NCBI RefSeq assembly: GCF_002938435.1
Contig: NZ_POQT01000018.1
Location: 19,412 to 83,411 of the forward strand
Direction: 5' to 3'
Source of the DNA: Blastococcus saxobsidens
GTDB taxonomy: Bacteria > Actinomycetota > Actinomycetes > Mycobacteriales > Geodermatophilaceae
Length of the DNA: 64,000 nucleotides
Shown piece after piece: positions 1 to 64,000 of the stretch. Position 1 is the first letter of the stretch. Each line of letters begins with the position of its first letter. The notes under the pieces are model-generated. The model had not been told where the DNA came from, did no database searches, and worked only from the letters and a program-made list of their open reading frames with translations. The position numbers and the translations under genes were made by a program.

Positions 1-331
1 CGCGGTCGACGGCCGGCACCGGAGGGCTGTCCGGCGCCTCGTCGCTGAGGTCGAGCAGCCAGCCGGCCGGGCCGGCGACGACGAGGGCGCGCACGTCGCC
101 GCCACCGTGCCGCAGCGCGTTCGAGGCCAGCTCCTCGAACACCAGGAGCAGCCCGTCGCGCGCGTCCTCGGTGGAGGCGGCGGAGACCGACGGGTGGGCG
201 ATGCGCGCGCGGAGGTCCGACCGCACCCGGGAGACCACGTGCATGGCCTCCAGCTGCCAGTGCCAGACGTCACCGGGTACGGAGGGGACGGGCGCGCAAG
301 GCCACGCGTCGTGGGCCAGCTCGTCGGCCAT
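1..331 (-). CDS. HATPase anti-sigma regulatory factor (RsbW/SpoIIAB-like), 3' end beyond window
   Basis: This gene runs off the left edge; about 110 N-terminal codons are visible. A GHKL ATP-binding N-box is clear in EELASNALRHGG, preceded by a helix typical of stand-alone HATPase_c anti-sigma proteins. Such proteins bind and phosphorylate STAS antagonists, or sequester sigma factors, in partner-switching stress responses. The ATG at 331 follows GAGGAAG, a good ribosome site. It is read divergently from the GAF-ANTAR gene. A second relative lies at 7303-7794. The G1/G2 boxes lie outside the window, so the ATPase cannot be shown to be complete. Confidence 0.8.
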   Translation of the reverse strand, partial: MADELAHDAWPCAPVPSVPGDVWHWQLEAMHVVSRVRSDLRARIAHPSVSAASTEDARDGLLLVFEELASNALRHGGGDVRALVVAGPAGWLLDLSDEAPDSPPVPAVDR

Positions 332-492
332 CGCTTCCTCTCGCGTCTGGTCCTGTCCCTGGCGCGGCCCGAGTGTGTGCAGGGGCAGCAGGACGGGCCC
401 TCCCCCGTTCCGGCAGGGACCATCCTGACCGATCGGTGCCCGGCGCGCGAAGCCGGGCGAGGGACGGGCGACCGGACGGGCACAATGGCCTG

Positions 493-1185
493 GTGGACGA
501 CGTCTTGCGCCAGCTCAGCCGGGTCGCCTTCGCCGGCCGTGAGCTGTCCGACGTGCTCGGTGACATCACCGGTATCGCGGCCGGCGCCATCCCCGGTGCG
601 GAGGCGGTGTCCAGCACGCTGATCCGCGACGACAAGGCCTTCACCGCTGCCTACTCCGGCGAGATGGCCCTGGCCGCCGACGAGCTGCAGTACGCGCAGG
701 GCCACGGCCCCTGCGTCGACGCCGGCCGCGGCGGGGTGGTGCTGCGCATCGACGACATGCGCACCGAGCAGCGCTGGCCCGACTACGTCGCCCGGGTGCT
801 ACGGGAGACGGACGTCCGCAGCTCGCTGTCGGTGCCGCTGCCCTACCAGGGCTCCTCCATCGGGGCGCTGAACGTCTACTCGACGAAGCCGACGGCCTTC
901 GCCTCCCCCGAGTCGCTGGCCGCCGGGCTCGAGGTCGCGGAGACGATCGCGGTCGCCGTGGCCAACGCCGACGCGCACGCGCAGCTGGTCGACCAGGCCC
1001 GCAACATGCGCATCGCCATGGAGTCGCGGGCGGTCATCGAGCAGGCCAAGGGGGTCCTCATGGCCCAGCGGCACTGCACCCCCGAGCAGGCCTTCGAGAT
1101 CCTGCGGCAGGCCTCGCAGCGCTACAACCGAAAGCTGCGGGAGATCGCCACCGGCATCGTGGAGGGCGTGCAGGAGGGGGCCTGA
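493..1185 (+). CDS. GAF and ANTAR domain antiterminator/sensor
   Basis: A 230-residue protein with an N-terminal GAF sensor domain (about residues 15-150) and a C-terminal ANTAR RNA-binding domain (about 165-225: AVIEQAKGVLMAQ followed by the three-helix EQAFEILRQASQRYNRK segment). ANTAR proteins bind paired hairpins in nascent RNA and prevent termination; GAF-ANTAR pairs are abundant in actinobacteria. I chose GTG 493 because homology begins at VDDVLRQLSR; an upstream in-frame ATG at 373 would add 40 low-complexity residues. No strong Shine-Dalgarno is visible before 493. It ends 6 nt before the convergent nucleoside hydrolase remnant. Confidence 0.85.
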   Translation: MDDVLRQLSRVAFAGRELSDVLGDITGIAAGAIPGAEAVSSTLIRDDKAFTAAYSGEMALAADELQYAQGHGPCVDAGRGGVVLRIDDMRTEQRWPDYVARVLRETDVRSSLSVPLPYQGSSIGALNVYSTKPTAFASPESLAAGLEVAETIAVAVANADAHAQLVDQARNMRIAMESRAVIEQAKGVLMAQRHCTPEQAFEILRQASQRYNRKLREIATGIVEGVQEGA

Positions 1186-1191
1186 CGCAGG

Positions 1192-2143
1192 TCAGAGGCG
1201 GGGGTCCAGCCGGCACAGCCGCTGCACCAGGAACTCCACCGCCGTCTCCGGGTCCACCGTCTCGGCCACCTCCACCGCGGTCGCCGAGGAGGAGACCGAC
1301 CGGCGGTCGACCAGCGTCTGCCCCCCGGCCGGCACCCAGCGTGGTGTCGACGACGACGTCGCGGCGCACCGTGCCGAGGGTGCCCGGGACGATGGCCTCG
1401 GTGAGGGCCAGCGCGTCGTGCACGACGACGCCCGGCGTCCCGTAGACGTCCTTCGCGTGGTCGACGTACTGCTGCAGGATGGCCGCGGCGGTCCGGCCGA
1501 CCGGCCCGGCGGCCGCGAAGCGGGCGATGCCCTCCTCGGTGAGCACCGTGGGCAGGGTGACGTCCAGCCCCACCATCACCGTGGGCAGGTCCGCGCCGAA
1601 CACCGCCTGCGCGGCCTCCGGGTCGGACCAGATGTTGAACTCGGCCGCGGCCGTCACGTTGCCGCCGCACCCCGCGGAACCGCCCATCACCACCAGTCGC
1701 CCGATGCGGGCCGCGGCCTCCGGGAAGACGGCCAGCAGCAGCGCGACGTTCGTCAGCGGACCGATGGCCGCCACCGTCACCGGGGTGGGCGAGGACATCA
1801 GCAGCTCGGCCAGCGCGACGACCGCCGGCCGCGGGTCCACGGCGGTCGGTGACGGCGGCAGCTCGACCCCGCCCAGGCCGGCCGCGCCGTGCACGTGGCC
1901 GGCCCGCTCCGGCTGGGGATGGATGAGCGAGGCCCGCGCGCCCACGGCCACCGGCACGTCCGACCGGCCGGCCAGGTGCAGCACCCGCAGGGCGTTCTCC
2001 GTGACCTGCTCGAGCCCCACGTTGCCGTGCACCGTGGTGACCAGCCGCAGGTCCACCTCGGGACTGGCCAGAGCGAGCAGGACGGCGAGGGCGTCGTCGA
2101 TGCCGGGGTCGGTGTCGATCACCAGGGGGATGCGCTCGGTCAC
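1192..2143 (-). pseudogene. Inosine-uridine preferring nucleoside hydrolase, frameshifted near the C-terminus
   Basis: The N-terminal 270 or so residues are a clear nucleoside hydrolase. The metal-binding IDTDPGIDDALA motif is at residues 9-20, with VAAIGPLTNVALLL and the family EFNIWSDPEAA segment further on. These enzymes hydrolyse N-ribosides to base plus ribose. The reading frame breaks at a run of six C on the plus strand (1321-1326). One base fewer would restore QTLVDRRSV and an ending of LCRLDPRL with a TGA at 1192-1194. As given, translation continues in the wrong frame to 1058, antisense inside the GAF-ANTAR gene. A homopolymer sequencing error is a real alternative to true decay. 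The gene shares strand and orientation with the truncated permease upstream. Confidence 0.8.
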
Positions 2144-2164
2144 CGGCGCATCCTGCCAGCAGGG

Positions 2165-2806
2165 TCAGCGGGCGGAGCCGGCCGTCTCCGGGGCCGGTGC
2201 GTCGACCCGGGACCACCAGGGTGCCCGGGCCAGCAGGTAGAGCAGCACGCCCACCGCCAGCTCGGCGCCGGCCAGCAGCCAGGTGCGGCCCTCCTGCTGC
2301 CAGAGCAGCAGCAGGCAGGAGGCGATCGCCAGCACCGGCAGGACCGCCGGCGCGCGGAAGTGCTCCTGCTCCACCCGGTCGCGGCGCAGCACCAGCACCA
2401 GCACCGCGACGTCGGTGCTGAGGAAGACCAGGAGCAGGACGACGGCGTTGGCGAGGTCGCCCAGGTCGCCGACCAGCGTCAGGCCCATCGCCACCACGGT
2501 GGTGAGCACGGTCGCCACCCAGGGCGTGCGGCGACCGGGCAGCACCCGGCCCCGCAGGCGGGGGAGGAGCCGCTGCTCGGCCATGCCGAACACCAGCCGG
2601 CTGGCCATGATCATCGTGAGCAGCGCCCCGTTGGCCACCGCGATCAGCGCCACCAGGCTGAACAGCTGGTCGGGGATGCCGACGTCGGCGGCCTGGACGA
2701 CGGCCGGCAGCCGCTCCCGACACGCCGGGCGCACCGGAGGGTCCCGGACATGACCGTCCCTCCCCGCGCGCCTCTCCACGCTCAGGAACCGGGTGCTTGT
2801 CGACAA
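2165..2806 (-). pseudogene. APC-family amino acid/polyamine permease, C-terminal remnant
   Basis: Only the last 170-180 residues of an APC-superfamily permease are recognisable. They begin near VVQAADVGIPDQLFSLVALIAVANGALLTM and contain the family SRLVFGMAEQRLLP segment and about five hydrophobic helices. Normal family length is 430-500 residues, so the N-terminal half is missing; the break is around 2720-2740. The first 40 or so residues of the open frame (GTG 2806) are not permease-like. It sits upstream of, and on the same strand as, the frameshifted nucleoside hydrolase, so an uptake-and-cleavage pair may have decayed together. Confidence 0.7.
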
Positions 2807-2977
2807 GGGCCCGGCGCGGGGAGGGGGTGACCGACCGGTCCGGAGCGGCCCCGCAACGGTTCGGTCACGCGGCTCCGGAGGAGGGTCGGAGGAACGGCTC
2901 CGCGGCTCTGGAGTTCCCTAGTTTTCTCCTTGTCCGCGACACCTTCCCCGGCCGCGGACATGACTTGAGGAGGCGAC

Positions 2978-4093
2978 ATGAGCAGCACCACGCGGGCCCC
3001 CCGGCCGGCGTCGGCTCACGTCTCCCCCGAGCCCGGCGGCCGCGCCGCGACGAGCACGCTGGCGGGGCTGATCGACGTCCTCGACCGCGCCGACGGCGTC
3101 CGGCCGCGGCAGCGTTCCGCGACGCACCGCACGGCCGGGCGACCCGGCCCGCTGCGCTCGGTGCAGCCGGCGCCGCGGGCCCGGAGCGCCCGGGTCCCCG
3201 CCGTCCCGGTCCCCCGGGTCGTGGTGGTCCCCGACCGCGTGCGCCGGCCCCTGGGCGGCGTCCGCGGCCTCGTCCGCCGGGTCGCGCTGTGGGGCGCCGG
3301 CGAGCAGGGCGAGTACCTGGCGTGGCACCTTCCCGCGCACACCCGTCCGGGCTCCACCCCCGGTGCACCCGCGGCGCCGCCCGGCCGGCGCCGGGGCGCG
3401 CTGCGCGACCTGCACCGCCGTGCCGCCCTGTGGGGCGCCGGCGACCGGGGCGAGTACCTGGCCTGGGGCCCCTCGGCCGCTCGGCCGGTCCGCCGGGACC
3501 TCGACCCGCCCGTGGTGCTGCGCGAGCTGCCCAGCATTCCCACGATCGCGCCCGTGGCGTCTTCCCCCGCCCCGGCGCTCCTTCCCGCGGAGCCGGCGTC
3601 GTCGCCGGGGACGCGGACCGGTACGGCCGCATCTGACGCGACCGCCCGTCCTCCCACCCTCCCGAGTTCCACGGAACCCTCGGCACGGTCGCAGCCACGC
3701 GTCGGCTCGCGTCCACCGCGGGACTGGCCGTCCTCGGGTCGGTACTGGGCGCGGTCCACGCCGCCGTCCCTCCCGGTCCGCTCCTCCGGTCCGATGACCC
3801 GGACCTCCGCGGTGCCCGCACCGCGAGCCCCCCGGGGCTCCGGTGACACCCGGGCGCGGGGCGATCCGCTCCCGGGCACGGCCAGGGGCTCACCCCCACC
3901 CCCGCGAAGACACGGGCCCGCGAACGGTCTCCCCCCGGAACCGTTCTCCGCGCGGGCACCCTCGTCGCACTCCCTCCCGGCGCCGCCAGCGCCGCCGGGG
4001 ACGCACTCCGCGCGACCACGGCAGCCGGCCGTGGACGCCGTCTCCCGCACTCCGTCGAGCACGCCGCGACCGGTCGCCCACTTCCCCGGGTGA
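2978..4093 (+). CDS. Unrecognised protein with two ALWGAGxxGEYLAW motifs; C-terminus uncertain
   Basis: I do not recognise this family. The start is firm: TTGAGGAGGCGAC lies directly before ATG 2978. Codons up to about 3530 have almost all G/C in third position, so the first 185 residues are real coding sequence. They are Arg/Pro-rich, with a short helix (STLAGLIDVLDRAD) and two copies of ALWGAG-[ED]-[QR]-GEYLAW at residues 103-116 and 150-163. After about 3530 codon usage decays and the frame becomes Ser/Pro/Arg low complexity, with stop at 4093. The +1 frame instead ends neatly at 3636 with GDADRYGRI, so the true protein may end there after a frameshift. No signal peptide or membrane segment is seen. 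Confidence 0.55.
   Translation: MSSTTRAPRPASAHVSPEPGGRAATSTLAGLIDVLDRADGVRPRQRSATHRTAGRPGPLRSVQPAPRARSARVPAVPVPRVVVVPDRVRRPLGGVRGLVRRVALWGAGEQGEYLAWHLPAHTRPGSTPGAPAAPPGRRRGALRDLHRRAALWGAGDRGEYLAWGPSAARPVRRDLDPPVVLRELPSIPTIAPVASSPAPALLPAEPASSPGTRTGTAASDATARPPTLPSSTEPSARSQPRVGSRPPRDWPSSGRYWARSTPPSLPVRSSGPMTRTSAVPAPRAPRGSGDTRARGDPLPGTARGSPPPPRRHGPANGLPPEPFSARAPSSHSLPAPPAPPGTHSARPRQPAVDAVSRTPSSTPRPVAHFPG
3284..3466 (+). repeat. Two 42-nt coding repeats (ALWGAGxxGEYLAW)
   Basis: Copies lie at 3284-3325 and 3425-3466, with starts 141 nt apart in the same frame. Both DNA and protein are nearly identical between copies. The invariant residues are A-L-W-G-A-G, then G-E-Y-L-A-W two residues later. The strict conservation, including two Trp and one Tyr, suggests a functional peptide motif and not chance low complexity. 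Confidence 0.75.
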
Positions 4094-4744
4094 CCGCGGA
4101 TCGTCGTCTCGGTCCCGACTCCGTCCCCCCTCCTGGCCGACCCCCGTCGGCCACGCCCAGCCCGCCTCGACGGTGCCCCTCCGCAGTACCCGCAGACCTC
4201 TCGCTCGTCGTATCCGGCCTCGTCCCCCCGCACGGCTGCCGCACCCCAGGCAGCGCGCGGACCCTCCAGGGAGGCACGGATCGCCGGCGGCGCGGACTGC
4301 CGGCCTTGCGGATCCGTCGCGGTGGACGACAGGTCCTGCCGGTGCCCGGCGGGCGCGAACCTCGCGACCCGGGTCTCTGACCGACAGCGCCTGGCCGGCG
4401 CGAGGTGGACGGCGCGGGCCGACGAGCGACATCCGCCGCTGCCGCTCCGGTCGGCGGGGAGGACGGCGTCGCCGGCTCCCGCGGACCCGCGCCGGCGGAC
4501 GGTCCACCGTCCGCCACCGCCGCCGAGCGGCGGGCGCCCGCCGACGACGGCCGGGACCGGCTCCGGTCCCGGCCGGTGGGCGCCCGCCCCGGCTCCCGGC
4601 GCCCCTCGTCGTCCTCGTCCCCTCCCACCCCTCCCCTCCCGGGGCGCGCGCGCTCCGTCGACCGGTGTGAAACGCTCTTCACCGACCGTGGCCGGACCGA
4701 AGCAGCCGTGTCCCACCACCGCGCACCGCTGGGAAGGAACCGTC
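4094..4744 (+). other. C-rich stretch with no supportable gene
   Basis: About 650 nt (about 1.1 kb if the previous protein really ends at 3636) hold no frame with convincing codon usage, start or homology on either strand. The plus strand is strikingly C-rich and G-poor. Just upstream (3637-3846) one frame reads ATRRLASTAGLAVLGSVLGA, which looks like a signal or membrane segment, but it has no start codon and stops at 3846. This may be the debris of a secreted-protein gene, plus a long leader for the phosphatase at 4745. Confidence 0.45.
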
Positions 4745-7288
4745 GTGACCGCCGCCGAGCGCTCCCCGGGGCTGTTCCCCGGGGCCGCGGACCCGGGTGG
4801 CCGAGGGGCCGACCGCACCGAGCAGGTGCGCCGGCTGGTCCCCGAGGCCCTCGGGTCCCGCAACCTGCAGCGGCTCACCGACCTCACCACCCGGCTGCTC
4901 GACTGCGACATCGCGCAGGTCTCCCTCGTCGGCGAGGTGCAGACGGCGGTGGCCGGCACCGGTCTCCCACCCGGCGGCATCGGCGCCCGGCTCCCGCTGG
5001 CCGACTCCCTGTGCGCCGTCGCCGTGGCCGCCGGCGGTCCGCTCGTGGTGCGCGACGCCGCGCGCGATCCCCGGGTCTCCGAGCGCGCTCCGGTGCGCTC
5101 CGGTGAGATCGGCTCCTACCTCGGCATCCCGCTGGTCACGGGTGAGGGCGAGGCGCTCGGGGCGCTGTGCGTCTACGGGACCGAGGCGCGCGACTGGACC
5201 GAACGCGACATCGCGCTGCTCCGGCAGCTCGCCGACTCCGTGGGCACCGAGCTGCACCTCATGGCGCTCACCGCGGAGTACGAGGCGCACCGCCTGCGGT
5301 TCGAGCTGGCCATCGACGCGGCCGGCATCGGCAGCTTCGACTGGAACCTGGTCACCGGGCGGCTGCTCTGGGACGACCGGCTGCTCTCCCTCTTCGGCTA
5401 CGACCGGGCCGGGTTCGACGAGTCGATCGACGCCTTCGCCGCCCGGGTCCACCCCGACGACCGCGAGCGCACCCTGGAGGCCCTCCAGGCGGCCATCGAC
5501 ACCGTCGGCTCCTACGACGCGGAGTACCGCGTGGTCCTGCCGTCCGGGGAGACCCGCTGGATCCGGGGCAGCGGCCGCGCGGTGGCCGACGACCAGGGGA
5601 CCGCCGTGCGCCTGCTCGGCGCCGGATACGACACCACGCCGCAGCGGCAGGAGGACGTGCGGATCGCCCGCCTGCTGGAGGCGATGAAGGCCTCGTTCTT
5701 CTCCCTCGACCGGGACTGGCGCTTCACCTACGTCAACGCCGAGGCCGAGCGCGTGCTGGGCGCCCGCCGCGAGGAGCTGCTCGGCGGCGTCGTCTGGGAG
5801 CTCTTCCCGGCTGCCGTGGGCAGCGACTTCGAGCGGCACTACCGGACGGCGGCGGCCACCGGCCGGGAGCAGATGTTCGAGGCCTACTACCCGGCGCCGC
5901 TGGACGCCTGGTTCGAGGTGCGGGCCTGGCCCACCCCCGACGGCCTCTCCGTCTCCTTCCTCGACGTCACCGAACGGCGGGCGGCGGAGGACCATGCGCG
6001 GCGCAGCGCGGCCCGGCTCGCCCTCGTCGCGCACACCACCACGGCCATGTCCGCCGCGCTCGGCACGCTGGAGGACGAGGAGGCCGCCCTGCGCCGGGTG
6101 GCCGAGCTGCTCGTGCCCGAGCTCGGCGACTGGTCGATCCTCACGCTGGTCGACGAGGACGGCCGGATGCGCGACGTCGCGACCTCGCACCGGGACCCGC
6201 AGCAGCGCGACCTCGTGGCCCGGTACGCCGCCCTGCGCCTGGCCTCCCTGCAGCCCGGGGCGCCCATCATGCGGGCGCTGGCCTCCGGCCAGGTCCTCGT
6301 CGTCCCCGACGTAGGCGCCGCGGCGGGCTCCACCCTGCCGGCCGGCGAGGTGAGTGACGTCTTCTGGCGCCTGGCGCCGCAGTCGGCGGTGACCCTGCCG
6401 CTGTCCGCTCGGGGCCGGACGCTGGGCGCCGTCAGCATCTACCGGTCCGCCGACCGCCCGGTGCCCGGTGACGAGGACGTCGCGACGGTCCGGGATGTCG
6501 CCGGCCGGATGGCGCTCGCCCTGGACAACGCCCGGCTCTACCGGCAGCAGCGCCGGCTGGCCGAGGGGCTGCAGCGCAGCCTGCTCACCGCCCCGCCCCA
6601 GCCCGACCACAGCGAGATCGTCGTCCGCTACCACCCGGCGATGGCGGTCGCGGAGGTCGGCGGCGACTGGTACGACGCCTGGGTCCAGGCCTCGGGCGCC
6701 ACCGTGCTCGTCATCGGCGACGTCGTCGGGCACGACACCGAGGCCGCCGCCGCGATGGGCCAGCTGCGCGGCATGCTGCGCGGGATCGGCTTCCGGGACG
6801 GTCTCGGGCCCGCCACCGTGCTGACCGACCTCGACGGCGCCATGCAGAGCCTCCAGGTCGGCACGCTGGCGACGGCGGCGATCGTGCGCGTCGAGCAGAC
6901 CGCCGAGGAGCGGGCCGCCGGGGTGAACCGGCTGCGCTGGTCGAACGCGGGCCATCCGCCGCCGCTGGTCGTGCACCCCGACGGCCGGATCGAGGAGCTC
7001 GCCGGGCAGCGGGCCGAGCTCATGCTCGGCGTGGACCCGGCGACCCGGCGCACCGAGACCGAGACCACGGTGGCGCGCGGCGCCACCGTGCTTCTCTACA
7101 CCGACGGCCTGGTCGAGGGCCGTGACCTCTCCCTCGACGAGGGCACCGCACGCCTCACCGCGGCGCTGGCGGAGCTGGTCGGGCTGCCGCTGCCGGAGCT
7201 GTGCGACGCCCTGCTGCTGCGGTTACGCCCCGAGGGCCTGCAGGACGACGTCGCCATCGTCGCGCTGCGCCTGCACCCGCAGGACTGA
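4745..7288 (+). CDS. Multi-sensor PP2C-type (SpoIIE) serine phosphatase: GAF-PAS-PAS-GAF-PP2C
   Basis: An 847-residue signalling phosphatase. GTG 4745 is preceded by GGAAGGAACC. Domains in order: GAF (about 35-175), PAS/PAC with an FDWNLVTGRLLW core (about 185-305), second PAS (about 312-430), second GAF (about 440-595) and a SpoIIE/RsbU PP2C domain (about 600-847). The last carries the metal-binding GGDWYD, VIGDVVGHD, SNAGHPPPLV and LLYTDGLVE motifs. RsbU-type enzymes dephosphorylate STAS anti-anti-sigma factors and so release sigma factors. The convergent HATPase at 7303 is a plausible opposing kinase. No membrane segment is evident, so it should be cytoplasmic. Ligands of the sensor domains cannot be read from sequence. 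Confidence 0.9.
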   Translation: MTAAERSPGLFPGAADPGGRGADRTEQVRRLVPEALGSRNLQRLTDLTTRLLDCDIAQVSLVGEVQTAVAGTGLPPGGIGARLPLADSLCAVAVAAGGPLVVRDAARDPRVSERAPVRSGEIGSYLGIPLVTGEGEALGALCVYGTEARDWTERDIALLRQLADSVGTELHLMALTAEYEAHRLRFELAIDAAGIGSFDWNLVTGRLLWDDRLLSLFGYDRAGFDESIDAFAARVHPDDRERTLEALQAAIDTVGSYDAEYRVVLPSGETRWIRGSGRAVADDQGTAVRLLGAGYDTTPQRQEDVRIARLLEAMKASFFSLDRDWRFTYVNAEAERVLGARREELLGGVVWELFPAAVGSDFERHYRTAAATGREQMFEAYYPAPLDAWFEVRAWPTPDGLSVSFLDVTERRAAEDHARRSAARLALVAHTTTAMSAALGTLEDEEAALRRVAELLVPELGDWSILTLVDEDGRMRDVATSHRDPQQRDLVARYAALRLASLQPGAPIMRALASGQVLVVPDVGAAAGSTLPAGEVSDVFWRLAPQSAVTLPLSARGRTLGAVSIYRSADRPVPGDEDVATVRDVAGRMALALDNARLYRQQRRLAEGLQRSLLTAPPQPDHSEIVVRYHPAMAVAEVGGDWYDAWVQASGATVLVIGDVVGHDTEAAAAMGQLRGMLRGIGFRDGLGPATVLTDLDGAMQSLQVGTLATAAIVRVEQTAEERAAGVNRLRWSNAGHPPPLVVHPDGRIEELAGQRAELMLGVDPATRRTETETTVARGATVLLYTDGLVEGRDLSLDEGTARLTAALAELVGLPLPELCDALLLRLRPEGLQDDVAIVALRLHPQD

Positions 7289-7302
7289 GGCGCGCACGCC
7301 GC

Positions 7303-7794
7303 TCAGCGGGGCAGCAGTGCCCAGACGTGCTTGTGCCCGTCCCAGGAGTACCAGCCGTGCTCGTCGGCCAGCTCCGCGATCAGGTAGAGCCCGAGGCCGC
7401 CGAAGCTGGGGTCGCGGCCGACCGCCGGCGTCGGCGGTGTCTGTGCCGCCTGGTCGGAGACCTCGATCAGGTAGGCGGTGGCGGTGCTGCCGATCGCGGC
7501 GCGGACCGCTCCGCCGCCGTGCCGCAGCGCATTGGAGGCCATCTCGTCGAGGGCGAGGACGAGGCGGTCGATGAGGTCGGGCGTCGCCGATCCGCGGGCA
7601 TCCGCGGTCAGCTCGCGGCGCACGTCGGCCCGGACGTCGGGCAGCTCGGCGACGACCGTCAGCTCCCAGGCGAGCAGCGGCTCGACCGGAGGCGGGTACG
7701 CCGACCGCCAGGTGGTCCCGGCCGCCTGCCCTGTCACGCGCGCGTTCTCCTCGGTTCCCCGGCCCGCAGGATCCTGTGCAGGCTGAACAGTCAC
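7303..7794 (-). CDS. HATPase anti-sigma regulatory factor (RsbW-like)
   Basis: A 163-residue stand-alone GHKL ATPase. The N-box is DEMASNALRHGGG (about 98-110), and a glycine-rich FGGLGLYLIAELAD lid (about 139-152) is present. The N-terminal 35 residues look disordered. It would act as a serine kinase or anti-sigma factor opposing PP2C phosphatases, and the 847-residue phosphatase gene ends 14 nt away in convergent orientation. Start taken as GTG 7794. It is similar in type to the partial gene at the left edge. Its sigma-factor or STAS target is not in the window. Confidence 0.85.
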   Translation of the reverse strand: MTVQPAQDPAGRGTEENARVTGQAAGTTWRSAYPPPVEPLLAWELTVVAELPDVRADVRRELTADARGSATPDLIDRLVLALDEMASNALRHGGGAVRAAIGSTATAYLIEVSDQAAQTPPTPAVGRDPSFGGLGLYLIAELADEHGWYSWDGHKHVWALLPR

Positions 7795-7854
7795 GTATGG
7801 GTCGCCGGGCGGCTCCCCAAACCTGATGTAGCCCAGATCACTCCGGCCGTCCGA

Positions 7855-11976
<4,122 letters not shown>

Positions 11977-11980
11977 GGTC

Positions 11981-12067
11981 AGCTCCCTACGCCGGCATTA
12001 CCCGGACAGGTTCCAGCGGTCGGCGGCGCAGTCAGCCGCCCTCTCAGCCCGGTCGACCCGAGCTCCC
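11981..12067 (-). promoter_or_regulatory. TPP riboswitch (THI element) upstream of cytX-thiOSG
   Basis: On the minus strand the conserved parts occur in order: GGGCTGAGAGGG, a P3 stem with GGCGGC...GCCGCC, GACCGCTGGAACCTG, GGGTAATGCCGGCG and AGGGAGCT. P1 pairs AGCTC (5') with GAGCT (3'). The 3' strand of P1 carries GGGAG, the Shine-Dalgarno of cytX, so ligand binding should hide the ribosome site. A TACAGT -10 hexamer (12089-12084 on the minus strand) lies just upstream. Confidence 0.95.
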
Positions 12068-12083
12068 GCACACGTGCGTCGGA

Positions 12084-12105
12084 ACTGTAGCCCCGCCCGT
12101 ACTGT
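12084..12105. promoter_or_regulatory. Divergent -10 hexamers for the two thi arms
   Basis: Minus-strand TACAGT (12089-12084) would start the riboswitch transcript. Plus-strand TACTGT (12100-12105) lies 6 nt before GTG 12112, so the tenA transcript should begin at or next to its start codon (leaderless). No convincing -35 elements were seen. Confidence 0.5.
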
Positions 12106-12111
12106 CGCGCC

Positions 12112-12720
12112 GTGCCGACGTCCGATCTGCTCCGTGACCACGCTGCGGCCTGGGAACGGGCCACCCGCCATCCCTTCCTGCTCGCCGTCCGTGACGGCAG
12201 CATCCCTCCCGGGGCCTTCGACACCTGGCTCGTGCAGGACGCCCGCTACGTCGGTGACCTGCTGCGGTTCCAGGCCCGCCTGCTGGCCCGCGCGCCGCGT
12301 CCGGCGCAGGCCGTGCTCGCGGCGGGGGCGGTCGCACTCGTGGCGGAGCTGGCCTGGTTCGAGGAGCTCGCCGGGCGCCGCGGTCTCGACCTCGACGTCC
12401 CCCGCCTCCCGGCCACCGCCGCCTACGCGGGGCTGCTCGACCGCCTGGACGGCGTCGACGTCCCCGCGGCCCTGACCGCCCTCTGGGCGATCGAGCGCGT
12501 CTACCTGGACGCCTGGAGCGCGGCGGCTCCCGGCGCGCCGGAGTACGCCGGGTACGTGGCGCACTGGACCACGCCGGAGTTCGCCGGCTACGTCGACGGG
12601 CTGGCGGCCGCGGCCGACGCCCTCGGCGGCCGGCACGACGACGTGGTGCTCGAGGTGCTCGACGCCGAGGTCGCGTTCTGGGACATGGCGATGGGCGACG
12701 GGTCCCGGGGCGCCGCATGA
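12112..12720 (+). CDS. tenA: TenA-family protein, TenA_E type
   Basis: A 202-residue all-helical TenA/thiaminase-II fold protein: [27 protein letters not shown] at the N-terminus and [14 protein letters not shown] at about residue 122. The catalytic Cys of classical TenA (PCxxxY) is replaced by an AIERxYxDAW segment, as in TenA_E proteins that salvage degraded pyrimidine thiamine fragments. It overlaps the next tenA by ATGA, so the two are co-translated. No RBS is seen; a TACTGT -10 is 6 nt upstream of GTG 12112, suggesting a leaderless mRNA that escapes both riboswitches. Confidence 0.85.
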
Positions 12721-13358
12721 GCCTGGCCCGCCGCCTCTGGGCGGACTCCACCGACCTCGCCGGGGCCACGCTGGCCCACCCGTTCGTGCGGGGGCTGGCC
12801 GACGGGTCGCTGCCGCGGGAGCGCTTCGCCGGCTACGTGGCCCAGGACGCCTTCTTCCTGCAGGCGTTCGCCCGCGGGTACGCGATGGCCGTCGTCCGCA
12901 GCCCCGACCGGGCCGGCCTGGAGGCGTTCGCCGACCTGCTGGCCGGGGTCCGCGAGGAGCTGCGGCTGCACGACGGGTACGCCGCGCGGGAGGACATCGC
13001 CCTGACCGGCGTCGAGCCGATGCCGGCGACCTCGGCCTACACCGACTTCCTGCTGGCCACCGCCGCCACCGGCGGCCTGGGGGAGACCTGCGCGGCGATG
13101 ACGCCGTGCATGCGGCTCTACGCCTTCCTCGGGCAGTCGCTGGCCGGTGGGTCCGCGGCGGCCTCCGACGGGCCCTTCGCCGAGTGGGTCACCACCTACG
13201 CCGATCCCGGCTTCGAGCAGCTGGCGGCGACGCTGGAGGAGCTGCTGGACCGGTACGCGGCCGACACCCCCGCCGTCGCTGCGGCCTACCGGCGGGCGAT
13301 GGAGCTGGAGCTGGGCTTCTTCGAATCGGCGTGGTCCGGAGGGGAACGGCGCGGCTGA
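12717..13358 (+). CDS. tenA: TenA-family aminopyrimidine aminohydrolase, TenA_C type
   Basis: A 213-residue TenA/thiaminase-II paralogue: [24 protein letters not shown] at the N-terminus and [12 protein letters not shown] at about residue 125, holding the catalytic Cys and following Tyr of TenA_C enzymes. These deaminate aminomethyl-aminopyrimidine to HMP, or hydrolyse thiamine, for salvage. It overlaps the upstream TenA_E gene by 4 nt. A Cys-type and a Glu-type TenA in tandem probably act in successive steps of pyrimidine salvage (inference). Confidence 0.88.
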
Positions 13359-13379
13359 GCGCTTGCTACCTTCGGCCTC

Positions 13380-13454
13380 GACACGGGGTGCCCGCGCACC
13401 GGGCTGAGATGACACCCGTCGAACCTGCCCAGGTCATGCTGGCGAAGGGATGTC
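13380..13454 (+). promoter_or_regulatory. TPP riboswitch (THI element) upstream of thiM-thiE-thiD
   Basis: Conserved segments in order: GACACGGGGTG, GGGCTGAGATGACACCCG, GAACCTG, GGTCATGCTGGCG and AAGGGATGTC. P1 pairs GACA (13380-13383) with TGTC (13451-13454). The Shine-Dalgarno-like GAAGGG lies in the 3' part of the aptamer, 8 nt before GTG 13457, so translational control is again likely. Confidence 0.95.
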
Positions 13455-13456
13455 AC

Positions 13457-14254
13457 GTGGACGTCGACGCGCTCGCGGCCGCTCGCGCGGCGCTCCGCAC
13501 GAGCAGCCCGCTCGTGCACTGCCTGACCAACACGGTGGTGCAGACGCTCACCGCCAACGTGCTGCTCGCCGTGGGCGCCGCGCCGGCGATGGTCGAGGCG
13601 CCCGAGGAGGCCGGCGACTTCGCCGCGATCGCCTCGGCGCTGCTGGTGAACGTCGGCACGGTGCACGGGCGCTCCGCCGAGGCCATGCGCGTCGCCGTCC
13701 GCTCCGCCGCGGCGGCCAAGACACCGTGGGTGCTCGACCCGGTGGCCGTGGGCGGCCTGCGGTTCCGCACCGACCTGGCGGTCGACCTGGCGGGCGGTGG
13801 GCCGGCCGTGGTGCGAGGCAACGCCTCGGAGGTCATGGCCCTGGCCGGCGCCGGTGCGGGCGGGCGCGGGGTGGACTCCACTGCGACCGCGGACGATGCG
13901 CTGGACGCCGCCGCCGCACTGGCCGCGCGCACCGGCGGGGTCGTCGCGGTCAGCGGCCCGGTCGACGTCGTCACCGACGGCTCGCGGGTCGTGCGGGTCG
14001 GTGGCGGGCACCCGCTGCTGACCCGGACGACGGGGGCCGGCTGCGCGCTGGGCGCGCTCACCGCGGCGTACGTCGCCGTGGCCGGGGACCGCCTGACCGG
14101 TGCGGTGGCGGCGCACGCGCACGTGGCGCTGGCCGCCGAGGCCGCCGCCGCGGTGTGCTCGGGACCGGGCACCTTCGCGGCGGCCTGGGTGGACGCGCTC
14201 GACGCGGTGACCGCCGACGACCTGCTGCGCGCCGACCTCCGGGACGAGTCGTGA
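13457..14254 (+). CDS. thiM: Hydroxyethylthiazole kinase ThiM
   Basis: A 265-residue ribokinase-fold kinase that phosphorylates hydroxyethylthiazole for thiamine salvage. Seen: [41 protein letters not shown] and the anion-hole/catalytic [18 protein letters not shown] 13457 follows the TPP riboswitch directly. Its TGA overlaps the thiE GTG (GTGA). Confidence 0.93.
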
Positions 14255-14907
14255 GGCCGGGCCTCGACCCGACCCTCTACCTGGTCACCGACACCGCACT
14301 CTCCCGTCCGCGCACCGTCGCCGACGTCGTGCGGGCCGCGGTCGCCGGGGGCGTGACGACGGTGCAGGTGCGCGACAAGGACGCCTCGCGGCGCGAGCTC
14401 TACGAGCTCACCCTCGCCGTCCGCGACGCGTTGGCCGGCGCTCCCGGCGTCGCGCTGTTCGTCAACGACGCGGTGGACGTCGCCCTGCTGGCCGGTGCCG
14501 ACGGCGTGCACATCGGCCAGGACGACCTGCCGCCGGCCGAGGTCCGTGCGCTGCTGGGCCCGGACCGGCTGCTGGGGCTGTCCGCGGGCACGACGGCGGA
14601 GATGGCGGCCACGCTGGCGCTGCCACCGGGCACGGTCGACGTCGTCGGCATCGGTCCGGTCTGGGCCACGCCCACCAAGCCGGACGCCGGCACCGGCCTG
14701 GGCCCCGGGGGCGTCGCGGCGCTGGCGGCGAGGGCCCGCGCCGCGGGGCTGCGGACGGTGGCGATCGGCGGCATCGACGCCGCGCGGGCGACCTCGGTGA
14801 CCGGCGTGGACGGCGTCTGCGTGGTCTCGGCGATCTGCGCGGCGCCCGATCCGGAGGCCGCGGCGCGTGCGCTGCGGTCGGCGGTCGGGACGGCGGTGGC
14901 GCGATGA
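14251..14907 (+). CDS. thiE: Thiamine phosphate synthase ThiE
   Basis: A 218-residue canonical Thi[48 protein letters not shown] and [20 protein letters not shown], the full set of diphosphate-binding motifs. It joins HMP-diphosphate and thiazole phosphate to give thiamine monophosphate. It is translationally coupled to thiM and thiD by 4-nt overlaps on both sides. This is the better thiE of the two family members in the window. Confidence 0.93.
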
Positions 14908-15728
14908 CCGGGGCGACGCCGACCGCCGTCGCGCTGACCGTCGCCGGCAGCGACCCCAGCGGTGGCGCCGGTATCCAGGCCGACCTGAAGACCTTCAGCG
15001 CTCTCGGCGTCTACGGCACCGCGGTGCTCACCGCGCTGACCGCGCAGAACACCCGCGGCGTCACCGGGGTGCACGCCGTTCCCGCGGCCTTCGTCGGCGA
15101 CCAGCTGCGCACGCTGCTCGACGACGTGCCCGTGGGAGCCACCAAGCTCGGCATGCTGGGCACGGCCGACGTCGTCCGGGAGGTGGCGGCGGTGCTCGCC
15201 GAGCGCCGCCCCGGCCCGGTGGTCTGCGACCCGGTGATGGTGGCTACCAGCGGCGACCGGCTGGTCGGGCAGGACGCCGTGGACGCCATCCGCACCGACC
15301 TGCTGCCGCTGGCCGCGCTGGTCACGCCCAACGTGCCGGAGGCGGCGGCGCTGCTCGACGGGCCGCCGGCGGGGACGGTGGACGCGATGGTCGAGCAGGC
15401 CCGGGCGCTGCTGGGCCTCGGCCCGGACGCGGTCCTGCTCAAGGGCGGGCACCTGGACGGGGAGGAGAGCGTCGACGTCCTGGTCGACGCCGGCGGGGTC
15501 CTGGTGACCCGGCGTCCGCGGGTGGCGACGTCGGCCACGCACGGCACCGGCTGCACCCTCTCCTCGGCGATCGCCGCCCTGGTCGCGCGCGGGGTGGGCG
15601 GGCCCGGTGCGTGGGAGTCGGTGGTCGAGCAGGCCCGCGACTACCTGCACGCGGCGCTCGGGGCGGGGGAGTCCCTCGGCATCGGGTCCGGCCACGGCCC
15701 GGTGCACCACTTCGTCCACCGGTGGTGA
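14904..15728 (+). CDS. thiD: Hydroxymethylpyrimidine/phosphomethylpyrimidine kinase ThiD
   Basis: A 274-residue ribokinase-family enzyme: [20 protein letters not shown] at residues 14-33, [13 protein letters not shown], and [16 protein letters not shown] with the anion-hole GTGC. It phosphorylates HMP and HMP-P. ATG 14904 overlaps the thiE stop (ATGA). It is the last gene of the rightward riboswitch operon. No ThiC (HMP synthase) is in the window, so de novo pyrimidine synthesis must be encoded elsewhere or the pyrimidine salvaged. Confidence 0.93.
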
Positions 15729-15784
15729 GAGGAACCGCTGCCCTTCACCACCGCCCCACCCCGCTTTTCCGCGGAAACCCACCC

Positions 15785-15806
15785 CTGCGTTTCCGCGGAG
15801 ACGCAG
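15785..15806. terminator. Hairpin between convergent thiD and mntH
   Basis: CTGCGTTTC and GAGACGCAG form a 9-bp stem (one G-T pair) with loop CGCG. It lies between two convergent genes and ends 3 nt before the mntH stop. A related TTTCCGCGGAAA palindrome sits just upstream (15766-15777). No U-tract, so any termination would be of the stem-only kind. Confidence 0.5.
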
Positions 15807-15808
15807 CG

Positions 15809-17104
15809 TCAGCCGAGCACGAGGCCCAGGAGCAGGTGGGCGTTGAGCCCGATGATCAGCGCCGCGACCACGCAGCCGGCGAGCGTGGTGACCCGCCGGT
15901 TCACCCAGCCGCCCATCAGGTCCCGGCGGCTGGTCAGCCACAGCAGCGGCACCAGCGCGAACGGGATGCCGAAGCTCAGCACCACCTGCGACCACACCAG
16001 CGCGGTCGTCGGGTCGCCGCCGAGCACCAGCACGGCCAGCGCCGGCGCGAGGGTGATCAGCCGGCGGGTGAGCACCGGGATGTGCCGGCGCAGGAACCCG
16101 GCCATGACCACCTGCCCGGCATGCGTGCCCACCGACGACGACGCGAAGCCGGAGGCCAGCAGCGCAACGGCGAAGGCCAGCGCCGCACCGGTGCCCAGCT
16201 GGTCGCCGAGCCCGGCGTGCACGCCCTCGAGGGTGTCGGCGCCGCTGCCGCTGGTGAACAGTTGGGCGGCGATGATCAGCATCGCCGCGTTCACCAGGCC
16301 GGCCAGCCCCATGGCCAGCAGCACGTCGAGGCGCTGGGCGCGCAGCAGCCGCCGTCGCCCCTGGTGGGTGCGCCCGGCGGTGACGGCGTCGCCGTAGCGG
16401 CCGGGGGTGAGCGCGGAGTGCACGTAGATGACGTGCGGCATGACGGTGGCGCCGAGGATGCCGGTGGCCAGCACGATGCTGTCCGCGCCGTCGAACGACG
16501 GCACCATCCCGTTCGCCACGCCGCCGACGTCCACCCCGGCGCCGACGAGCGTGTAGCCGAAGCCGAGGCCCACCACGAGCAGCAGCCCGGTGATCACCCG
16601 CTCGAACGGCCGGTGCCCCCGGGACTGCGCGGCCAGCAGGACGAACGCGACGACCGCGGTGATCAGCCCGCCGATCGGCAGCGGCACCCCGAACAGCAGG
16701 TTGAGCGCCACCGCGCCGCCGACGATCTCGGCGAGGTCGGTGGCGATGGCGACCGCCTCGGCCTGCAGCCACAGCCCCCAGGTGACCGGCCGGGGAAAGC
16801 GCTCGCGGCACAGCGTGGCCAGGTCGCGACCGGTGGCCAGCCCGAGCTTGGCCGTGAGCGACTGGATCAGCATCGCCATGAGGTTCGCCGCGACGATGAC
16901 CCACAGCAGGGTGTAGCCGAAGGCGGCGCCGCCGGAGAAGTTCGTCGCGAAGTTGCCGGGGTCGACGTAGGCGACGGCGGCCACGAACGCCGGGCCGAGC
17001 ATCGACCACAGGCGCCGGCGGCCGGGTGCGGGCGCGTTCGCGGGCGTCCGGGCGGCCCCCAACGTGGTCGGCAGGACGGCTGCCTCGGTCTTGGACAGGT
17101 ACAC
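15809..17104 (-). CDS. mntH: NRAMP-family divalent metal (Mn2+/Fe2+) transporter MntH
   Basis: A 431-residue NRAMP protein. The metal-binding DPGN of helix 1 is in AYVDPGNFATNFSGG, and the helix-6 MPH motif is in GATVMPHVIYVHSAL. About 11 hydrophobic helices, matching family length. It imports Mn2+ or Fe2+ with protons. GTG 17104 follows GAGG at 7 nt. A DtxR-type dyad at 17199-17215, about 95 nt upstream, may give metal control. The gene is convergent with thiD and divergent from the frameshifted SDR. Confidence 0.92.
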   Translation of the reverse strand: MYLSKTEAAVLPTTLGAARTPANAPAPGRRRLWSMLGPAFVAAVAYVDPGNFATNFSGGAAFGYTLLWVIVAANLMAMLIQSLTAKLGLATGRDLATLCRERFPRPVTWGLWLQAEAVAIATDLAEIVGGAVALNLLFGVPLPIGGLITAVVAFVLLAAQSRGHRPFERVITGLLLVVGLGFGYTLVGAGVDVGGVANGMVPSFDGADSIVLATGILGATVMPHVIYVHSALTPGRYGDAVTAGRTHQGRRRLLRAQRLDVLLAMGLAGLVNAAMLIIAAQLFTSGSGADTLEGVHAGLGDQLGTGAALAFAVALLASGFASSSVGTHAGQVVMAGFLRRHIPVLTRRLITLAPALAVLVLGGDPTTALVWSQVVLSFGIPFALVPLLWLTSRRDLMGGWVNRRVTTLAGCVVAALIIGLNAHLLLGLVLG

Positions 17105-17198
17105 GGCGGCCTCGCAGGGCGGTTCAGGACTGGGTGGTCGCTCCTGTCCTGCCCTCCGGGGGTGTCACGCGGGGGCCGACCCGTGGCCCCGGCGGGCC

Positions 17199-17215
17199 AA
17201 GGTCAGCCTCGCCTT
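17199..17215 (-). promoter_or_regulatory. Possible DtxR/MntR-family box upstream of mntH
   Basis: AAGGTCAGCCTCGCCTT is an imperfect dyad with the AGGT..AG.CT...CCT pattern of DtxR/IdeR/MntR sites (about 12 of 19 positions of the IdeR consensus when extended). Position upstream of a Mn/Fe importer makes it plausible; the match is much weaker than the box at 52474. Confidence 0.35.
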
Positions 17216-17223
17216 CCCCCCTG

Positions 17224-17282
17224 GGCATGGGAAGCGATACATGCGTTCTGACCGCGGAAACGGGTGTATCGCTTCCCATGCC
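17224..17282. repeat. Interspersed hairpin repeat, copy 1
   Basis: Perfect 18-bp inverted repeat: GGCATGGGAAGCGATACA (17224-17241) and its complement (17265-17282), with a 23-nt loop. The same arms recur at 21477-21542 and 36650-36708. This copy lies between the divergent mntH and SDR genes. Confidence 0.9.
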
Positions 17283-17404
17283 TGGCAGTCGCTCGGGGGA
17301 ACGGCTACCGCGCGACCTCGACGGCAGACGTGCGACCGGGCACGCGTGGCCGGCCGCGAGCGTGGGCAGGAGGGTCTGTCCCGCCGTCCCCAGCTGGAGG
17401 TCCC

Positions 17405-18207
17405 GTGTCCGACGCAGCAGTCCGCCCCCTCGCCCTCGTCACCGGTGCCTCCAGCGGCATCGGGCTCGAGCTGGCCAAGCAGTTCGCCGAGCACGGCTTC
17501 GACCTGATCGTGGTCGCGGAGGACGACGAGCTGGACGCGGCGAAGCTCCAGCTCCAGCAGCGGGGGGCCGCCGTCTCCGACATCCGGGCCGACCTCACGC
17601 GGCGGGCGGAGGTGGAGAAGGTGGTCGCCGCCGTCCGCGGGGCCGGCCGGCCGCTGGACGCCGCCGCGCTCAACGCCGGCGTGGGCGTCGCGGCCGGTTC
17701 GCCGAGACCGACCTCGACGCCGAGATCGGCATGGTGGAGCTGAACTGCGTGTCCACGCTGCACCTGGCCAAGCGGGTCGTGCAGGACATGGTGGCGCGGA
17801 ACGAGGGGCGGATCCTGTTCACCTCCTCGGTCGCCTCCCAGGCCCCCGAGCCGTTCCAGTCGGTCTACTCCGCGACCAAGGCCTTCGTGCAGTTCCTCGC
17901 GCTGGGCATCCGCGAGGAGCTCACCAACACCGGCGTCACCGTCACCGCGCTGCTGCCGGGGCCCACCGAGACGGAATTCTTCGACCGGGCCGAGGCGACC
18001 GACACCAAGCTCGGTGCCAGCGACAGCAAGGACGATCCCGCCCAGGTGGCCCGGCAGGGGTTCGAGGGCCTGATGAAGGGGGAGGCATCGGTGTTCGCCG
18101 GGTCGGGGTCCAGCAAGCTCATGGGCAAGCTGTCGGCCGTGCTCCCCGACGCGATCGCCGGCAAGAGCCACAAGCCGATGCTCCGGCCGGGGTCCGCGCA
18201 GGGCTGA
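17405..18207 (+). pseudogene. Short-chain dehydrogenase/reductase, frameshifted
   Basis: GTG 17405 follows GGAGG. The first frame gives a classical SDR N-terminus: ALVTGASSGIGLELAKQFAE (TGxxxGIG cofactor motif) and ALNAGVGV (the NAG motif). It then derails and stops at 17743. The rest continues one frame back: GRFAETDLDAEIGMVELNCVS, TSSVASQAPEP, the catalytic YSATK and PGPTETEFF, ending at 18207. One inserted base near 17685-17700 would rejoin them into a protein of about 268 residues. Either a disabling deletion or a sequence error; no slippery site is evident. Substrate unknown. Confidence 0.8.
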
Positions 18208-18230
18208 GCCCGCTGCGGCACGATGGCGGG

Positions 18231-18779
18231 GTGGAGCCGCCCGAGCTGACCCCTGGCCCGCTGGGGATGCGGCCGTGGCGGGACGACGACGTCGACGCCC
18301 TGTTCGCCGCCCAGCAGGACCCGGTCGCGCGGCTGTGGTCGGGCACCGGGGGTGTCTCCTCGCGGGCGGACGCCGTCGCGCTGCTCGCCACGCTGCGCAC
18401 GGACGCCGACCGCGCGTCGTGGGCGGTCGTGGACGGCGCCACGGGGGAGCTGCTCGGCTCGGTGTCGGTTCACTCGATCGACCCGCGCCAGGGCGACGCA
18501 CAGATCGGCTACTGGACCGCGCCGCCCGCCCGTGGCCGCGGAGTGGCACCGACCGCCGTGGACGCCGCCTGCCGCTGGGCCTTCGACGCGCTGCCGGTCG
18601 AGCGCATCGAGCTGTGCCACGCCGTGGAGAACGCCGCGTCGGCGCGGGTCGCGGAGAAGGCCGGCTTCACCTACGAGGGGCGGCTGCGCCGGTCCTTCCG
18701 GTACGGCGACGGCGTGAAGCACGACGAGCTGCTGTGGGCCCGGCTGGACGACGACCCGGCGCCGTCCCTGCCGGGCTGA
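18231..18779 (+). CDS. GNAT N-acetyltransferase (RimJ/RimL type)
   Basis: A 182-residue GNAT protein: [15 protein letters not shown] at the N-terminus, the acetyl-CoA-binding [20 protein letters not shown] (about residues 89-108; Q/RxxGxG-like ARGRGVA), then [18 protein letters not shown] (N-terminal acetylation or small-molecule subclass). GTG 18231 is 23 nt after the SDR remnant stop. Substrate cannot be assigned. It may be co-transcribed with the SDR. Confidence 0.82.
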
Positions 18780-18783
18780 GCGG

Positions 18784-19470
18784 TCACAGCGCGACGGTCA
18801 GGCCCTCGGGTGCCGGGCGGTCCAGCGCCTCGGCGACGTCGCGGCGCATCGGCGCGAGCCCGGCGCCGGCCAGGACGACGTCCCGCACGAACCCGTGCCA
18901 CCGGTGGGCGCCGCGCAGCATGCTGTGCCCGCCGGCGACGGTGAACCGGGCCACCCGGGCCCCGGCCTGCTGCGCCCGGACGGCGAACTCCTCCGACAGG
19001 CCCGCCGGCACCCAGCGGTCGCCCCGACCGTGCAGGATCACCACGCTGCGCCCCCGCAGGTGCTCCACCGGCTCGCCGGGGGGCGTCCAGGGCGCCAGCG
19101 CGCAGACCGCGGCCACGCCGTCGTGACCGCCGGCGCGGAGGACGGCCCGCCCGCCCATCGAGTGGCCGACCAGCACGACCGGCAGGTCGCCGTGCTCGTC
19201 GCGGATCCGGTCCAGTGCCCAGCGCACGTCGGCGTAGGCGTCGGCGGCCACCCCGTTCCAGCCGGCCAGGCGGTACCGCAGCAGGCAGGTGGTGAGCCCC
19301 TGAGCCCCGCCCGCGGCGGACACGAACTGCTCGATCGCGCGCATCCGGACCAGCGACAGCGCCCGCTCCTTAGGCGGCTCCACGCTGGCCACCGTGCCGC
19401 CGTGGCAGAACAGCGCGACCGCGCGCGGGCGCCCGGTCGCCGGGTGGGTCTCCAGGACCGGCGCGGTCAC
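18784..19470 (-). CDS. Alpha/beta-hydrolase family protein
   Basis: A 228-residue alpha/beta-hydrolase fold protein. The oxyanion region is [11 protein letters not shown], the nucleophile elbow is [11 protein letters not shown] (Ser at about residue 105), and the charge-relay Asp and His are in HGRGDRWVP and [10 protein letters not shown]. Substrate unknown; the dienelactone-hydrolase-like layout suggests an esterase or lipase-like activity. ATG 19470 overlaps the upstream small membrane protein gene by 4 nt. Confidence 0.8.
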
Positions 19471-19679
19471 CGGCGCCGGCCTCCGCGCCCGCCACCGCGC
19501 AGCGTCGCCCGGGCGCGGTCACCGAGCTCCCCGGCCTTGAGCAGGGCGCCGCTGATCCGCGAGGGACCCCCGCGCCGCTCCAGGGCCCGGCCGATCCTGC
19601 GCAGCAGGCCGGTGGCCAGCGGGACGACGACGGTGAGGAGCAGCCAGGTGCGCAGCCGGGCGGTGAGGAAGAGCCACAT
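19467..19679 (-). CDS. Small membrane-anchored basic protein
   Basis: Seventy residues: one N-terminal hydrophobic helix ([18 protein letters not shown], about 9-26) then a strongly basic tail ending GGRGGRRR. Its stop overlaps the alpha/beta-hydrolase start (ATGA), which supports it as a real, co-translated gene. No family recognised; function unknown. Confidence 0.65.
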
Positions 19680-19719
19680 GGTCTCCAGCCTTCCCCGCCG
19701 GACCGTGCCGGAACCCCGG

Positions 19720-20742
19720 TCAGCCGTCCTCGGCCGCGAGCCGGACGATCATCTTGCCGGTGTTGCCGCCGCGCAGGAGGTCGAGGAAGGTGTCCACCGC
19801 GTTCTCCAGCCCCTCCCGCACGGTCTCCCGGACCACCAGGTCACCGGCGCGCAGCCACTCCGGCACCTGGGCGGCGAACGCCGGCTGCAGGTCGGTGTGG
19901 TCGCCGACGATGAACCCGCGCAGGCTCAGCTTCTTGCTGACCATCTGAAACATGTTCCGCGGCCCGGGCGGCGGCTCGACGGCGTTGTAGGCGGAGATCG
20001 CGCCGCACAGCGCGGCCCGGCCGTGCTCGTTGAACGCGCCGATCGCTGCTTCCAGGTGCTCGCCCCCGACGTTGTCGAAGTAGACGTCGATGCCGTCCGG
20101 GGCCGCGGCCGCGAGCAGGTCGGCGACGCGCCCGTCGTGGTAGTCGAAGGCCGTGGTGAAGCCGAGCTCCTCGGTCAGCCAGCGCACCTTGTCCGGTGTC
20201 CCGGCGCTGCCGATCACCGCCGACGCCCCGCTCAGCCGGGCGAACTGGCCCACGAGACTGCCGACGGCGCCGGCCGCGCCCGACACGAAGACGGTGTCGC
20301 CCGCCCGGAACTCCGCGAGCCGGAACAGCCCGGCCCAGGCGGTCAGCCCCGGCATTCCCAGGACGCCGAGGTGGTAGCTGGGCGGGATGCCGGGCAGCTC
20401 GGGCAGCACGCGCACGTGCGCGGCGTCGAGGACGGCGACGTCGCGCCATGCGGCGTCGGCGAGGACCAGGGAACCCTCGGGGACGTCGGCGGACCGCGAG
20501 GCGACGACCCGGCCGACGGCGCCGCCGCGCATGGTCTCGCCGATCTCCCACCGGGCGGCGTAGGACTTCCCGGCGTTCATCCGGCCGCGCATGTACGGGT
20601 CGACCGACATCACGAGCATCCGGATGACGACCTGGCCCTCGGCGGGGTCGGGCCGGTCGAGCTCGACCAGCCGGAAGTCGTCGGGGGTGGGCTCGCCGTG
20701 CGGCCGGGCCGCCAGCTGCCATTCACGGGTGCGCACGGTCAC
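19720..20742 (-). CDS. MDR-family NADP-dependent oxidoreductase (CurA/leukotriene B4 12-hydroxydehydrogenase-like)
   Basis: A 340-residue zinc-independent medium-chain reductase: [11 protein letters not shown] near residue 50, [31 protein letters not shown] (AxxGxxG NADP motif, about 148-165), [14 protein letters not shown] and [16 protein letters not shown]. Family members reduce alpha,beta-unsaturated ketones and aldehydes. GTG 20742 chosen since homology starts at [12 protein letters not shown] 20736 is an alternative. Divergent from msrA with about 70 nt between, so both may answer to electrophile or oxidant stress (inference). Confidence 0.88.
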
Positions 20743-20811
20743 CCGTCGATCATGCGCCCGACCAGGTGCATCGCGTGCCACCGGGTTGCGACGCCGTCCT
20801 ACGCTCGGGAC

Positions 20812-21465
20812 ATGTTGTTCTCCCGTGCCAAGACCGAACTGGTCGCGCCCGAGGGCGCCCTGCCGGGTCGTCCCGACCCGCTGCCGCACGTGCCCGAGGT
20901 GCACGCGGTCAACGGCAACCGCATCCAGCCGCCGTTCCCCGACGGCATGCAGACCGCCGTCTTCGGTGCCGGGTGCTTCTGGGGCGTGGAGAAGGTCTTC
21001 TGGGAGACCCCGGGCATCTACTCGACCGCCGCGGGCTACGCGGGCGGGTACACCCGGAACCCGACCTACGACGAGGTCTGCTCGGCGCGCACCGGGCACA
21101 CCGAGGTGGTTCTCGTCGTGTTCGACCCCGCGGTGATCTCCTACGAGCGGCTGCTCAAGGTCTTCTGGGAGGACCACGACCCGACGCAGGGCATGCGGCA
21201 GGGCAACGACATCGGCACCCAGTACCGCTCGGCGATCTACTACGCGTCGCCCGAGCAGGAGCAGGCCGCACGGGCCACCCGGGACGCCTACCAGGAGCGG
21301 CTGCAGGCGGCCGGCTACGGCGAGATCACCACCGAGATCGCGCCGCTGGGCCAGTTCTTCTACGCCGAGGACTACCACCAGCAGTACCTCTACAAGGTGC
21401 CGAACGGCTACTGCCCCGTGCACTCGACCGGCGTCTCCTGCCCGGTCGGCCTGCCCGGCGTCTGA
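20812..21465 (+). CDS. msrA: Peptide-methionine (S)-S-oxide reductase MsrA
   Basis: A 217-residue MsrA. The catalytic [13 protein letters not shown] motif (Cys at about residue 55) and [23 protein letters not shown] and YRSAIYY are all present. The C-terminal [15 protein letters not shown] supplies recycling cysteines. It repairs S-methionine sulfoxide using thioredoxin. ATG 20812 is 6 nt after a TACGCT -10 hexamer (20800-20805) with no RBS, suggesting a leaderless transcript. Repeat copy 2 lies immediately downstream. Confidence 0.95.
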
Positions 21466-21476
21466 CGCGCCCCACG

Positions 21477-21542
21477 CCAGGCATGGGAAGCGATACCTGC
21501 GTCTTCCGCGCCGCTGACGCAGGTGATGCTTCCCATGCCTGG
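21477..21542. repeat. Interspersed hairpin repeat, copy 2
   Basis: Arms of 27 nt (21477-21503 and 21516-21542) around a 12-nt loop. Both arms contain the family core GCATGGGAAGC or its complement; the only mismatches fall in the GATA segment of the stem. It lies between msrA and the haloalkane dehalogenase-like gene, ending 17 nt before the latter's ATG. Confidence 0.88.
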
Positions 21543-21559
21543 CCTGGCAGGGTGGCGGC

Positions 21560-22474
21560 ATGGAGATCCTCCGGACGCCGGACGAGCGGTTCGCCGACCT
21601 GCCCGACTTCCCGTACCAGGCCCGCTACGTGGCGGTCGACAGCGGCGACGGCGGGCGGCTGCGGGTCGCCCACCTCGACGAGGGACCGGCCGACGGCGAG
21701 ACGGTCCTGCTGCTGCACGGCGAACCGTCGTGGTCCTTCCTCTACCGGCGGATGATCCCGGTGCTGGTGGACGCCGGGCTGCGCGTCGTCGCGCCGGACC
21801 TGGTCGGTTTCGGCCGCTCGGACAAGCCGGCCGCCCGGGACGACTACAGCTACGCCCGGCACGTCGGGTGGATGCGCCAGGCGCTGCTCGACGAGCTCGA
21901 CCTGCGCGACGTCACCGTCGTCGGGCAGGACTGGGGCGGGCTGATCGGGCTGCGCCTGGTCGCGGAGAACCCCGACCGGTTCGCCCGGGTCGTCGTCGCC
22001 AACACCGGCCTGCCCACCGGTGACCAGCCGATGAGCGAGGCGTTCCTGGCGTGGCAGCGGTTCTCCCAGGAGAGCCCGGACTTCCAGGTCGGCCGGATCG
22101 TCGGCAACGGCACGGTCGCCGGCCTGTCCCCGGAGGTCGTCGCCGCCTACGACGCGCCCTTCCCCGACGACTCGTACAAGGCCGGCGCGCGGATGTTCCC
22201 CGCGCTGGTGCCCACGGCACCCGATGACCCTGCGGCGGCGGCCAACCGGGCGGCCTGGCAGGTGCTCACCCGGTGGGAGAAGCCCTTCCTCACCGCGTTC
22301 TCCGACTCCGACCCGATCACCGGCGGAGGCGAGCGGGCCTTCCAGAAGCTGGTGCCCGGGGCGCAGGGGATGGCGCACACCACTCTGCCCGGCGGCGGGC
22401 ACTTCCTGCAGGAGGACGTCGGCCCCGAGCTGGCCCGCGTCGTCGTGGAGCTGATCGCCGCGACCCCGCGGTGA
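21560..22474 (+). CDS. Haloalkane dehalogenase-like alpha/beta-hydrolase
   Basis: A 304-residue protein with haloalkane dehalogenase hallmarks: LLHGEPSWSFLYR (halide-stabilising Trp after HGEP), APDLVGFGRSDKP, and nucleophile Asp in VVGQDWGGLIGL (about residue 120). The catalytic His is in PGGGHFLQEDVG. HLD-I enzymes hydrolyse C-halogen bonds; some relatives are only esterases. ATG 21560 follows GGGTGGCGGC. Its TGA overlaps the GTG of the methyltransferase gene, so the two are coupled. Confidence 0.85.
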   Translation: MEILRTPDERFADLPDFPYQARYVAVDSGDGGRLRVAHLDEGPADGETVLLLHGEPSWSFLYRRMIPVLVDAGLRVVAPDLVGFGRSDKPAARDDYSYARHVGWMRQALLDELDLRDVTVVGQDWGGLIGLRLVAENPDRFARVVVANTGLPTGDQPMSEAFLAWQRFSQESPDFQVGRIVGNGTVAGLSPEVVAAYDAPFPDDSYKAGARMFPALVPTAPDDPAAAANRAAWQVLTRWEKPFLTAFSDSDPITGGGERAFQKLVPGAQGMAHTTLPGGGHFLQEDVGPELARVVVELIAATPR

Positions 22475-23595
22475 GCTCCCCCGAGGAGTTCTTCGCCCGG
22501 TTGGGTCGCGCCCCGGACGTCGAGGCCCCCGATCTGGTGGCCGTCGACGCCACCGACCGGCTGCTGCTGGACGAGGCCGCTGCCACCCTCGCCCTCTGCG
22601 GGCCCGGCGAGGTGGCCGTCGTCGACGACGGGTACGGCGCCCTCACCCTGGGCGCGGTGGCGCTGCACGGCGCGAGCGACGTGCGGGTGAGCCAGGACCT
22701 GCTGGTCGGGGAGCTCGCCCTGGCCCGCAACGCCGAGCAGCTGGGCCTTCCCGGCTCCTACCGGTCGCTGCCGCTGGACGCCGGGCTCGCCGCCGGTGCC
22801 CGGCTGGTGCTGGTGCAGGCGCCCAAGGGCCTGGAGGCGCTGCGGGAGATCGCGGAGGTGGTGGCCTCGTCGGCCGCGCCGGACGTGACGGTGCTGGTCG
22901 GCGGCCGGGTCAAGCACATGACGCACGCGATGAACGACGTCCTGCGGGAGTCCTTCACCGACGTCTCGGCAACCCTCGCGCGGCAGAAGTCGCGCGTGCT
23001 GGTGGCCCGCGGTCCCCGCCCGCACGGCTCGTCCTTCCCGCGCCGCCAGGTGCACACCGACCCGCCGATGACCGTCTGCGCGCACGGCGCCGCGTTCGCC
23101 GGCACGAGGATCGACATCGGCACCCGCGTGCTGCTCGGCTCGCTCGACCGCATGGCCGCGGCCGGCACCGCGCTCGACCTGGGTTGCGGCACCGGTGTGC
23201 TGGCGGTCGCGCTGGCGCAGGCCCGGCCGGACCTGCGGGTGGTCGCGGCCGACCAGTCCGCCGCCGCGGTCGCCTCCGCCCGGGCCACGGCCGACGCCAA
23301 CGGGGTGGGGGAGCGGGTCGAGGTCGTGCGCGACGCCGCCGCCGCCTCGCTGCCCGACGCGAGCGTGGACCTGGTCGTCTGCAACCCGCCGTTCCACGTC
23401 GGCGCCGCCGTGGTCACCACCGCAGCCGACCGGCTCTTCGTGGCGGCCGCGCGGGTGCTGCGGCCCGGTGGCGAGCTCTGGACCGTCTACAACAGCACCC
23501 TCAGGTACAAGCCGGTGCTGGGGCGGACGGTCGGCCCGACGTCGCTGGTGGCGCGGACGCCCAAGTTCACGGTCACCGTCTCCCACCGCCGCTGA
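22471..23595 (+). CDS. Class I SAM-dependent methyltransferase, RlmG/RsmC type
   Basis: A 374-residue protein with a degenerate N-terminal methyltransferase-like half and a functional C-terminal half. SAM motif I is ALDLGCGTGVLAVAL (about residues 235-249), and the guanine-N2-methyltransferase motif is VVCNPPFHVGAAV. This two-domain plan is typical of RsmC/RlmG enzymes, which methylate G in 16S or 23S rRNA. GTG 22471 overlaps the dehalogenase stop by 4 nt. Which rRNA base is modified cannot be told. Confidence 0.85.
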   Translation: MSSPEEFFARLGRAPDVEAPDLVAVDATDRLLLDEAAATLALCGPGEVAVVDDGYGALTLGAVALHGASDVRVSQDLLVGELALARNAEQLGLPGSYRSLPLDAGLAAGARLVLVQAPKGLEALREIAEVVASSAAPDVTVLVGGRVKHMTHAMNDVLRESFTDVSATLARQKSRVLVARGPRPHGSSFPRRQVHTDPPMTVCAHGAAFAGTRIDIGTRVLLGSLDRMAAAGTALDLGCGTGVLAVALAQARPDLRVVAADQSAAAVASARATADANGVGERVEVVRDAAAASLPDASVDLVVCNPPFHVGAAVVTTAADRLFVAAARVLRPGGELWTVYNSTLRYKPVLGRTVGPTSLVARTPKFTVTVSHRR

Positions 23596-23795
23596 CCGTC
23601 CGCACTTCCGGAAGAAATAGGTTCCGACCCATCTCGGGCGGGTTTACGGAACGAGGAAGGTTCATCGATCGGGTGATTCCGCTGTAGTAGTTCCAGCGAG
23701 CCGCCGATGAAGGGGGCATGGCGCCGATCCGGCGCAGCAGAGACTTGGTCGCGGGGCCCGGCGCAAGACGCGGCGACGGGGCGACCTGGGGGGAC

Positions 23796-23825
23796 GGCGG
23801 CGGTGGGAGCGATCCCACCGCCGCC
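23796..23825. terminator. Strong hairpin terminator between convergent genes
   Basis: Perfect 13-bp stem: GGCGGCGGTGGGA and TCCCACCGCCGCC around loop GCGA. It lies between the methyltransferase (plus) and phosphoribosyltransferase (minus) genes and can serve both. The 200 nt before it (23596-23795) are less GC-rich than the surroundings and hold no supportable gene. Confidence 0.75.
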
Positions 23826-23847
23826 GATCTGCGTCCCGGCCGGGTGG

Positions 23848-24342
23848 TCAGTGCCCGGAGGAGCCCGCCCGCCGCCGCACCGGCGGCTCGGCCGACCAGG
23901 GGAAGTCGATCCAGCGGTCGGTCCGGCGCCAGACGTAGTCGCAGCGCACCAGCGAGCCGGGCTTCTCGTAGATGACCGCGGTGCGGACGTCGGCGACGTA
24001 GCCGGCGCAGAACGACCGGACCAGCTCGAGGGTCTTGCCGGTGTCCGCCACGTCGTCGGCCACGAGCACGTTGGCCCCGGTCAGGTCGACCACGTCGAGG
24101 GTCGGTGGGAGCACCACCGGCAGGTCCAGCCGCTCGTCCACCCCCGTGTAGAACTCCACGTTCATCACGAAGAGGTTCTTGACGTCCAGCGCGTAGCCCA
24201 GGGCCCCGCCGAGGAAGAGCCCGCCACGGGCGATGGACAGCACCAGGTCCGGTTCGAAGCCGTCGGCGGCGACCTGCCGGGCCAGCTCACGGCTGGCCGT
24301 GCCGAACGCCTCGTAGGTCAGGACTTCACGGTCGTCGCTCAC
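23848..24342 (-). CDS. Phosphoribosyltransferase (xanthine/hypoxanthine PRTase-like)
   Basis: A 164-residue type I PRTase. The PRPP-binding loop is VLVADDVADTGKTLELV (about residues 95-111), and the flexible-loop region is SIARGGLFLGGALGYALD. Family members convert purine bases plus PRPP to nucleotides. GTG 24342 chosen as the first start in frame with homology. The Trp-rich C-terminus (VWRRTDRWIDFPW) is like archaeal/actinobacterial XGPRT-type proteins. Base specificity not assignable. Confidence 0.85.
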   Translation of the reverse strand: MSDDREVLTYEAFGTASRELARQVAADGFEPDLVLSIARGGLFLGGALGYALDVKNLFVMNVEFYTGVDERLDLPVVLPPTLDVVDLTGANVLVADDVADTGKTLELVRSFCAGYVADVRTAVIYEKPGSLVRCDYVWRRTDRWIDFPWSAEPPVRRRAGSSGH

Positions 24343-24505
24343 GGCGTCGATGGTGCACGTGAAACATCGTCGCCGGGGGCGGGAGGCCGCTCGTGCCACC
24401 GGTACCGGCCCGGTGGCGACGTCGTCACGGACATGCCCCACACTGTTCAACCATCCGGCGTTCAACCATCCGGCCGAGGCGCGGCCGCGGACCACTGAGG
24501 ACTGC

Positions 24506-25501
24506 ATGAGCGAGGCGGTGGACGCAGGCACGACCCGTGCCGCTGTGCCGGCACTCGACGGCGCCCAGCCGCACGCGCACGTGGGGCTGCTGTTCGGTTC
24601 CGACGCAGAGATGCTGGCCGGTGTCGTGCCCTTCGTCGAGGCGGGCCTCCTGGCCGGGGACCTGATCCTGGTCTCCTGCCCGCCGGCCACCGTCGCGCTG
24701 ATCACCGGAGCACTGGGCGACCGTGCGGCCGAGGTCGCCGTCGACGAGCGGATCTGCCTGATCGGTACCCGGGTCGCCGATGCGACGGGTGTGACCGCCG
24801 AGTGGGTGCAGCGGGCGCGGGCCGCCCGGTCCGGACGGTTGCGGCTCGTCACGCAGGTGCGGTTCGGGACCGCACCGCGGAGCCGGCGCGAGGGGCTCCG
24901 GTACGAGGCCGCGGTGAACCCGGGCCTGGCGGGGCAGCCGGTGTCGGTGCTGTGCCTGTTCGACCGCCGGGAGCTCCCCGCGGACGTGCTGGGCGGGGTC
25001 GCGCGGACGCACCCCCTGCTGATCTCCGGCGGCGCCGTGCGGCCGAGCGGCGAGTTCGGCGATCAGCGGGACTACGTCCGGCGGCTGCCGGTGCCCCGCG
25101 AGTCGTTCGAGGACGCCGGCCCGGTGTTCGGCGTGACCGACGCAGAGTCGCTGGCCGCCCTGCGGGCCGCTCTCCGCGCGGTGATGTCGGAGCGGGTGAG
25201 CGACCCGGACCTGGCCGAGGACCTGCACTTCGCGGCCAGCGAGATCGCCTCGAACGCGTTCCGGCACGGCGCCCGGCCGGTCTCGGCGAAGGTGTGGGTG
25301 TCCGACGACCGGCTGGTCTGCGCCATCAGCGACAGCGGGCCCGGGTTCGACGACCCGTTCACGGGTTTCCGTCCCGCGCACGGGGACGACCTCGCGCTGG
25401 GCGGCATGGGGCTGTGGCTGGCGCGGAAGCTGTGGGACCACGTGGACGTCCTGCCCCGGCCCGGGGGTGTCACCGTCCGGCTCAGCACCCGCCTGAGCTG
25501 A
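24506..25501 (+). CDS. MEDS sensor plus HATPase anti-sigma protein
   Basis: A 331-residue protein. ATG 24506 is preceded by GAGG. The N-terminal MEDS (DcmR-type sensory) domain runs about 20-185 (HVGLLFGSDAEMLAGVVPFVEAGLLAGD). The C-terminal HATPase_c anti-sigma domain runs about 205-331, with N-box ASEIASNAFRHG, G1 SDSGPGFDDPF and G2 LGGMGLWLARKL. The fusion suggests that a small-molecule or redox signal sensed by MEDS controls an anti-sigma kinase. It ends 12 nt from the convergent diguanylate cyclase. Confidence 0.87.
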   Translation: MSEAVDAGTTRAAVPALDGAQPHAHVGLLFGSDAEMLAGVVPFVEAGLLAGDLILVSCPPATVALITGALGDRAAEVAVDERICLIGTRVADATGVTAEWVQRARAARSGRLRLVTQVRFGTAPRSRREGLRYEAAVNPGLAGQPVSVLCLFDRRELPADVLGGVARTHPLLISGGAVRPSGEFGDQRDYVRRLPVPRESFEDAGPVFGVTDAESLAALRAALRAVMSERVSDPDLAEDLHFAASEIASNAFRHGARPVSAKVWVSDDRLVCAISDSGPGFDDPFTGFRPAHGDDLALGGMGLWLARKLWDHVDVLPRPGGVTVRLSTRLS

Positions 25502-25513
25502 CCCCGGGGCCGG

Positions 25514-27367
25514 TCAGGTCCTGGCGTCGCTCCCCGGCACGGGGGCCGGCGTGGTGCCGGAGAGGGCCCGGGAGTCCTTGCCGCCGCGCTTGGCGCTGTA
25601 CATGGCGGTGTCGGCCCGGTGCAGGAGCTCCTCGGCGGTGCAGCCGGGACCGGCCAGGGCGCCGCCGACGCTGGCCGTCACCGTCACGGGCCGGCCGGCG
25701 AGCTGCACCGGGAGGCGGACGGCGGCCAGCAGCCGGTCGGCGACGTCGCGGAGCCGGTCGGCGTCGGCGTCCATGAGCAGGAGGGCGAACTCGTCCCCGC
25801 CCAGCCGGGCGACGACGTCGTCGCCGCGGACGTCCGCGGAGAGCCGGCCGGCGACGGCGAGCAGCAGCTCGTCGCCGGCCGCATGCCCCAGCGTGTCGTT
25901 GATGCTCTTGAAGTCGTCGACGTCGACGAAGAGGACCGCCGGCGGGGCCGCCGGGTCGGCGTCCGCGGTCGCGGCCACCAGCCGGTCGTTGAATGCCGTG
26001 CGGTTGAGCAGACCGGTCAGCGGATCGGTGGTCGCCTGGCGGCGCAGCTCGTCCTCGAAGAGCTTGCGGTCGGTGATCTCCCGGATGTTGACCACCCAGC
26101 CCTCGATGCCGGCGGCGTCGACCCGGCCGCTGATCCGCATCTCGACCCAGCGTGCGTTGCCGGAGCTGTGCTGGACCCGGATGTCGGTGTCGGTGAAGCC
26201 GCCGGTGGCCGGGCCGGCGGACGCTACGACGGCGCGCAGCCGCGCCTGGTCCCGCGGATCGGCGAGGGTGATCGCCTCGCGGCCGACGTAGTAGGAGGCG
26301 GGCCGGCCGAGCAGCGACTCCACGGCGGGGCTCATGTAGGAAATCGTGCCGTCGGAGGCGATGATCGAGATGACGTCGGCGGAGTTGGCCAGCAGGAGCT
26401 CCAGCCGTGTCTGGCTGGCGTCCAGGGCGACGCGGATCCGCTCGCGTTCCCGGTCCAGCGCCATGAGGCGCCACAGGGCGAGGCCGGTGAGCGTCGCGCT
26501 GCCGATGCCGAGCACGTAGCCGATCCCGCCGCGGCCGAGGGTCCAGAGGATCAGCAGGGCCGGGCTGACCAGGAGCGCAGCGCCCAGACCGAGGACCCGG
26601 CTGCCGGTGTCCTCGTGCACGGACGAGGGCGGCTCGCCCATCGTCGCGACGGCGGGGTGCCGTCCGGCGAGGCAGAGCGCCGCCACGGCCAGCAGCGGCA
26701 GGGGGTCCAGGAGGGGTGCGTCGCGCAGGGCCGTGTCACCCAGGATGCGGCCGCCGTACCCGATGACGGTGAACACGCCGGCGACCAGGAAGGCCATGGT
26801 GGTGACCGACCGGCCGCCCCGCGACATGGCGAGCGGTACGCAGACGAAGAGCAGCACGACGGTGACGAGCGGCGTGCCGATGTCGACCTCGACCAGGTCG
26901 ACCGACATCGAGCGCCGGTCCCCGCCGACAGCCAGGATGGCCAGGCCGGCGGCCAGCAGCAGCGTGGCGGTGTCGATCCAGCTGCTCCAGTCCCGGCGAC
27001 GCCGGCCGCTCCGGATCACTCCGAGGGCGCCGACCACGAGGGCCGCGTAGGCGGCGACGTCCAGCAACGACTCCACGGCCGACGACGGTCCGGGTGCGAT
27101 CCCGCTGAGCGCGACGACCTCCGCGACGCAGCTCGCGGCGAAGAAGCCGAGGCCGGCACCGATGGCGCGCCAGGCGACGACGAGCCGGGTGCGGTGCCGA
27201 CGAAGCGCGCACAGGACGGCGGAGGTGCCGAGTCCGAACAGGACGACCTCGGCGGCGGGCCGCCACGGCCCGGCAGGGACCACGGTCACGATGACGGCGA
27301 CGACCAGCACGGCGAGCGCCGTGTGCAGCCAGGCAGCACGGGCGATCGGAGGGGTGTGGCCGGTCAC
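25514..27367 (-). CDS. Membrane diguanylate cyclase with PAS domain
   Basis: A 617-residue protein: about eight to ten hydrophobic helices in the first 315 residues, a PAS/PAC sensor (about 325-440; SADVISIIASDGTISYMSPAVESLLG) and a GGDEF domain (about 450-605) with ARLGGDEFALLL intact. The signature is catalytically competent, so it should make c-di-GMP at the membrane. No EAL domain is fused. Start GTG 27367. The membrane part is of a MASE-like layout, but I cannot name the subtype. Confidence 0.92.
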   Translation of the reverse strand: MTGHTPPIARAAWLHTALAVLVVAVIVTVVPAGPWRPAAEVVLFGLGTSAVLCALRRHRTRLVVAWRAIGAGLGFFAASCVAEVVALSGIAPGPSSAVESLLDVAAYAALVVGALGVIRSGRRRRDWSSWIDTATLLLAAGLAILAVGGDRRSMSVDLVEVDIGTPLVTVVLLFVCVPLAMSRGGRSVTTMAFLVAGVFTVIGYGGRILGDTALRDAPLLDPLPLLAVAALCLAGRHPAVATMGEPPSSVHEDTGSRVLGLGAALLVSPALLILWTLGRGGIGYVLGIGSATLTGLALWRLMALDRERERIRVALDASQTRLELLLANSADVISIIASDGTISYMSPAVESLLGRPASYYVGREAITLADPRDQARLRAVVASAGPATGGFTDTDIRVQHSSGNARWVEMRISGRVDAAGIEGWVVNIREITDRKLFEDELRRQATTDPLTGLLNRTAFNDRLVAATADADPAAPPAVLFVDVDDFKSINDTLGHAAGDELLLAVAGRLSADVRGDDVVARLGGDEFALLLMDADADRLRDVADRLLAAVRLPVQLAGRPVTVTASVGGALAGPGCTAEELLHRADTAMYSAKRGGKDSRALSGTTPAPVPGSDART

Positions 27368-27432
27368 GAACCCCCATCGACCTGCAGGGATGCAAACTTG
27401 ACCGGTTCATCCCCCCGAGGGGTGCGCCCCGC

Positions 27433-28503
27433 TCAGGGCAGGACGGGCAGGTCGTCGGCGTGCAGGTCCGGGCGGACGCGGACGAAGCGCAACGGGTGCC
27501 GGAACACCCCGGCCTGGAGCGCGGCATCGGCACTGACCTCGACCACGGCGGTCGGCTCGACGCGGGTGAGCGGCACCGACAGCCGGCCGCCGCCGAAGCG
27601 GCCCGTCCCGATGCGCTCGGGCCAGGGGTGGTCGTCCGCCGCGGGGCGCAGCACACCGGCCAGCTCCGCGGACTGCTCCGGTGTCAGCGGGCTGGTGCGG
27701 CCGACCACCACGAGCTCGCCGCCCCGGTACTGCCCGGCCACCAGCTGGCCGGGGCGTCCGATCGGGCCGATGACGCCCCCGGCGAGCACCTCGGTGGTCT
27801 CCCAGCTCTTCACCTTCAGCCAGTCGCGGCGACCCGGTGCGTAGCGGGTGGCGGCGCCCTTGACCACCAGCCCCTCGACCCCCGCGGGACGGAAGTCGTC
27901 GAACCACCGCCGGGCCTCGACCGGATCGGCGGTCACCGGCGAGAGCTGCATCGGCGGCGCCCAGCGGGCGGCCAGGCCCTCCAGGCCCGCGCGGCGCCGG
28001 GCGAAGGTGCTCCGGCGGAGGTCCTCACCACCGGTGGCCAGCAGGTCGAAGGCGACGTAGGACGCCGGCGCGGCGGCCACCTGGGCGGCGATGCGACCGG
28101 CGGCGGTCACCATGCGGCGCTGCAGCAGCCCGAAGTCCAGCCGGTCGTCGTGCCAGATGACGACCTCGCCGTCGACGACGGAGCCGGGGGGCAGCTGGGC
28201 GACCGCGGCGGCGGCGAGGTCGGGGAACCGGTCGGTGAGGTCACGCCCCTGCTTGGACCACAGCCGGGTGGAGCTGCGGTCGCGCACGATGACGAGCCGG
28301 TAGCCGTCCCACTTGGGTTCGTACCGGCAGCCACCGGACAGCGCCGTGGGCTGCGGGATCTCCCGCACCGGCTTGGCCAGCTGCACCGCGACCGGGCCGG
28401 CCAGCTCCGGTGGCAGCGCGGGCAGACCCGGGACGGACAGAGGCACCCGCCCAGCCTGCTCGGTCCCGCCCGGAGTCGCAGCACAGGGCGCCGCGGCAGT
28501 CAC
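27433..28503 (-). CDS. ATP-dependent DNA ligase (LigC-like)
   Basis: Up to 356 residues. Adenylation motif I is YEPKWDGYRLV (nucleophile Lys), motif III is YVAFDLLA, motif IV is GVEGLVVKG, and motif V is WLKVKSW. An OB-fold-like C-terminus follows. Ligases of this size in actinobacteria (LigC) back up LigD in end joining or excision repair. GTG 28503 follows GGAG by about 10 nt. GTG 28446, just before VPLSVPGLPALPPEL, is an alternative shorter start. No Ku or LigD gene is nearby. Confidence 0.88.
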   Translation of the reverse strand: MTAAAPCAATPGGTEQAGRVPLSVPGLPALPPELAGPVAVQLAKPVREIPQPTALSGGCRYEPKWDGYRLVIVRDRSSTRLWSKQGRDLTDRFPDLAAAAVAQLPPGSVVDGEVVIWHDDRLDFGLLQRRMVTAAGRIAAQVAAAPASYVAFDLLATGGEDLRRSTFARRRAGLEGLAARWAPPMQLSPVTADPVEARRWFDDFRPAGVEGLVVKGAATRYAPGRRDWLKVKSWETTEVLAGGVIGPIGRPGQLVAGQYRGGELVVVGRTSPLTPEQSAELAGVLRPAADDHPWPERIGTGRFGGGRLSVPLTRVEPTAVVEVSADAALQAGVFRHPLRFVRVRPDLHADDLPVLP

Positions 28504-28539
28504 CCGTTCGCGCTCCGTGACACGCGGAGGGAGAGGTGA

Positions 28540-28920
28540 TCAGCCCAGTCGGCCGGCCAGGTCCGCGGCGAACCCCTCCGCGATCGACAGCTGCTCGCGC
28601 AGGGCGTGCACCCGGGCGGTGGCCGCCTCGTGGAACATCCGCAGCCGGTCGGCCAGCGCGGCGTCGCCGGGGCGTTCGGCCAGCTCGGCGAGAAGTCCGA
28701 GCAGCTCCTCCATCTCCTCCAGCGAGAAGCCGAGCGGCTTCATCCGCTTGATGACCTCGAGCCGGGCGACGTCGTCGTCGCTGTAGAGCCGGAAGCCGCC
28801 GTCGCTGCGGGTGGTGGGCCGGACCAGCCCGTTCTCCTCGTAGAACCGGATGGTCCGCAGGCTCAGGCCGGTGCGCTCGGCGACCTGGCCGATCTGCAGC
28901 AGGCCGGTGCGGGCGGCCAT
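28540..28920 (-). CDS. MerR-family transcriptional regulator
   Basis: A 126-residue MerR protein: N-terminal winged helix LLQIGQVAERTGLSLRTIRFYEENGLVRP, wing GGFRLYSDDDVARL, then a long dimerisation helix. No Cys-rich metal site, so it is not a classical metal sensor. Its ATG overlaps the stop of the SulP transporter gene by one base, so it is the second gene of that operon. A MerR-type operator lies upstream of the operon at 30483-30503, consistent with autoregulation. Confidence 0.88.
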   Translation of the reverse strand: MAARTGLLQIGQVAERTGLSLRTIRFYEENGLVRPTTRSDGGFRLYSDDDVARLEVIKRMKPLGFSLEEMEELLGLLAELAERPGDAALADRLRMFHEAATARVHALREQLSIAEGFAADLAGRLG

Positions 28921-30395
28921 CAGTGGCCCGCCCCGAGCTGCCCGGAGTGCCGCTCGAACCGGCTGAGCGAGTGCTCGTCGAGGCCGACGATCTCCACGGA
29001 CTTCCCGCGGGTGGCGTACTTGTGCGTGATGGCGTCCAGCACCGCGACCGTCGAGGCGTCCCACACCTGGGCGCCGGAGAGGTCGATGACCACGTGCTCC
29101 GGGTCGTCGGCGTACTCGAACTGGGTGTACAGGTCGTTGCTCGAGGCGAAGAAGAGCGCGCCGTCCACGGTGTAGCGCGCGGTGCCGCCCTCGACCACCC
29201 GGTCCACGTCGACCAGGTGCGCGATCCGCTGGGCGAAGAGGACGCAGGCCACCAGCACGCCCACGCCCACACCGATCGCCAGGTTGTGGGTGATCAGCGT
29301 GACCGCGACCGTCGAGAGCATCACGGTGGTCTCGCTCTTCGGCATCCGGTGGATGGTCCGCAGGCTGTGCCAGTCGAAGGTCGCGATGGACACGAAGACC
29401 ATGACGGCGACGAGGGCGGCCATCGGGATGATGCTCACGATGTCGCCGAGGGCCACGACGAGGACCAGCAGGAAGACGCCGGCCAGGAAGGTCGACAGCC
29501 GGGTCCGGGCGCCGGACGCCTTCACGTTGATCATCGTCTGGCCGATCATGGCGCAGCCGCCCATGCCGCCGAAGAAGCCCGAGGCCATGTTCGCCACACC
29601 CTGCCCCCAGGACTCGCGGGTCTTGTCCGAGTGCGTGTCGGTGATGTCGTCGACGAGCTTGGCCGTCATCAGCGACTCCATGAGCCCGACGAAGGCGACG
29701 CCGAGGGCGTAGGGGGCGATGACGCCCAGCGTCTCGGCGGTGAAGGGCACGTCGGGCAGCAGGAAGAACGGCAGGCTGTCGGGCAGCTCGCCCTCGCCGC
29801 CGACGTCGGGCAGCTCCCAGCCGCCCGTCACGGTGAGCGCGGTCAGCACGATGATCGCTACCAGGGGTGCGGGGACGGCGCTGGTCAGCCGGGGGAGCAG
29901 GAAGATGATGGCCAGCCCGGCGGCGACCATCGGGTAGACCAGCCACGGCACGCCGATCAGCTGCGGGAACTGCGCGCTGAAGATCAGGATCGCCAGCGCG
30001 TTGACGAACCCCACCATGACGCTGCGCGGGATGAACCGCATGAGCCGGGCGACGCCGGCGGCGGCCAGCAGGATCTGGAAGATCCCACCCAGGATGACCG
30101 CGGCGAACAGGTACTGGACGCCGTACTCCAGCGCGAGCGGGGCGACGACCAGGGCGATCGCACCCGTCGCCGCGGTGATCATCGCCGGTCGGCCGCCGGT
30201 GAAGGCGATGACCACCGCCATGACGAAGGAGGAGAACAGGCCCACCCGCGGGTCGACCCCGGCGAGGATCGAGAAGCTGATGGCCTCGGGGATGAGCGCC
30301 AGGGCGACCACGAGGCCGGCCAGCACCTCGGTGCGGGCGACCCCCGGGTTCAGCCAGGACGGGCGGGCAGGGCGGAGCGCAGGCAGGACGGACAT
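28920..30395 (-). CDS. SulP-family anion transporter with STAS domain
   Basis: A 491-residue SLC26/SulP protein: about 10-14 membrane helices from residue 20 (LAGLVVALALIPEAISFSILAG is the SulP signature; GGMGGCAMIGQTMINVKASG is also conserved), then a C-terminal STAS domain (VVIDLSGAQVWDASTVAVLDAI). It moves sulfate, bicarbonate or another anion; substrate is not readable. ATG 30395 chosen at MSVLPALRP; an upstream ATG (30467) would add 24 Arg-rich residues. Co-transcribed with merR. Confidence 0.9.
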   Translation of the reverse strand: MSVLPALRPARPSWLNPGVARTEVLAGLVVALALIPEAISFSILAGVDPRVGLFSSFVMAVVIAFTGGRPAMITAATGAIALVVAPLALEYGVQYLFAAVILGGIFQILLAAAGVARLMRFIPRSVMVGFVNALAILIFSAQFPQLIGVPWLVYPMVAAGLAIIFLLPRLTSAVPAPLVAIIVLTALTVTGGWELPDVGGEGELPDSLPFFLLPDVPFTAETLGVIAPYALGVAFVGLMESLMTAKLVDDITDTHSDKTRESWGQGVANMASGFFGGMGGCAMIGQTMINVKASGARTRLSTFLAGVFLLVLVVALGDIVSIIPMAALVAVMVFVSIATFDWHSLRTIHRMPKSETTVMLSTVAVTLITHNLAIGVGVGVLVACVLFAQRIAHLVDVDRVVEGGTARYTVDGALFFASSNDLYTQFEYADDPEHVVIDLSGAQVWDASTVAVLDAITHKYATRGKSVEIVGLDEHSLSRFERHSGQLGAGH

Positions 30396-30482
30396 GCTCC
30401 CGTTTCGGGTGGAGGGCTGGTGGCGACTCCCCGTGCGTCGGGCGCGGGGGCGCGGATCACGGTCCATGCTGCCGCAGACCCG

Positions 30483-30503
30483 ACTCTCACGTAAGAGGAG
30501 AGT
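30483..30503. promoter_or_regulatory. Candidate MerR operator upstream of SulP-merR
   Basis: ACTCTC-N9-GAGAGT, perfect 6-bp arms in a 21-nt dyad, the geometry of MerR-family sites that lie within an over-long promoter spacer. It sits between the divergent SulP (start 30395) and DUF1992 (start 30538) genes. Confidence 0.6.
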
Positions 30504-30537
30504 GCAGAGTTCCCGGTCACTCGTACCGTGGAGGGCG

Positions 30538-31044
30538 ATGACCGAGCGGAAGCCGCCGGGAGTCTCGTACGAGACCTGGGTGGAGCACCAGATCGCCCGC
30601 GGGCAGGCCCGCGGCGACTTCGAGAACCTGTCCGGGGCCGGCCGGCCGCTGCCCCGCGAGGCGCTGTCGGAGAACGCCTACGACTGGGCCGTCGCCAAGG
30701 CGCGGCGCGAGGGCGTCGAGACCGCGGCCATGCTGCCTCCGGGCCTCGCGCTGCGCCGTGAGCGCGACGAGCTGCCCGGGCGCGCCGCCCGGCTCACCTC
30801 CGAGGCCGAGGTCCGGGGGCTGGCCGAGGACTACAACGCGCGGGTGGAGGCCTTGTGGCGCCGTCCCGCGGAGAGCCGGTGGGCCCCGGTGCCCGGCCTG
30901 GCCGACGTCGACGCGCTGCTGGACGGCTGGCGACGGGACCGTCCACCGGCGCCACCGGCGATCGCGCCGCAGGTGGAGGTGGTCCCGCCGGCGGGTCGCC
31001 TCTCCCGCCTGGCGGCGCGGCTGCGCCGCCGTCGTCCGGCCTGA
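30538..31044 (+). CDS. DUF1992 (DnaJ homologue subfamily C28-type) protein
   Basis: A 168-residue protein whose first half is the DUF1992 domain: VSYETWVEHQIARGQARGDFENLSGAGRPLP and LPPGLALRRERDEL. Despite the DNAJC28 name there is no J domain or HPD motif. Function of the family is poorly known. ATG 30538 directly follows GGAGGGCG. The C-terminal 40 residues are Pro/Arg rich. It is divergent from SulP and shares the intergenic dyad. Confidence 0.82.
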   Translation: MTERKPPGVSYETWVEHQIARGQARGDFENLSGAGRPLPREALSENAYDWAVAKARREGVETAAMLPPGLALRRERDELPGRAARLTSEAEVRGLAEDYNARVEALWRRPAESRWAPVPGLADVDALLDGWRRDRPPAPPAIAPQVEVVPPAGRLSRLAARLRRRRPA

Positions 31045-31052
31045 CCGGCGGG

Positions 31053-31181
31053 TCAGTCCTCCGCGTCCTCCTGCTCGTGCGCGGCGAGCTCGCGGGTGGC
31101 CATGCCGCCGGAGCCACCCTCGTCGTGCTGGCCCGGGTGGAGGTTGATGGGCTGGTCGTCGTCCTCGCGTGGCTCGGTCAC
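31053..31181 (-). CDS. Small acidic hypothetical protein (42 aa)
   Basis: GTG 31181 opens a 42-codon frame: TEPREDDDQPINLHPGQHDE, a Gly-rich turn, then ATRELAAHEQEDAED. Codon usage is typical for the window and the composition (acidic, His/Gln) is protein-like, but the RBS is weak and no family is recognised. It is convergent with the DUF1992 gene, 8 nt away. Confidence 0.5.
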   Translation of the reverse strand: MTEPREDDDQPINLHPGQHDEGGSGGMATRELAAHEQEDAED

Positions 31182-31318
31182 GGCCCGAGCGTGCCTCTGT
31201 GCCGGGTGCCGCGCAGGTCGGGAGGTCCCTGGTCGCCCCGTGCCGTCCGCCCGGAGCGAACGAGGGCCTGCCTGCCGATCGGCGGGGTAGGGGAGCGGTC
31301 CGCCACGAAGGAGGCACC

Positions 31319-31495
31319 ATGACCGAGACACCGGGCACCGACCGCGACGAGGCCAGGGAGAACGTCCGCGACGAGACCCCGCTGGTCCCCGAGGACGTCG
31401 AGGGGGCCGGCGACGACGTCCGGCCACAGGGGGACGAGGGCGTGACGGGCGACGACGCCAAGCCCTCGGCGGGCGACACCGAGCTCGGCACCTGA
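31319..31495 (+). CDS. Small acidic disordered protein (58 aa)
   Basis: ATG 31319 has a near-perfect ribosome site (AAGGAGGCACC). The 58-residue product is strongly acidic and Gly/Asp/Glu-rich (TETPGTDRDEARENVRDE at the start, TELGT at the end), with no hydrophobic core, so it is probably disordered. No family recognised. A 12-bp terminator hairpin follows 18 nt after its stop, which supports it as a separate transcription unit. Confidence 0.72.
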   Translation: MTETPGTDRDEARENVRDETPLVPEDVEGAGDDVRPQGDEGVTGDDAKPSAGDTELGT

Positions 31496-31512
31496 CCCGC
31501 CGGCGGTCGGTT

Positions 31513-31546
31513 CCGCCGCCCCGGGGGGTGACCTCCGGGGCGGCGG
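31513..31546. terminator. Bidirectional hairpin terminator
   Basis: CCGCCGCCCCGG and CCGGGGCGGCGG form a perfect 12-bp stem around a 10-nt loop. It lies between the small acidic protein gene (plus) and the membrane protein gene (minus). Confidence 0.8.
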
Positions 31547-31555
31547 CGGAGCCGG

Positions 31556-32071
31556 TCAGGCGCGGGGCGCCCGGCCCGCCTGCTGCATGCGCCACCCGTA
31601 GCGGGTCAGCCCTCGCGGCTTGTGGACCGACAGCACGACGGCGCCCAGCAGCACCACCAGCGCTCCCAGGCTGTGGACGAGCGGTGAGCTGCTGAGCGGT
31701 ACCGCCGACCCGTCGGCGATCCGGGCCGTGGCGGCGAGCCGGCCCAGCGTTCCCGTGTAGAGCAGCAGCACCCCGGTGGCGAGGACCGTCAGGACCAGCT
31801 TGACCACGACCCACCAGTGGCGGACCAGGCCCCACGGGGTGAGCAGTGACTGGAGGACGCCGCTGACCAGCGAGGCGACCGCGAGCGGGACGAGCACCCA
31901 CCAGCCGATCCGGTCGAGGACGAGGTAGCCGGCTCGGACCAGCTGGGCGTCGGACGAACCGGCGACCACGGCGCTCAGGGCGACCGCGACCACCACGGCG
32001 CCCAGCCAGCCGACCGACGAGGTGACGTGGAGCGTCAGGGTGGCCTTGCGCACGACGGGGGGCGCGGTCAC
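31556..32071 (-). CDS. Four-helix integral membrane protein (DUF2269/CopD-like)
   Basis: A 171-residue protein with about four hydrophobic helices, starting TLTLHVTSSVGWLGAVVVAVALS. The HxxxSxxWxG entry and the layout resemble DUF2269 and CopD-like membrane proteins; the copper-transport role of CopD is not implied. GTG 32071 overlaps the stop of the small membrane protein upstream (GTGA), so the two are co-translated. A divergent TetR gene probably controls them. Confidence 0.7.
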   Translation of the reverse strand: MTAPPVVRKATLTLHVTSSVGWLGAVVVAVALSAVVAGSSDAQLVRAGYLVLDRIGWWVLVPLAVASLVSGVLQSLLTPWGLVRHWWVVVKLVLTVLATGVLLLYTGTLGRLAATARIADGSAVPLSSSPLVHSLGALVVLLGAVVLSVHKPRGLTRYGWRMQQAGRAPRA

Positions 32072-32217
32072 GAATGGAGACCGGGACCGTGGTCCACGCC
32101 GAGGAGTGCTCCGGCGAGCAGGAGCAGCAGCAGGAGCCCGGCCACCACGGCCAGCGCCACCACCCACCGGGGCGTGCGCGGTGGGCCCCCGTGCTGCGGA
32201 GCGTTCCGGATGACCAT
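32068..32217 (-). CDS. Small single-helix membrane protein (49 aa)
   Basis: Forty-nine residues with one hydrophobic helix (WVVALAVVAGLLLLLLLAGA, about 19-38), short basic N-terminus and a GVDHGPGLHS tail. ATG 32217. Its TGA overlaps the next gene's GTG by 3 nt. No family recognised. It begins about 43 nt from the divergent tetR start, with an operator-like dyad between. Confidence 0.62.
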   Translation of the reverse strand: MVIRNAPQHGGPPRTPRWVVALAVVAGLLLLLLLAGALLGVDHGPGLHS

Positions 32218-32225
32218 GACGGGAA

Positions 32226-32253
32226 CGATACAACGTGTCTCGATGAATAGGAT
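32226..32253. promoter_or_regulatory. TetR operator candidate and tetR -10 hexamer
   Basis: CGATACA-ACG-TGTCTCG (32226-32242) is a 17-nt dyad with one mismatch pair, placed between the divergent tetR and membrane protein genes. TAGGAT (32248-32253) fits a -10 hexamer 6 nt before ATG 32260. Confidence 0.5.
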
Positions 32254-32259
32254 GTGCCC

Positions 32260-32829
32260 ATGCCGCGACTCCGGGAGGGCACGCTCGCCGCGCACCGGTC
32301 CGTGGTGCAGGCCGCGATCCTGGACGCGACCGGGGCCCTGGTGGCCCGCGGCGGGCTGCGTGCGGTCACGATGTCGCAGGTGGCCGCGGACGCGGGCATC
32401 GGCCGGGCGACGCTGTACCGGTACTTCCCGGACGTCGACGCGCTGCTGCACGCCTGGCACGAACGGCGGCTCGGGCAGCACCTGCACGAACTGGCCGGAC
32501 TGCGGCGCGCCGGCGGGCCGGCGCTGGACCGGCTGGCCGCGGTCCTGCAGGCCTTCGGCTCCATCCGGCACCGGCACCCGGGCGTCGGCGACGCGGCTCC
32601 CCTGCACGGCGGTGCGGCCGTGACGCGGGCGCACGGGCACGTGCGCGAGATGGTCCACGGGCTCGTCTCCGCGGCGGCCGCCGACGGCGCCGTCCGGACG
32701 GACGTGCCTCCGGCGGAGCTCGCGGCCTACTGCCTCGCGTCGCTGGACGCGGCAGCGGAGCTGGGCTCGGGAGAGGCGGTCGAGCGCCTGGTCGCGGTGA
32801 CGCTCGACGGGCTCCGGCCGCGGGGGTGA
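32260..32829 (+). CDS. TetR/AcrR-family transcriptional regulator
   Basis: A 189-residue TetR protein. Its N-terminal helix-turn-helix reads AILDATGALVARGG...TMSQVAADAGIGRATLYRYFPD. The C-terminal ligand domain is Ala-rich and unrecognised. ATG 32260 preferred over GTG 32254 because TAGGAT lies 6 nt upstream, making the mRNA leaderless. It is divergent from two small membrane protein genes, its most likely targets, with a dyad between. The candidate selenoprotein gene starts 169 nt after its stop, with nothing supportable in that gap. Confidence 0.85.
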   Translation: MPRLREGTLAAHRSVVQAAILDATGALVARGGLRAVTMSQVAADAGIGRATLYRYFPDVDALLHAWHERRLGQHLHELAGLRRAGGPALDRLAAVLQAFGSIRHRHPGVGDAAPLHGGAAVTRAHGHVREMVHGLVSAAAADGAVRTDVPPAELAAYCLASLDAAAELGSGEAVERLVAVTLDGLRPRG

Positions 32830-32998
32830 CCGGCGCCGCGGTCAGGAGCTGCGGACGGCGAAGTGGTGAGGGCGAACAGGGCGATGCTCACCCGGGCGAG
32901 CGCCGGCGGCATGGGTGCGACGGTAGCGACGCCGGGCTGCCGGGCGAGCCATCCGCCCGCCCGCGCGCTTCGGTGCCGACCTCCCTACGGTGGAGGTC

Positions 32999-33658
32999 AT
33001 GGACAGCTCCGACCTGCTCGCGCTGCGGACCGACGACCGCGCGGCCCTGCTCCTCGTCGGCCTGCGGGGCGACTGGTAGCCCTACTGCTGCGCCCAGGCG
33101 GTCCGTCTGGCCCAGTCGTCGTCCCGGCTCGCTGCTGCGGGTACCGAGGTCGTGCTCGCCTCGGTCGATCCACCGGAGGTGCAGCTGGCCTTCGACCACA
33201 CCTGGCGCGTCCCCTACCGCTGGGTGAGCGATCCCGACGGGTCCCGGCTGGCCCGTCCGCTGGACGCCTGGGACCAGGACGCCTCGATCTTCCGGCCGGT
33301 GGTCGTGGCGGTGGGGCCGGACGGCGGCGAGGTGTTCCGCGAGCGCTCCCGCGACTTCACCGACCGCCCCGACGACGAGCCGATCCTGACCGCCGTCGAG
33401 CGGCTCGGCCTCCCGGCGCTGCCCGAGCCGGGACCGTGGACCCTGGACGGCGTCGACCCGCGGCCGTCCGAACGCGCGTTCACGCCGGCCTCGTTCATCC
33501 CCTACTTCCGCGCGATCAAGTTCAACACCCTCGCGCTGAGCGAGCGGATGGTCGACGAGCGGGACCGGGACGAGGTGCTGACCGAGAACACCATGGCAAT
33601 CTCCTTCCTCGACGCGTTCGACGCCTGGCGCGCCGAGCACCCACCGCGCGGGCAGTGA
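32999..33658 (+). CDS. Peroxiredoxin-like (AhpC/TSA-type) protein with in-frame UAG at the catalytic Cys/Sec site: candidate UAG-encoded selenoprotein
   Basis: ATG 32999 follows GGAGGTC. Read through one TAG (33077-33079, codon 27), the frame gives 219 residues with high third-position GC on both sides of it. The context is LVGLRGDW-*-PYCCAQAVRLAQ, which matches the family pattern RGxW-C-PYCxxQ, so the TAG replaces the peroxidatic Cys. The downstream region (VVLASVDPPE, VPYRWVSDPDGSRLARPLDAW) continues the thioredoxin-like fold; a longer C-terminal tail is unassigned. TGC or TGT cannot become TAG in one step, which argues against a simple nonsense mutation. A SECIS-like hairpin lies at 33094-33110. 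UAG-directed selenocysteine is known in Geodermatophilus and Blastococcus. Likely role: thiol/selenol peroxide reduction with a U-P-Y-C centre. Alternative: a pseudogene. Confidence 0.82.
33094..33110 (+). promoter_or_regulatory. Bacterial SECIS-like hairpin downstream of UAG
   Basis: CCAGGC (33094-33099) pairs with GTCTGG (33105-33110), six base pairs including one G-U, around loop GGUCC. The first loop G is 21 nt past the TAG. Bacterial SECIS elements lie inside the coding sequence directly after the Sec codon, with a small apical loop containing conserved G near this distance. SelB binding is inferred only. Confidence 0.55.
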
Positions 33659-34228
33659 TCAGGACGGCGGGCGGCGGGGGCCGGGCTCGTCCCGCTCGGC
33701 TCCGAGCAGGCGCTCCGCGCCCGGGACGTCGGAGAAGAGCCACGGGTCCAGCGGCTCGGACCGCCGGATCACGCTGACCGCCCCGGTGCGCTCCAGGACC
33801 ACGCAGCGCACCTCGGCGAGGTCCCGGATGCCGGCCAGGCGGAGCTTCTGCCGCAACTCGTCCTCGGCGACGTGGGCGGCGCGCAGGTTGTCCGTCAGCG
33901 GGGTGGGGCCGGCCATGAGGAGGACGGGCGGACGGTTCATCAGCCGGTCCACCCACCGGCTCTGCCGCAGCCGGGCCAGCGTGGTCTGCGTCGCGAACAA
34001 CGTGACCATCGCGACGACGCCGGTGGCCAGGGTGGGATCGAGCAGCAGCACGGTCCGCCCCACCACCGCGCCGAGCGCGATCGCGCACCCCAGGTCGAAG
34101 CTGGACATGGTCGCGAGGCTGCGCTGGCCCACCAGGCGGACGCAGAGGACCAGGGTCAGGTACATCGCCACCGTGGTGAGCACGACCAGCGCGGCAGTTC
34201 CCGCGTCGATCCCGAGCTGCTCCCGCAT
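33659..34228 (-). CDS. DUF421 (YetF/YcaP-type) membrane protein
   Basis: A 189-residue protein: two to three N-terminal hydrophobic helices (LVVLTTVAMYLTLVLCVRLVG), the family RLVGQRSLATMSSFDLGCAIALGAVVGR, then a cytoplasmic DUF421 domain (NRPPVLLMAGPTPLTDNLRAAHV, DELRQKLRLAGI). Function of the family is not settled. ATG 34228 follows AGGGGATCCG. It is convergent with the selenoprotein candidate with no bases between their stop codons. Confidence 0.88.
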   Translation of the reverse strand: MREQLGIDAGTAALVVLTTVAMYLTLVLCVRLVGQRSLATMSSFDLGCAIALGAVVGRTVLLLDPTLATGVVAMVTLFATQTTLARLRQSRWVDRLMNRPPVLLMAGPTPLTDNLRAAHVAEDELRQKLRLAGIRDLAEVRCVVLERTGAVSVIRRSEPLDPWLFSDVPGAERLLGAERDEPGPRRPPS

Positions 34229-34296
34229 CGGATCCCCTCGGCGTCGACGGTCGGACCGGCCCATTGTCGCCGGTCCGCGTCGTCGGCGGCCGGGCC

Positions 34297-34752
34297 TCAG
34301 CCGGCGAGCGTCCGGAGGATGCGGGCCAGCGTCGTGCGGTCCTCCTCCCCCAGGCGGGCGAACAGCTCCGCGGAGTCGGCCGCCCGGGCCCGCCCGACCT
34401 CGCCCCGGATGCGCCGGCCCTCCTCGGTGGGTCGCAGCAGCACCGCCCTCCGGTCACCCGGATCGGGCGTGCGCTCGACCAGGCCGCGTTCCTGCAGCCC
34501 GTCGGCCACCTCGGTCGCCGAGCGCGGGGCGATGTGCAGGGAGTCGGCGAGGTCGGACAGGCGCACCCCGTCGCGCTCGCAGACCACCCGCAGCGCCCGG
34601 GCCTGGTGCGGGGAGAGGTCCCAGGGGGCGAGGGCGTCGCGCCATCGGCGCCGCTGGGTGCGGGCCGCGCGCATGAGGAGGTCGCCCAGCTCGCCGCTCC
34701 CGTCGTCCGCCACGGGGGAATGGTAGCGACGACCCCGCGTGTTCCTCATCAT
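34297..34752 (-). CDS. MarR-family transcriptional regulator
   Basis: A 151-residue MarR protein: winged helix at about residues 45-110 (LSPHQARALRVV, VRLSDLADSLHIAPRSATEVADGL, RTPDPGDRRAVLLRPTEEG). ATG 34752 (or 34749) follows GAGG by about 7 nt. It is divergent from a multidrug-type ABC exporter, and a perfect dyad TGAGGTAACCTCA overlaps its own start, so it very likely represses itself and the exporter until a ligand binds. Confidence 0.88.
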   Translation of the reverse strand: MMRNTRGRRYHSPVADDGSGELGDLLMRAARTQRRRWRDALAPWDLSPHQARALRVVCERDGVRLSDLADSLHIAPRSATEVADGLQERGLVERTPDPGDRRAVLLRPTEEGRRIRGEVGRARAADSAELFARLGEEDRTTLARILRTLAG

Positions 34753-34764
34753 GAGGTAACCTCA
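34752..34764. promoter_or_regulatory. MarR operator candidate between marR and ABC exporter
   Basis: TGAGGTAACCTCA is a perfect 13-nt palindrome. It overlaps CCTCATCATGAGG (34744-34756), a second perfect palindrome covering the marR start codon. Two abutting dyads between divergent marR and exporter genes fit a repressor pair of sites. Confidence 0.62.
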
Positions 34765-34799
34765 GCAATCGTGGAAGGGGAGGTGGTGGCATCACCGAG

Positions 34800-36641
34800 A
34801 TGACGACGGGCGGCCGGGGCGGTGGTCCCGGTGGTGGTGGCATCGGTCGCCGGCCCGACCCCGCCGACCGGGCCCAGCTCGAGCGCTCCCCCGTCCGCTG
34901 GAGCCGCGTCGCCGCGCTGTTCCGCCCCTACCGCTGGCAGCTCGCCGTCGTCGTGGCCCTGATCGTCGCCTCCTCCGTCGTCGCCCTGGCCACCCCGTTC
35001 CTGATCCGCCTGGTGATCGACGAGGCCATCCCCGAGCAGGACGTGCCGCTGCTGCTGTGGGCGGTCGGCGGCATGCTGGCGGTCACCGTGGTCACGGCGA
35101 TCTTCGGCGTCGTCCAGACCTGGCTGTCCACCACCGTCGGGCAGCGCGTCATGCACGGCCTGCGGACGGCGGTCTTCGCGCACCTGCAGCGCCAGTCGCT
35201 CGGCTTCTTCACCCGCACCAGGGGTGGGGAGGTGCAGTCGCGGCTGATGAACGACGTCGGCAGCATGCAGTCGGTCGTCACCTCTACCGCGACGTCGTTC
35301 GCCTCCAGCGCCACGACGGTCATCGGCACCGTCGTCGCCATGGCGGTGCTGAGCTGGCGGCTGTCCCTGCTGTCGCTCGTCGTGCTGCCGCCGGCGGTGT
35401 GGCTGACCCGCCGGGTGGCCCGCATGCGCCGGGCGATCACCGCGCAGCGCCAGCGGCACCTGGCCGACCTGCACTCCCAGGTGGAGGAGGGGCTCTCGGT
35501 CAGCGGGGTGCTCCTGGGCAAGACCCTGGGCGCGGGGCCCGCGCAGTCCCGGCGCTTCGCCGGCACGTCGGAGTTCCTCGTCGACCTCGAGGTGCGCTCG
35601 CAGCTCGCCGGCCGCTGGCGCATGGCCACCATGAGCATCGTCTTCGCCGGCATCCCGGCGCTGATCTACCTGGCCGCGGGGCTGCCCGCGACGTCGGGCG
35701 GCATGACCATCGGCACCCTGGTCGCCTTCACCACGCTGCAGGGCGCGCTCTTCCGGCCGCTCATGCAGCTGCTGGACATCGGCGTCTCGCTCACCGCCTC
35801 CATGGCCCTGTTCAGCAGGGTGTTCGAGTACCTGGACCTGCCCGTCGACATCGACGACCCTGCCGACCCGGTCCGCGTGGACCCCGCCGGCGCCCGCGGC
35901 GAGGTCCGGTTCGAGCACGTGGGCTTCCGCTACCCCGACGGCGTCCGCCCCGCGCTGACCGGCATCGACGTCGTGGTGCCGGCCGGGACGACGCTGGCGC
36001 TGGTCGGCGAGACCGGATCGGGCAAGAGCACGCTGGCCTCGCTGGTGGCCCGGCTCAACGACCCCACGACCGGGCGCGTGCTGGTCGACGGCGTGGACGT
36101 GCGGGACATGCGGCTGGCCGACCTCGCGCAGGTCGTCGGCGTCGTCAGCCAGGAGACCTACCTGCTGCACGGGACGGTCCGGGAGAACCTGCTGCACGCC
36201 CGTCCCGACGCCACCGACGAGGAGGTCGTCGACGCCGCCCGCCGGGCCCAGGTGCACGACGTCGTCACCGCGCTGCCCGACGGCTACGAGACCGTGGTGG
36301 GTGCCCGCGGGCACCGGTTCTCCGGCGGGGAGAAGCAGCGGCTGGCCATCGCCCGCACGCTGCTGCGCGATCCGCGGGTGCTGGTGCTCGACGAGGCGAC
36401 GAGCGCGCTGGACAACGAGACCGAGCGGGCGGTGCAGGCGGCGCTCGACGAGGCGAGCCGCGGCCGCACGACGATCACCATCGCTCACCGGCTGTCCACG
36501 GTGCGGCACGCCGACTGCATCGCCGTCCTGGACGCGGGTCGGATCGTCGAGCAGGGGACGCACGAGGAGCTCATGGCGCGGGGCGGCCGCTACGCCCGGC
36601 TGGCCGGCATGGCCCAGCGGGACGCAGTGCTCAGCTCCTGA
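34800..36641 (+). CDS. ABC exporter, fused membrane and ATPase domains (MdlB-like)
   Basis: A 613-residue half-transporter: Gly-rich N-terminus, six membrane helices (about 45-330), then an ATPase domain with Walker A GETGSGKST, signature FSGGEKQR (variant of LSGGQ), Walker B VLVLDEATSALD and H-loop IAHRLSTV. Such exporters work as homo- or heterodimers in lipid or drug efflux; there is no partner gene adjacent, so a homodimer is likely. ATG 34800 with AGGGGAGG about 16 nt upstream. Divergent marR probably controls it. Repeat copy 3 follows the stop. Confidence 0.92.
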   Translation: MTTGGRGGGPGGGGIGRRPDPADRAQLERSPVRWSRVAALFRPYRWQLAVVVALIVASSVVALATPFLIRLVIDEAIPEQDVPLLLWAVGGMLAVTVVTAIFGVVQTWLSTTVGQRVMHGLRTAVFAHLQRQSLGFFTRTRGGEVQSRLMNDVGSMQSVVTSTATSFASSATTVIGTVVAMAVLSWRLSLLSLVVLPPAVWLTRRVARMRRAITAQRQRHLADLHSQVEEGLSVSGVLLGKTLGAGPAQSRRFAGTSEFLVDLEVRSQLAGRWRMATMSIVFAGIPALIYLAAGLPATSGGMTIGTLVAFTTLQGALFRPLMQLLDIGVSLTASMALFSRVFEYLDLPVDIDDPADPVRVDPAGARGEVRFEHVGFRYPDGVRPALTGIDVVVPAGTTLALVGETGSGKSTLASLVARLNDPTTGRVLVDGVDVRDMRLADLAQVVGVVSQETYLLHGTVRENLLHARPDATDEEVVDAARRAQVHDVVTALPDGYETVVGARGHRFSGGEKQRLAIARTLLRDPRVLVLDEATSALDNETERAVQAALDEASRGRTTITIAHRLSTVRHADCIAVLDAGRIVEQGTHEELMARGGRYARLAGMAQRDAVLSS

Positions 36642-36649
36642 CGCACCGG

Positions 36650-36708
36650 GGCATGGGAAGCGATACATGCGTCCGGGAGCCCTGGACGCATGTATCGCTT
36701 CCCATGCC
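36650..36708. repeat. Interspersed hairpin repeat, copy 3
   Basis: Arms of 25 nt with perfect complementarity (36650-36674 and 36684-36708) around a 9-nt loop. The arms begin GGCATGGGAAGCGATACA as in copy 1. It lies between the ABC exporter and the Old Yellow Enzyme gene, ending 39 nt before the latter's ATG. Confidence 0.9.
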
Positions 36709-36747
36709 TCGGGAATCGGAGGCGGGGCGGATCCGGTTGCGCGCGAC

Positions 36748-37827
36748 ATGGACCTGTTCTCCCCCGTGCGGCTCGGCGACCTCGAGCTCGCCAACCGCGT
36801 CGTCATGGCCCCGCTCACCCGGATGCGCTCCGGTCGCGCCGGCGTTCCCCGCGACATCGTCGTCGAGCACTACGAGCAACGGGCCGGCGTCGGCCTGATC
36901 ATCACCGAGGGCACGTTTCCCAACGACGAGTCGCGCGCCTTCGCCGGCCAGCCGGGCATCGTCACCGAGGAGCAGGCGGAGGGGTGGCGCAGGGTCGCCG
37001 ACGCGGTGCACGCCCGTGGCGGCCGGGTGGTCATGCAGGTCATGCACGGCGGGCGGGTCTCGCACCCCGAGCTCACCGGCACGCGGGTCGTCGCGCCGAG
37101 CGCGATCCCGATCCGCGGCGAAGTGCACGTCGGCGGCGGCGTGAAGCAGCCGTTCCCGGTGCCGCACGCCCTCACCACCGAGGAGGCGCGCGCGACGATC
37201 GCCGACTTCGTCGCGGCCTCGGAGCGCGCGGTCGAGGCCGGGCTGGACGGTGTCGAGCTGCACGCGGCCAACGGCTACCTGCTGCACGAGTTCCTGTCGC
37301 CGGCGTCCAACCAGCGCGAGGACGTCTACGGCGGCAGCCCCGAGAACCGCGCCCGCTTCGTGATCGAGGTGGCCACCGCCGTGGCCGAGGCCGTCGGTGC
37401 CGGCCGGGTCGGCATCCGGATCTCGCCCGAGCACAACATCCAGGACGCCCTGGAGACCGACCGCGAGGACGTCCTGGCCACCTACGGTGCGCTGGTGGAC
37501 GGGCTCCGGCCGCTGGGCCTGGCCTACCTCAGCGTGTTGCACGTGGAACCAGGCGGCGAGCTGGTGCAGGAGCTGCGCACCCGCTTCGGCGGACCGCTGG
37601 TGGCCAACAGCGGCTTCGGCCGGATCACCACCCGCGAGGAGGCCGTACGGCTGATCGAGGACGCGCACGCCGAGGCCGTCGCCGTCGGGCGTCCGGTCCT
37701 CGCCAACCCCGACCTGGTCGAGCGCTGGCGCGGGGAGCACCCGGAGAACGAGCCGGACACGCGCACCTTCTACGCGTCCGGGCCCGAGGGCTACATCGAC
37801 TACCCGACCCTTCCCGCGGCCTCCTGA
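36748..37827 (+). CDS. Old Yellow Enzyme family ene-reductase
   Basis: A 359-residue FMN TIM-barrel: LFSPVRLGDLELANRVVMAPLTRMRS at the N-terminus, VMQVMHGGRVSHPE, the substrate-binding HAANGYLLHEFLSP (His/Asn pair with Tyr), QREDVYGGSPENRARF and the FMN-phosphate-binding segment VANSGFGRITTREEA. Family members reduce activated C=C bonds with NADPH. ATG 36748 chosen at MDLFSPVRLGD. A 14-bp terminator follows 6 nt after the stop. Confidence 0.92.
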   Translation: MDLFSPVRLGDLELANRVVMAPLTRMRSGRAGVPRDIVVEHYEQRAGVGLIITEGTFPNDESRAFAGQPGIVTEEQAEGWRRVADAVHARGGRVVMQVMHGGRVSHPELTGTRVVAPSAIPIRGEVHVGGGVKQPFPVPHALTTEEARATIADFVAASERAVEAGLDGVELHAANGYLLHEFLSPASNQREDVYGGSPENRARFVIEVATAVAEAVGAGRVGIRISPEHNIQDALETDREDVLATYGALVDGLRPLGLAYLSVLHVEPGGELVQELRTRFGGPLVANSGFGRITTREEAVRLIEDAHAEAVAVGRPVLANPDLVERWRGEHPENEPDTRTFYASGPEGYIDYPTLPAAS

Positions 37828-37833
37828 CCCGAG

Positions 37834-37865
37834 GGGGCCGGCCGGGCTCGCGCCCGGCCGGCCCC
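37834..37865 (+). terminator. Hairpin terminator after the ene-reductase gene
   Basis: GGGGCCGGCCGGGC and GCCCGGCCGGCCCC form a perfect 14-bp stem with loop TCGC, starting 6 nt after the TGA. Confidence 0.82.
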
Positions 37866-38033
37866 GCCCCGCAGGCCCACCCGAGGTCCGGGACCTCCTG
37901 ACCGGACCCGCGTCAGGAGAACCCGGGTGGCTGGGCAGCTCACGAAGCGACCCGCAGCGTGCCCGAGCCACGTACCTTCGCGCCTCCCGGGTTCGGAACA
38001 CATCCGTCCGCCGATCGCGAGGAGCGTCATCAG

Positions 38034-38936
38034 GTGACTGCGAGGGAAGGTCAGGTGTCGAGTGCCGGCCCCACCCCGGCGCAGCTGGCCCAGGACCTCG
38101 TGGACGCCGTGGAGGCGCTGGTCTGCGTCGTCGACGGCGAGGGCCGGATCATGCTCACCAACCCCGCGCTGCAGCGGTTCACCGGGCAGGACGCCGAGAC
38201 GCTCCGGGGCAAGCGGTTCGTGGAGGTGTGGGTGGCGCCCGAGGACGTGGCGCTGGCCGAGCAGGCCGTGCAGCTGGCGATCGAGAGCGGCCGGGCCTAC
38301 CCCCAGGAGGGGGACTGGCTCACCATGGGCGGCGAGCGGCGCCGGGTGACGATGCGCAACACCGTGCTGCACGACGCCGACGGGGTGCCGTACGCGATCG
38401 CCTGCGTGGGCCTGGACGTGACCGACGACCGCGCGCGGGAGGCGCGGCTGCGCCACCAGACGCGGACCGACGTGCTCACCGGCCTGGCGAACCGGGGCGC
38501 GTTGTTCGACGCGCTGCGCACGAAGCTCGACGCCGAGGACGGCACGGGATGCGGGCTGCTGTTCTGCGACCTGGACCAGTTCAAGGCGGTGAACGACGAG
38601 TACGGGCACGCGACCGGTGACCGGCTGCTTGCCGAGGCGGCCGCGCGGCTGGCCGAGGCAGCCGGACCGGAGCACCTGGTGGCGCGCTTCGGGGGTGACG
38701 AGTTCGTGATCCTGTGCCCCTGCGGCGAGGAGACCCAGCTGCGGCAGTTGGCCGAGCGGGTCACCGCGCAGGTGGGCCGGCCGTTCCCGGGCCCCGAGGG
38801 TCCGCTGCTCATCGGGGTGAGCGTGGGGATCGCCTCCGGACGGCCGGGGGAGCCGGTCGACGCGGTGATCGCGCGGGCCGACCAGTCGATGTACGGGGCC
38901 AAGAGCAGCCTGCGCCGTCGCAACCCGCGTGCCTGA
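38034..38936 (+). CDS. PAS-GGDEF diguanylate cyclase
   Basis: A 300-residue soluble protein. GTG 38034 follows GAGGAG by about 10 nt. A PAS/PAC sensor (about 18-140; VEALVCVVDGEGRIMLTNPALQRFTGQD) precedes a GGDEF domain (about 145-300) with VARFGGDEFVIL intact, so c-di-GMP synthesis is expected. It is convergent with an EAL phosphodiesterase 12 nt away, so opposing activities sit side by side. Confidence 0.92.
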   Translation: MTAREGQVSSAGPTPAQLAQDLVDAVEALVCVVDGEGRIMLTNPALQRFTGQDAETLRGKRFVEVWVAPEDVALAEQAVQLAIESGRAYPQEGDWLTMGGERRRVTMRNTVLHDADGVPYAIACVGLDVTDDRAREARLRHQTRTDVLTGLANRGALFDALRTKLDAEDGTGCGLLFCDLDQFKAVNDEYGHATGDRLLAEAAARLAEAAGPEHLVARFGGDEFVILCPCGEETQLRQLAERVTAQVGRPFPGPEGPLLIGVSVGIASGRPGEPVDAVIARADQSMYGAKSSLRRRNPRA

Positions 38937-38948
38937 GCGGACCGGCGG

Positions 38949-40175
38949 TCAGACCTCGACGGCCGAGCGCACCGCACGGCGCGGAGAGGGGACGCGGACC
39001 GCGGCCACGGCGTCGAGCGCCTCGGGCGGGCCGGGGCGGCCGAAGTGCCAACCCTGGCCGTGGTCGACGCCCAGTTCGCGCAGCCTGGTGTGCTCCGCGG
39101 CGGTCTCGACGCCCTCGGCCACCACCTGGACGCCGCAGCCGTGCGCGAACTCGGCCAGCGACCCGACCAGCTTGGCGAGCACCGGATCGGTGTCCAGACC
39201 GGTGACGATGCTGCGGTCGATCTTGATCACGTCGGGGGCGGTGACGACGATGTGCCGCAGAGAGGAGAAGCCGGCGCCGACGTCGTCGATGGCCAGCCGG
39301 AGGCCGGCGGCGCGCAGCGGCGCCAGCGCGGCGGTCAGGGCGGCGTAGTCCTCGACCTGGTCGTGCTCGGTGAGCTCCAGCAGGATCCGCTCGAGCGGCA
39401 ACCGGGCGAGCAGCGCCGCGCACTCGTCGGTGAGCAGCGTGCCCGGGGAGACGTTCATGGCCACGTAGCCCTCGACCCGGTCGAGCAGGGCGGCCGCGCG
39501 CTCGAGGGCGAGCAGCTCCAGCCGGTGGCCCGCACCGACGCTGTGCGCCTCGGCGAAGCAGACGTCGGGCGTCATGCCCCAGTCGCCGGGGAAGCGGCTG
39601 AGCGCCTCGGCCCCCACGCGGCGACCGGTGGCCAGCGCGACGATCGGCTGCAGGACGACGGTGGGCCCGCCGGCGGCGATGAGCGGGTCCAGGCGGGCGG
39701 TGATCTCCTCGCGCCGCTCCTGGGACCGCACCGCCGGCTCGATGATCACGGCGGCCGCGGAGGCGAGGACGTCCATCAGCGCCTTGTCGCGCGTGGTGAG
39801 GTCCTTGTCGGTGGTGAGCCCGGCGGCGCAGAAGGTGCCGTAGAGGGTCCCGTCGCTGAGGATCACCGGCACGGAGACGTAGCTGCGCAGCCGTGGCATG
39901 CGGGCGGCGGGCAGCTTCATCGCCTCGGGGAAGTCCTTCAGGTTGGGGATGACCTGCGGGATCTTCTTGTCCAGGACCGCCTGGCAGAGGGTCACCTCCT
40001 GGCGCTGCTGGTAGCCCTCCTGGAAGAGGAACGGCACCGAGGTGTCCACGACCTCCAGGTGCTGGGTCGTGCCGTCGAGCCGGCTCAGGAACGCCACGCT
40101 CAGCCGCAGCGACTTGCGGGCCGTGTGCAGCAGATCGGCGATCTGCTGCTCGGCTGCCGAGCGTCCTGTGCCCAC
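38949..40175 (-). CDS. GAF-EAL cyclic-di-GMP phosphodiesterase
   Basis: A 408-residue protein: GAF domain (about 15-150; LRLSVAFLSRLDGTTQHLEVVD) then EAL domain (about 165-395). The EAL motif appears as GAEALSRF; downstream NVSPGTLL, ELTEHD, AIDDVGAGFSSL and VVAEGVETAAEH preserve the metal- and substrate-binding residues. It should hydrolyse c-di-GMP to pGpG. Start ATG or GTG at 40175 at MGTGRSAAEQQ. Cytoplasmic; no membrane helix. Confidence 0.9.
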   Translation of the reverse strand: MGTGRSAAEQQIADLLHTARKSLRLSVAFLSRLDGTTQHLEVVDTSVPFLFQEGYQQRQEVTLCQAVLDKKIPQVIPNLKDFPEAMKLPAARMPRLRSYVSVPVILSDGTLYGTFCAAGLTTDKDLTTRDKALMDVLASAAAVIIEPAVRSQERREEITARLDPLIAAGGPTVVLQPIVALATGRRVGAEALSRFPGDWGMTPDVCFAEAHSVGAGHRLELLALERAAALLDRVEGYVAMNVSPGTLLTDECAALLARLPLERILLELTEHDQVEDYAALTAALAPLRAAGLRLAIDDVGAGFSSLRHIVVTAPDVIKIDRSIVTGLDTDPVLAKLVGSLAEFAHGCGVQVVAEGVETAAEHTRLRELGVDHGQGWHFGRPGPPEALDAVAAVRVPSPRRAVRSAVEV

Positions 40176-40278
40176 GTCCGTCCCTCCGCCGTGCCGTTTC
40201 CTCCTCGATCGGCTCGGGTGGCCGGCTCCTGGAGCGTGTTCACCCGCCGGGATGGGGCGGCTCCGCGCCGTGCGGGGT

Positions 40279-40929
40279 TCAGCCGGGGACGACGACCCCG
40301 TCGTGCAGGCGGACCACCCGGTCGGCCGAGGCGATCACCACCGGGTCGTGGCTGGCCAGCAGCACGCCGCAGCCGGTGTGCGCGCAGTGCTCGCGCAGCG
40401 TGCCCAGCACGTGGGCGGTGAGGTCCTCGTCCAGCCGGCCGGTGGGCTCGTCGGCCACCAGGAAGGCCGGCGCCACGACGAGCGCGCGGGCCAGTGCGGT
40501 GCGCTGCTGCTCGCCGAGGGAGACCTCGTCGGGCATGCGGGCGGCCAGATGACCCAGCCGGAGCGTCTCCAGGGCGCCGAGGGCGGCGGCGTGCGGATCG
40601 GGCAGGCCGGCCAGCCGCGCGGGCATCGCCACGTTGTCGGCCAGCGTCAACTCGTCGAGCAGGCCGAACCGTTGCGGGACGACGGCGACCGTCGTCCACG
40701 CGGCGCTCCCCGGGGTCGCCGCGCCGGGGACCGACACCTCGCCGGTGTCCGGCACCTCCCAGCCGAGCAGGCAGTTGAGCAGCGTCGTCTTCCCCGACCC
40801 GGACCGGCCCAGCAGCGCCACCATCTCGCCGGGCTGCACGCCGATGCTGACCCCGCGGAGGGCGTGCACCTCCTCGCTGCCCCGCCGGTAGCTCTTGTGC
40901 AGGCCGGTGCCCCGCAGCGCGGTGCTCAC
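40279..40929 (-). CDS. ABC transporter ATP-binding protein
   Basis: A 216-residue LolD/MacB-type ATPase: Walker A GRSGSGKTT, Walker B FLVADEPTGRLDE and switch His in LASHDP. The signature motif is degenerate (VSLGEQQR in place of LSGGQQR), while its neighbour keeps LSGGEQQR, hinting at an asymmetric ATPase pair. Start overlaps the upstream ATPase by 4 nt. Third gene of the permease-ATPase-ATPase operon. Confidence 0.9.
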   Translation of the reverse strand: MSTALRGTGLHKSYRRGSEEVHALRGVSIGVQPGEMVALLGRSGSGKTTLLNCLLGWEVPDTGEVSVPGAATPGSAAWTTVAVVPQRFGLLDELTLADNVAMPARLAGLPDPHAAALGALETLRLGHLAARMPDEVSLGEQQRTALARALVVAPAFLVADEPTGRLDEDLTAHVLGTLREHCAHTGCGVLLASHDPVVIASADRVVRLHDGVVVPG

Positions 40930-41756
40930 GAGGGCTCCCGCAGGACGACGCCGTCGCCGGTGACGTCGATGAGCACGCGGCGGGCGGGAAACCGGGCCAG
41001 CGCCTCCTCGGGCAGCTGCACCCGGCCGTCGCCGTCGATGACCGCCAGCCGGCGGCCGGCCACCTCCTCGTGGGAGACGGCACCGGAGCGCAGGTGGATG
41101 ACCTGGTCGGCGGCGCTCGCGGCCAGCGGGTCGTGGGTGGCCATGACGACGGTGGTGCCGGTGCGGGTGAGCTCGGAGACGGCGGTGAGGAGGTCGGCGG
41201 TCGTGGCGCTGTCCAGCTCGCTGGTGGGCTCGTCGGCCATGACGAGCGCCGGCCGGCCGATCACCGCCTGTGCGAACGCGAGCCGCTGCTGCTCCCCGCC
41301 GGAGAGCTGCCCCGGCAGGTGCTCGGCCCTGTGGGCGATGCCGAGCAGGTCGAGCAGCTCGGCCCCCTCACGCCGCGCCTCGGCACGGCCGACGCCGCGA
41401 TAGCGGGCGGCCATCGCCAGGTGCTCGTGCCCGGTGAGGTGCGGCAGCAGGTTCTGCGGCGGGCGGGCGAAGACGTAGCCGATGTGCCGGCGGCGCAGCG
41501 CCCGCAGCCGCCGGGCCGACAGGCCGGTGAGGGGGTGCCCGGCGACCTCCGCCCGCCCGGCGGTGGGCCGGTCCTGCGCGGCGAGGATCCTCAGCAGCGA
41601 GCTCTTGCCCGAGCCCGACGGGCCGGTGATGGCGGTCAGGCGCCCGGCGGGGACGACGGCGTCCACGCCTTTGAGCGCGTGCACCTCGCCACTGGGCGAC
41701 CAGTAGATGCGGACCAGTCCCTCACAGGTGGCCGCAGGGGTGCCGTCATGTCGCAT
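40926..41756 (-). CDS. ABC transporter ATP-binding protein
   Basis: A 276-residue ATPase: Walker A GPSGSGKSS, signature LSGGEQQR, Walker B LVMADEPTSELD, H-loop MATHDP. An extra C-terminal 50 residues (VAGRRLAVIDGDGRVQLPEEAL) resembles a small AbrB-like or regulatory appendage. Its ATG 41756 overlaps the end of the FtsX-type permease gene by 11 nt, so translation is coupled. The likely complex is one double permease with two different ATPases. Confidence 0.9.
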   Translation of the reverse strand: MRHDGTPAATCEGLVRIYWSPSGEVHALKGVDAVVPAGRLTAITGPSGSGKSSLLRILAAQDRPTAGRAEVAGHPLTGLSARRLRALRRRHIGYVFARPPQNLLPHLTGHEHLAMAARYRGVGRAEARREGAELLDLLGIAHRAEHLPGQLSGGEQQRLAFAQAVIGRPALVMADEPTSELDSATTADLLTAVSELTRTGTTVVMATHDPLAASAADQVIHLRSGAVSHEEVAGRRLAVIDGDGRVQLPEEALARFPARRVLIDVTGDGVVLREPS

Positions 41757-44454
41757 CGCGCATCACCTGCCCTCCGGTCGCCCGGCGGGCGGTCCGGCCG
41801 ACCAGCCACGAGCCGATGACGGTGACCAGCACGACGCCGGCACCGACCGCCGCGATGCTGCCCCACGGAACGGCGAACACGGCCTCCGGTTCGAGCGAGG
41901 GCACCGGGTCCAGCACCCGCAGCACCAGGGCCGAGGCGGGCAGCGCGACGACGACCGCGACCAGCGCGGAGAGACCGGCGAGCAGGCCGATCTCCAGGCC
42001 GGCGGAGACGTCGGCCGCCCGGTCGGTCATGCCCATGCGGCGCAGCAGCAGCCCGGCCACCGTGCGCCGCCGCTGCTGGGCGACGGCGTGCATCGTGACG
42101 CCGACCAGCCCCAGCACCCCGGCCGCCAGGGCGACCGCGCGCAGGTAGTCCAGCGACCAGGTCTGCGCGGTCAGCTCGGGACGGGCGGTGAACGCGTCGG
42201 CCGTCGTCGGCTGGTCCTGGGCCGACGGCACGTATCCCGTCGCGGCGAGGGAGTCGAGGACTCCGACGAGCTCCCCGCGGGACCAGACCTCGCGGGCCAG
42301 CACGAGCGCTGGGTCGCGCCCGGCCTCCTCGACGGCGGCCAGGTAGGCGTCCCACTCGGCCACGACCAGGGGCTCGCTCGAGCTCTGCCCGGGAAAGGCC
42401 TCCGCGCGGCCGACCACCTGCACGGGCATCGAGTAGTAGCCGAAGTCGAGCGTGAGCTCGCCGTCGGTCCCGTCGACGACGCCGTCGGCCACGTCTCCGG
42501 CGACCAGCACCGGGACCCGCTGACCGCCGTCGCCGGCCAGCGCCGTCATGAGCTCGTCCAGCGGGCGGTCGGCGAGGCCCTCGTCCCAGCGGACGACGCC
42601 GGCCACTGCGTCCGGCCGGACGACCAGCACGTTCACCCGGGCGGCGCCGGGCAGCAGCGTCGCCTCCCGCTCCACGCCCACGACCATGGCACCGGGAGGA
42701 AGCTCCCGGCCGGTGGTGTCCGCGCCGATGGGGACGACGACGTCGCTGCCGGTCGCCACCGCCGCCTTGGTCGCGATCGTGCGGTCGGTGGACGAGCCCA
42801 GCGCCCCGGCGTAGACGACCAGGCCCAGCGAGAGCGCCGTCGTCACCACCACGAGGCGGGCGGCACCCTGCCCGGCCAGCACCCGCCGGGCGGCGAGGAA
42901 CGGGCCCACGGGCAGCCGGCGCAGCCTGCCCCCCGGACCGGTGGCCAGCCGCGGCAGCGCCGCGGTCAGCGCCCCGGCGACGACCACCGTGATCAGCAGC
43001 GGCACGACCAGGGTCAGGACGTCGATGCCGCCGCCCTCGGCCGCCGGCTCCGCGGTGAACAGCGGCACGGTCGCGACCACGGCGAGCACGGCGGTGATCG
43101 CCAGCCACGGCACCCGGGCGAGCACGTGGGCGGCCTGCCCGCTGCCGATGGAGTCCAGCCGGGTGACCAGGACGGCGGTGACGACGGCGACGACGGCCAC
43201 CGCGGCGATCCCGCCTCCCGCGAGGACGGCGAGCGACCGGCCGAGGACGCCGGGCGGGATCGTGTCGGCGGGGCCGAGCCGCTGCACCAGCAGCCAGCCG
43301 ATCGCCCCACCGGCGGCCAGCCCGAGGAGCACGGGCAGCACCGCCTCCCGGGCGGCCTGGCCGGCGCCGCGGGCGGGGGAGAGGCCGCGGGCGACCAGCG
43401 AGCGCTGCTCGTCCTCGCGACGGCGCATGCGCTGCGCGGCCCAGGCGCCCACCAGCACGAGGGCGGCCACGCCCCCGCCGATGCCGACGGCGCGGACCGG
43501 CGGCTCGAGCAGCGTTCCGGTGGTGTCGACGGTCTCCAGCGCGGTGGGGAGGGCGGTCCGGCCCACCGGCGTCTGGTAGCCCTCCTCGTCCACGAGGCGG
43601 GAGACCGCCGACTCGGGCGAGGCGATCGCCGCCTGCATGCGCTGGGTGGCGCCCACGGCGTCGCGGGCGACGGCGACCGGCAGGCCCGGATCCAGCGGGA
43701 GGAACCACTCCAGGAAGAGGTGCTCCTCGAGCGCGGCGGCGGTCGCCACGGCGGTGTCCCGCGGGGCGAGCACCGCCGGTGGGGGGTGGACGAGGTTGCC
43801 GCTGCGCTCGTCGAGCCGGGGCAGGAAGAGGAAGCTGTGCGGCTGCCAGGTCTCCGGCAGGGGGGTGGTGAGGTCGGCGTAGACCCCGCCGACCACCAGC
43901 TCCGCCCCGCCGGGCCGCATCGAAGGGGTGACCGGCAGGCGGTCGCCCGGACCGAGGCCGGATCGTTCCGCCATGCGCTGCGGGATGAGGACGCCGGTGT
44001 CGGTCGCCTGTCCGGCCACTATCTCCAGGCCCTCGAACGAGCCGGTGCGGAACACCAGCTGCGCGTAGCCGCCCCCCTCGGGACCGGTGAACAGAATCGG
44101 GTCCATCAGGAAGCCGATCGTCTCCGGCAGCCCGAGGCCGTCCTGGTCGACGCGGGCCCGGCGGGCCGCCTCGGTGACCGCCTCGTCGAGCTCGGTGGCC
44201 CGGGAGATGCGGGTGTCGGAGGTGCGCTGCCGGCGGGCCTGGGTGGTGGTGCCCAGCGTCGCACCGAGCACCGTCTCGCTCAGCCGGTCGCGCTCCTGCT
44301 CCCAGGCGCCCTGCTCGGCGCTGGCGACCATGAGCGGCGCGGACACCAGCGCGGCGGCGAGGACGGCGACCAGCACGACCAGGCCCAGCGCCTGCCCCGG
44401 CACCGGCAGCAGCCGGAGGCGGAGGTGGCGCAGCGCCGCCCGGATCGTGATCAT
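41746..44454 (-). CDS. FtsX/MacB-like ABC permease, double-domain
   Basis: A 902-residue membrane protein. A first helix at about 15-40 (GQALGLVVLVAVLAAALVSAP) precedes a large extracytoplasmic region, then two clusters of FtsX-type helices with a second soluble domain between. The C-terminus is GSWLVGRTARRATGGQ. It would work with the two downstream ATPases in lipoprotein or peptide export-type mechanics; the substrate is unknown. ATG 44454 (MITIRAALRHLRLR) sits 7 nt after a TAGGTT -10 hexamer inside a large dyad (44460-44488), so the operon mRNA looks leaderless. Confidence 0.88.
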   Translation of the reverse strand: MITIRAALRHLRLRLLPVPGQALGLVVLVAVLAAALVSAPLMVASAEQGAWEQERDRLSETVLGATLGTTTQARRQRTSDTRISRATELDEAVTEAARRARVDQDGLGLPETIGFLMDPILFTGPEGGGYAQLVFRTGSFEGLEIVAGQATDTGVLIPQRMAERSGLGPGDRLPVTPSMRPGGAELVVGGVYADLTTPLPETWQPHSFLFLPRLDERSGNLVHPPPAVLAPRDTAVATAAALEEHLFLEWFLPLDPGLPVAVARDAVGATQRMQAAIASPESAVSRLVDEEGYQTPVGRTALPTALETVDTTGTLLEPPVRAVGIGGGVAALVLVGAWAAQRMRRREDEQRSLVARGLSPARGAGQAAREAVLPVLLGLAAGGAIGWLLVQRLGPADTIPPGVLGRSLAVLAGGGIAAVAVVAVVTAVLVTRLDSIGSGQAAHVLARVPWLAITAVLAVVATVPLFTAEPAAEGGGIDVLTLVVPLLITVVVAGALTAALPRLATGPGGRLRRLPVGPFLAARRVLAGQGAARLVVVTTALSLGLVVYAGALGSSTDRTIATKAAVATGSDVVVPIGADTTGRELPPGAMVVGVEREATLLPGAARVNVLVVRPDAVAGVVRWDEGLADRPLDELMTALAGDGGQRVPVLVAGDVADGVVDGTDGELTLDFGYYSMPVQVVGRAEAFPGQSSSEPLVVAEWDAYLAAVEEAGRDPALVLAREVWSRGELVGVLDSLAATGYVPSAQDQPTTADAFTARPELTAQTWSLDYLRAVALAAGVLGLVGVTMHAVAQQRRRTVAGLLLRRMGMTDRAADVSAGLEIGLLAGLSALVAVVVALPASALVLRVLDPVPSLEPEAVFAVPWGSIAAVGAGVVLVTVIGSWLVGRTARRATGGQVMRDAT

Positions 44455-44459
44455 CGCCG

Positions 44460-44488
44460 GGAACCTATCCGGGGCCCCGGACGGTTCC
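44460..44488 (-). promoter_or_regulatory. Promoter/operator dyad of the FtsX-type ABC operon
   Basis: GGAACC-N3-CCGGGGCCCCGG-N2-GGTTCC, a nearly symmetric 29-nt dyad. On the minus strand TAGGTT (44467-44462) fits a -10 hexamer 7 nt before ATG 44454. A bound repressor would cover the promoter. Confidence 0.5.
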
Positions 44489-44631
44489 GATACCTGCGCC
44501 GGACTCGTTGCAGAGTCGTTGCTGCCGCTCAGGGCCCGAGGGTGCCGGACGGTGCTGCGACGACCGGTCCACCGTGATGTGATCACCGGCGAGGCGCGCC
44601 GACGACGCCGTGCCCGGAGCGAGGGGGGCTG

Positions 44632-45765
44632 ATGGCCGAGGTCCACGGGCGGTGCGACGAGCGGTTCGCCGGCGTGCGCGAGGCGCTCGCGCAGCAGCTG
44701 GACGGCGAGGAGCTGGGTGCCTCGGTCGCCGTCGACCTGGACGGCGAGACCGTCGTCGACCTGTGGGGCGGCTACCGGGACGAGGCGCGCACGCAGCCCT
44801 GGTCGGAGCACACGATCGTCAACGTCTGGTCGACGACGAAGTGCGTGCTCACGCTGGCCGCCCTGATGTTGGTGGAGCGCGGCGAGCTGGACCTCCACGC
44901 GCCGGTGGGCGACTACTGGCCCGAGTTCTGCGCCAAGGGCAAGAAGCACGTCGAGGTGCGGCACCTGCTCGCCCACACCTCCGGCGTCTCCGGCTGGGAG
45001 CAGCCGTTCTCCGTCCGCGACATGTACGACTGGCCGTCGGCCACCGAGAAGCTGGCGCAGCAGCGGCCCTGGTGGGAGCCGGGCACGGCGTCGGGCTACC
45101 ACGCGAACAACCAGGGTCACCTGGTCGGCGAGGTGATCCGGCGGATCACGAACACGACGTTCAAGAAGTTCGTGGCCGACCACATCGCCGACCCGCTGGG
45201 CGCGGACTTCCAGATCGGGGCGCGGGAATCGGAGGTGTCCCGGATCGCGCCGGTGGTGCCACCGCCACCGCCCGACGTCGACCCGCGGACGCTGGACCCG
45301 GAGTCGGTGGCCGTCCGGACCTTCACCGGCCCCACGGCGTCGGCGAAGGCGGCGAACACGCCCGAGTGGCGGGCTGCCGACCTCGGCGCGCTGAACGGGC
45401 ACTCGAACGCGCGCGGGGTCACGAGGGTGCTGCGGACGCTGTCGCTGGGCGGCTCGGCGGGTGGTGTGCGGCTGCTGTCGCCGTCGACGGTGGAGAAGAT
45501 CTTCGACCAGCAGGCCGACGGCGTCGACCTCGTCCTCGGGGCGCCGTTCCGCTGGGGGATGGGCTTCTGCCTCGGCTCGCCGACGGTGCCCTACGTGCCG
45601 GAGGGGTGCACGTTCTTCTGGGGCGGCTGGGGCGGCTCGCTGGTGGTCTGCGACCTCGACCGGCGGCTGACGATCAGCTACATGATGAACAGGATGGGCG
45701 GTGGGCTCGTCGGGTCACCGCGCAGCGAGGCCTACGTGCGGGCCGTCTACGACGCGCTGGGCTGA
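44632..45765 (+). CDS. Serine beta-lactamase-fold esterase (class C/EstB-like)
   Basis: A 377-residue penicillin-binding-fold hydrolase: nucleophile motif NVWSTTKCVLTLA (SxxK, Ser at about residue 66), second motif YHANNQG (Tyr base) and a third WGGWGGS region. LLAHTSGVSGWEQPF is typical of the EstB-type esterase group, so an esterase is likelier than a true beta-lactamase; no signal peptide is present, which also argues against resistance. ATG 44632 follows GAGGGGGGCTG. The SRPBCC gene starts 3 nt after its stop. Confidence 0.88.
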   Translation: MAEVHGRCDERFAGVREALAQQLDGEELGASVAVDLDGETVVDLWGGYRDEARTQPWSEHTIVNVWSTTKCVLTLAALMLVERGELDLHAPVGDYWPEFCAKGKKHVEVRHLLAHTSGVSGWEQPFSVRDMYDWPSATEKLAQQRPWWEPGTASGYHANNQGHLVGEVIRRITNTTFKKFVADHIADPLGADFQIGARESEVSRIAPVVPPPPPDVDPRTLDPESVAVRTFTGPTASAKAANTPEWRAADLGALNGHSNARGVTRVLRTLSLGGSAGGVRLLSPSTVEKIFDQQADGVDLVLGAPFRWGMGFCLGSPTVPYVPEGCTFFWGGWGGSLVVCDLDRRLTISYMMNRMGGGLVGSPRSEAYVRAVYDALG

Positions 45766-45768
45766 GCC

Positions 45769-46323
45769 GTGGACCTCGACGACGTCCTGCCGCGGCCGGA
45801 GCACGTCACCCGGCAGGCGCGCTGGATCGCCGCCCCGCCCCCGGTCGTCTGGGACGCGCTGCACGCGGTCCGGCTCACCGAGCTTCCGGTGACGCTCGCG
45901 CTCTCGGCGGCGCGGTTCCTGCCGGTGGTGCTGTCCGGTCGCGGTACGGGGCAGCTGCACGACCGCCCGTTCCTCGACGCCCTGCCGGTACCGCTGCTGT
46001 CCTCGGAGGCGCCGACCGCGGTGGTGTTCGGCGGCGCGCTGCAGGCCTGGCGGCTGTCCGGCGGGGAGGACGGACCGGTCCTGGACGCCGATCGGTTCCG
46101 CCGGTTCACGCAGCGCGGCTGGGTCAAGGCGGCCATGGATTTCCGCCTGACGCCGCGCGACGAGGGCACGGAGCTGAGTTCGGAGACGCGGGTGATGTCG
46201 ACCGACGCGGAGGTCCGCCGCCGCTTCGACCGCTACTGGCGCTTCGTCCGGCCGGGCAGCTCGGCGATCCGCTGGGAGGTCCTGACCGCGGTCGAGCTGA
46301 AGGCCACCGGCCGCCTGCCCTGA
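45769..46323 (+). CDS. SRPBCC-fold hypothetical protein
   Basis: A 184-residue protein with SRPBCC/START-like pattern: ARWIAAPPPVVWDALHAVRL at the N-terminus, central strands, and a long C-terminal helix RRRFDRYWRFVRPGSSAIRW. The fold makes a hydrophobic ligand cavity. GTG 45769 lies 3 nt after the esterase stop, so they are co-transcribed. Ligand unknown. Confidence 0.72.
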   Translation: MDLDDVLPRPEHVTRQARWIAAPPPVVWDALHAVRLTELPVTLALSAARFLPVVLSGRGTGQLHDRPFLDALPVPLLSSEAPTAVVFGGALQAWRLSGGEDGPVLDADRFRRFTQRGWVKAAMDFRLTPRDEGTELSSETRVMSTDAEVRRRFDRYWRFVRPGSSAIRWEVLTAVELKATGRLP

Positions 46324-46418
46324 CCGCGACTGCGCGCAGAAGTACCCCCCGGAGGGCCCGGTGAGGTCCTTTTCCGCGCGATCGCCGTCGCAGGACCGGA
46401 TCGGGGAGGATCGGCCTC

Positions 46419-47345
46419 GTGACCTGGACCGAGAAGGACATCCCCGACCTCAGCGGACGCACGGCGGTGGTGACCGGCGCGAACGGCGGGCTCGGCTTCC
46501 AGACGGCGCTGGCGCTGGCCGGCGCGGGCGCGCACGTGGTGGTGGCCGCCCGCGACCCGCAGAAGACGACGACCGCGGTGGCCCGGATCGCCGAGCGGTA
46601 CCCCGCCGCCTCGCTCGAGGTCGTGCCGCTGGACCTGGGCGACCTGTCGGGCGTGCAGGCCGCCGCCGGGGCGGTGCTGGCCGCCCACGAGCGGGTCGAC
46701 CTGCTGGTCAACAACGCCGGCGTGATGGCGATGCCGCAGCGGACCACGGTCGACGGCTTCGAGATGCAGCTCGGGGTCGACCACCTCGGGCACTGGGCGT
46801 TCACCGCGCACCTGCTACCGGCCCTGCTCCGGAGCGACTCGGCGCGGGTGGTGACGGTGACCAGCACCGCGCGGTTCATGGGCGGGACGCTGGACGCGGC
46901 CGACCCCCACATGACGCGGAAGTACCGGGCCTGGGGCTCCTACGCGCGGGCCAAGATGGCCAACTACCACTTCGGGCTGGGGCTGCAGCAGCAGTTCGAG
47001 CGGGCGGGGGTGGGTGCGCAGAGCCTGATCGCGCACCCGGGGCTGTCGAACACCGACCTGCAGGCGCGGACCGTGCGCGAGGGCGGCGGCGGCTGGATCG
47101 CGGCGATCGCGCACGCGATGACGGCGCGGTCGGGGATGACGCCGCTGGAGGGTGCTCGGCCGCAGCTGCGGGCCGCCACCGACCCGAGCGCCCGCGGCGG
47201 GGAGCTGTACGCGCCCCGGTTCGGCTCGCACGGCTCGCCGGTCCGCCGGTCGATCCTGCGCCGGTTCGACCTGCAGAAGCAGATCGACGTGCTGTGGCAG
47301 GTGTCCGAGCGCGAGACCGGCGTGCCGCTGCGCGACGCGGGCTGA
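46419..47345 (+). CDS. Short-chain dehydrogenase (retinol dehydrogenase/oxidoreductase type)
   Basis: A 308-residue SDR: cofactor motif VVTGANGGLGFQTALALAG, VVVAARDPQKT (basic residue favouring NADP), LLVNNAGVMA, catalytic Ser in TVTSTARF, and YARAK active-site Tyr/Lys followed by ANYHFGL. Layout matches the retinol dehydrogenase-like group with C-terminal insert. GTG 46419 follows GGGGAGGATC. Substrate unknown. Confidence 0.9.
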   Translation: MTWTEKDIPDLSGRTAVVTGANGGLGFQTALALAGAGAHVVVAARDPQKTTTAVARIAERYPAASLEVVPLDLGDLSGVQAAAGAVLAAHERVDLLVNNAGVMAMPQRTTVDGFEMQLGVDHLGHWAFTAHLLPALLRSDSARVVTVTSTARFMGGTLDAADPHMTRKYRAWGSYARAKMANYHFGLGLQQQFERAGVGAQSLIAHPGLSNTDLQARTVREGGGGWIAAIAHAMTARSGMTPLEGARPQLRAATDPSARGGELYAPRFGSHGSPVRRSILRRFDLQKQIDVLWQVSERETGVPLRDAG

Positions 47346-47351
47346 GGGGGG

Positions 47352-47786
47352 TCAGACCCAGGCGGCGTCGGGGGCCATGCCGGCGTCGGTGGGGGCCAGC
47401 CGCAGGAAGCCGTCGCCGGGGCTGCCGGTCCAGCGCGAAGGGTCGGCCAGGACGGCTCGGGCGATGCCGGGGTCGTCCTCCACCCGGTAGCGGCCCTTGT
47501 GCCAGGCCCGCCACTCGGCGACGTTCTGCGGGCGCGGGGCGTCGTCCGGCGGGTCGGTGTAGAGCTCGAGCAGCCCGGCGTCGAACCAGGCGACCAGCTG
47601 GCGGGAGCACTCGGCCGGGTTCCAGGGGCCGTGCTCGTAGCCGCCGCGCCCGTCGGACAGGCCCAGCGGGACCTCCCAGAGCCAGTGCTCCTCGACGACG
47701 GCGAGGTACATCTGCTCGACGAACTCGGAGGGGCTGTCGCCGGCCGCGGGTTGACGGGCGGCGCCGGTACGCGCGGGTCCGGCCAT
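47352..47786 (-). CDS. Conserved-looking hypothetical protein
   Basis: A 144-residue protein that I do not recognise. Codon usage is normal. Notable segments: FVEQMYLAVVEEHWLWEVPLGL, WNPAECSRQLVAWFDAGLLELY, AEWRAWHKGRYRVEDDP. Trp-rich, soluble, no signal peptide. ATG 47786 chosen before a disordered 20-residue lead; it is convergent with the SDR gene, 6 nt away. Confidence 0.65.
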   Translation of the reverse strand: MAGPARTGAARQPAAGDSPSEFVEQMYLAVVEEHWLWEVPLGLSDGRGGYEHGPWNPAECSRQLVAWFDAGLLELYTDPPDDAPRPQNVAEWRAWHKGRYRVEDDPGIARAVLADPSRWTGSPGDGFLRLAPTDAGMAPDAAWV

Positions 47787-47868
47787 GGTGCCGAAGGCTG
47801 GCAGAGCGCGCCTGACCCGGCAACAGCAGCGGCCCGGCCCGGGCTCACCGGTGCGACGGTGCAGCGGG

Positions 47869-48090
47869 CGCGCCGGTGCACGGGCTGCCGATCTCGTCGA
47901 GGACGTCGACGCCGTCGAGCTCACCGCCCACCTCGCCCGTCCGGCACCCGGGCCGGGCGCGTGGGTGCGGGTCGACCAGCGGACGGTGTGGTGCGACGCG
48001 GACGTCGCGATCGACGACGTCGAGCTGCGGGCGGAGGACGGGGCGCTGGTCGCCCGCGGTCGGCAGACGCGGCGGCTGGTCGGCCCCTGA
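47869..48090 (+). pseudogene. Acyl-CoA thioesterase (hotdog fold), C-terminal remnant
   Basis: About 70 residues match the end of a double-hotdog thioesterase: VELTAHLARPAPGPGAWVRV, a strand with DADVAIDDVELRAEDGALV and ARGRQTRRLVGP. The upstream 200 residues expected for the family are missing and no RBS precedes the fragment. The open frame reaches back to 47785 but that part is not thioesterase-like. Probably a deletion remnant. Confidence 0.42.
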
Positions 48091-48147
48091 CCAGCGCGGC
48101 CGCGGGTACCTCCTGGTGGTCCCGGCGGCGCCTGTCCTAGTGTTCCC

Positions 48148-48161
48148 GTGACGTGCGTCAC
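48148..48161. promoter_or_regulatory. Palindromic operator candidate before the flavin monooxygenase
   Basis: GTGACG-TG-CGTCAC, perfect 6-bp arms, 66 nt upstream of ATG 48227. The position suits a repressor or activator of the monooxygenase gene; no regulator gene is adjacent. Confidence 0.45.
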
Positions 48162-48226
48162 GTGCCCTACCTGATCGCGCGCCCCCGTTTCTCGCGGACC
48201 TCTGCCCGTGCACGGAAGGGACCCCC

Positions 48227-50020
48227 ATGACCGCCAGCCCCAGGGACGCCGCAGAGACCGGTGCCACCGTCACCACCGACGTCCTGGTGGTGGGCTCCGG
48301 CCCCGCGGGGGCGGCTGCCGCGCTGTTCCTCGCCTCGTACGGCACGCCCACCCTGATGGTCACGAAGTACGGCCGGCTGTCCGACACCCCGCGTGCCCAC
48401 ATCACCAACCAGCGCACGATGGAGACGCTGCGTGACGTGGGGCTCGAGGCCCGCCTCATGCAGGAGGCGACGCCCTGGGAGCAGATGGGCAACACGACGT
48501 TCTGCACCAGCCTGGCCGGCGAGGAGCTGGGCCGGATCCCCTCGTGGGGCACCGACACCGTGCGGCACGCGGACTACGAGCTGCAGAGCCCGTGCACGAT
48601 GCTCGACGCCCCGCAGACGATCACCGAGCCGATCATGGTCCAGGCCGCGCAGGAGCGCGGCGCACGCGTCCGCTTCGACACCGAGTACGTCTCCCACGTC
48701 CAGGACGACGACGGCGTCACCACGACCGTGCGCGACCGGCTGACCGGTGCCGAGTACGCGATCCGGTCGAAGTACCTCGTCGGTGCCGACGGCGCCCGCA
48801 GCAAGGTCGCCGCCGACCTGGACCTGCCCTTCGAGGGCCCCGGCGCGGTCGCCGGCGCGCTGAGCATCGTCTTCGAGGCCGACCTGTCGCGGTTCGTCGC
48901 ACACCGCCCGTCGGTCCTCTACTGGATGCTGCAGCCGGGCGCGGAGAAGGAGGGCGTCGGGCTCGGGGTGCTCCGCATGATCAAGCCCTGGGGCGAGTGG
49001 ATGCTCATGTGGGGCTACGAGGTCGCGGCCGGCCCGCCGGAGCTCACCGACGACGTCGTCCGGGAGCTGGCGGTGAAGCTCGTCGGCACCGACGACTTCG
49101 AGATGCGGGTGAAGTCCCGCTCGCCGTGGACGGTCAACCACCACTTCGCGACGACGATCGCGCGGGGCCGGGTGTTCTGCGCCGGCGACGCCGTCCACCG
49201 CCACCCGCCGACGAACGGGCTGGGGTCCAACACCTCCATCCAGGACTCCTACAACCTGGCCTGGAAGCTCGCCCACGTCGTCGCCGGGACCGCGGATCCG
49301 TCGCTGCTGGACAGCTACGACGCCGAGCGGGCGCCGATCGCCCGCCAGATCGTCGAGCGGGCCAACCAGAGCATCGCCGACACCGGGCGGATCCTCAGCG
49401 CCCTGGACCTGGAGCACACCGAGGCCGACGCGCTCGAGCGCCAGCTGGCGCTGTGGAAGTCGCCCGGGCCGGAGGGGGAGAAGATCCGCGCCGCGCTGCG
49501 CGAGGCGATCGCCTACAAGGCCTACGAGTTCGACGCCCACGGCGTCGAGCACAACCAGCGCTACGCGTCCGCGGCGGTGGTCCCGGACGGGACGCCGATG
49601 CCGGAGTACCGCCGGGACCCGGAGCTGTACGCGCAGCCCACGACCTGGCCCGGCGCGAAGCTGCCGCACACCTGGGTGACCCGCGACGGCCACCGGGTCT
49701 CCACCCTCGACCTCGTCGGGCATGGCCGCTTCAGCGTCGTGACGGGCATCGGCGGGCAGGCGTGGCTGGACGCGGCACGCTCGCTCGGCGAGGAGTGGGG
49801 GCTGACGATCACGCCGGTCTCCATCGGTCCGGGCCAGGAGATCGAGGACCCGTACGGGACCTGGGCCGAGCTCCGGGAGATCGAGGACGGCGGCGTGCTG
49901 CTGCTGCGCCCGGACGTGTACGTCGCCGGGCGGCACGCGTCCGCGCCGTCGTCGCCGGAGCAGGCCGCCGACTGGCTCCGGCGGGCGCTGGGCGGTGTGC
50001 TGGGTCGCCCCGTCGGCTGA
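48227..50020 (+). CDS. FAD-dependent aromatic hydroxylase (phenol 2-monooxygenase/TfdB type)
   Basis: A 597-residue class A flavoprotein monooxygenase: GxGxxG in VLVVGSGPAGAAAALFLA, the DG motif in YLVGADGARSKVA, and the GD motif in VFCAGDAVHRHPPTNGLGSN. The C-terminal thioredoxin-like domain typical of phenol hydroxylases is present (LPHTWVTRDGHRVS onward). It would hydroxylate a phenolic ring with NAD(P)H and O2. ATG 48227; AAGGGACCCCC upstream. No ring-cleavage genes are adjacent, so the pathway is unclear. Confidence 0.9.
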   Translation: MTASPRDAAETGATVTTDVLVVGSGPAGAAAALFLASYGTPTLMVTKYGRLSDTPRAHITNQRTMETLRDVGLEARLMQEATPWEQMGNTTFCTSLAGEELGRIPSWGTDTVRHADYELQSPCTMLDAPQTITEPIMVQAAQERGARVRFDTEYVSHVQDDDGVTTTVRDRLTGAEYAIRSKYLVGADGARSKVAADLDLPFEGPGAVAGALSIVFEADLSRFVAHRPSVLYWMLQPGAEKEGVGLGVLRMIKPWGEWMLMWGYEVAAGPPELTDDVVRELAVKLVGTDDFEMRVKSRSPWTVNHHFATTIARGRVFCAGDAVHRHPPTNGLGSNTSIQDSYNLAWKLAHVVAGTADPSLLDSYDAERAPIARQIVERANQSIADTGRILSALDLEHTEADALERQLALWKSPGPEGEKIRAALREAIAYKAYEFDAHGVEHNQRYASAAVVPDGTPMPEYRRDPELYAQPTTWPGAKLPHTWVTRDGHRVSTLDLVGHGRFSVVTGIGGQAWLDAARSLGEEWGLTITPVSIGPGQEIEDPYGTWAELREIEDGGVLLLRPDVYVAGRHASAPSSPEQAADWLRRALGGVLGRPVG

Positions 50021-50027
50021 CGCTTCG

Positions 50028-50059
50028 GACGCCGGCCGGTCCCGTGGCCGGCCGGCGTC
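50028..50059. terminator. Bidirectional hairpin terminator
   Basis: GACGCCGGCCGG and CCGGCCGGCGTC, perfect 12-bp stem with an 8-nt loop, between the convergent monooxygenase and permease genes; its right edge touches the permease stop codon. Confidence 0.75.
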
Positions 50060-51614
50060 AGGTCGCCCGGCGGTCCTCTGCCGACGTCGTCGTCGCGGCC
50101 ACCTCGTCGCCGGGCACGTGGCCGAAGGTGGACCCGGCCGCGGGGTGCGGGCCCTCGCGCAGCAGCGACGCCTTCATCTCCGCCGGCGCCAGCGCCCGCG
50201 CGACGTGCCAGCCGACCACCGCGACGATCGTGCCGAGCGCGATCCCGCCCAGCGAGAAGTCCTCGCTGAACCGCAGCAGCGGGGCGTCGTTGCCCGAGTT
50301 GCCGACCGCGATGACGATCCCGGCGGCCAGCGGCACCAGGTTGATCGGGTTGGCGAAGTCGACGCGGTTCTCCTTCCAGATCTTCGCGCCGAGCAGGCCG
50401 ATCATCCCGTAGAGCACCACGGTGATCCCGCCCAGGACGCCACCCGGGATCGCGTTGATCAGCGCACCGAACTTCGGCACCAGACCCAGGCCGATCGCCA
50501 CGAGGGCGGCCACGTAGTACGCCGCCGTCGAGTACACCCGCGTCGCCGCCATGACGCCGATGTTCTCCGCGTACGTGGTGGTGGGGGAGCCGCCGACCGA
50601 GGTGGCCACGACGGTGGTGACGCCGTCGGCGAAGACGGCCCGGCCGATCATCGGGTCGAGGTCGCGGCGGGTCATCTCGGCCACCGCCTTCACGTGCCCG
50701 GCGTTCTCCGCGACGAGCGCGATCACGGCCGGCAGCACGAGCAGCGCGAAGTTCACCGAGAAGGTCGGGGTCGTGAACGACGGCAGCCCGAACCACGGGA
50801 CCTCGCTCACGGCGCTGAAGTCGACCCGGTCGTGGCTGAACGCGGTCGCGAGGCAGTACGGGCCCTCCTCGGTGCACGGGTTCCCGGCGGCGTCGCGCAG
50901 GTTCTGGCCCGGCAGCACGGAGGTGATCGGCCCGGCGGTCAGATCCAGCAGGACCGAGAACAGGTAGCCGAAGACCAGCCCCAGCAGGATGGAGATGCGG
51001 GCGAGGAAGCCGCGCAGCAGCAGCGCGGTGACGACCACGAAGGCCATGGTCGCCAGCGCCACCCACTGGTCCTGCAGCCAGTAGGTCGCCGTCGCCACCG
51101 GGGCGAGGTTGAAGCCGATGAGCATGACCACCGCGCCGGTGACCGCCGGCGGGAGCACCCGGTTCACCAGGCGCACCCCGGCCAGGTGGACGAGCACGCC
51201 GGCCAGCGCCAGGACGACGCCGGACACCAGCAGCGCCCCCAGCACGTCGGACGTCGTCCCGCCCGCGGCCCGGACGGCGACGACGCCGCCCACGAAGGAC
51301 GCCGAGCTGCCCAGGTAGCTGGGCACCCTCCCCTGCACGACCAGCAGGAAGATGATCGTCGCGAACCCGCTCATCATGATCGCGAGGTTGGCGTCCAGGC
51401 CCATGAGCAGCGGGAAGACGAACGTCGCCCCGAACATGGCGACGACGTGCTGCGCGCCGATGCCCACCGTGCGGGGCCAGGACAGCCGCTCGTCCGGCGC
51501 CACCGCCTCGCCCAGCGGCGGGGCCTTCCCGTCCCCGTGCAGCTTCCAGCCCAACGCCACCGGTGCCCCCTCGACCTGCGCCTCCGCCCGCGACCGCTCC
51601 CGGGCGACGCGCAT
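50058..51614 (-). CDS. NCS2-family uracil/xanthine permease
   Basis: A 518-residue nucleobase:cation symporter-2 with about 14 membrane helices. LGAQHVVAM-type entry (VGIGAQHVVAMFGATFVFPLLMG), GGSPTTTYAENIGVMAATRV (the QEP-region equivalent) and NSGNDAPLLRF are family features. The YAENIGV segment favours uracil (UraA-like) over xanthine. Start ATG/GTG at 51614. A purine or pyrimidine salvage role fits, though the nearby salvage pair at 1-3 kb is broken. Confidence 0.9.
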   Translation of the reverse strand: MRVARERSRAEAQVEGAPVALGWKLHGDGKAPPLGEAVAPDERLSWPRTVGIGAQHVVAMFGATFVFPLLMGLDANLAIMMSGFATIIFLLVVQGRVPSYLGSSASFVGGVVAVRAAGGTTSDVLGALLVSGVVLALAGVLVHLAGVRLVNRVLPPAVTGAVVMLIGFNLAPVATATYWLQDQWVALATMAFVVVTALLLRGFLARISILLGLVFGYLFSVLLDLTAGPITSVLPGQNLRDAAGNPCTEEGPYCLATAFSHDRVDFSAVSEVPWFGLPSFTTPTFSVNFALLVLPAVIALVAENAGHVKAVAEMTRRDLDPMIGRAVFADGVTTVVATSVGGSPTTTYAENIGVMAATRVYSTAAYYVAALVAIGLGLVPKFGALINAIPGGVLGGITVVLYGMIGLLGAKIWKENRVDFANPINLVPLAAGIVIAVGNSGNDAPLLRFSEDFSLGGIALGTIVAVVGWHVARALAPAEMKASLLREGPHPAAGSTFGHVPGDEVAATTTSAEDRRAT

Positions 51615-51687
51615 CGTCCCACCGACCGGCGGGCGGTCCGGTCGGGGGCGTGCACCGGCCGAGCGCGAGAGCTTCCGGGGGAGACGC

Positions 51688-52443
51688 TCAGGCGGGGCCG
51701 CAGGTCAGCAGGTGGTCCAGCGCCGCGGCCACCTCGTCGACGTCGTCCAGCGCGTCCACGAACGGCACCCGCAGGTCGTAGCAGCCCTGCCGGCCCTGCA
51801 CGCGGAAGCGGACGCCGAAGCGGTCCAGCCCCAGGATCCGGACGTCGTCGTGCCGGCCGGCCCACCGCTGCACCCGTCCGCGCAACCGGCTCAGCGGCTC
51901 GCGCTGCGTGGCGAGCAGCTCGGGCTCGGCCGAGGTCACGACGTCTGGCCGCGCGTCGCGGAAGGCGTCGGGGTCGACGTCGGAGACCGTGCCCGATTCC
52001 TCGAGCACCACCTCGGCGAGGTCCAGCCGCACCAGGACGGCGGAGAGCCCCACCTCGAACAGGGCGTCGGCGGGCGAGGTCTCCGCGAAGTCCAGCAGCA
52101 GCCGCGGGACGTCGGCCTCGGGGACCGCCGTCACCCAGCCGGTCATGTGCACGAGCCCGCGGACGGGGTGCCGGAGCGGCAGCGGCGCACGCTCGGTCAC
52201 CACGAGCCGGGCCGGGACGTCGCCCAGCGGGGACCCGCGCAGCGCTGCGACCGCGCCGCCGTCGGCCGGGACGACGAGCAGCACGTCGCCGTCGGTGGTG
52301 GTCGTCGACGCCCGCACAGGGCAGGCGCCGACGCCGCTGACGTGCAGGGCCGCCGCGGAACGCGTGGCCACGGTGCGGGCGCGCTCGGCCGCCGGCGGCT
52401 GCCGGTCGACGGCTGCGGACGGGTGGGTCGGACCGGCCGTCAT
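51688..52443 (-). CDS. DUF2470 domain protein, probably iron-regulated
   Basis: A 251-residue protein related to the heme-utilisation HugZ/pyridoxamine-oxidase-like fold with a C-terminal DUF2470 domain (VDPDAFRDARPDVVTSAEPELLATQ, then GLDRFGVRFRVQGRQGCYDLRVPF). DUF2470 proteins in actinobacteria often lie in iron or siderophore loci. ATG 52443. A strong IdeR-type box (52474-52492) covers a TAGGCT -10 hexamer on its strand, so it should be repressed when iron is plentiful. Biochemical role unknown. Confidence 0.8.
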   Translation of the reverse strand: MTAGPTHPSAAVDRQPPAAERARTVATRSAAALHVSGVGACPVRASTTTTDGDVLLVVPADGGAVAALRGSPLGDVPARLVVTERAPLPLRHPVRGLVHMTGWVTAVPEADVPRLLLDFAETSPADALFEVGLSAVLVRLDLAEVVLEESGTVSDVDPDAFRDARPDVVTSAEPELLATQREPLSRLRGRVQRWAGRHDDVRILGLDRFGVRFRVQGRQGCYDLRVPFVDALDDVDEVAAALDHLLTCGPA

Positions 52444-52473
52444 GGACCACCTCGGGATGCTCGGAGCGAGTAG

Positions 52474-52492
52474 TAAGGTGAGCCTAACCAAA
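52474..52492. promoter_or_regulatory. IdeR/DtxR iron box between DUF2470 and rpsD
   Basis: TAAGGTGAGCCTAACCAAA matches 16 of 19 positions of the mycobacterial IdeR consensus TTAGGTTAGSCTAACCTAA. It overlaps a minus-strand TAGGCT -10 hexamer for DUF2470 and ends 11 nt before the rpsD GTG. Confidence 0.78.
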
Positions 52493-52503
52493 CTGGAGGT
52501 CTC

Positions 52504-53106
52504 GTGAACACTCCCCGTCCCAAGGTCCGGCTCAGTCGCGCGCTGGGCATCCCGCTCACGCCGAAGTGCGTCCAGTACTTCGAGCGCCGTCCCTACCCGC
52601 CGGGTGAGCACGGCCGCAAGCGCCGCAAGGACAGCGACTACTCCACCCGGCTCAAGGAGAAGCAGCGGCTGCGCGCCCAGTACGACATCAGCGAGACGCA
52701 GCTGCGGGCCGCCTTCGACCGCGCCAGGCGCACCGGCGGGAAGACCGGCGAGGCGCTGATCCAGGACCTGGAGTCGCGGCTGGACGCCACCGTCCTGCGC
52801 GCCGGGTTCGCCCGCACCATCTACCAGGCCCGCCAGTTCGTGACCCACCAGCACGTGCTCGTGAACGGCAAGCGCGTCGACCGCCCCTCCTACCGGCTCA
52901 GGCCCGGCGACTTCGTCCAGATCGCGGAGAAGTCGCGGACGAAGGAGCCGTTCGTCGTCGCCGCCTCCGGGGCGCACGCCGAGCCGCCGACGTACCTCGA
53001 GGTACGGCTGGCCGATCTGGTGGCCCGCTACGAGCGGACGCCGGCCCGCGAGGAGGTCCCGGTCGTCTGCGAGGAGCAGCTGGTCGTGGAGTACTACTCC
53101 CGCTGA
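52504..53106 (+). CDS. rpsD: 30S ribosomal protein S4
   Basis: A 200-residue S4: VRLSRALGIPLTPKCVQYFERRPYPPGEHG at the N-terminus and the S4 RNA-binding domain (LESRLDATVLRAGFARTIYQARQFVTHQHVLVNGKRV). The zinc-type CxxC pattern is absent, as in other actinobacterial S4. GTG 52504 follows GGAGGTCTC. It stands alone, away from the alpha operon, as is usual in actinobacteria. It nucleates 30S assembly. Its leader carries the IdeR box, which is unusual. Confidence 0.96.
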   Translation: MNTPRPKVRLSRALGIPLTPKCVQYFERRPYPPGEHGRKRRKDSDYSTRLKEKQRLRAQYDISETQLRAAFDRARRTGGKTGEALIQDLESRLDATVLRAGFARTIYQARQFVTHQHVLVNGKRVDRPSYRLRPGDFVQIAEKSRTKEPFVVAASGAHAEPPTYLEVRLADLVARYERTPAREEVPVVCEEQLVVEYYSR

Positions 53107-53195
53107 CGCCGCCCAGGCAATCGATCGGTGGTGTCCAATGCAGCTGCGCCACTCCGGGGTGGCAGGATCGACCCGGGCGATCCGGAGGGCCGCCA

Positions 53196-54971
53196 TTGGC
53201 GGCCCGCTCGGGGCGGTGGGGGAGGACGACGCTGGACAGGCATCTCGAGGAGCTGATCACCGGCGCTCCCCGGACCGAGCTGCAGCGGATGGTCCTCGAG
53301 CACGACTGGTCCCGGACTCCTCTCGGACCCCAGGAGGAATGGTCGCCGACGCTGAGCGCGGCGGTCAGCACGGCGCTCAACAGCCGTTTCCCCTTCCTGC
53401 TCATGTGGGGCCCCGAGCTCGTCATGGTCTACAACGACGACTACGCCCCGATGCTCGGCGCCCGGCACCCCGAGGCGCTGGGCCGGCCGGCACCTGAGGT
53501 CTGGGCCGACATCTGGGCCGACCTCGAGGCGATGGTGGCCGAGGTGATGGGCGGGCGGGCCACCTACTCCGAGGACCTGCCGCTGGTCATGCACCGCCAC
53601 GGCTTCGAGGAGGAGACCTACTTCTCCTTCTCCTTCAGCCCGGTCGTCGAGCCGGGCGGCCGCGTGGTGGGGCTGCTCGACACAGTCGTCGAGACCACCC
53701 ACCGCGTGCTCGCCGCGCGTCGGCTCAGCGTGCTGCAGCGGCTCGGCAGCCTGCCGCGCGCCTCCCACGGGGACACCGCCGAGGCGGTCGCCACGGCCCT
53801 CGGGGTGCTGGCCGATGCCGGCGCCGACTGCCCCCTGGGGCTGGTCTACCTCGTGGACGGCGACGACGACACCCCGCGCCTGGTCGCCGGCCACGGCGTG
53901 GCCGTGGAGGAAGAGCTGGCCACGGACGTGCTCGCCGAGCGAGTCCGCTGGGCGGTGGCCACGGGCCGGCCCCAGACGGTCACCGGGCTGTCCACCCTGC
54001 TGCCCGGCCTGTCCTCGTCGGCCGGGCCGGCCGGACGGTCCGACGTCGACACCGCGGTGGTGCTCCCGCTGACCGCGGCCGGCGCCGAGCAGCCGATCGG
54101 CGCCCTGGTGCTGGGCGCCAGCCCTCGCCTGCCGCTCGACGAGGACTACCGCATCTTCATGGCGCTGGCTGCCGGGCAGGTCGCCGCCACGGTGGCCGAC
54201 GCCCAGGCGGTCGCGGCCGAACGGCGCCGCGCGGAGGAGCGCGCCCGCTCGGACCAGGCGCGGGCGCAGTTCTTCACCGACGTCGCCGTCACCCTGCAGC
54301 GGGCCGTGCTCGGCCCCACCGTCCTGCCCGGGGGGTTCGCCGTCCACTACGAGCCGGCGACCGGGACGCTGGAGGTGGGCGGCGACTGGTACGACGTCGT
54401 CGAGCTGTCCGACGGCGCGTACGGCGTGGTCGTCGGGGACGTGGTCGGCCGTGGCCTGGCCGCCGCGGCGGTGATGGGTCAGCTGCGCAGCGCCGGTCGC
54501 GCGCTGCTGCTGGAGAGCCGGTCCCCCGGGCACGTGCTCTCGGCGCTGGACGGATTCGCCGCGCTCATCCCGGGCGCGGCGGTGAGCACCGTCTTCTGCG
54601 CGATCATCGACCCCTTCACGGGCCGGCTCCGCTACAGCAGCGCCGGGCACCCGCCCGCCGTCCTCGTGGATGTCGACGGTGGCGTCCGGCTGCTGGAGGA
54701 GGGGAGCGCCCTCCCGCTGGCCGTCGCGCACCGGGGGGAGCGCCCCGAGTCCGAGGTGCTGCTGCCCCCCGGCTCGACCCTCCTGCTCTACACCGACGGT
54801 CTGGTCGAGCGGCGGGACGAGGCCCTGGACGAGGGGATCGGCCGCGCAGCCGACGCGCTCGTCGAGGGCCAGCACCTCGGCCCCGCAGAACTCAGCGCGC
54901 TGCTCACCGAGCGGCTGCTCGGCGACGCCCCGGACGACGACGTCGCCTTCGTCCTCTACCGCTGCGGCTGA
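53196..54971 (+). CDS. PAS-GAF-PP2C (SpoIIE) serine phosphatase
   Basis: A 591-residue phosphatase. TTG 53196 follows GGAGGG by 7 nt. Domains: PAS-like (about 30-165; FPFLLMWGPELVMVYNDDYAPMLG), GAF (about 175-340), coiled linker, and PP2C (about 365-590) with GGDWYDVVE, VVGDVVGRG, SSAGHPPAVLV and LLYTDGLVERRDE. The N-terminal HDWSRTPLGPQEEW motif is common in actinobacterial sensor phosphatases. Its output should be dephosphorylation of a STAS antagonist. It faces another PP2C gene 15 nt away. Confidence 0.9.
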   Translation: MAARSGRWGRTTLDRHLEELITGAPRTELQRMVLEHDWSRTPLGPQEEWSPTLSAAVSTALNSRFPFLLMWGPELVMVYNDDYAPMLGARHPEALGRPAPEVWADIWADLEAMVAEVMGGRATYSEDLPLVMHRHGFEEETYFSFSFSPVVEPGGRVVGLLDTVVETTHRVLAARRLSVLQRLGSLPRASHGDTAEAVATALGVLADAGADCPLGLVYLVDGDDDTPRLVAGHGVAVEEELATDVLAERVRWAVATGRPQTVTGLSTLLPGLSSSAGPAGRSDVDTAVVLPLTAAGAEQPIGALVLGASPRLPLDEDYRIFMALAAGQVAATVADAQAVAAERRRAEERARSDQARAQFFTDVAVTLQRAVLGPTVLPGGFAVHYEPATGTLEVGGDWYDVVELSDGAYGVVVGDVVGRGLAAAAVMGQLRSAGRALLLESRSPGHVLSALDGFAALIPGAAVSTVFCAIIDPFTGRLRYSSAGHPPAVLVDVDGGVRLLEEGSALPLAVAHRGERPESEVLLPPGSTLLLYTDGLVERRDEALDEGIGRAADALVEGQHLGPAELSALLTERLLGDAPDDDVAFVLYRCG

Positions 54972-54986
54972 CCGCCCCGCGAGGGG

Positions 54987-56075
54987 TCAGCGCGGGTTGC
55001 GGATCGCGAGCAGGGCGATGTCGTCGTCGCCGCGCGAACCGAGGGCCCCCAGCAGCCCGTCGCAGACCCGGTCGACCTGCTCGCCGCCGATGCGGGACAG
55101 CGCCCGCAGCAACCAGGCGGTGCCGTCGTCGAGGGTCATCCCGCGCCGCTCGACCAGGCCGTCGGTGTAGAGCATCAGCAGGTCGCCCCGGCGCAGCACG
55201 GTCTCGTGCTCGGTGCGCGGGCTGCCCGCCGACATCGCGCCGAGCAGCCGGTCGGGGGTGCGCTCCAGCAGTTCGGCCCCGCCGTCGGCGTGCACCAGGA
55301 TCGGTGGCGGGTGGCCGGCGTTGGACCAGCGCAGCGGCACGTCGGCCGCGCCACCCCGCACGTCGACCGTGACGGCGGTGACCGTCAGCAGCGTGTCCAG
55401 GCTCAGCCCGGCGAGCACGCAGTCCAGCGCGGTCAGCAGCTCGGCGGGGGAGGTGTGGCCCGAGCCGGCCAGGGCCCGCAGCATCCCGCGGGTCTGCGCC
55501 ATGGTCGCCGCAGCCGGGGCGTCGTGGCCGGCGACGTCGCCGATGACGAGCATGGTGCGGCCGTCCGGGAGGGGAAAGGCGTCGTACCAGTCACCGCCCA
55601 CCTGGGCGCCCTGGTCACCGGGCAGGTAACGCGCGGCGACCTCCAGGCCCGGGACCTGCGGCGCGGCACCCAGCAGGGCCCGCTGCAGGCTCTCGCTGGT
55701 CCGGACCACCGCGCGGGTCGCCGCGGCCTCTGCGCCGAGCCGGGTGACCTGCCGCTCACGCCTCAGGCGGAGCTCGCAGCTGGTGACGGCCAGCACCCCG
55801 GCGAGCACCAGTGCGAGCAGCCGCACGGACTGGGCCACCGCCGTCTCGAAGGTGTACTGCTGCTCGTAGAGGCCGAGCAGCGTGCCCACGATGAAGGCGG
55901 CCGCGCTGTAGGCGACCGTGGTCTGCCGGCTCAGCGAGGTGGCGGCGACCAACGGGGCGATGACGGCGAGTCCCAGCACCACCTGACCGCGACCGCTGAC
56001 CACCTCCGCCAGCACGACCAGGACGAGGGCGGCAGCGGGCAGCGCCGCGTTGACGCGCCCCCAGCCGTTCACCAC
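54987..56075 (-). CDS. Membrane PP2C (SpoIIE) serine phosphatase
   Basis: A 362-residue protein: four to five hydrophobic helices in the first 105 residues (LPAAALVLVVLAEVV, VVLGLAVIAPLVAATSL, LLALVLAGVLAVTSCEL), a coiled linker, then PP2C/SpoIIE (about 125-360) with GGDWYDAFPLPDG, VIGDVAGHD, SNAGHPPPILV and MLYTDGLVERR. Metal-binding Asp residues are intact. It probably reports a membrane signal to a partner-switching module. Start GTG 56075. Confidence 0.9.
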   Translation of the reverse strand: MVNGWGRVNAALPAAALVLVVLAEVVSGRGQVVLGLAVIAPLVAATSLSRQTTVAYSAAAFIVGTLLGLYEQQYTFETAVAQSVRLLALVLAGVLAVTSCELRLRRERQVTRLGAEAAATRAVVRTSESLQRALLGAAPQVPGLEVAARYLPGDQGAQVGGDWYDAFPLPDGRTMLVIGDVAGHDAPAAATMAQTRGMLRALAGSGHTSPAELLTALDCVLAGLSLDTLLTVTAVTVDVRGGAADVPLRWSNAGHPPPILVHADGGAELLERTPDRLLGAMSAGSPRTEHETVLRRGDLLMLYTDGLVERRGMTLDDGTAWLLRALSRIGGEQVDRVCDGLLGALGSRGDDDIALLAIRNPR

Positions 56076-56160
56076 GTCCCCCTCGTGCGGTCCTGACCTG
56101 CGGCTCCGTGTCGAACCGCGATCAACCTAGAGCACGGCGCCGACGACTCCGGCGCGTCCG

Positions 56161-57426
56161 TCAGCTCCCCGTGCCGGGCATGGTGTCCAGCGGGAGGCCG
56201 ACGTACAGCACGCCGATCAGGGCCCCGGTGTCGTCGTGCAGGCCCGTGTAGGCGGTGAAGTACTGCCGGTCGGCGACGGTGGCCGCGCCGGTGTAGACCT
56301 CGCCCGCCAGCACGGCGGCCAGCACCGGGTTGGGCGTGCCGTCGGCGTTCGTGCGGGCGATGTAGGTGCCGACGTTGCGACGACCGGCGGGGTTGAGCAC
56401 GGTGGTGGCTGCCCGCACCATGCTGCCCTGGTCGTCCAGCCTCTGGAACAGGGTGCAGCTGCCGCCGACCTGGCGCACGACCTCGTCGACCAGCAGGGCG
56501 GGCCGTCGGGGGTCGTCGCTGCGGTCCAGCACCACGTCGCCGATGAGGACGTCGGGCAGCTCGGTCGTGTGCGTGGCCCCGGTCGCCTGGTCGCGCACGG
56601 TCACCGCAGAGCGGCTCGTGGCCAGGCGCACGCCGCCGAGGTCGGCGAGCTGCTGCTCGGCGACCGAGAGGGCACGCCGGACGTAGACCACCCGCTGGCT
56701 GTCGGCCAGCTGCGCGACGGCGTCGGTGATCCGCGCCGAGCCGCTGGCCGCGCGCTCGACGTTGTCCACGACCCGCTCCGTGGCGGCCCGCTGCTGCTGC
56801 ACGGCGGCGGCGATGGAGTCCTGGGCATCGTGGATGGAGCCGAGCGTGCCGGTGATCCGCTGGATCACCTCGACCGCCTGCGCCGTCTCCTTCTGCACGG
56901 CCTTGATCTGGGCGTCGATGTCCTGGGCGGCCTGGGCGGTGCGCCCGGCCAGCTCCTTGACCTCGTCGGCGACGACGGCGAAACCCTTGCCCACGTCGCC
57001 GGCACGGGCAGCCTCGACCGAGGCGTTGAGGGCCAGGAACCGGCTCTGCTGGCTGATCGCGGTGATCAGGCGGACGAACTCGGTGATCGACTCGCTGGCG
57101 CTCTGCAGCGCCGCGATCCGCTCGTCGACGGCCCGTGCGTCCTGCACGGCCTCCTCGGCGACGGCGGACGCGCGCTCGGTGCTGGCGGAGATGTCTGCGA
57201 TCGCGGCGCGCAGCTCCGAGAGGGAGGCCGCGGCGTCGCGGGAGGTGTCGGAGACCTCGCGGGAGGCCTGCGCGAGCACGCCCGCCTGCTGGGCCGCGGC
57301 CTCCATGCTGGTGTCCCGCTCGACGCTGCGCCGGGGAGTGGCGGTGGTCCGCCGCGGGGGCGCCTCGGTCGGGGCCGAGGCGGCGACGGGCGCCGTCGCC
57401 TCGGGTCGTGCAGCTGACCAGCGCAC
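56161..57426 (-). CDS. Soluble methyl-accepting protein with C-terminal Cache domain
   Basis: A 421-residue protein. GTG 57426 has a perfect AGGAGG 6 nt upstream. After a disordered 40-residue lead comes the MCP signalling coiled coil (about 41-240); its hairpin tip reads [20 protein letters not shown] then [13 protein letters not shown]. The C-terminal 150 residues form a Cache_3/Cache_2-like domain ([45 protein letters not shown]). No membrane segment or signal peptide is found. Domain order is the reverse of classical chemoreceptors, whose Cache domain is N-terminal and outside the cell. No che genes are nearby. Confidence 0.88.
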
Positions 57427-57645
57427 CTCTGTCCTCCTGACCGGGGATCGCGCAGACCGAAGACCTCGGCGGGGTGCCAGGCGGGTCTGACGGGAGCAGT
57501 CGCTCACCGTGGTTGGAACGACACGGTATGTCTCGCAAGGTCCGCCGTGGGGCGACGCGCCGCGACGGCTGCCGCGGCCCTCCTGCCGGGAACCAGGCCT
57601 CCGGACGGCTTCTGCAGAGCTCTGCTCCGCCGACGTCGGGCCTGA

Positions 57646-58029
57646 GGTCGGCAGGATCTCGCGGCACCGACCGCGGAACCGGCCCACCGTGGCTCAAGCG
57701 GACCGTCCCGGCTGCCGGAGGGCGCGCCCCAGGAGGAGCTGCGAGCGGTCACCCGGGTCGCGTCGACCGTCTGCGGCGTGCCCAACGCGGTGGTGAACAT
57801 CCTCGAAGAGTGCTTCCAGCACCAGGTCGGCTCGGTCGGTTTCGACTGCGGTCGCTCCGACGTCGCCGAGTCGATGTGCGTTCTCGCCATGCGGGACGAG
57901 CGGCTCCGCCACGTGCCCGACGCCCGGCTGGAGCCCGCCTTCGCCACCAACCCGTGGGTCGACGGCCGGTTCGCCGGCGTGCGCCTGTACGCCTCCGCAC
58001 CGCTGCGGGTCGCCGACGGACGGGTGTGA
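57646..58029 (+). pseudogene. GAF-domain fragment
   Basis: The frame EELRAVTRVASTVCGVPNAV, then EECFQHQVGSVGFDCGRSD, FATNPWVDGRFAGVRLYASA and PLRVADGRV is the first two-thirds of a GAF domain as found before PP2C or ANTAR modules. It stops at the point where VGTLCV would follow. There is no start codon upstream of homology (only GTG 57778 inside it) and no RBS. Remnant of a truncated sensor gene. The rest of the 57427-58104 gap shows no other gene. Confidence 0.6.
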
Positions 58030-58104
58030 AGCCGGTCCGCCGCGCCCAGTTCCGGACCGTGCTCGGCGAGCTCGCCGTCCGGACCTGACCGGCGTCAGCG
58101 CGCT

Positions 58105-58647
58105 TCAGGCCGGTGGCCCCGGCTCGTCGTCGTAGGGCCCGAGCGACCGCTGCATCCACAGCACATCCCGCCAACGCCCCTGCTTGAAGCCAATCCGCCG
58201 GTAGGTGCCGATCAGCTCGAAGCCCATCGCCGTGTGCAGCCCGATGCTGGGCTCGTTCGGCAGGGTGATCCCGGCGACGGCGGTCCGGAATCCGCGCTCG
58301 CTGAGCCGGGCGAACAGCGCCTCGTACAACGCCCGCCCGCCGCCCCGCCGTCGCCGGCCGCCGTCCAGGTAGACGCTCGCCTCGCAGGACCAGCGGTAGG
58401 CCGCCCGCTCCTTGTAGGGGCCGGCGTAGGCGTAGCCGACGACGACGCCGTCGTCCTCGAGCACCAGCCATGCGTGCGCCCGCTGGGCGGTGGCGATCCG
58501 CCCCGCCATCTGCTCGCCGGTGGGCGGCTCGAGCTCGAAGGTGATCGTCGTGCCGGTGACGTACGGCGCGTAGATCGCCGCGCAGGCCGCGGCGTCCGCA
58601 GGCGTGGCGTCGCGCACGTCCGTCGCAGAGGCACCCATGATCATCAA
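58105..58647 (-). CDS. GNAT N-acetyltransferase (phosphinothricin acetyltransferase-like)
   Basis: A 180-residue GNAT: DATPADAAACAAIYAPYVTGTTITFELEPP at the N-terminus is the Pat/Bar and MddA signature, then YAGPYKERAAYRWSCEASVYLD, acetyl-CoA loop RRRRGGGRALYEALF and GFKQGRWRDVLWMQ. Relatives acetylate phosphinothricin, methionine sulfone or similar amino acids. Start among clustered ATGs; 58647 given, 58638 (MGASATDV) also possible. The convergent GAF fragment lies downstream. Confidence 0.88.
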   Translation of the reverse strand: MMIMGASATDVRDATPADAAACAAIYAPYVTGTTITFELEPPTGEQMAGRIATAQRAHAWLVLEDDGVVVGYAYAGPYKERAAYRWSCEASVYLDGGRRRRGGGRALYEALFARLSERGFRTAVAGITLPNEPSIGLHTAMGFELIGTYRRIGFKQGRWRDVLWMQRSLGPYDDEPGPPA

Positions 58648-58680
58648 CGGTAGAGGGTGGCTCCGCTAGCGTCGCCCGGC

Positions 58681-59856
58681 GTGCCCGCCGCCGCGTCGTC
58701 GACCACCGTCGCGGGGCTGGTGACCGCGCTCGTCGGGTTCCTCAGCTCCTTCGCCGTCGTGATCACCGGGCTCCGGGCGGTGGGTGCGACGCCGGGTCAG
58801 GCGGCGTCGGGCCTCCTGGTCCTGTCCCTCGCCATGGGGTTGGCGACCGTGCTGCTGGCCCAGCGGACCCGCCTGCCGATCACCGTGGCCTGGTCCACGC
58901 CGGGCGCAGCGCTCCTGGCCAGTGCATCGGCGCCGTCCTGGTCGGTGGCCGTCGCCGCCTTCGTCCTGGTGGGCGGCCTCGTCCTGCTCACCGCCGCGTG
59001 GCCCCGGTTGGGCGACGCGATCGGGGCCATCCCGCCGGTGCTGGCCCAGGCCATGCTGGCCGGCGTCCTGGTGCCGCTGTGCCTGCAGCCGGTCCGGTCC
59101 GCCCTCGAGATGCCCTGGCTCGTGGTTCCGGTGGTCCTCGTCTGGGTCGTGCTGCTCCGGTTCTCCGCGCGGTGGGCCGTGCCGGCCGCCTTCGCGGTCA
59201 CCCTCGGCATCATCGGCTGGCTGGCCGTCCGGGACGGCGGTGTGCCGGCGTCCGCCCTGGTCCCCCGTCTGGACTGGACGACGCCGGACTTCGCCTCCAC
59301 CGCCGTCGTCGGGCTGGCTCTGCCGCTGTTCCTGGTGACCATGGCGTCTCAGAACGTCCCGGGCATGGCGGTGCTCGCGTCCTACGGCTATCGCGCGCCG
59401 TGGCGCCCGGCCATGGCGGTCACCGGCGCCGGCACGGTGCTCGGCGCACCCTTCGGCGGTCACGCGATCAACCTGGCGGCGATCAGCGCGGCGCTGGCGG
59501 CCGGCCCGGAAGCGGACGCCGACCCGGGGCGCCGGTACCTGGCCGCCCGCACGGCGGGGTTCGCCTACGTCGGCTTCGCGCTCGTCTCGGTCGCGGTCGC
59601 CGCCCTCGTCGCCACGGCGCCGGCCGGGTTCGTCGCCGCCGCGGCCGGCCTGGCGCTGTGGCCGGTGCTGGCGTCGTCCCTGAGCGGCGCGCTGGCCCGG
59701 CCCGAGGACCGCATCCCCGTCGTCGCCGCCTTCCTGGTCGCGATCAGCGGGGTGACCGTGGGCGGCATCGGCTCCGCGTTCTGGTCGCTGGCCGTGGGCC
59801 TGGCCTTCTGGGCGTGGTACCGCCCCCGGCCGGTCGAGGTGCCCGGCTCGGCGTGA
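58681..59856 (+). CDS. BenE-family benzoate/H+ symporter-like transporter
   Basis: A 391-residue membrane protein with about 11-12 helices. Family features: GLVTALVGFLSSFAVVITGLRAVGATPGQAASG, WSTPGAALLA and the conserved ASQNVPGMAVLASYGYRAPW and GAPFGGHAINLAAISAALAAG. BenE proteins import benzoate or other aromatic acids. GTG 58681 lies 8 nt after TAGCGT (58667-58672), suggesting a leaderless transcript. No benzoate catabolic genes are adjacent. Confidence 0.9.
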   Translation: MPAAASSTTVAGLVTALVGFLSSFAVVITGLRAVGATPGQAASGLLVLSLAMGLATVLLAQRTRLPITVAWSTPGAALLASASAPSWSVAVAAFVLVGGLVLLTAAWPRLGDAIGAIPPVLAQAMLAGVLVPLCLQPVRSALEMPWLVVPVVLVWVVLLRFSARWAVPAAFAVTLGIIGWLAVRDGGVPASALVPRLDWTTPDFASTAVVGLALPLFLVTMASQNVPGMAVLASYGYRAPWRPAMAVTGAGTVLGAPFGGHAINLAAISAALAAGPEADADPGRRYLAARTAGFAYVGFALVSVAVAALVATAPAGFVAAAAGLALWPVLASSLSGALARPEDRIPVVAAFLVAISGVTVGGIGSAFWSLAVGLAFWAWYRPRPVEVPGSA

Positions 59857-59868
59857 CGGGACGGTCCG

Positions 59869-60702
59869 TCAGCGGCGCCAGAAGTCGAAGCGGTCCCGCC
59901 CCGGGCGGAACCCCGCGGCCTCGGCGACGGCGACGGCCAGCTCGAACTTCTGCCCGACCGCAGCCGGCGCGTGCGCGTCGCTGCCGAAGCTCACCGCCTC
60001 GCCGCCCGCCTCGTAGAACCAGCGCACCTGGTCGGCCGAGGCCAGCGGGCTGCTGGTGTTGATCTCCAGCGCCCGGCCGGTGCCGGCCAGCGCGCGGAAC
60101 ACCGCCCGGTACTCCTCCTCGTAGTCCTTCTCCACGTACCGGTGGCTGCCCCCGGGCCAGTACCGGCGCGGGAAGTCCACGTGCGCCAGCACCTGGAAGA
60201 CGTCGCTGCTCCCGATCATCCCGACCATCTCGCCGAGGTAGCGGCGCATCGTGGCGTCGGCGTCCACGTGCAGCAGCCGCCCCACTCCGATCAGCCGGCC
60301 CTCGTCCGACAGCGAGTGCAGCGAGCCGAGGACCCGGTCGACCGGGGAGTCCTCGAGGTGCTTGGCGATGCTCGCGGCGAACAGGTGCGGCTCGCCGGTC
60401 TCGATGCCCGACCAGATGCGCAGCTCCGGGAACCGGTCGCGCACCTCCGCGATCTCGGCGAAGTAGCCCTCGACGTCGATCGGCAGCTGGTGCGCCGGGT
60501 AGCGGTCGACCAGGCCCTCCTCGGTGGCCCGGTCCTCGGCGTGCCACACGGTGAAGTCCAGGTGCTCGGTGAAGGCGATCGCCGGCAGCCCCTGGGCGAT
60601 CGCGCGCTCGCAGGCCCGGCGCATCGTCGAGGAGTCGGGGGTGTCCCACGACCAGTGGGTGTGCACGTGGTTGTCGGCCGGAAGCTGCCCCTGGTGGTCC
60701 AT
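59869..60702 (-). CDS. PHP-domain phosphoesterase (histidinol phosphatase-like)
   Basis: A 277-residue PHP protein: metal ligands in DNHVHTHWSWDT, FTEHLDF, SGIETGEPH, VLAHVDFPRRY and SFGSDAHAP, the full set. Members include histidinol-phosphate phosphatases (HisK type) and other phosphoesterases; no his genes are near. ATG 60702 chosen (MDHQGQLPADNHVH); GTG 60747 would add 15 residues. It is divergent from the RecQ-like gene and shares the inverted repeat between them. Confidence 0.88.
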   Translation of the reverse strand: MDHQGQLPADNHVHTHWSWDTPDSSTMRRACERAIAQGLPAIAFTEHLDFTVWHAEDRATEEGLVDRYPAHQLPIDVEGYFAEIAEVRDRFPELRIWSGIETGEPHLFAASIAKHLEDSPVDRVLGSLHSLSDEGRLIGVGRLLHVDADATMRRYLGEMVGMIGSSDVFQVLAHVDFPRRYWPGGSHRYVEKDYEEEYRAVFRALAGTGRALEINTSSPLASADQVRWFYEAGGEAVSFGSDAHAPAAVGQKFELAVAVAEAAGFRPGRDRFDFWRR

Positions 60703-60757
60703 CGCCTGTGGATTGTCCTCCGTCGTCCCCAGGTCGCGCGCGGGCACCCGTTCCGTC

Positions 60758-60791
60758 GGTGCTCATGCCTACTGTCGTCGGCATGAGCACC
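60758..60791. promoter_or_regulatory. Inverted repeat covering the recQ-like start codon, with -10 hexamer in the loop
   Basis: GGTGCTCATGCC (60758-60769) and GGCATGAGCACC (60780-60791) form a perfect 12-bp repeat around a 10-nt spacer. The spacer holds TACTGT (60770-60775), a -10 hexamer 7 nt before ATG 60783, which is itself inside the right arm. As DNA it could be an operator. If an upstream transcript covers it, the RNA hairpin would hide the start codon. Confidence 0.6.
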
Positions 60792-63005
60792 GCTGCGCCG
60801 CCGTCCTCGATCGCCGACGAGGCCCTGGAGATCCTGCGCGAGCTCACCGGCCGGCCCGACGCGGTCTTCCGCGAAGGGCAGGACGCCGCCGTCGCCGCGC
60901 TGGTCGAGCGGTCCGCCCGCGCGCTGGTCGTGCAGCGCACCGGATGGGGCAAGTCGGCCGTCTACTTCGTCTCCACCGCGCTGCTGCGCCGTCGCGGGGC
61001 GGGCCCGACCCTGCTGGTGAGCCCGCTGCTGGCGCTGATGCGCGACCAGGTGGCCGCCGCCGCCCGCGCCGGCATCCGCGCGGTCGAGATCTCCAGCGCC
61101 AACATGACCGAGTGGGACGACATCGCCGCCCGCCTGGCCGCCGACGACGTCGACGTGCTGCTCGTCTCCCCCGAGCGGCTCACCAACCCGCGCTTCCGCG
61201 AGGAGCAGCTGCCCGGGCTGGTCGCCCGGTGCGGCCTGGTCGTGGTCGACGAGGCGCACTGCGTGTCCGACTGGGGCCACGACTTCCGGCCCGACTACCG
61301 CCGGATCCGCGACCTGCTGGGCACGCTGCCGGCCGGCACCCCGGTCCTGGCCACGACGGCGACGGCCAACGAGCGCGTGGTCGACGACGTCGCCGAGCAG
61401 CTCGGTGCCGGCGGCGTCGAGGTGACGACGGTCCGCGGCCCGCTGTCCCGCGACTCGCTGCGCCTCGGTGTGCTGCGGCTGCCCTCGGACCGCGCGCGGC
61501 TGGCCTGGCTCAGCTCGCACATCGGCGACCTGCCGGGCAGCGGCATCGTCTACGCGCTCACCGTCGCCGCGGCCGAGGAGACGGCCAACCTGCTGCGCGA
61601 CGCCGGGCACGAGGTGCGCGCCTACACCGGCCGGCTGGACGACGCCGACCGCAAGGACGCGGAGGAGGCGCTGCGCACCAACGAGGTGAAGGCGCTGGTC
61701 GCCACCTCCGCGCTCGGCATGGGCTTCGACAAGCCCGACCTCGGCTTCGTCGTCCACCTCGGGGCCCCCTCCTCGCCGGTCAGCTACTACCAGCAGGTCG
61801 GCCGCGCCGGCCGTGCGGTGGAGCACGCCGACGTGCTGCTCCTGCCCGGCCCTGAGGACATCGCGATCTGGCAGTGGTTCGCCACCTCCTCCATGCCACG
61901 AGAGGACCATGCCGCGGCGGTGCTCACGGCGATGGCAGACGGCAAGGCCTGGTCGGTCGCCCGCCTGGAGACGGTCGCCGACGTGCGCCGGTCCCGCCTG
62001 GAGCTGCTGCTCAAGGTCCTGGCCGTCGACGGCGCGGTGGAGCGGGTGCAGGGTGGCTGGCGGTCCACCGGCCGTCCCTGGGTCTACGACGCCGACCGCT
62101 ACGCCCGTGTGACGCGCACCCGCGAGGCCGAGCAGCGGGCGATGCTCGCCTACGCCCGGCCGGTGGACGAGGCCGAGTGCCGCATGTCGTTCCTGCAGTC
62201 CGCTCTCGACGACCCGACGGCCCGCCCCTGCGGCCGCTGCGACGTCTGCGCCGGGCCCTGGTACGCCACGGACGTGCCCGAGGCCGCGGCCGAGAAGGCG
62301 TCGGCCGCCCTCGACCGGCCGGGTGTGGAGCTGGCGCCCCGGGCGATGTGGCCCACCGGCGCCGACCGGCTGGGCGTCGACGTCAAGGGCAGGATCGCGC
62401 CGTCGGAGCAGCTGGAGACCGGCCGGGCGGTGGCCCGGCTCACCGACCTGGGCTGGGGCCAGCGGCTGCGCACCCTGCTGGGTGACGACGGCGTGGGGGG
62501 CGTCGTGGAACTCGACCTCGAGGCACCCGGTATCGAGGAGGACCCGGACGCCGCCTTCGAGGTCCCGGTGCGGCGGTCGGTCTCCGACGTCCCGCCGGAC
62601 GAGGAGCTCCTGCGGGCCTGCGGTCGGGTGCTCGGTGCGTGGGACTGGAAGGAGCGCCCCGTAGCGGTCGTGGCCATCCCCTCCCGCCGCCGTCCGCAGC
62701 TCGTGACCGGCGTGGCGCAGGGACTGGCGCGGATGGGGCGCCTGCCCTATCTGGGCGAGCTGTCGTCGGCGCACGGCGGCCCGACGGGTCAGCCGGGCGG
62801 CAACAGCGCCTTCCGCCTGGCCGCCGTCTGGGAGCGGATCGTGGTCGGTCCGGAGCTCCGCGCGCGGCTGGCCGAGGTGGACGGGCCGGTCCTGCTGGTC
62901 GACGACCTCGCCGACTCCCGCTGGACGATGACCGTGGCCGGCCGCGAGCTCCGGCGGGCCGGCGCCTCGGCGGTCCTGCCGTTCGCGTTGGCGCTCACCG
63001 CCTGA
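60783..63005 (+). CDS. RecQ-family DNA helicase with C-terminal phosphoribosyltransferase-like domain
   Basis: A 740-residue protein. Helicase core: QRTGWGKSAVYF (Walker A variant), LLVSPLLALMRDQV, VVDEAHCVSDWGHDFRPDY (DEAH plus RecQ loop), ATTATA and QQVGRAGRAV (motif VI). A RecQ zinc site follows (Cys in EAECRMSF then CGRCDVC, about 465-490). The last 120 residues resemble a type I PRTase: VAVVAIPSRRRPQLV and VLLVDDLADSRWT, a PRPP-loop pattern. HRDC is not seen. ATG 60783 appears leaderless. Probable role in recombination repair; the role of the tail is unknown. Confidence 0.88.
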   Translation: MSTAAPPSSIADEALEILRELTGRPDAVFREGQDAAVAALVERSARALVVQRTGWGKSAVYFVSTALLRRRGAGPTLLVSPLLALMRDQVAAAARAGIRAVEISSANMTEWDDIAARLAADDVDVLLVSPERLTNPRFREEQLPGLVARCGLVVVDEAHCVSDWGHDFRPDYRRIRDLLGTLPAGTPVLATTATANERVVDDVAEQLGAGGVEVTTVRGPLSRDSLRLGVLRLPSDRARLAWLSSHIGDLPGSGIVYALTVAAAEETANLLRDAGHEVRAYTGRLDDADRKDAEEALRTNEVKALVATSALGMGFDKPDLGFVVHLGAPSSPVSYYQQVGRAGRAVEHADVLLLPGPEDIAIWQWFATSSMPREDHAAAVLTAMADGKAWSVARLETVADVRRSRLELLLKVLAVDGAVERVQGGWRSTGRPWVYDADRYARVTRTREAEQRAMLAYARPVDEAECRMSFLQSALDDPTARPCGRCDVCAGPWYATDVPEAAAEKASAALDRPGVELAPRAMWPTGADRLGVDVKGRIAPSEQLETGRAVARLTDLGWGQRLRTLLGDDGVGGVVELDLEAPGIEEDPDAAFEVPVRRSVSDVPPDEELLRACGRVLGAWDWKERPVAVVAIPSRRRPQLVTGVAQGLARMGRLPYLGELSSAHGGPTGQPGGNSAFRLAAVWERIVVGPELRARLAEVDGPVLLVDDLADSRWTMTVAGRELRRAGASAVLPFALALTA

Positions 63006-63016
63006 GTTATGCACAG

Positions 63017-63040
63017 CTTTTCGCACACATGTGCGAAAAG
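63017..63040. promoter_or_regulatory. LexA/SOS-box-like palindrome upstream of alkB
   Basis: CTTTTCGCACA and TGTGCGAAAAG flank a 2-nt centre, a perfect 24-nt palindrome. The core TCGCACACATGTGCGA differs from the actinobacterial SOS box TCGAACRNRTGTTCGA only at two symmetric positions. TAGCGT (63047-63052) is a -10 hexamer 6 nt before ATG 63059. The same palindrome could also end the recQ-like transcript. Confidence 0.55.
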
Positions 63041-63058
63041 TCGGGGTAGCGTGCCGGC

Positions 63059-63685
63059 ATGACGCTGGCGCACCAGCCCTCGATGTGGGACCTCGCCGAG
63101 GAGGCGACGCTCAATCCGCTGCACGTCGTCGTCCGGCACCAGCTCGGTCGCGGCGCGTGGGTGGACCACCTGCCCGGCTGGGTGTCGGGGTCCGACGAGG
63201 TGCTCGACGTGCTGCTCGGGGACATCGGCTGGCGGGAGGACCGCCGGCAGATGTACGAGCGCGAGGTCGCCGTGCCACGGCTGCTCCGTTGGTACGGCGG
63301 AGCCGATCAGCTGCCACACGCGCTGCTGACCGAGGCGCGCGAGCAGCTCAACCGGCACTACGCGCCCGAACTCGGAGAACCCTTCGTCTCCGCCGGCATG
63401 TGCCTGTACCGCGACGGGCGGGACAGCGTGGCCTGGCACGGAGACCGGATCGGCCGGGGTCGGTCCACCGACACGATGGTCGCCATCGTCTCCTTAGGCT
63501 CGCCGCGTCCGCTCCTGCTCCGCCCGGTCGGCGGTGGGGAGTCGCTGCGGTTCCCGCTCGGCCACGGGGACCTGGTCGTGATGGGCGGCTCCTGCCAGCG
63601 GACGTGGGAGCACTGCATCCCCAAGACCACCAAGCCCGTGGGCCCGCGCGTCAGCGTCCAGTTCCGGCCCCGCGGAGTGGCGTGA
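63059..63685 (+). CDS. alkB: AlkB-family 2-oxoglutarate/Fe(II) dioxygenase
   Basis: A 208-residue AlkB homologue: iron ligands His and Asp in VAWHGDRIGRG (HxD), a distal His in RTWEHCIPKT, and the 2-oxoglutarate Arg in PRVSVQFRPRG. It should oxidatively demethylate alkylated bases in DNA or RNA. ATG 63059 has no RBS but a TAGCGT -10 6 nt upstream, so leaderless. The palindrome at 63017-63040 suggests damage control. It follows the RecQ-like helicase gene by 53 nt. Confidence 0.88.
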   Translation: MTLAHQPSMWDLAEEATLNPLHVVVRHQLGRGAWVDHLPGWVSGSDEVLDVLLGDIGWREDRRQMYEREVAVPRLLRWYGGADQLPHALLTEAREQLNRHYAPELGEPFVSAGMCLYRDGRDSVAWHGDRIGRGRSTDTMVAIVSLGSPRPLLLRPVGGGESLRFPLGHGDLVVMGGSCQRTWEHCIPKTTKPVGPRVSVQFRPRGVA

Positions 63686-64000
63686 CCAGGTCTTTTCCCC
63701 TCCAGGCGCGTGCCCGGGACCCCCCGGGGACCCCCCCTGCAGAACCCCTTTCTCGAGGTGTACTGTTCTCTCTGCGCCCCACGGGAGGCCCGCAAGGGAC
63801 ACCGAGGAGCCCCCCACGGGGATGGCTCTGGAAGCGGCGTAGAGTTGGACATCCAGCTAGGGACGGAGCCCGGAAGGGTCGAGTTTCTGCGCGTCCGCTC
63901 CTTGAGAACTCAACAGCGTGCCGAAAGTCAGTGCCAAGTAATACCCCGTGCCGCGGCTCGTGCAGTCGTGGCAGGGATTCCTTTGGTTGATTGATATCGC
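63686..64000 (+). other. Ribosomal RNA operon promoter/leader region (16S gene beyond window)
   Basis: No protein gene is seen. CTTGAGAACTCAACAGCGTG (63901-63920) is the leader motif typically found upstream of actinobacterial 16S rRNA genes, and the last bases (TTTGGTTGATTG) also fit the pre-16S leader. Upstream, TACTGT (63761-63766) and TAGAGT (63840-63845) are candidate -10 hexamers of rrn promoters; -35 elements are unclear. The 16S gene should begin a few hundred bases past the right edge. Confidence 0.75.

Follow-up and report, generated by a model that had tools for sequence, protein, structure and literature searches.

A peroxiredoxin-like gene family of Blastococcus and its relatives with a conserved in-frame UAG predicted to encode selenocysteine

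UAG-directed selenoproteins of Geodermatophilus and Blastococcus were reportedly described by Mukai et al. in 2016, a study that appears among the references of PMC7609411. According to PMC5330540 (Santesmasses et al. 2017), that work covered formate dehydrogenases and UGSC-motif proteins and not the AhpC-like gene; PMC5330540 itself describes an AhpC gene with a TAG for selenocysteine (Sec) in Blastococcus saxobsidens DD2, together with a tRNA-Sec(CUA) and a bacterial SECIS element (bSECIS). That UAG specifies Sec in Blastococcus is also stated in PMC5133445. The earlier note on the DNA studied here had mentioned reports of UAG-directed selenoprotein synthesis in both genera. Peroxiredoxin-like thiol:disulfide oxidoreductase selenoproteins with a UxxC motif appear as UGA-coded in a table of PMC13188914.

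The gene analysed here lies in a window of 64,000 nucleotides from B. saxobsidens and is a further member of the published case. Among the 15 AhpC-TSA matches of the DD2 genome (G008, name inferred), a TAG is present in only one, the orthologue of the window gene, with 85% identity; very likely, it is the gene described in PMC5330540. The two cases have the genus, the fold family, the TAG at the Sec site, the CUA tRNA and a downstream hairpin in common. However, DD2 is counted as another species, and PMC5330540 names one genome, whereas we followed the gene through its family and phylum. With the UAG selenoproteins of 2016 our case shares codon, anticodon and taxon, and TAG formate dehydrogenases are also found in its own genome. 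The peroxiredoxin-like selenoproteins tabulated in PMC13188914, which are likened by description only, have PF00578 and UxxC in common with the window protein, but they are UGA-coded in that table, in contrast to the UAG of the window gene and its family. What we add is the family-wide fixation of the codon, its one-time switch in the tree, a signature in the loop codon, a frameshift that recurs in the hairpin, and one relative with an additional tRNA-Sec(UCA) on a mobile-looking island; we do not claim that these are absent from print.

The complete predicted selenoprotein frame (32999..33658, plus strand) is backed by the frame itself, its domain, its orthologues and a structure model. It consists of an ATG at 32999, 25 codons, an in-frame TAG at 33077..33079 (plus strand), 192 codons and a TGA at 33656-33658. 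When U is assigned to the TAG, the product has 219 residues and includes GDWUPYCCAQ, in which the predicted Sec is residue 27 and the first residue of UPYC. Residues 16-109 match Pfam AhpC-TSA (PF00578) with 43.1 bits at a cut-off of 26 bits, whereas the SelL-related redox protein family NF040769 scored 20.4 bits, below the NCBIfam cut-off of 120. Translation and domain match thus confirm the frame of 26 codons, GDW-TAG-PYCCAQ and 192 more codons of an AhpC/TSA-like fold that had been read from the letters. The predicted structure has the peroxiredoxin-like AhpC/TSA fold, extended at its C-terminus by two long helices (163-183 and 187-213). Structure libraries were compared against the whole model. 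Identity to protein disulfide isomerase and to peroxiredoxins of known structure (AhpE, Bcp) was 11-20% among the matches listed, and these matches leave the two C-terminal helices of the window protein uncovered. A single-sequence search of solved structures gave weak matches to protein disulfide isomerases (best E 0.00057), and in the alignment to protein disulfide isomerase the TAG falls on the first cysteine of CGHC; a profile search of solved structures, with a profile lacking most N-terminal columns, gave no match.

When the whole window was crudely scanned for TAG codons flanked on both sides by GC3-rich, coding-like open frame, the TAG of codon 27 was the only one to emerge. Since every one of the 13 same-genus copies, its own included, also has exactly one TAG, this codon sits in a coding frame beyond what chance would give. 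Codon-position differences from the window gene, calculated over 25 family copies (of the 28 without a frameshift, L073-L075 were left out), were 0.114, 0.025 and 0.297 for positions one, two and three before the TAG and 0.119, 0.105 and 0.319 after it, which points to protein constraint on both sides. Unlike the 26 protein-conserved codons before the TAG, the 60 nt before the ATG had 0.68 differences per site (ungapped). Elsewhere in the window there are two TPP riboswitches, at 11967-12079 (minus strand) and 13374-13467 (plus strand), about 1.3 kb apart and on opposite strands.

Within the genus, the gene was found in 13 of 23 genomes, with the TAG always at codon 27; the other 12 copies are 73-85% identical to the window gene. 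At family level it occurred in 30 of 112 genomes. The TAG is in frame in 28 of these copies, which come from five genera and share 72-85% identity with the window gene; the remaining two keep the TAG but have lost one base just after it. At order level, 27 of 397 evenly sampled genomes gave a match, and the sole match outside the family (genome G044) has TGA and 50% identity. In a phylum sample of 396 genomes, 38 had a match (40 matches in total). The profile used at this level had 185 positions and lacked the N-terminus, and the codons were therefore taken from the flanking sequence. While 10 of the 40 matches came without a locus, the 29 loci read besides the window's own have TGA (25) or TGC (4). 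Outside the family, 30 relatives were thus read altogether, 26 with TGA and four with TGC. The orthologue alignment at codon 27 proposed beforehand therefore holds only TAG, TGA or TGC in the relatives read, and the TAG indeed occupies a Cys/Sec site, where relatives have TGA or TGC. A protein search of plasmids yielded no match, and a search of viral contigs yielded no relative.

The 33 aligned TAG rows include the own gene twice (L023, L182), the named records L157 and L158 and the two frameshifted loci (L070, L071). In a tree of 60 rows, from which L182, L070 and L071 were left out, there is one change from TGA to TAG, with a support of 100/99, and the TGA gene of G044 adjoins the TAG clade. 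The four TGC rows group together among TGA rows. As the tree has several long branches and a midpoint root, its deep placements are unsure.

The genome from which the window is taken (an assembly of 4,523,459 bases in 86 contigs) carries selD, selC, selA and selB in one cluster on contig C15 (11850-15906). Its selC scores 65.8 bits against the Rfam tRNA-Sec model (cut-off 47) and has the anticodon CUA; ARAGORN labels this tRNA ‘tRNA-Pyl’. All four genes that a genome-wide check was to look for are therefore present and adjoining. The tRNA-Sec anticodon is CUA in all 23 genomes of the genus and in all 25 other family genomes chosen (17 with the gene, 8 without), i.e. in 48 of 48 family genomes tested, whereas G044, the nearest TGA relative, has a tRNA-Sec(UCA). 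In the genomes checked, the codon tracks the anticodon of the tRNA. Formate dehydrogenase follows the same pattern: two genes for this enzyme in the own genome carry an in-frame TAG at QARI-U-HS (L172 on G000:C3 and L178 on G000:C25), DD2 and G001 have two each and G106 has one, which makes seven genes in four family genomes, while the formate dehydrogenase of G044 has TGA. The 10 of 23 same-genus genomes that lack the peroxiredoxin-like gene yet retain tRNA-Sec(CUA) may do so for the sake of formate dehydrogenase. As a separate observation, two actinobacterial plasmids (NZ_CP110115.1, locus L212, and NZ_LR134459.1, locus L213), one of which is typed as conjugative, carry a tRNA-Sec-like match that is surrounded by selA, selB, selD and genes for formate dehydrogenase.

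The start region differs from what had been expected. The earlier note had seen a strong ribosome binding site, but the GGAGG lies only 2 nt from the window ATG, and just 2 of 25 orthologues have a GGAGG or AGGAG among the 14 nt that precede the start; a conserved Shine-Dalgarno site was thus rejected. Conserved instead is a -10-like TANNNT hexamer, which 20 of the 25 orthologues have with its end 6-7 nt ahead of the start. It is found at -12..-7 in 19 of them and at -13..-8 in one, the window gene itself (TACGGT, 32986..32991, plus strand), and at none of the other offsets tested from 6 to 40; the other five orthologues have CATNNT at -12..-7. Because a -10-like element is conserved so close to the start, the sequences suggest a leaderless mRNA that would begin at or beside the ATG. 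In the databases, the gene is represented in truncated form, as had been forecast. Gene calls start a product of 168 aa at an internal GTG inside the conserved frame, so that the statement that the downstream part has no start of its own was too loose. In the 120 database relatives listed, the alignment never begins ahead of residue 33, and the active-site motif around the Sec residue is missing from every one of them.

Downstream of the TAG, we found a hairpin that is a candidate bSECIS element (33092..33111, plus strand). Its stem of 7 bp pairs 33094-33100 with 33104-33110, its GUC loop (33101-33103) lies 21 nt after the TAG, and the predicted energy is -15.3 kcal/mol for 48 nt. As quoted in PMC13188914, the bSECIS model is limited to a loop of 3-9 nt, an upper stem of 4-16 bp, a G in the first two loop positions, a distance of 16-37 nt from the Sec codon and a minimum free energy of at most -7.5 kcal/mol; the window hairpin lies within all the limits quoted there. 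Stability alone was rejected as evidence, as the hairpin does not stand out from shuffled sequences in this respect (z -0.63, 54 of 200 as good). Apart from CGT/CGC exchanges, codons 29-38 are identical in the 25 orthologues, compared to third-position differences from the window gene of 0.297 in codons 4-26 and 0.319 in codons 41-130. Counted over unique rows, the codon in the loop is GTN in all 27 TAG rows and in 23 of 25 TGA rows, and GCC in all four Cys rows; these rows are related by descent, and the pattern is to be taken as a signature and not as a statistic. Ten distinct sequences (six TAG, four TGA) were picked for a common register, with 22 other TGA loci that fold differently left out, and in these ten all 60 cells pair, compared to 8-48% in slid controls. 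One pair occurs as G-C, G-U, C-G and U-A. However, changes on both sides were seen in only one of the six pairs, a count that shuffles reach in 292 of 500 cases. Judged by eye, most of the other TGA loci have a hairpin in a different register that surrounds the same codon, in many cases with GGUC as its loop.

Several other explanations for the TAG have to be weighed against decoding as Sec. It could be a plain nonsense mutation, in a pseudogene or between two unrelated short frames, and gene callers do end or start frames here, and 2 of the 30 family copies are frameshifted. This is nevertheless exceedingly improbable and was rejected, as the same in-frame TAG is kept in the other 28 copies of five genera, the codon-position differences reveal protein constraint on both sides of it, and relatives have TGA or TGC at this codon. 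The ARAGORN label might indicate that UAG is read as a different amino acid, such as pyrrolysine or that of a suppressor tRNA. Yet the CUA tRNA scores clearly as tRNA-Sec, it is located between selD and selA-selB, and the relatives' codon is TGA or that of Cys, so that we consider such a reading very improbable and have discarded it.

It is also conceivable that translation begins at an internal start and yields nothing but the downstream part, as in the database annotation of 168 aa. An in-frame GTG is available for this, and the 120 database relatives listed are all short forms. However, the active-site motif would be missing from such a product, as would the first strand and helix 28-38 of a confident model, and the protein-level conservation of the 26 codons ahead of the TAG does not extend into the 60 nt that precede the ATG. 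On the strength of the conserved N-terminal codons and the missing core elements, this alternative, too, has been dismissed as highly improbable. We favour the reading that the UAG of codon 27 is decoded as Sec by the cell's own tRNA-Sec(CUA), likely via SelB and the downstream hairpin, to give a predicted full-length peroxiredoxin-like selenoprotein with a U-P-Y-C centre, to which we assign, judging from sequence comparisons, a probability of roughly 0.95. The sel cluster, the CUA anticodon and the TAG/TGA/TGC column support the selenoprotein that the earlier note had predicted.

In the mechanism we propose, SelA would make Sec on the tRNA-Sec(CUA), and SelB would bind the GUC-loop hairpin and place Sec at the UAG; where this insertion fails, RF1 would terminate translation after 26 residues. 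Judging from fold and motif only, the protein may be a selenol peroxidase or a thiol-disulfide oxidoreductase, with Sec27 as the probable attacking residue and Cys30 (or Cys31) as its partner. Sec decoding is supported, but to call UAG reassigned goes too far. In 68 crude gene calls from 28 other loci of the own genome, the stops were 58 TGA, 6 TAG and 4 TAA; some of the six TAG may themselves be Sec codons, as two of the loci hold the UAG formate dehydrogenases, and two loci overlap slightly. Since UAG also ends other genes, its use here is a context-dependent recoding. Few genes seem to be terminated by UAG, and this rarity could make the codon easier to use for Sec. UGA is the stop codon of all 41 genes crudely called in the window, so that competition with RF2 may be a cause of the codon swap.

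The two frameshifted copies, L070 (G268:C79) and L071 (G204:C14), belong to two genera (Modestobacter sp. DSM 44400 and Blastococcus sp. CT_GayMR19, names inferred). In both, a C run of the hairpin, the same one in each case, is shorter by one base, which breaks the frame, and the shortened form is a perfect 8-bp palindrome. Quasipalindromes are known as mutation hotspots, and the base loss is as expected of this mechanism. An assembly error is possible as well.

One family genome, G106, has a second tRNA-Sec. In addition to tRNA-Sec(CUA) and its UAG formate dehydrogenase, it carries a tRNA-Sec(UCA) of 81.8 bits at 1173-1263 (minus strand) of locus L136 (G106:C17:1-12000). About 315 nt away lies an AhpD-like frame (PF02627; L136 1579-2151, plus strand) with an in-frame TGA at 1870, in the context NRCFY-TGA-MESH and followed by a hairpin, which makes it a candidate UGA selenoprotein. 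The UCA copy is situated in a lower-GC stretch of about 5 kb with 59-65% GC, with matches to IS30/IS3-type transposases 6-9 kb away. The rest of contig C17 is of high GC with frames that look chromosomal by eye, which disfavours contamination. Neither selA nor selB was found in the 12 kb of C17 searched, and the tRNA is near the contig end. At the position of the TGA, the 120 AhpD-like relatives listed have Trp (56), Cys (33) or Leu (1), and 30 lie outside the motif; with Trp in 56 of them, the TGA may also have arisen from TGG by a nonsense change. Some of these Trp residues may be TGA translated with another code. We tentatively suggest, as a scenario that is less likely than not, that the family switched Sec once from UGA to UAG and that G106 then regained the UGA code via a mobile cassette. 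If this is true, two different stop codons would stand for selenocysteine within the same cell of G106.

As the mechanism has already been published for this family, the gain is one of detail and not of surprise. The comparison marks UAG as the Sec site in a peroxiredoxin-like family that is cut off by gene callers. The TAG/TGA/TGC column and the accompanying switch of the anticodon are a natural record of a stop-codon swap, and they provide the relatives in which one can ask why it took place.
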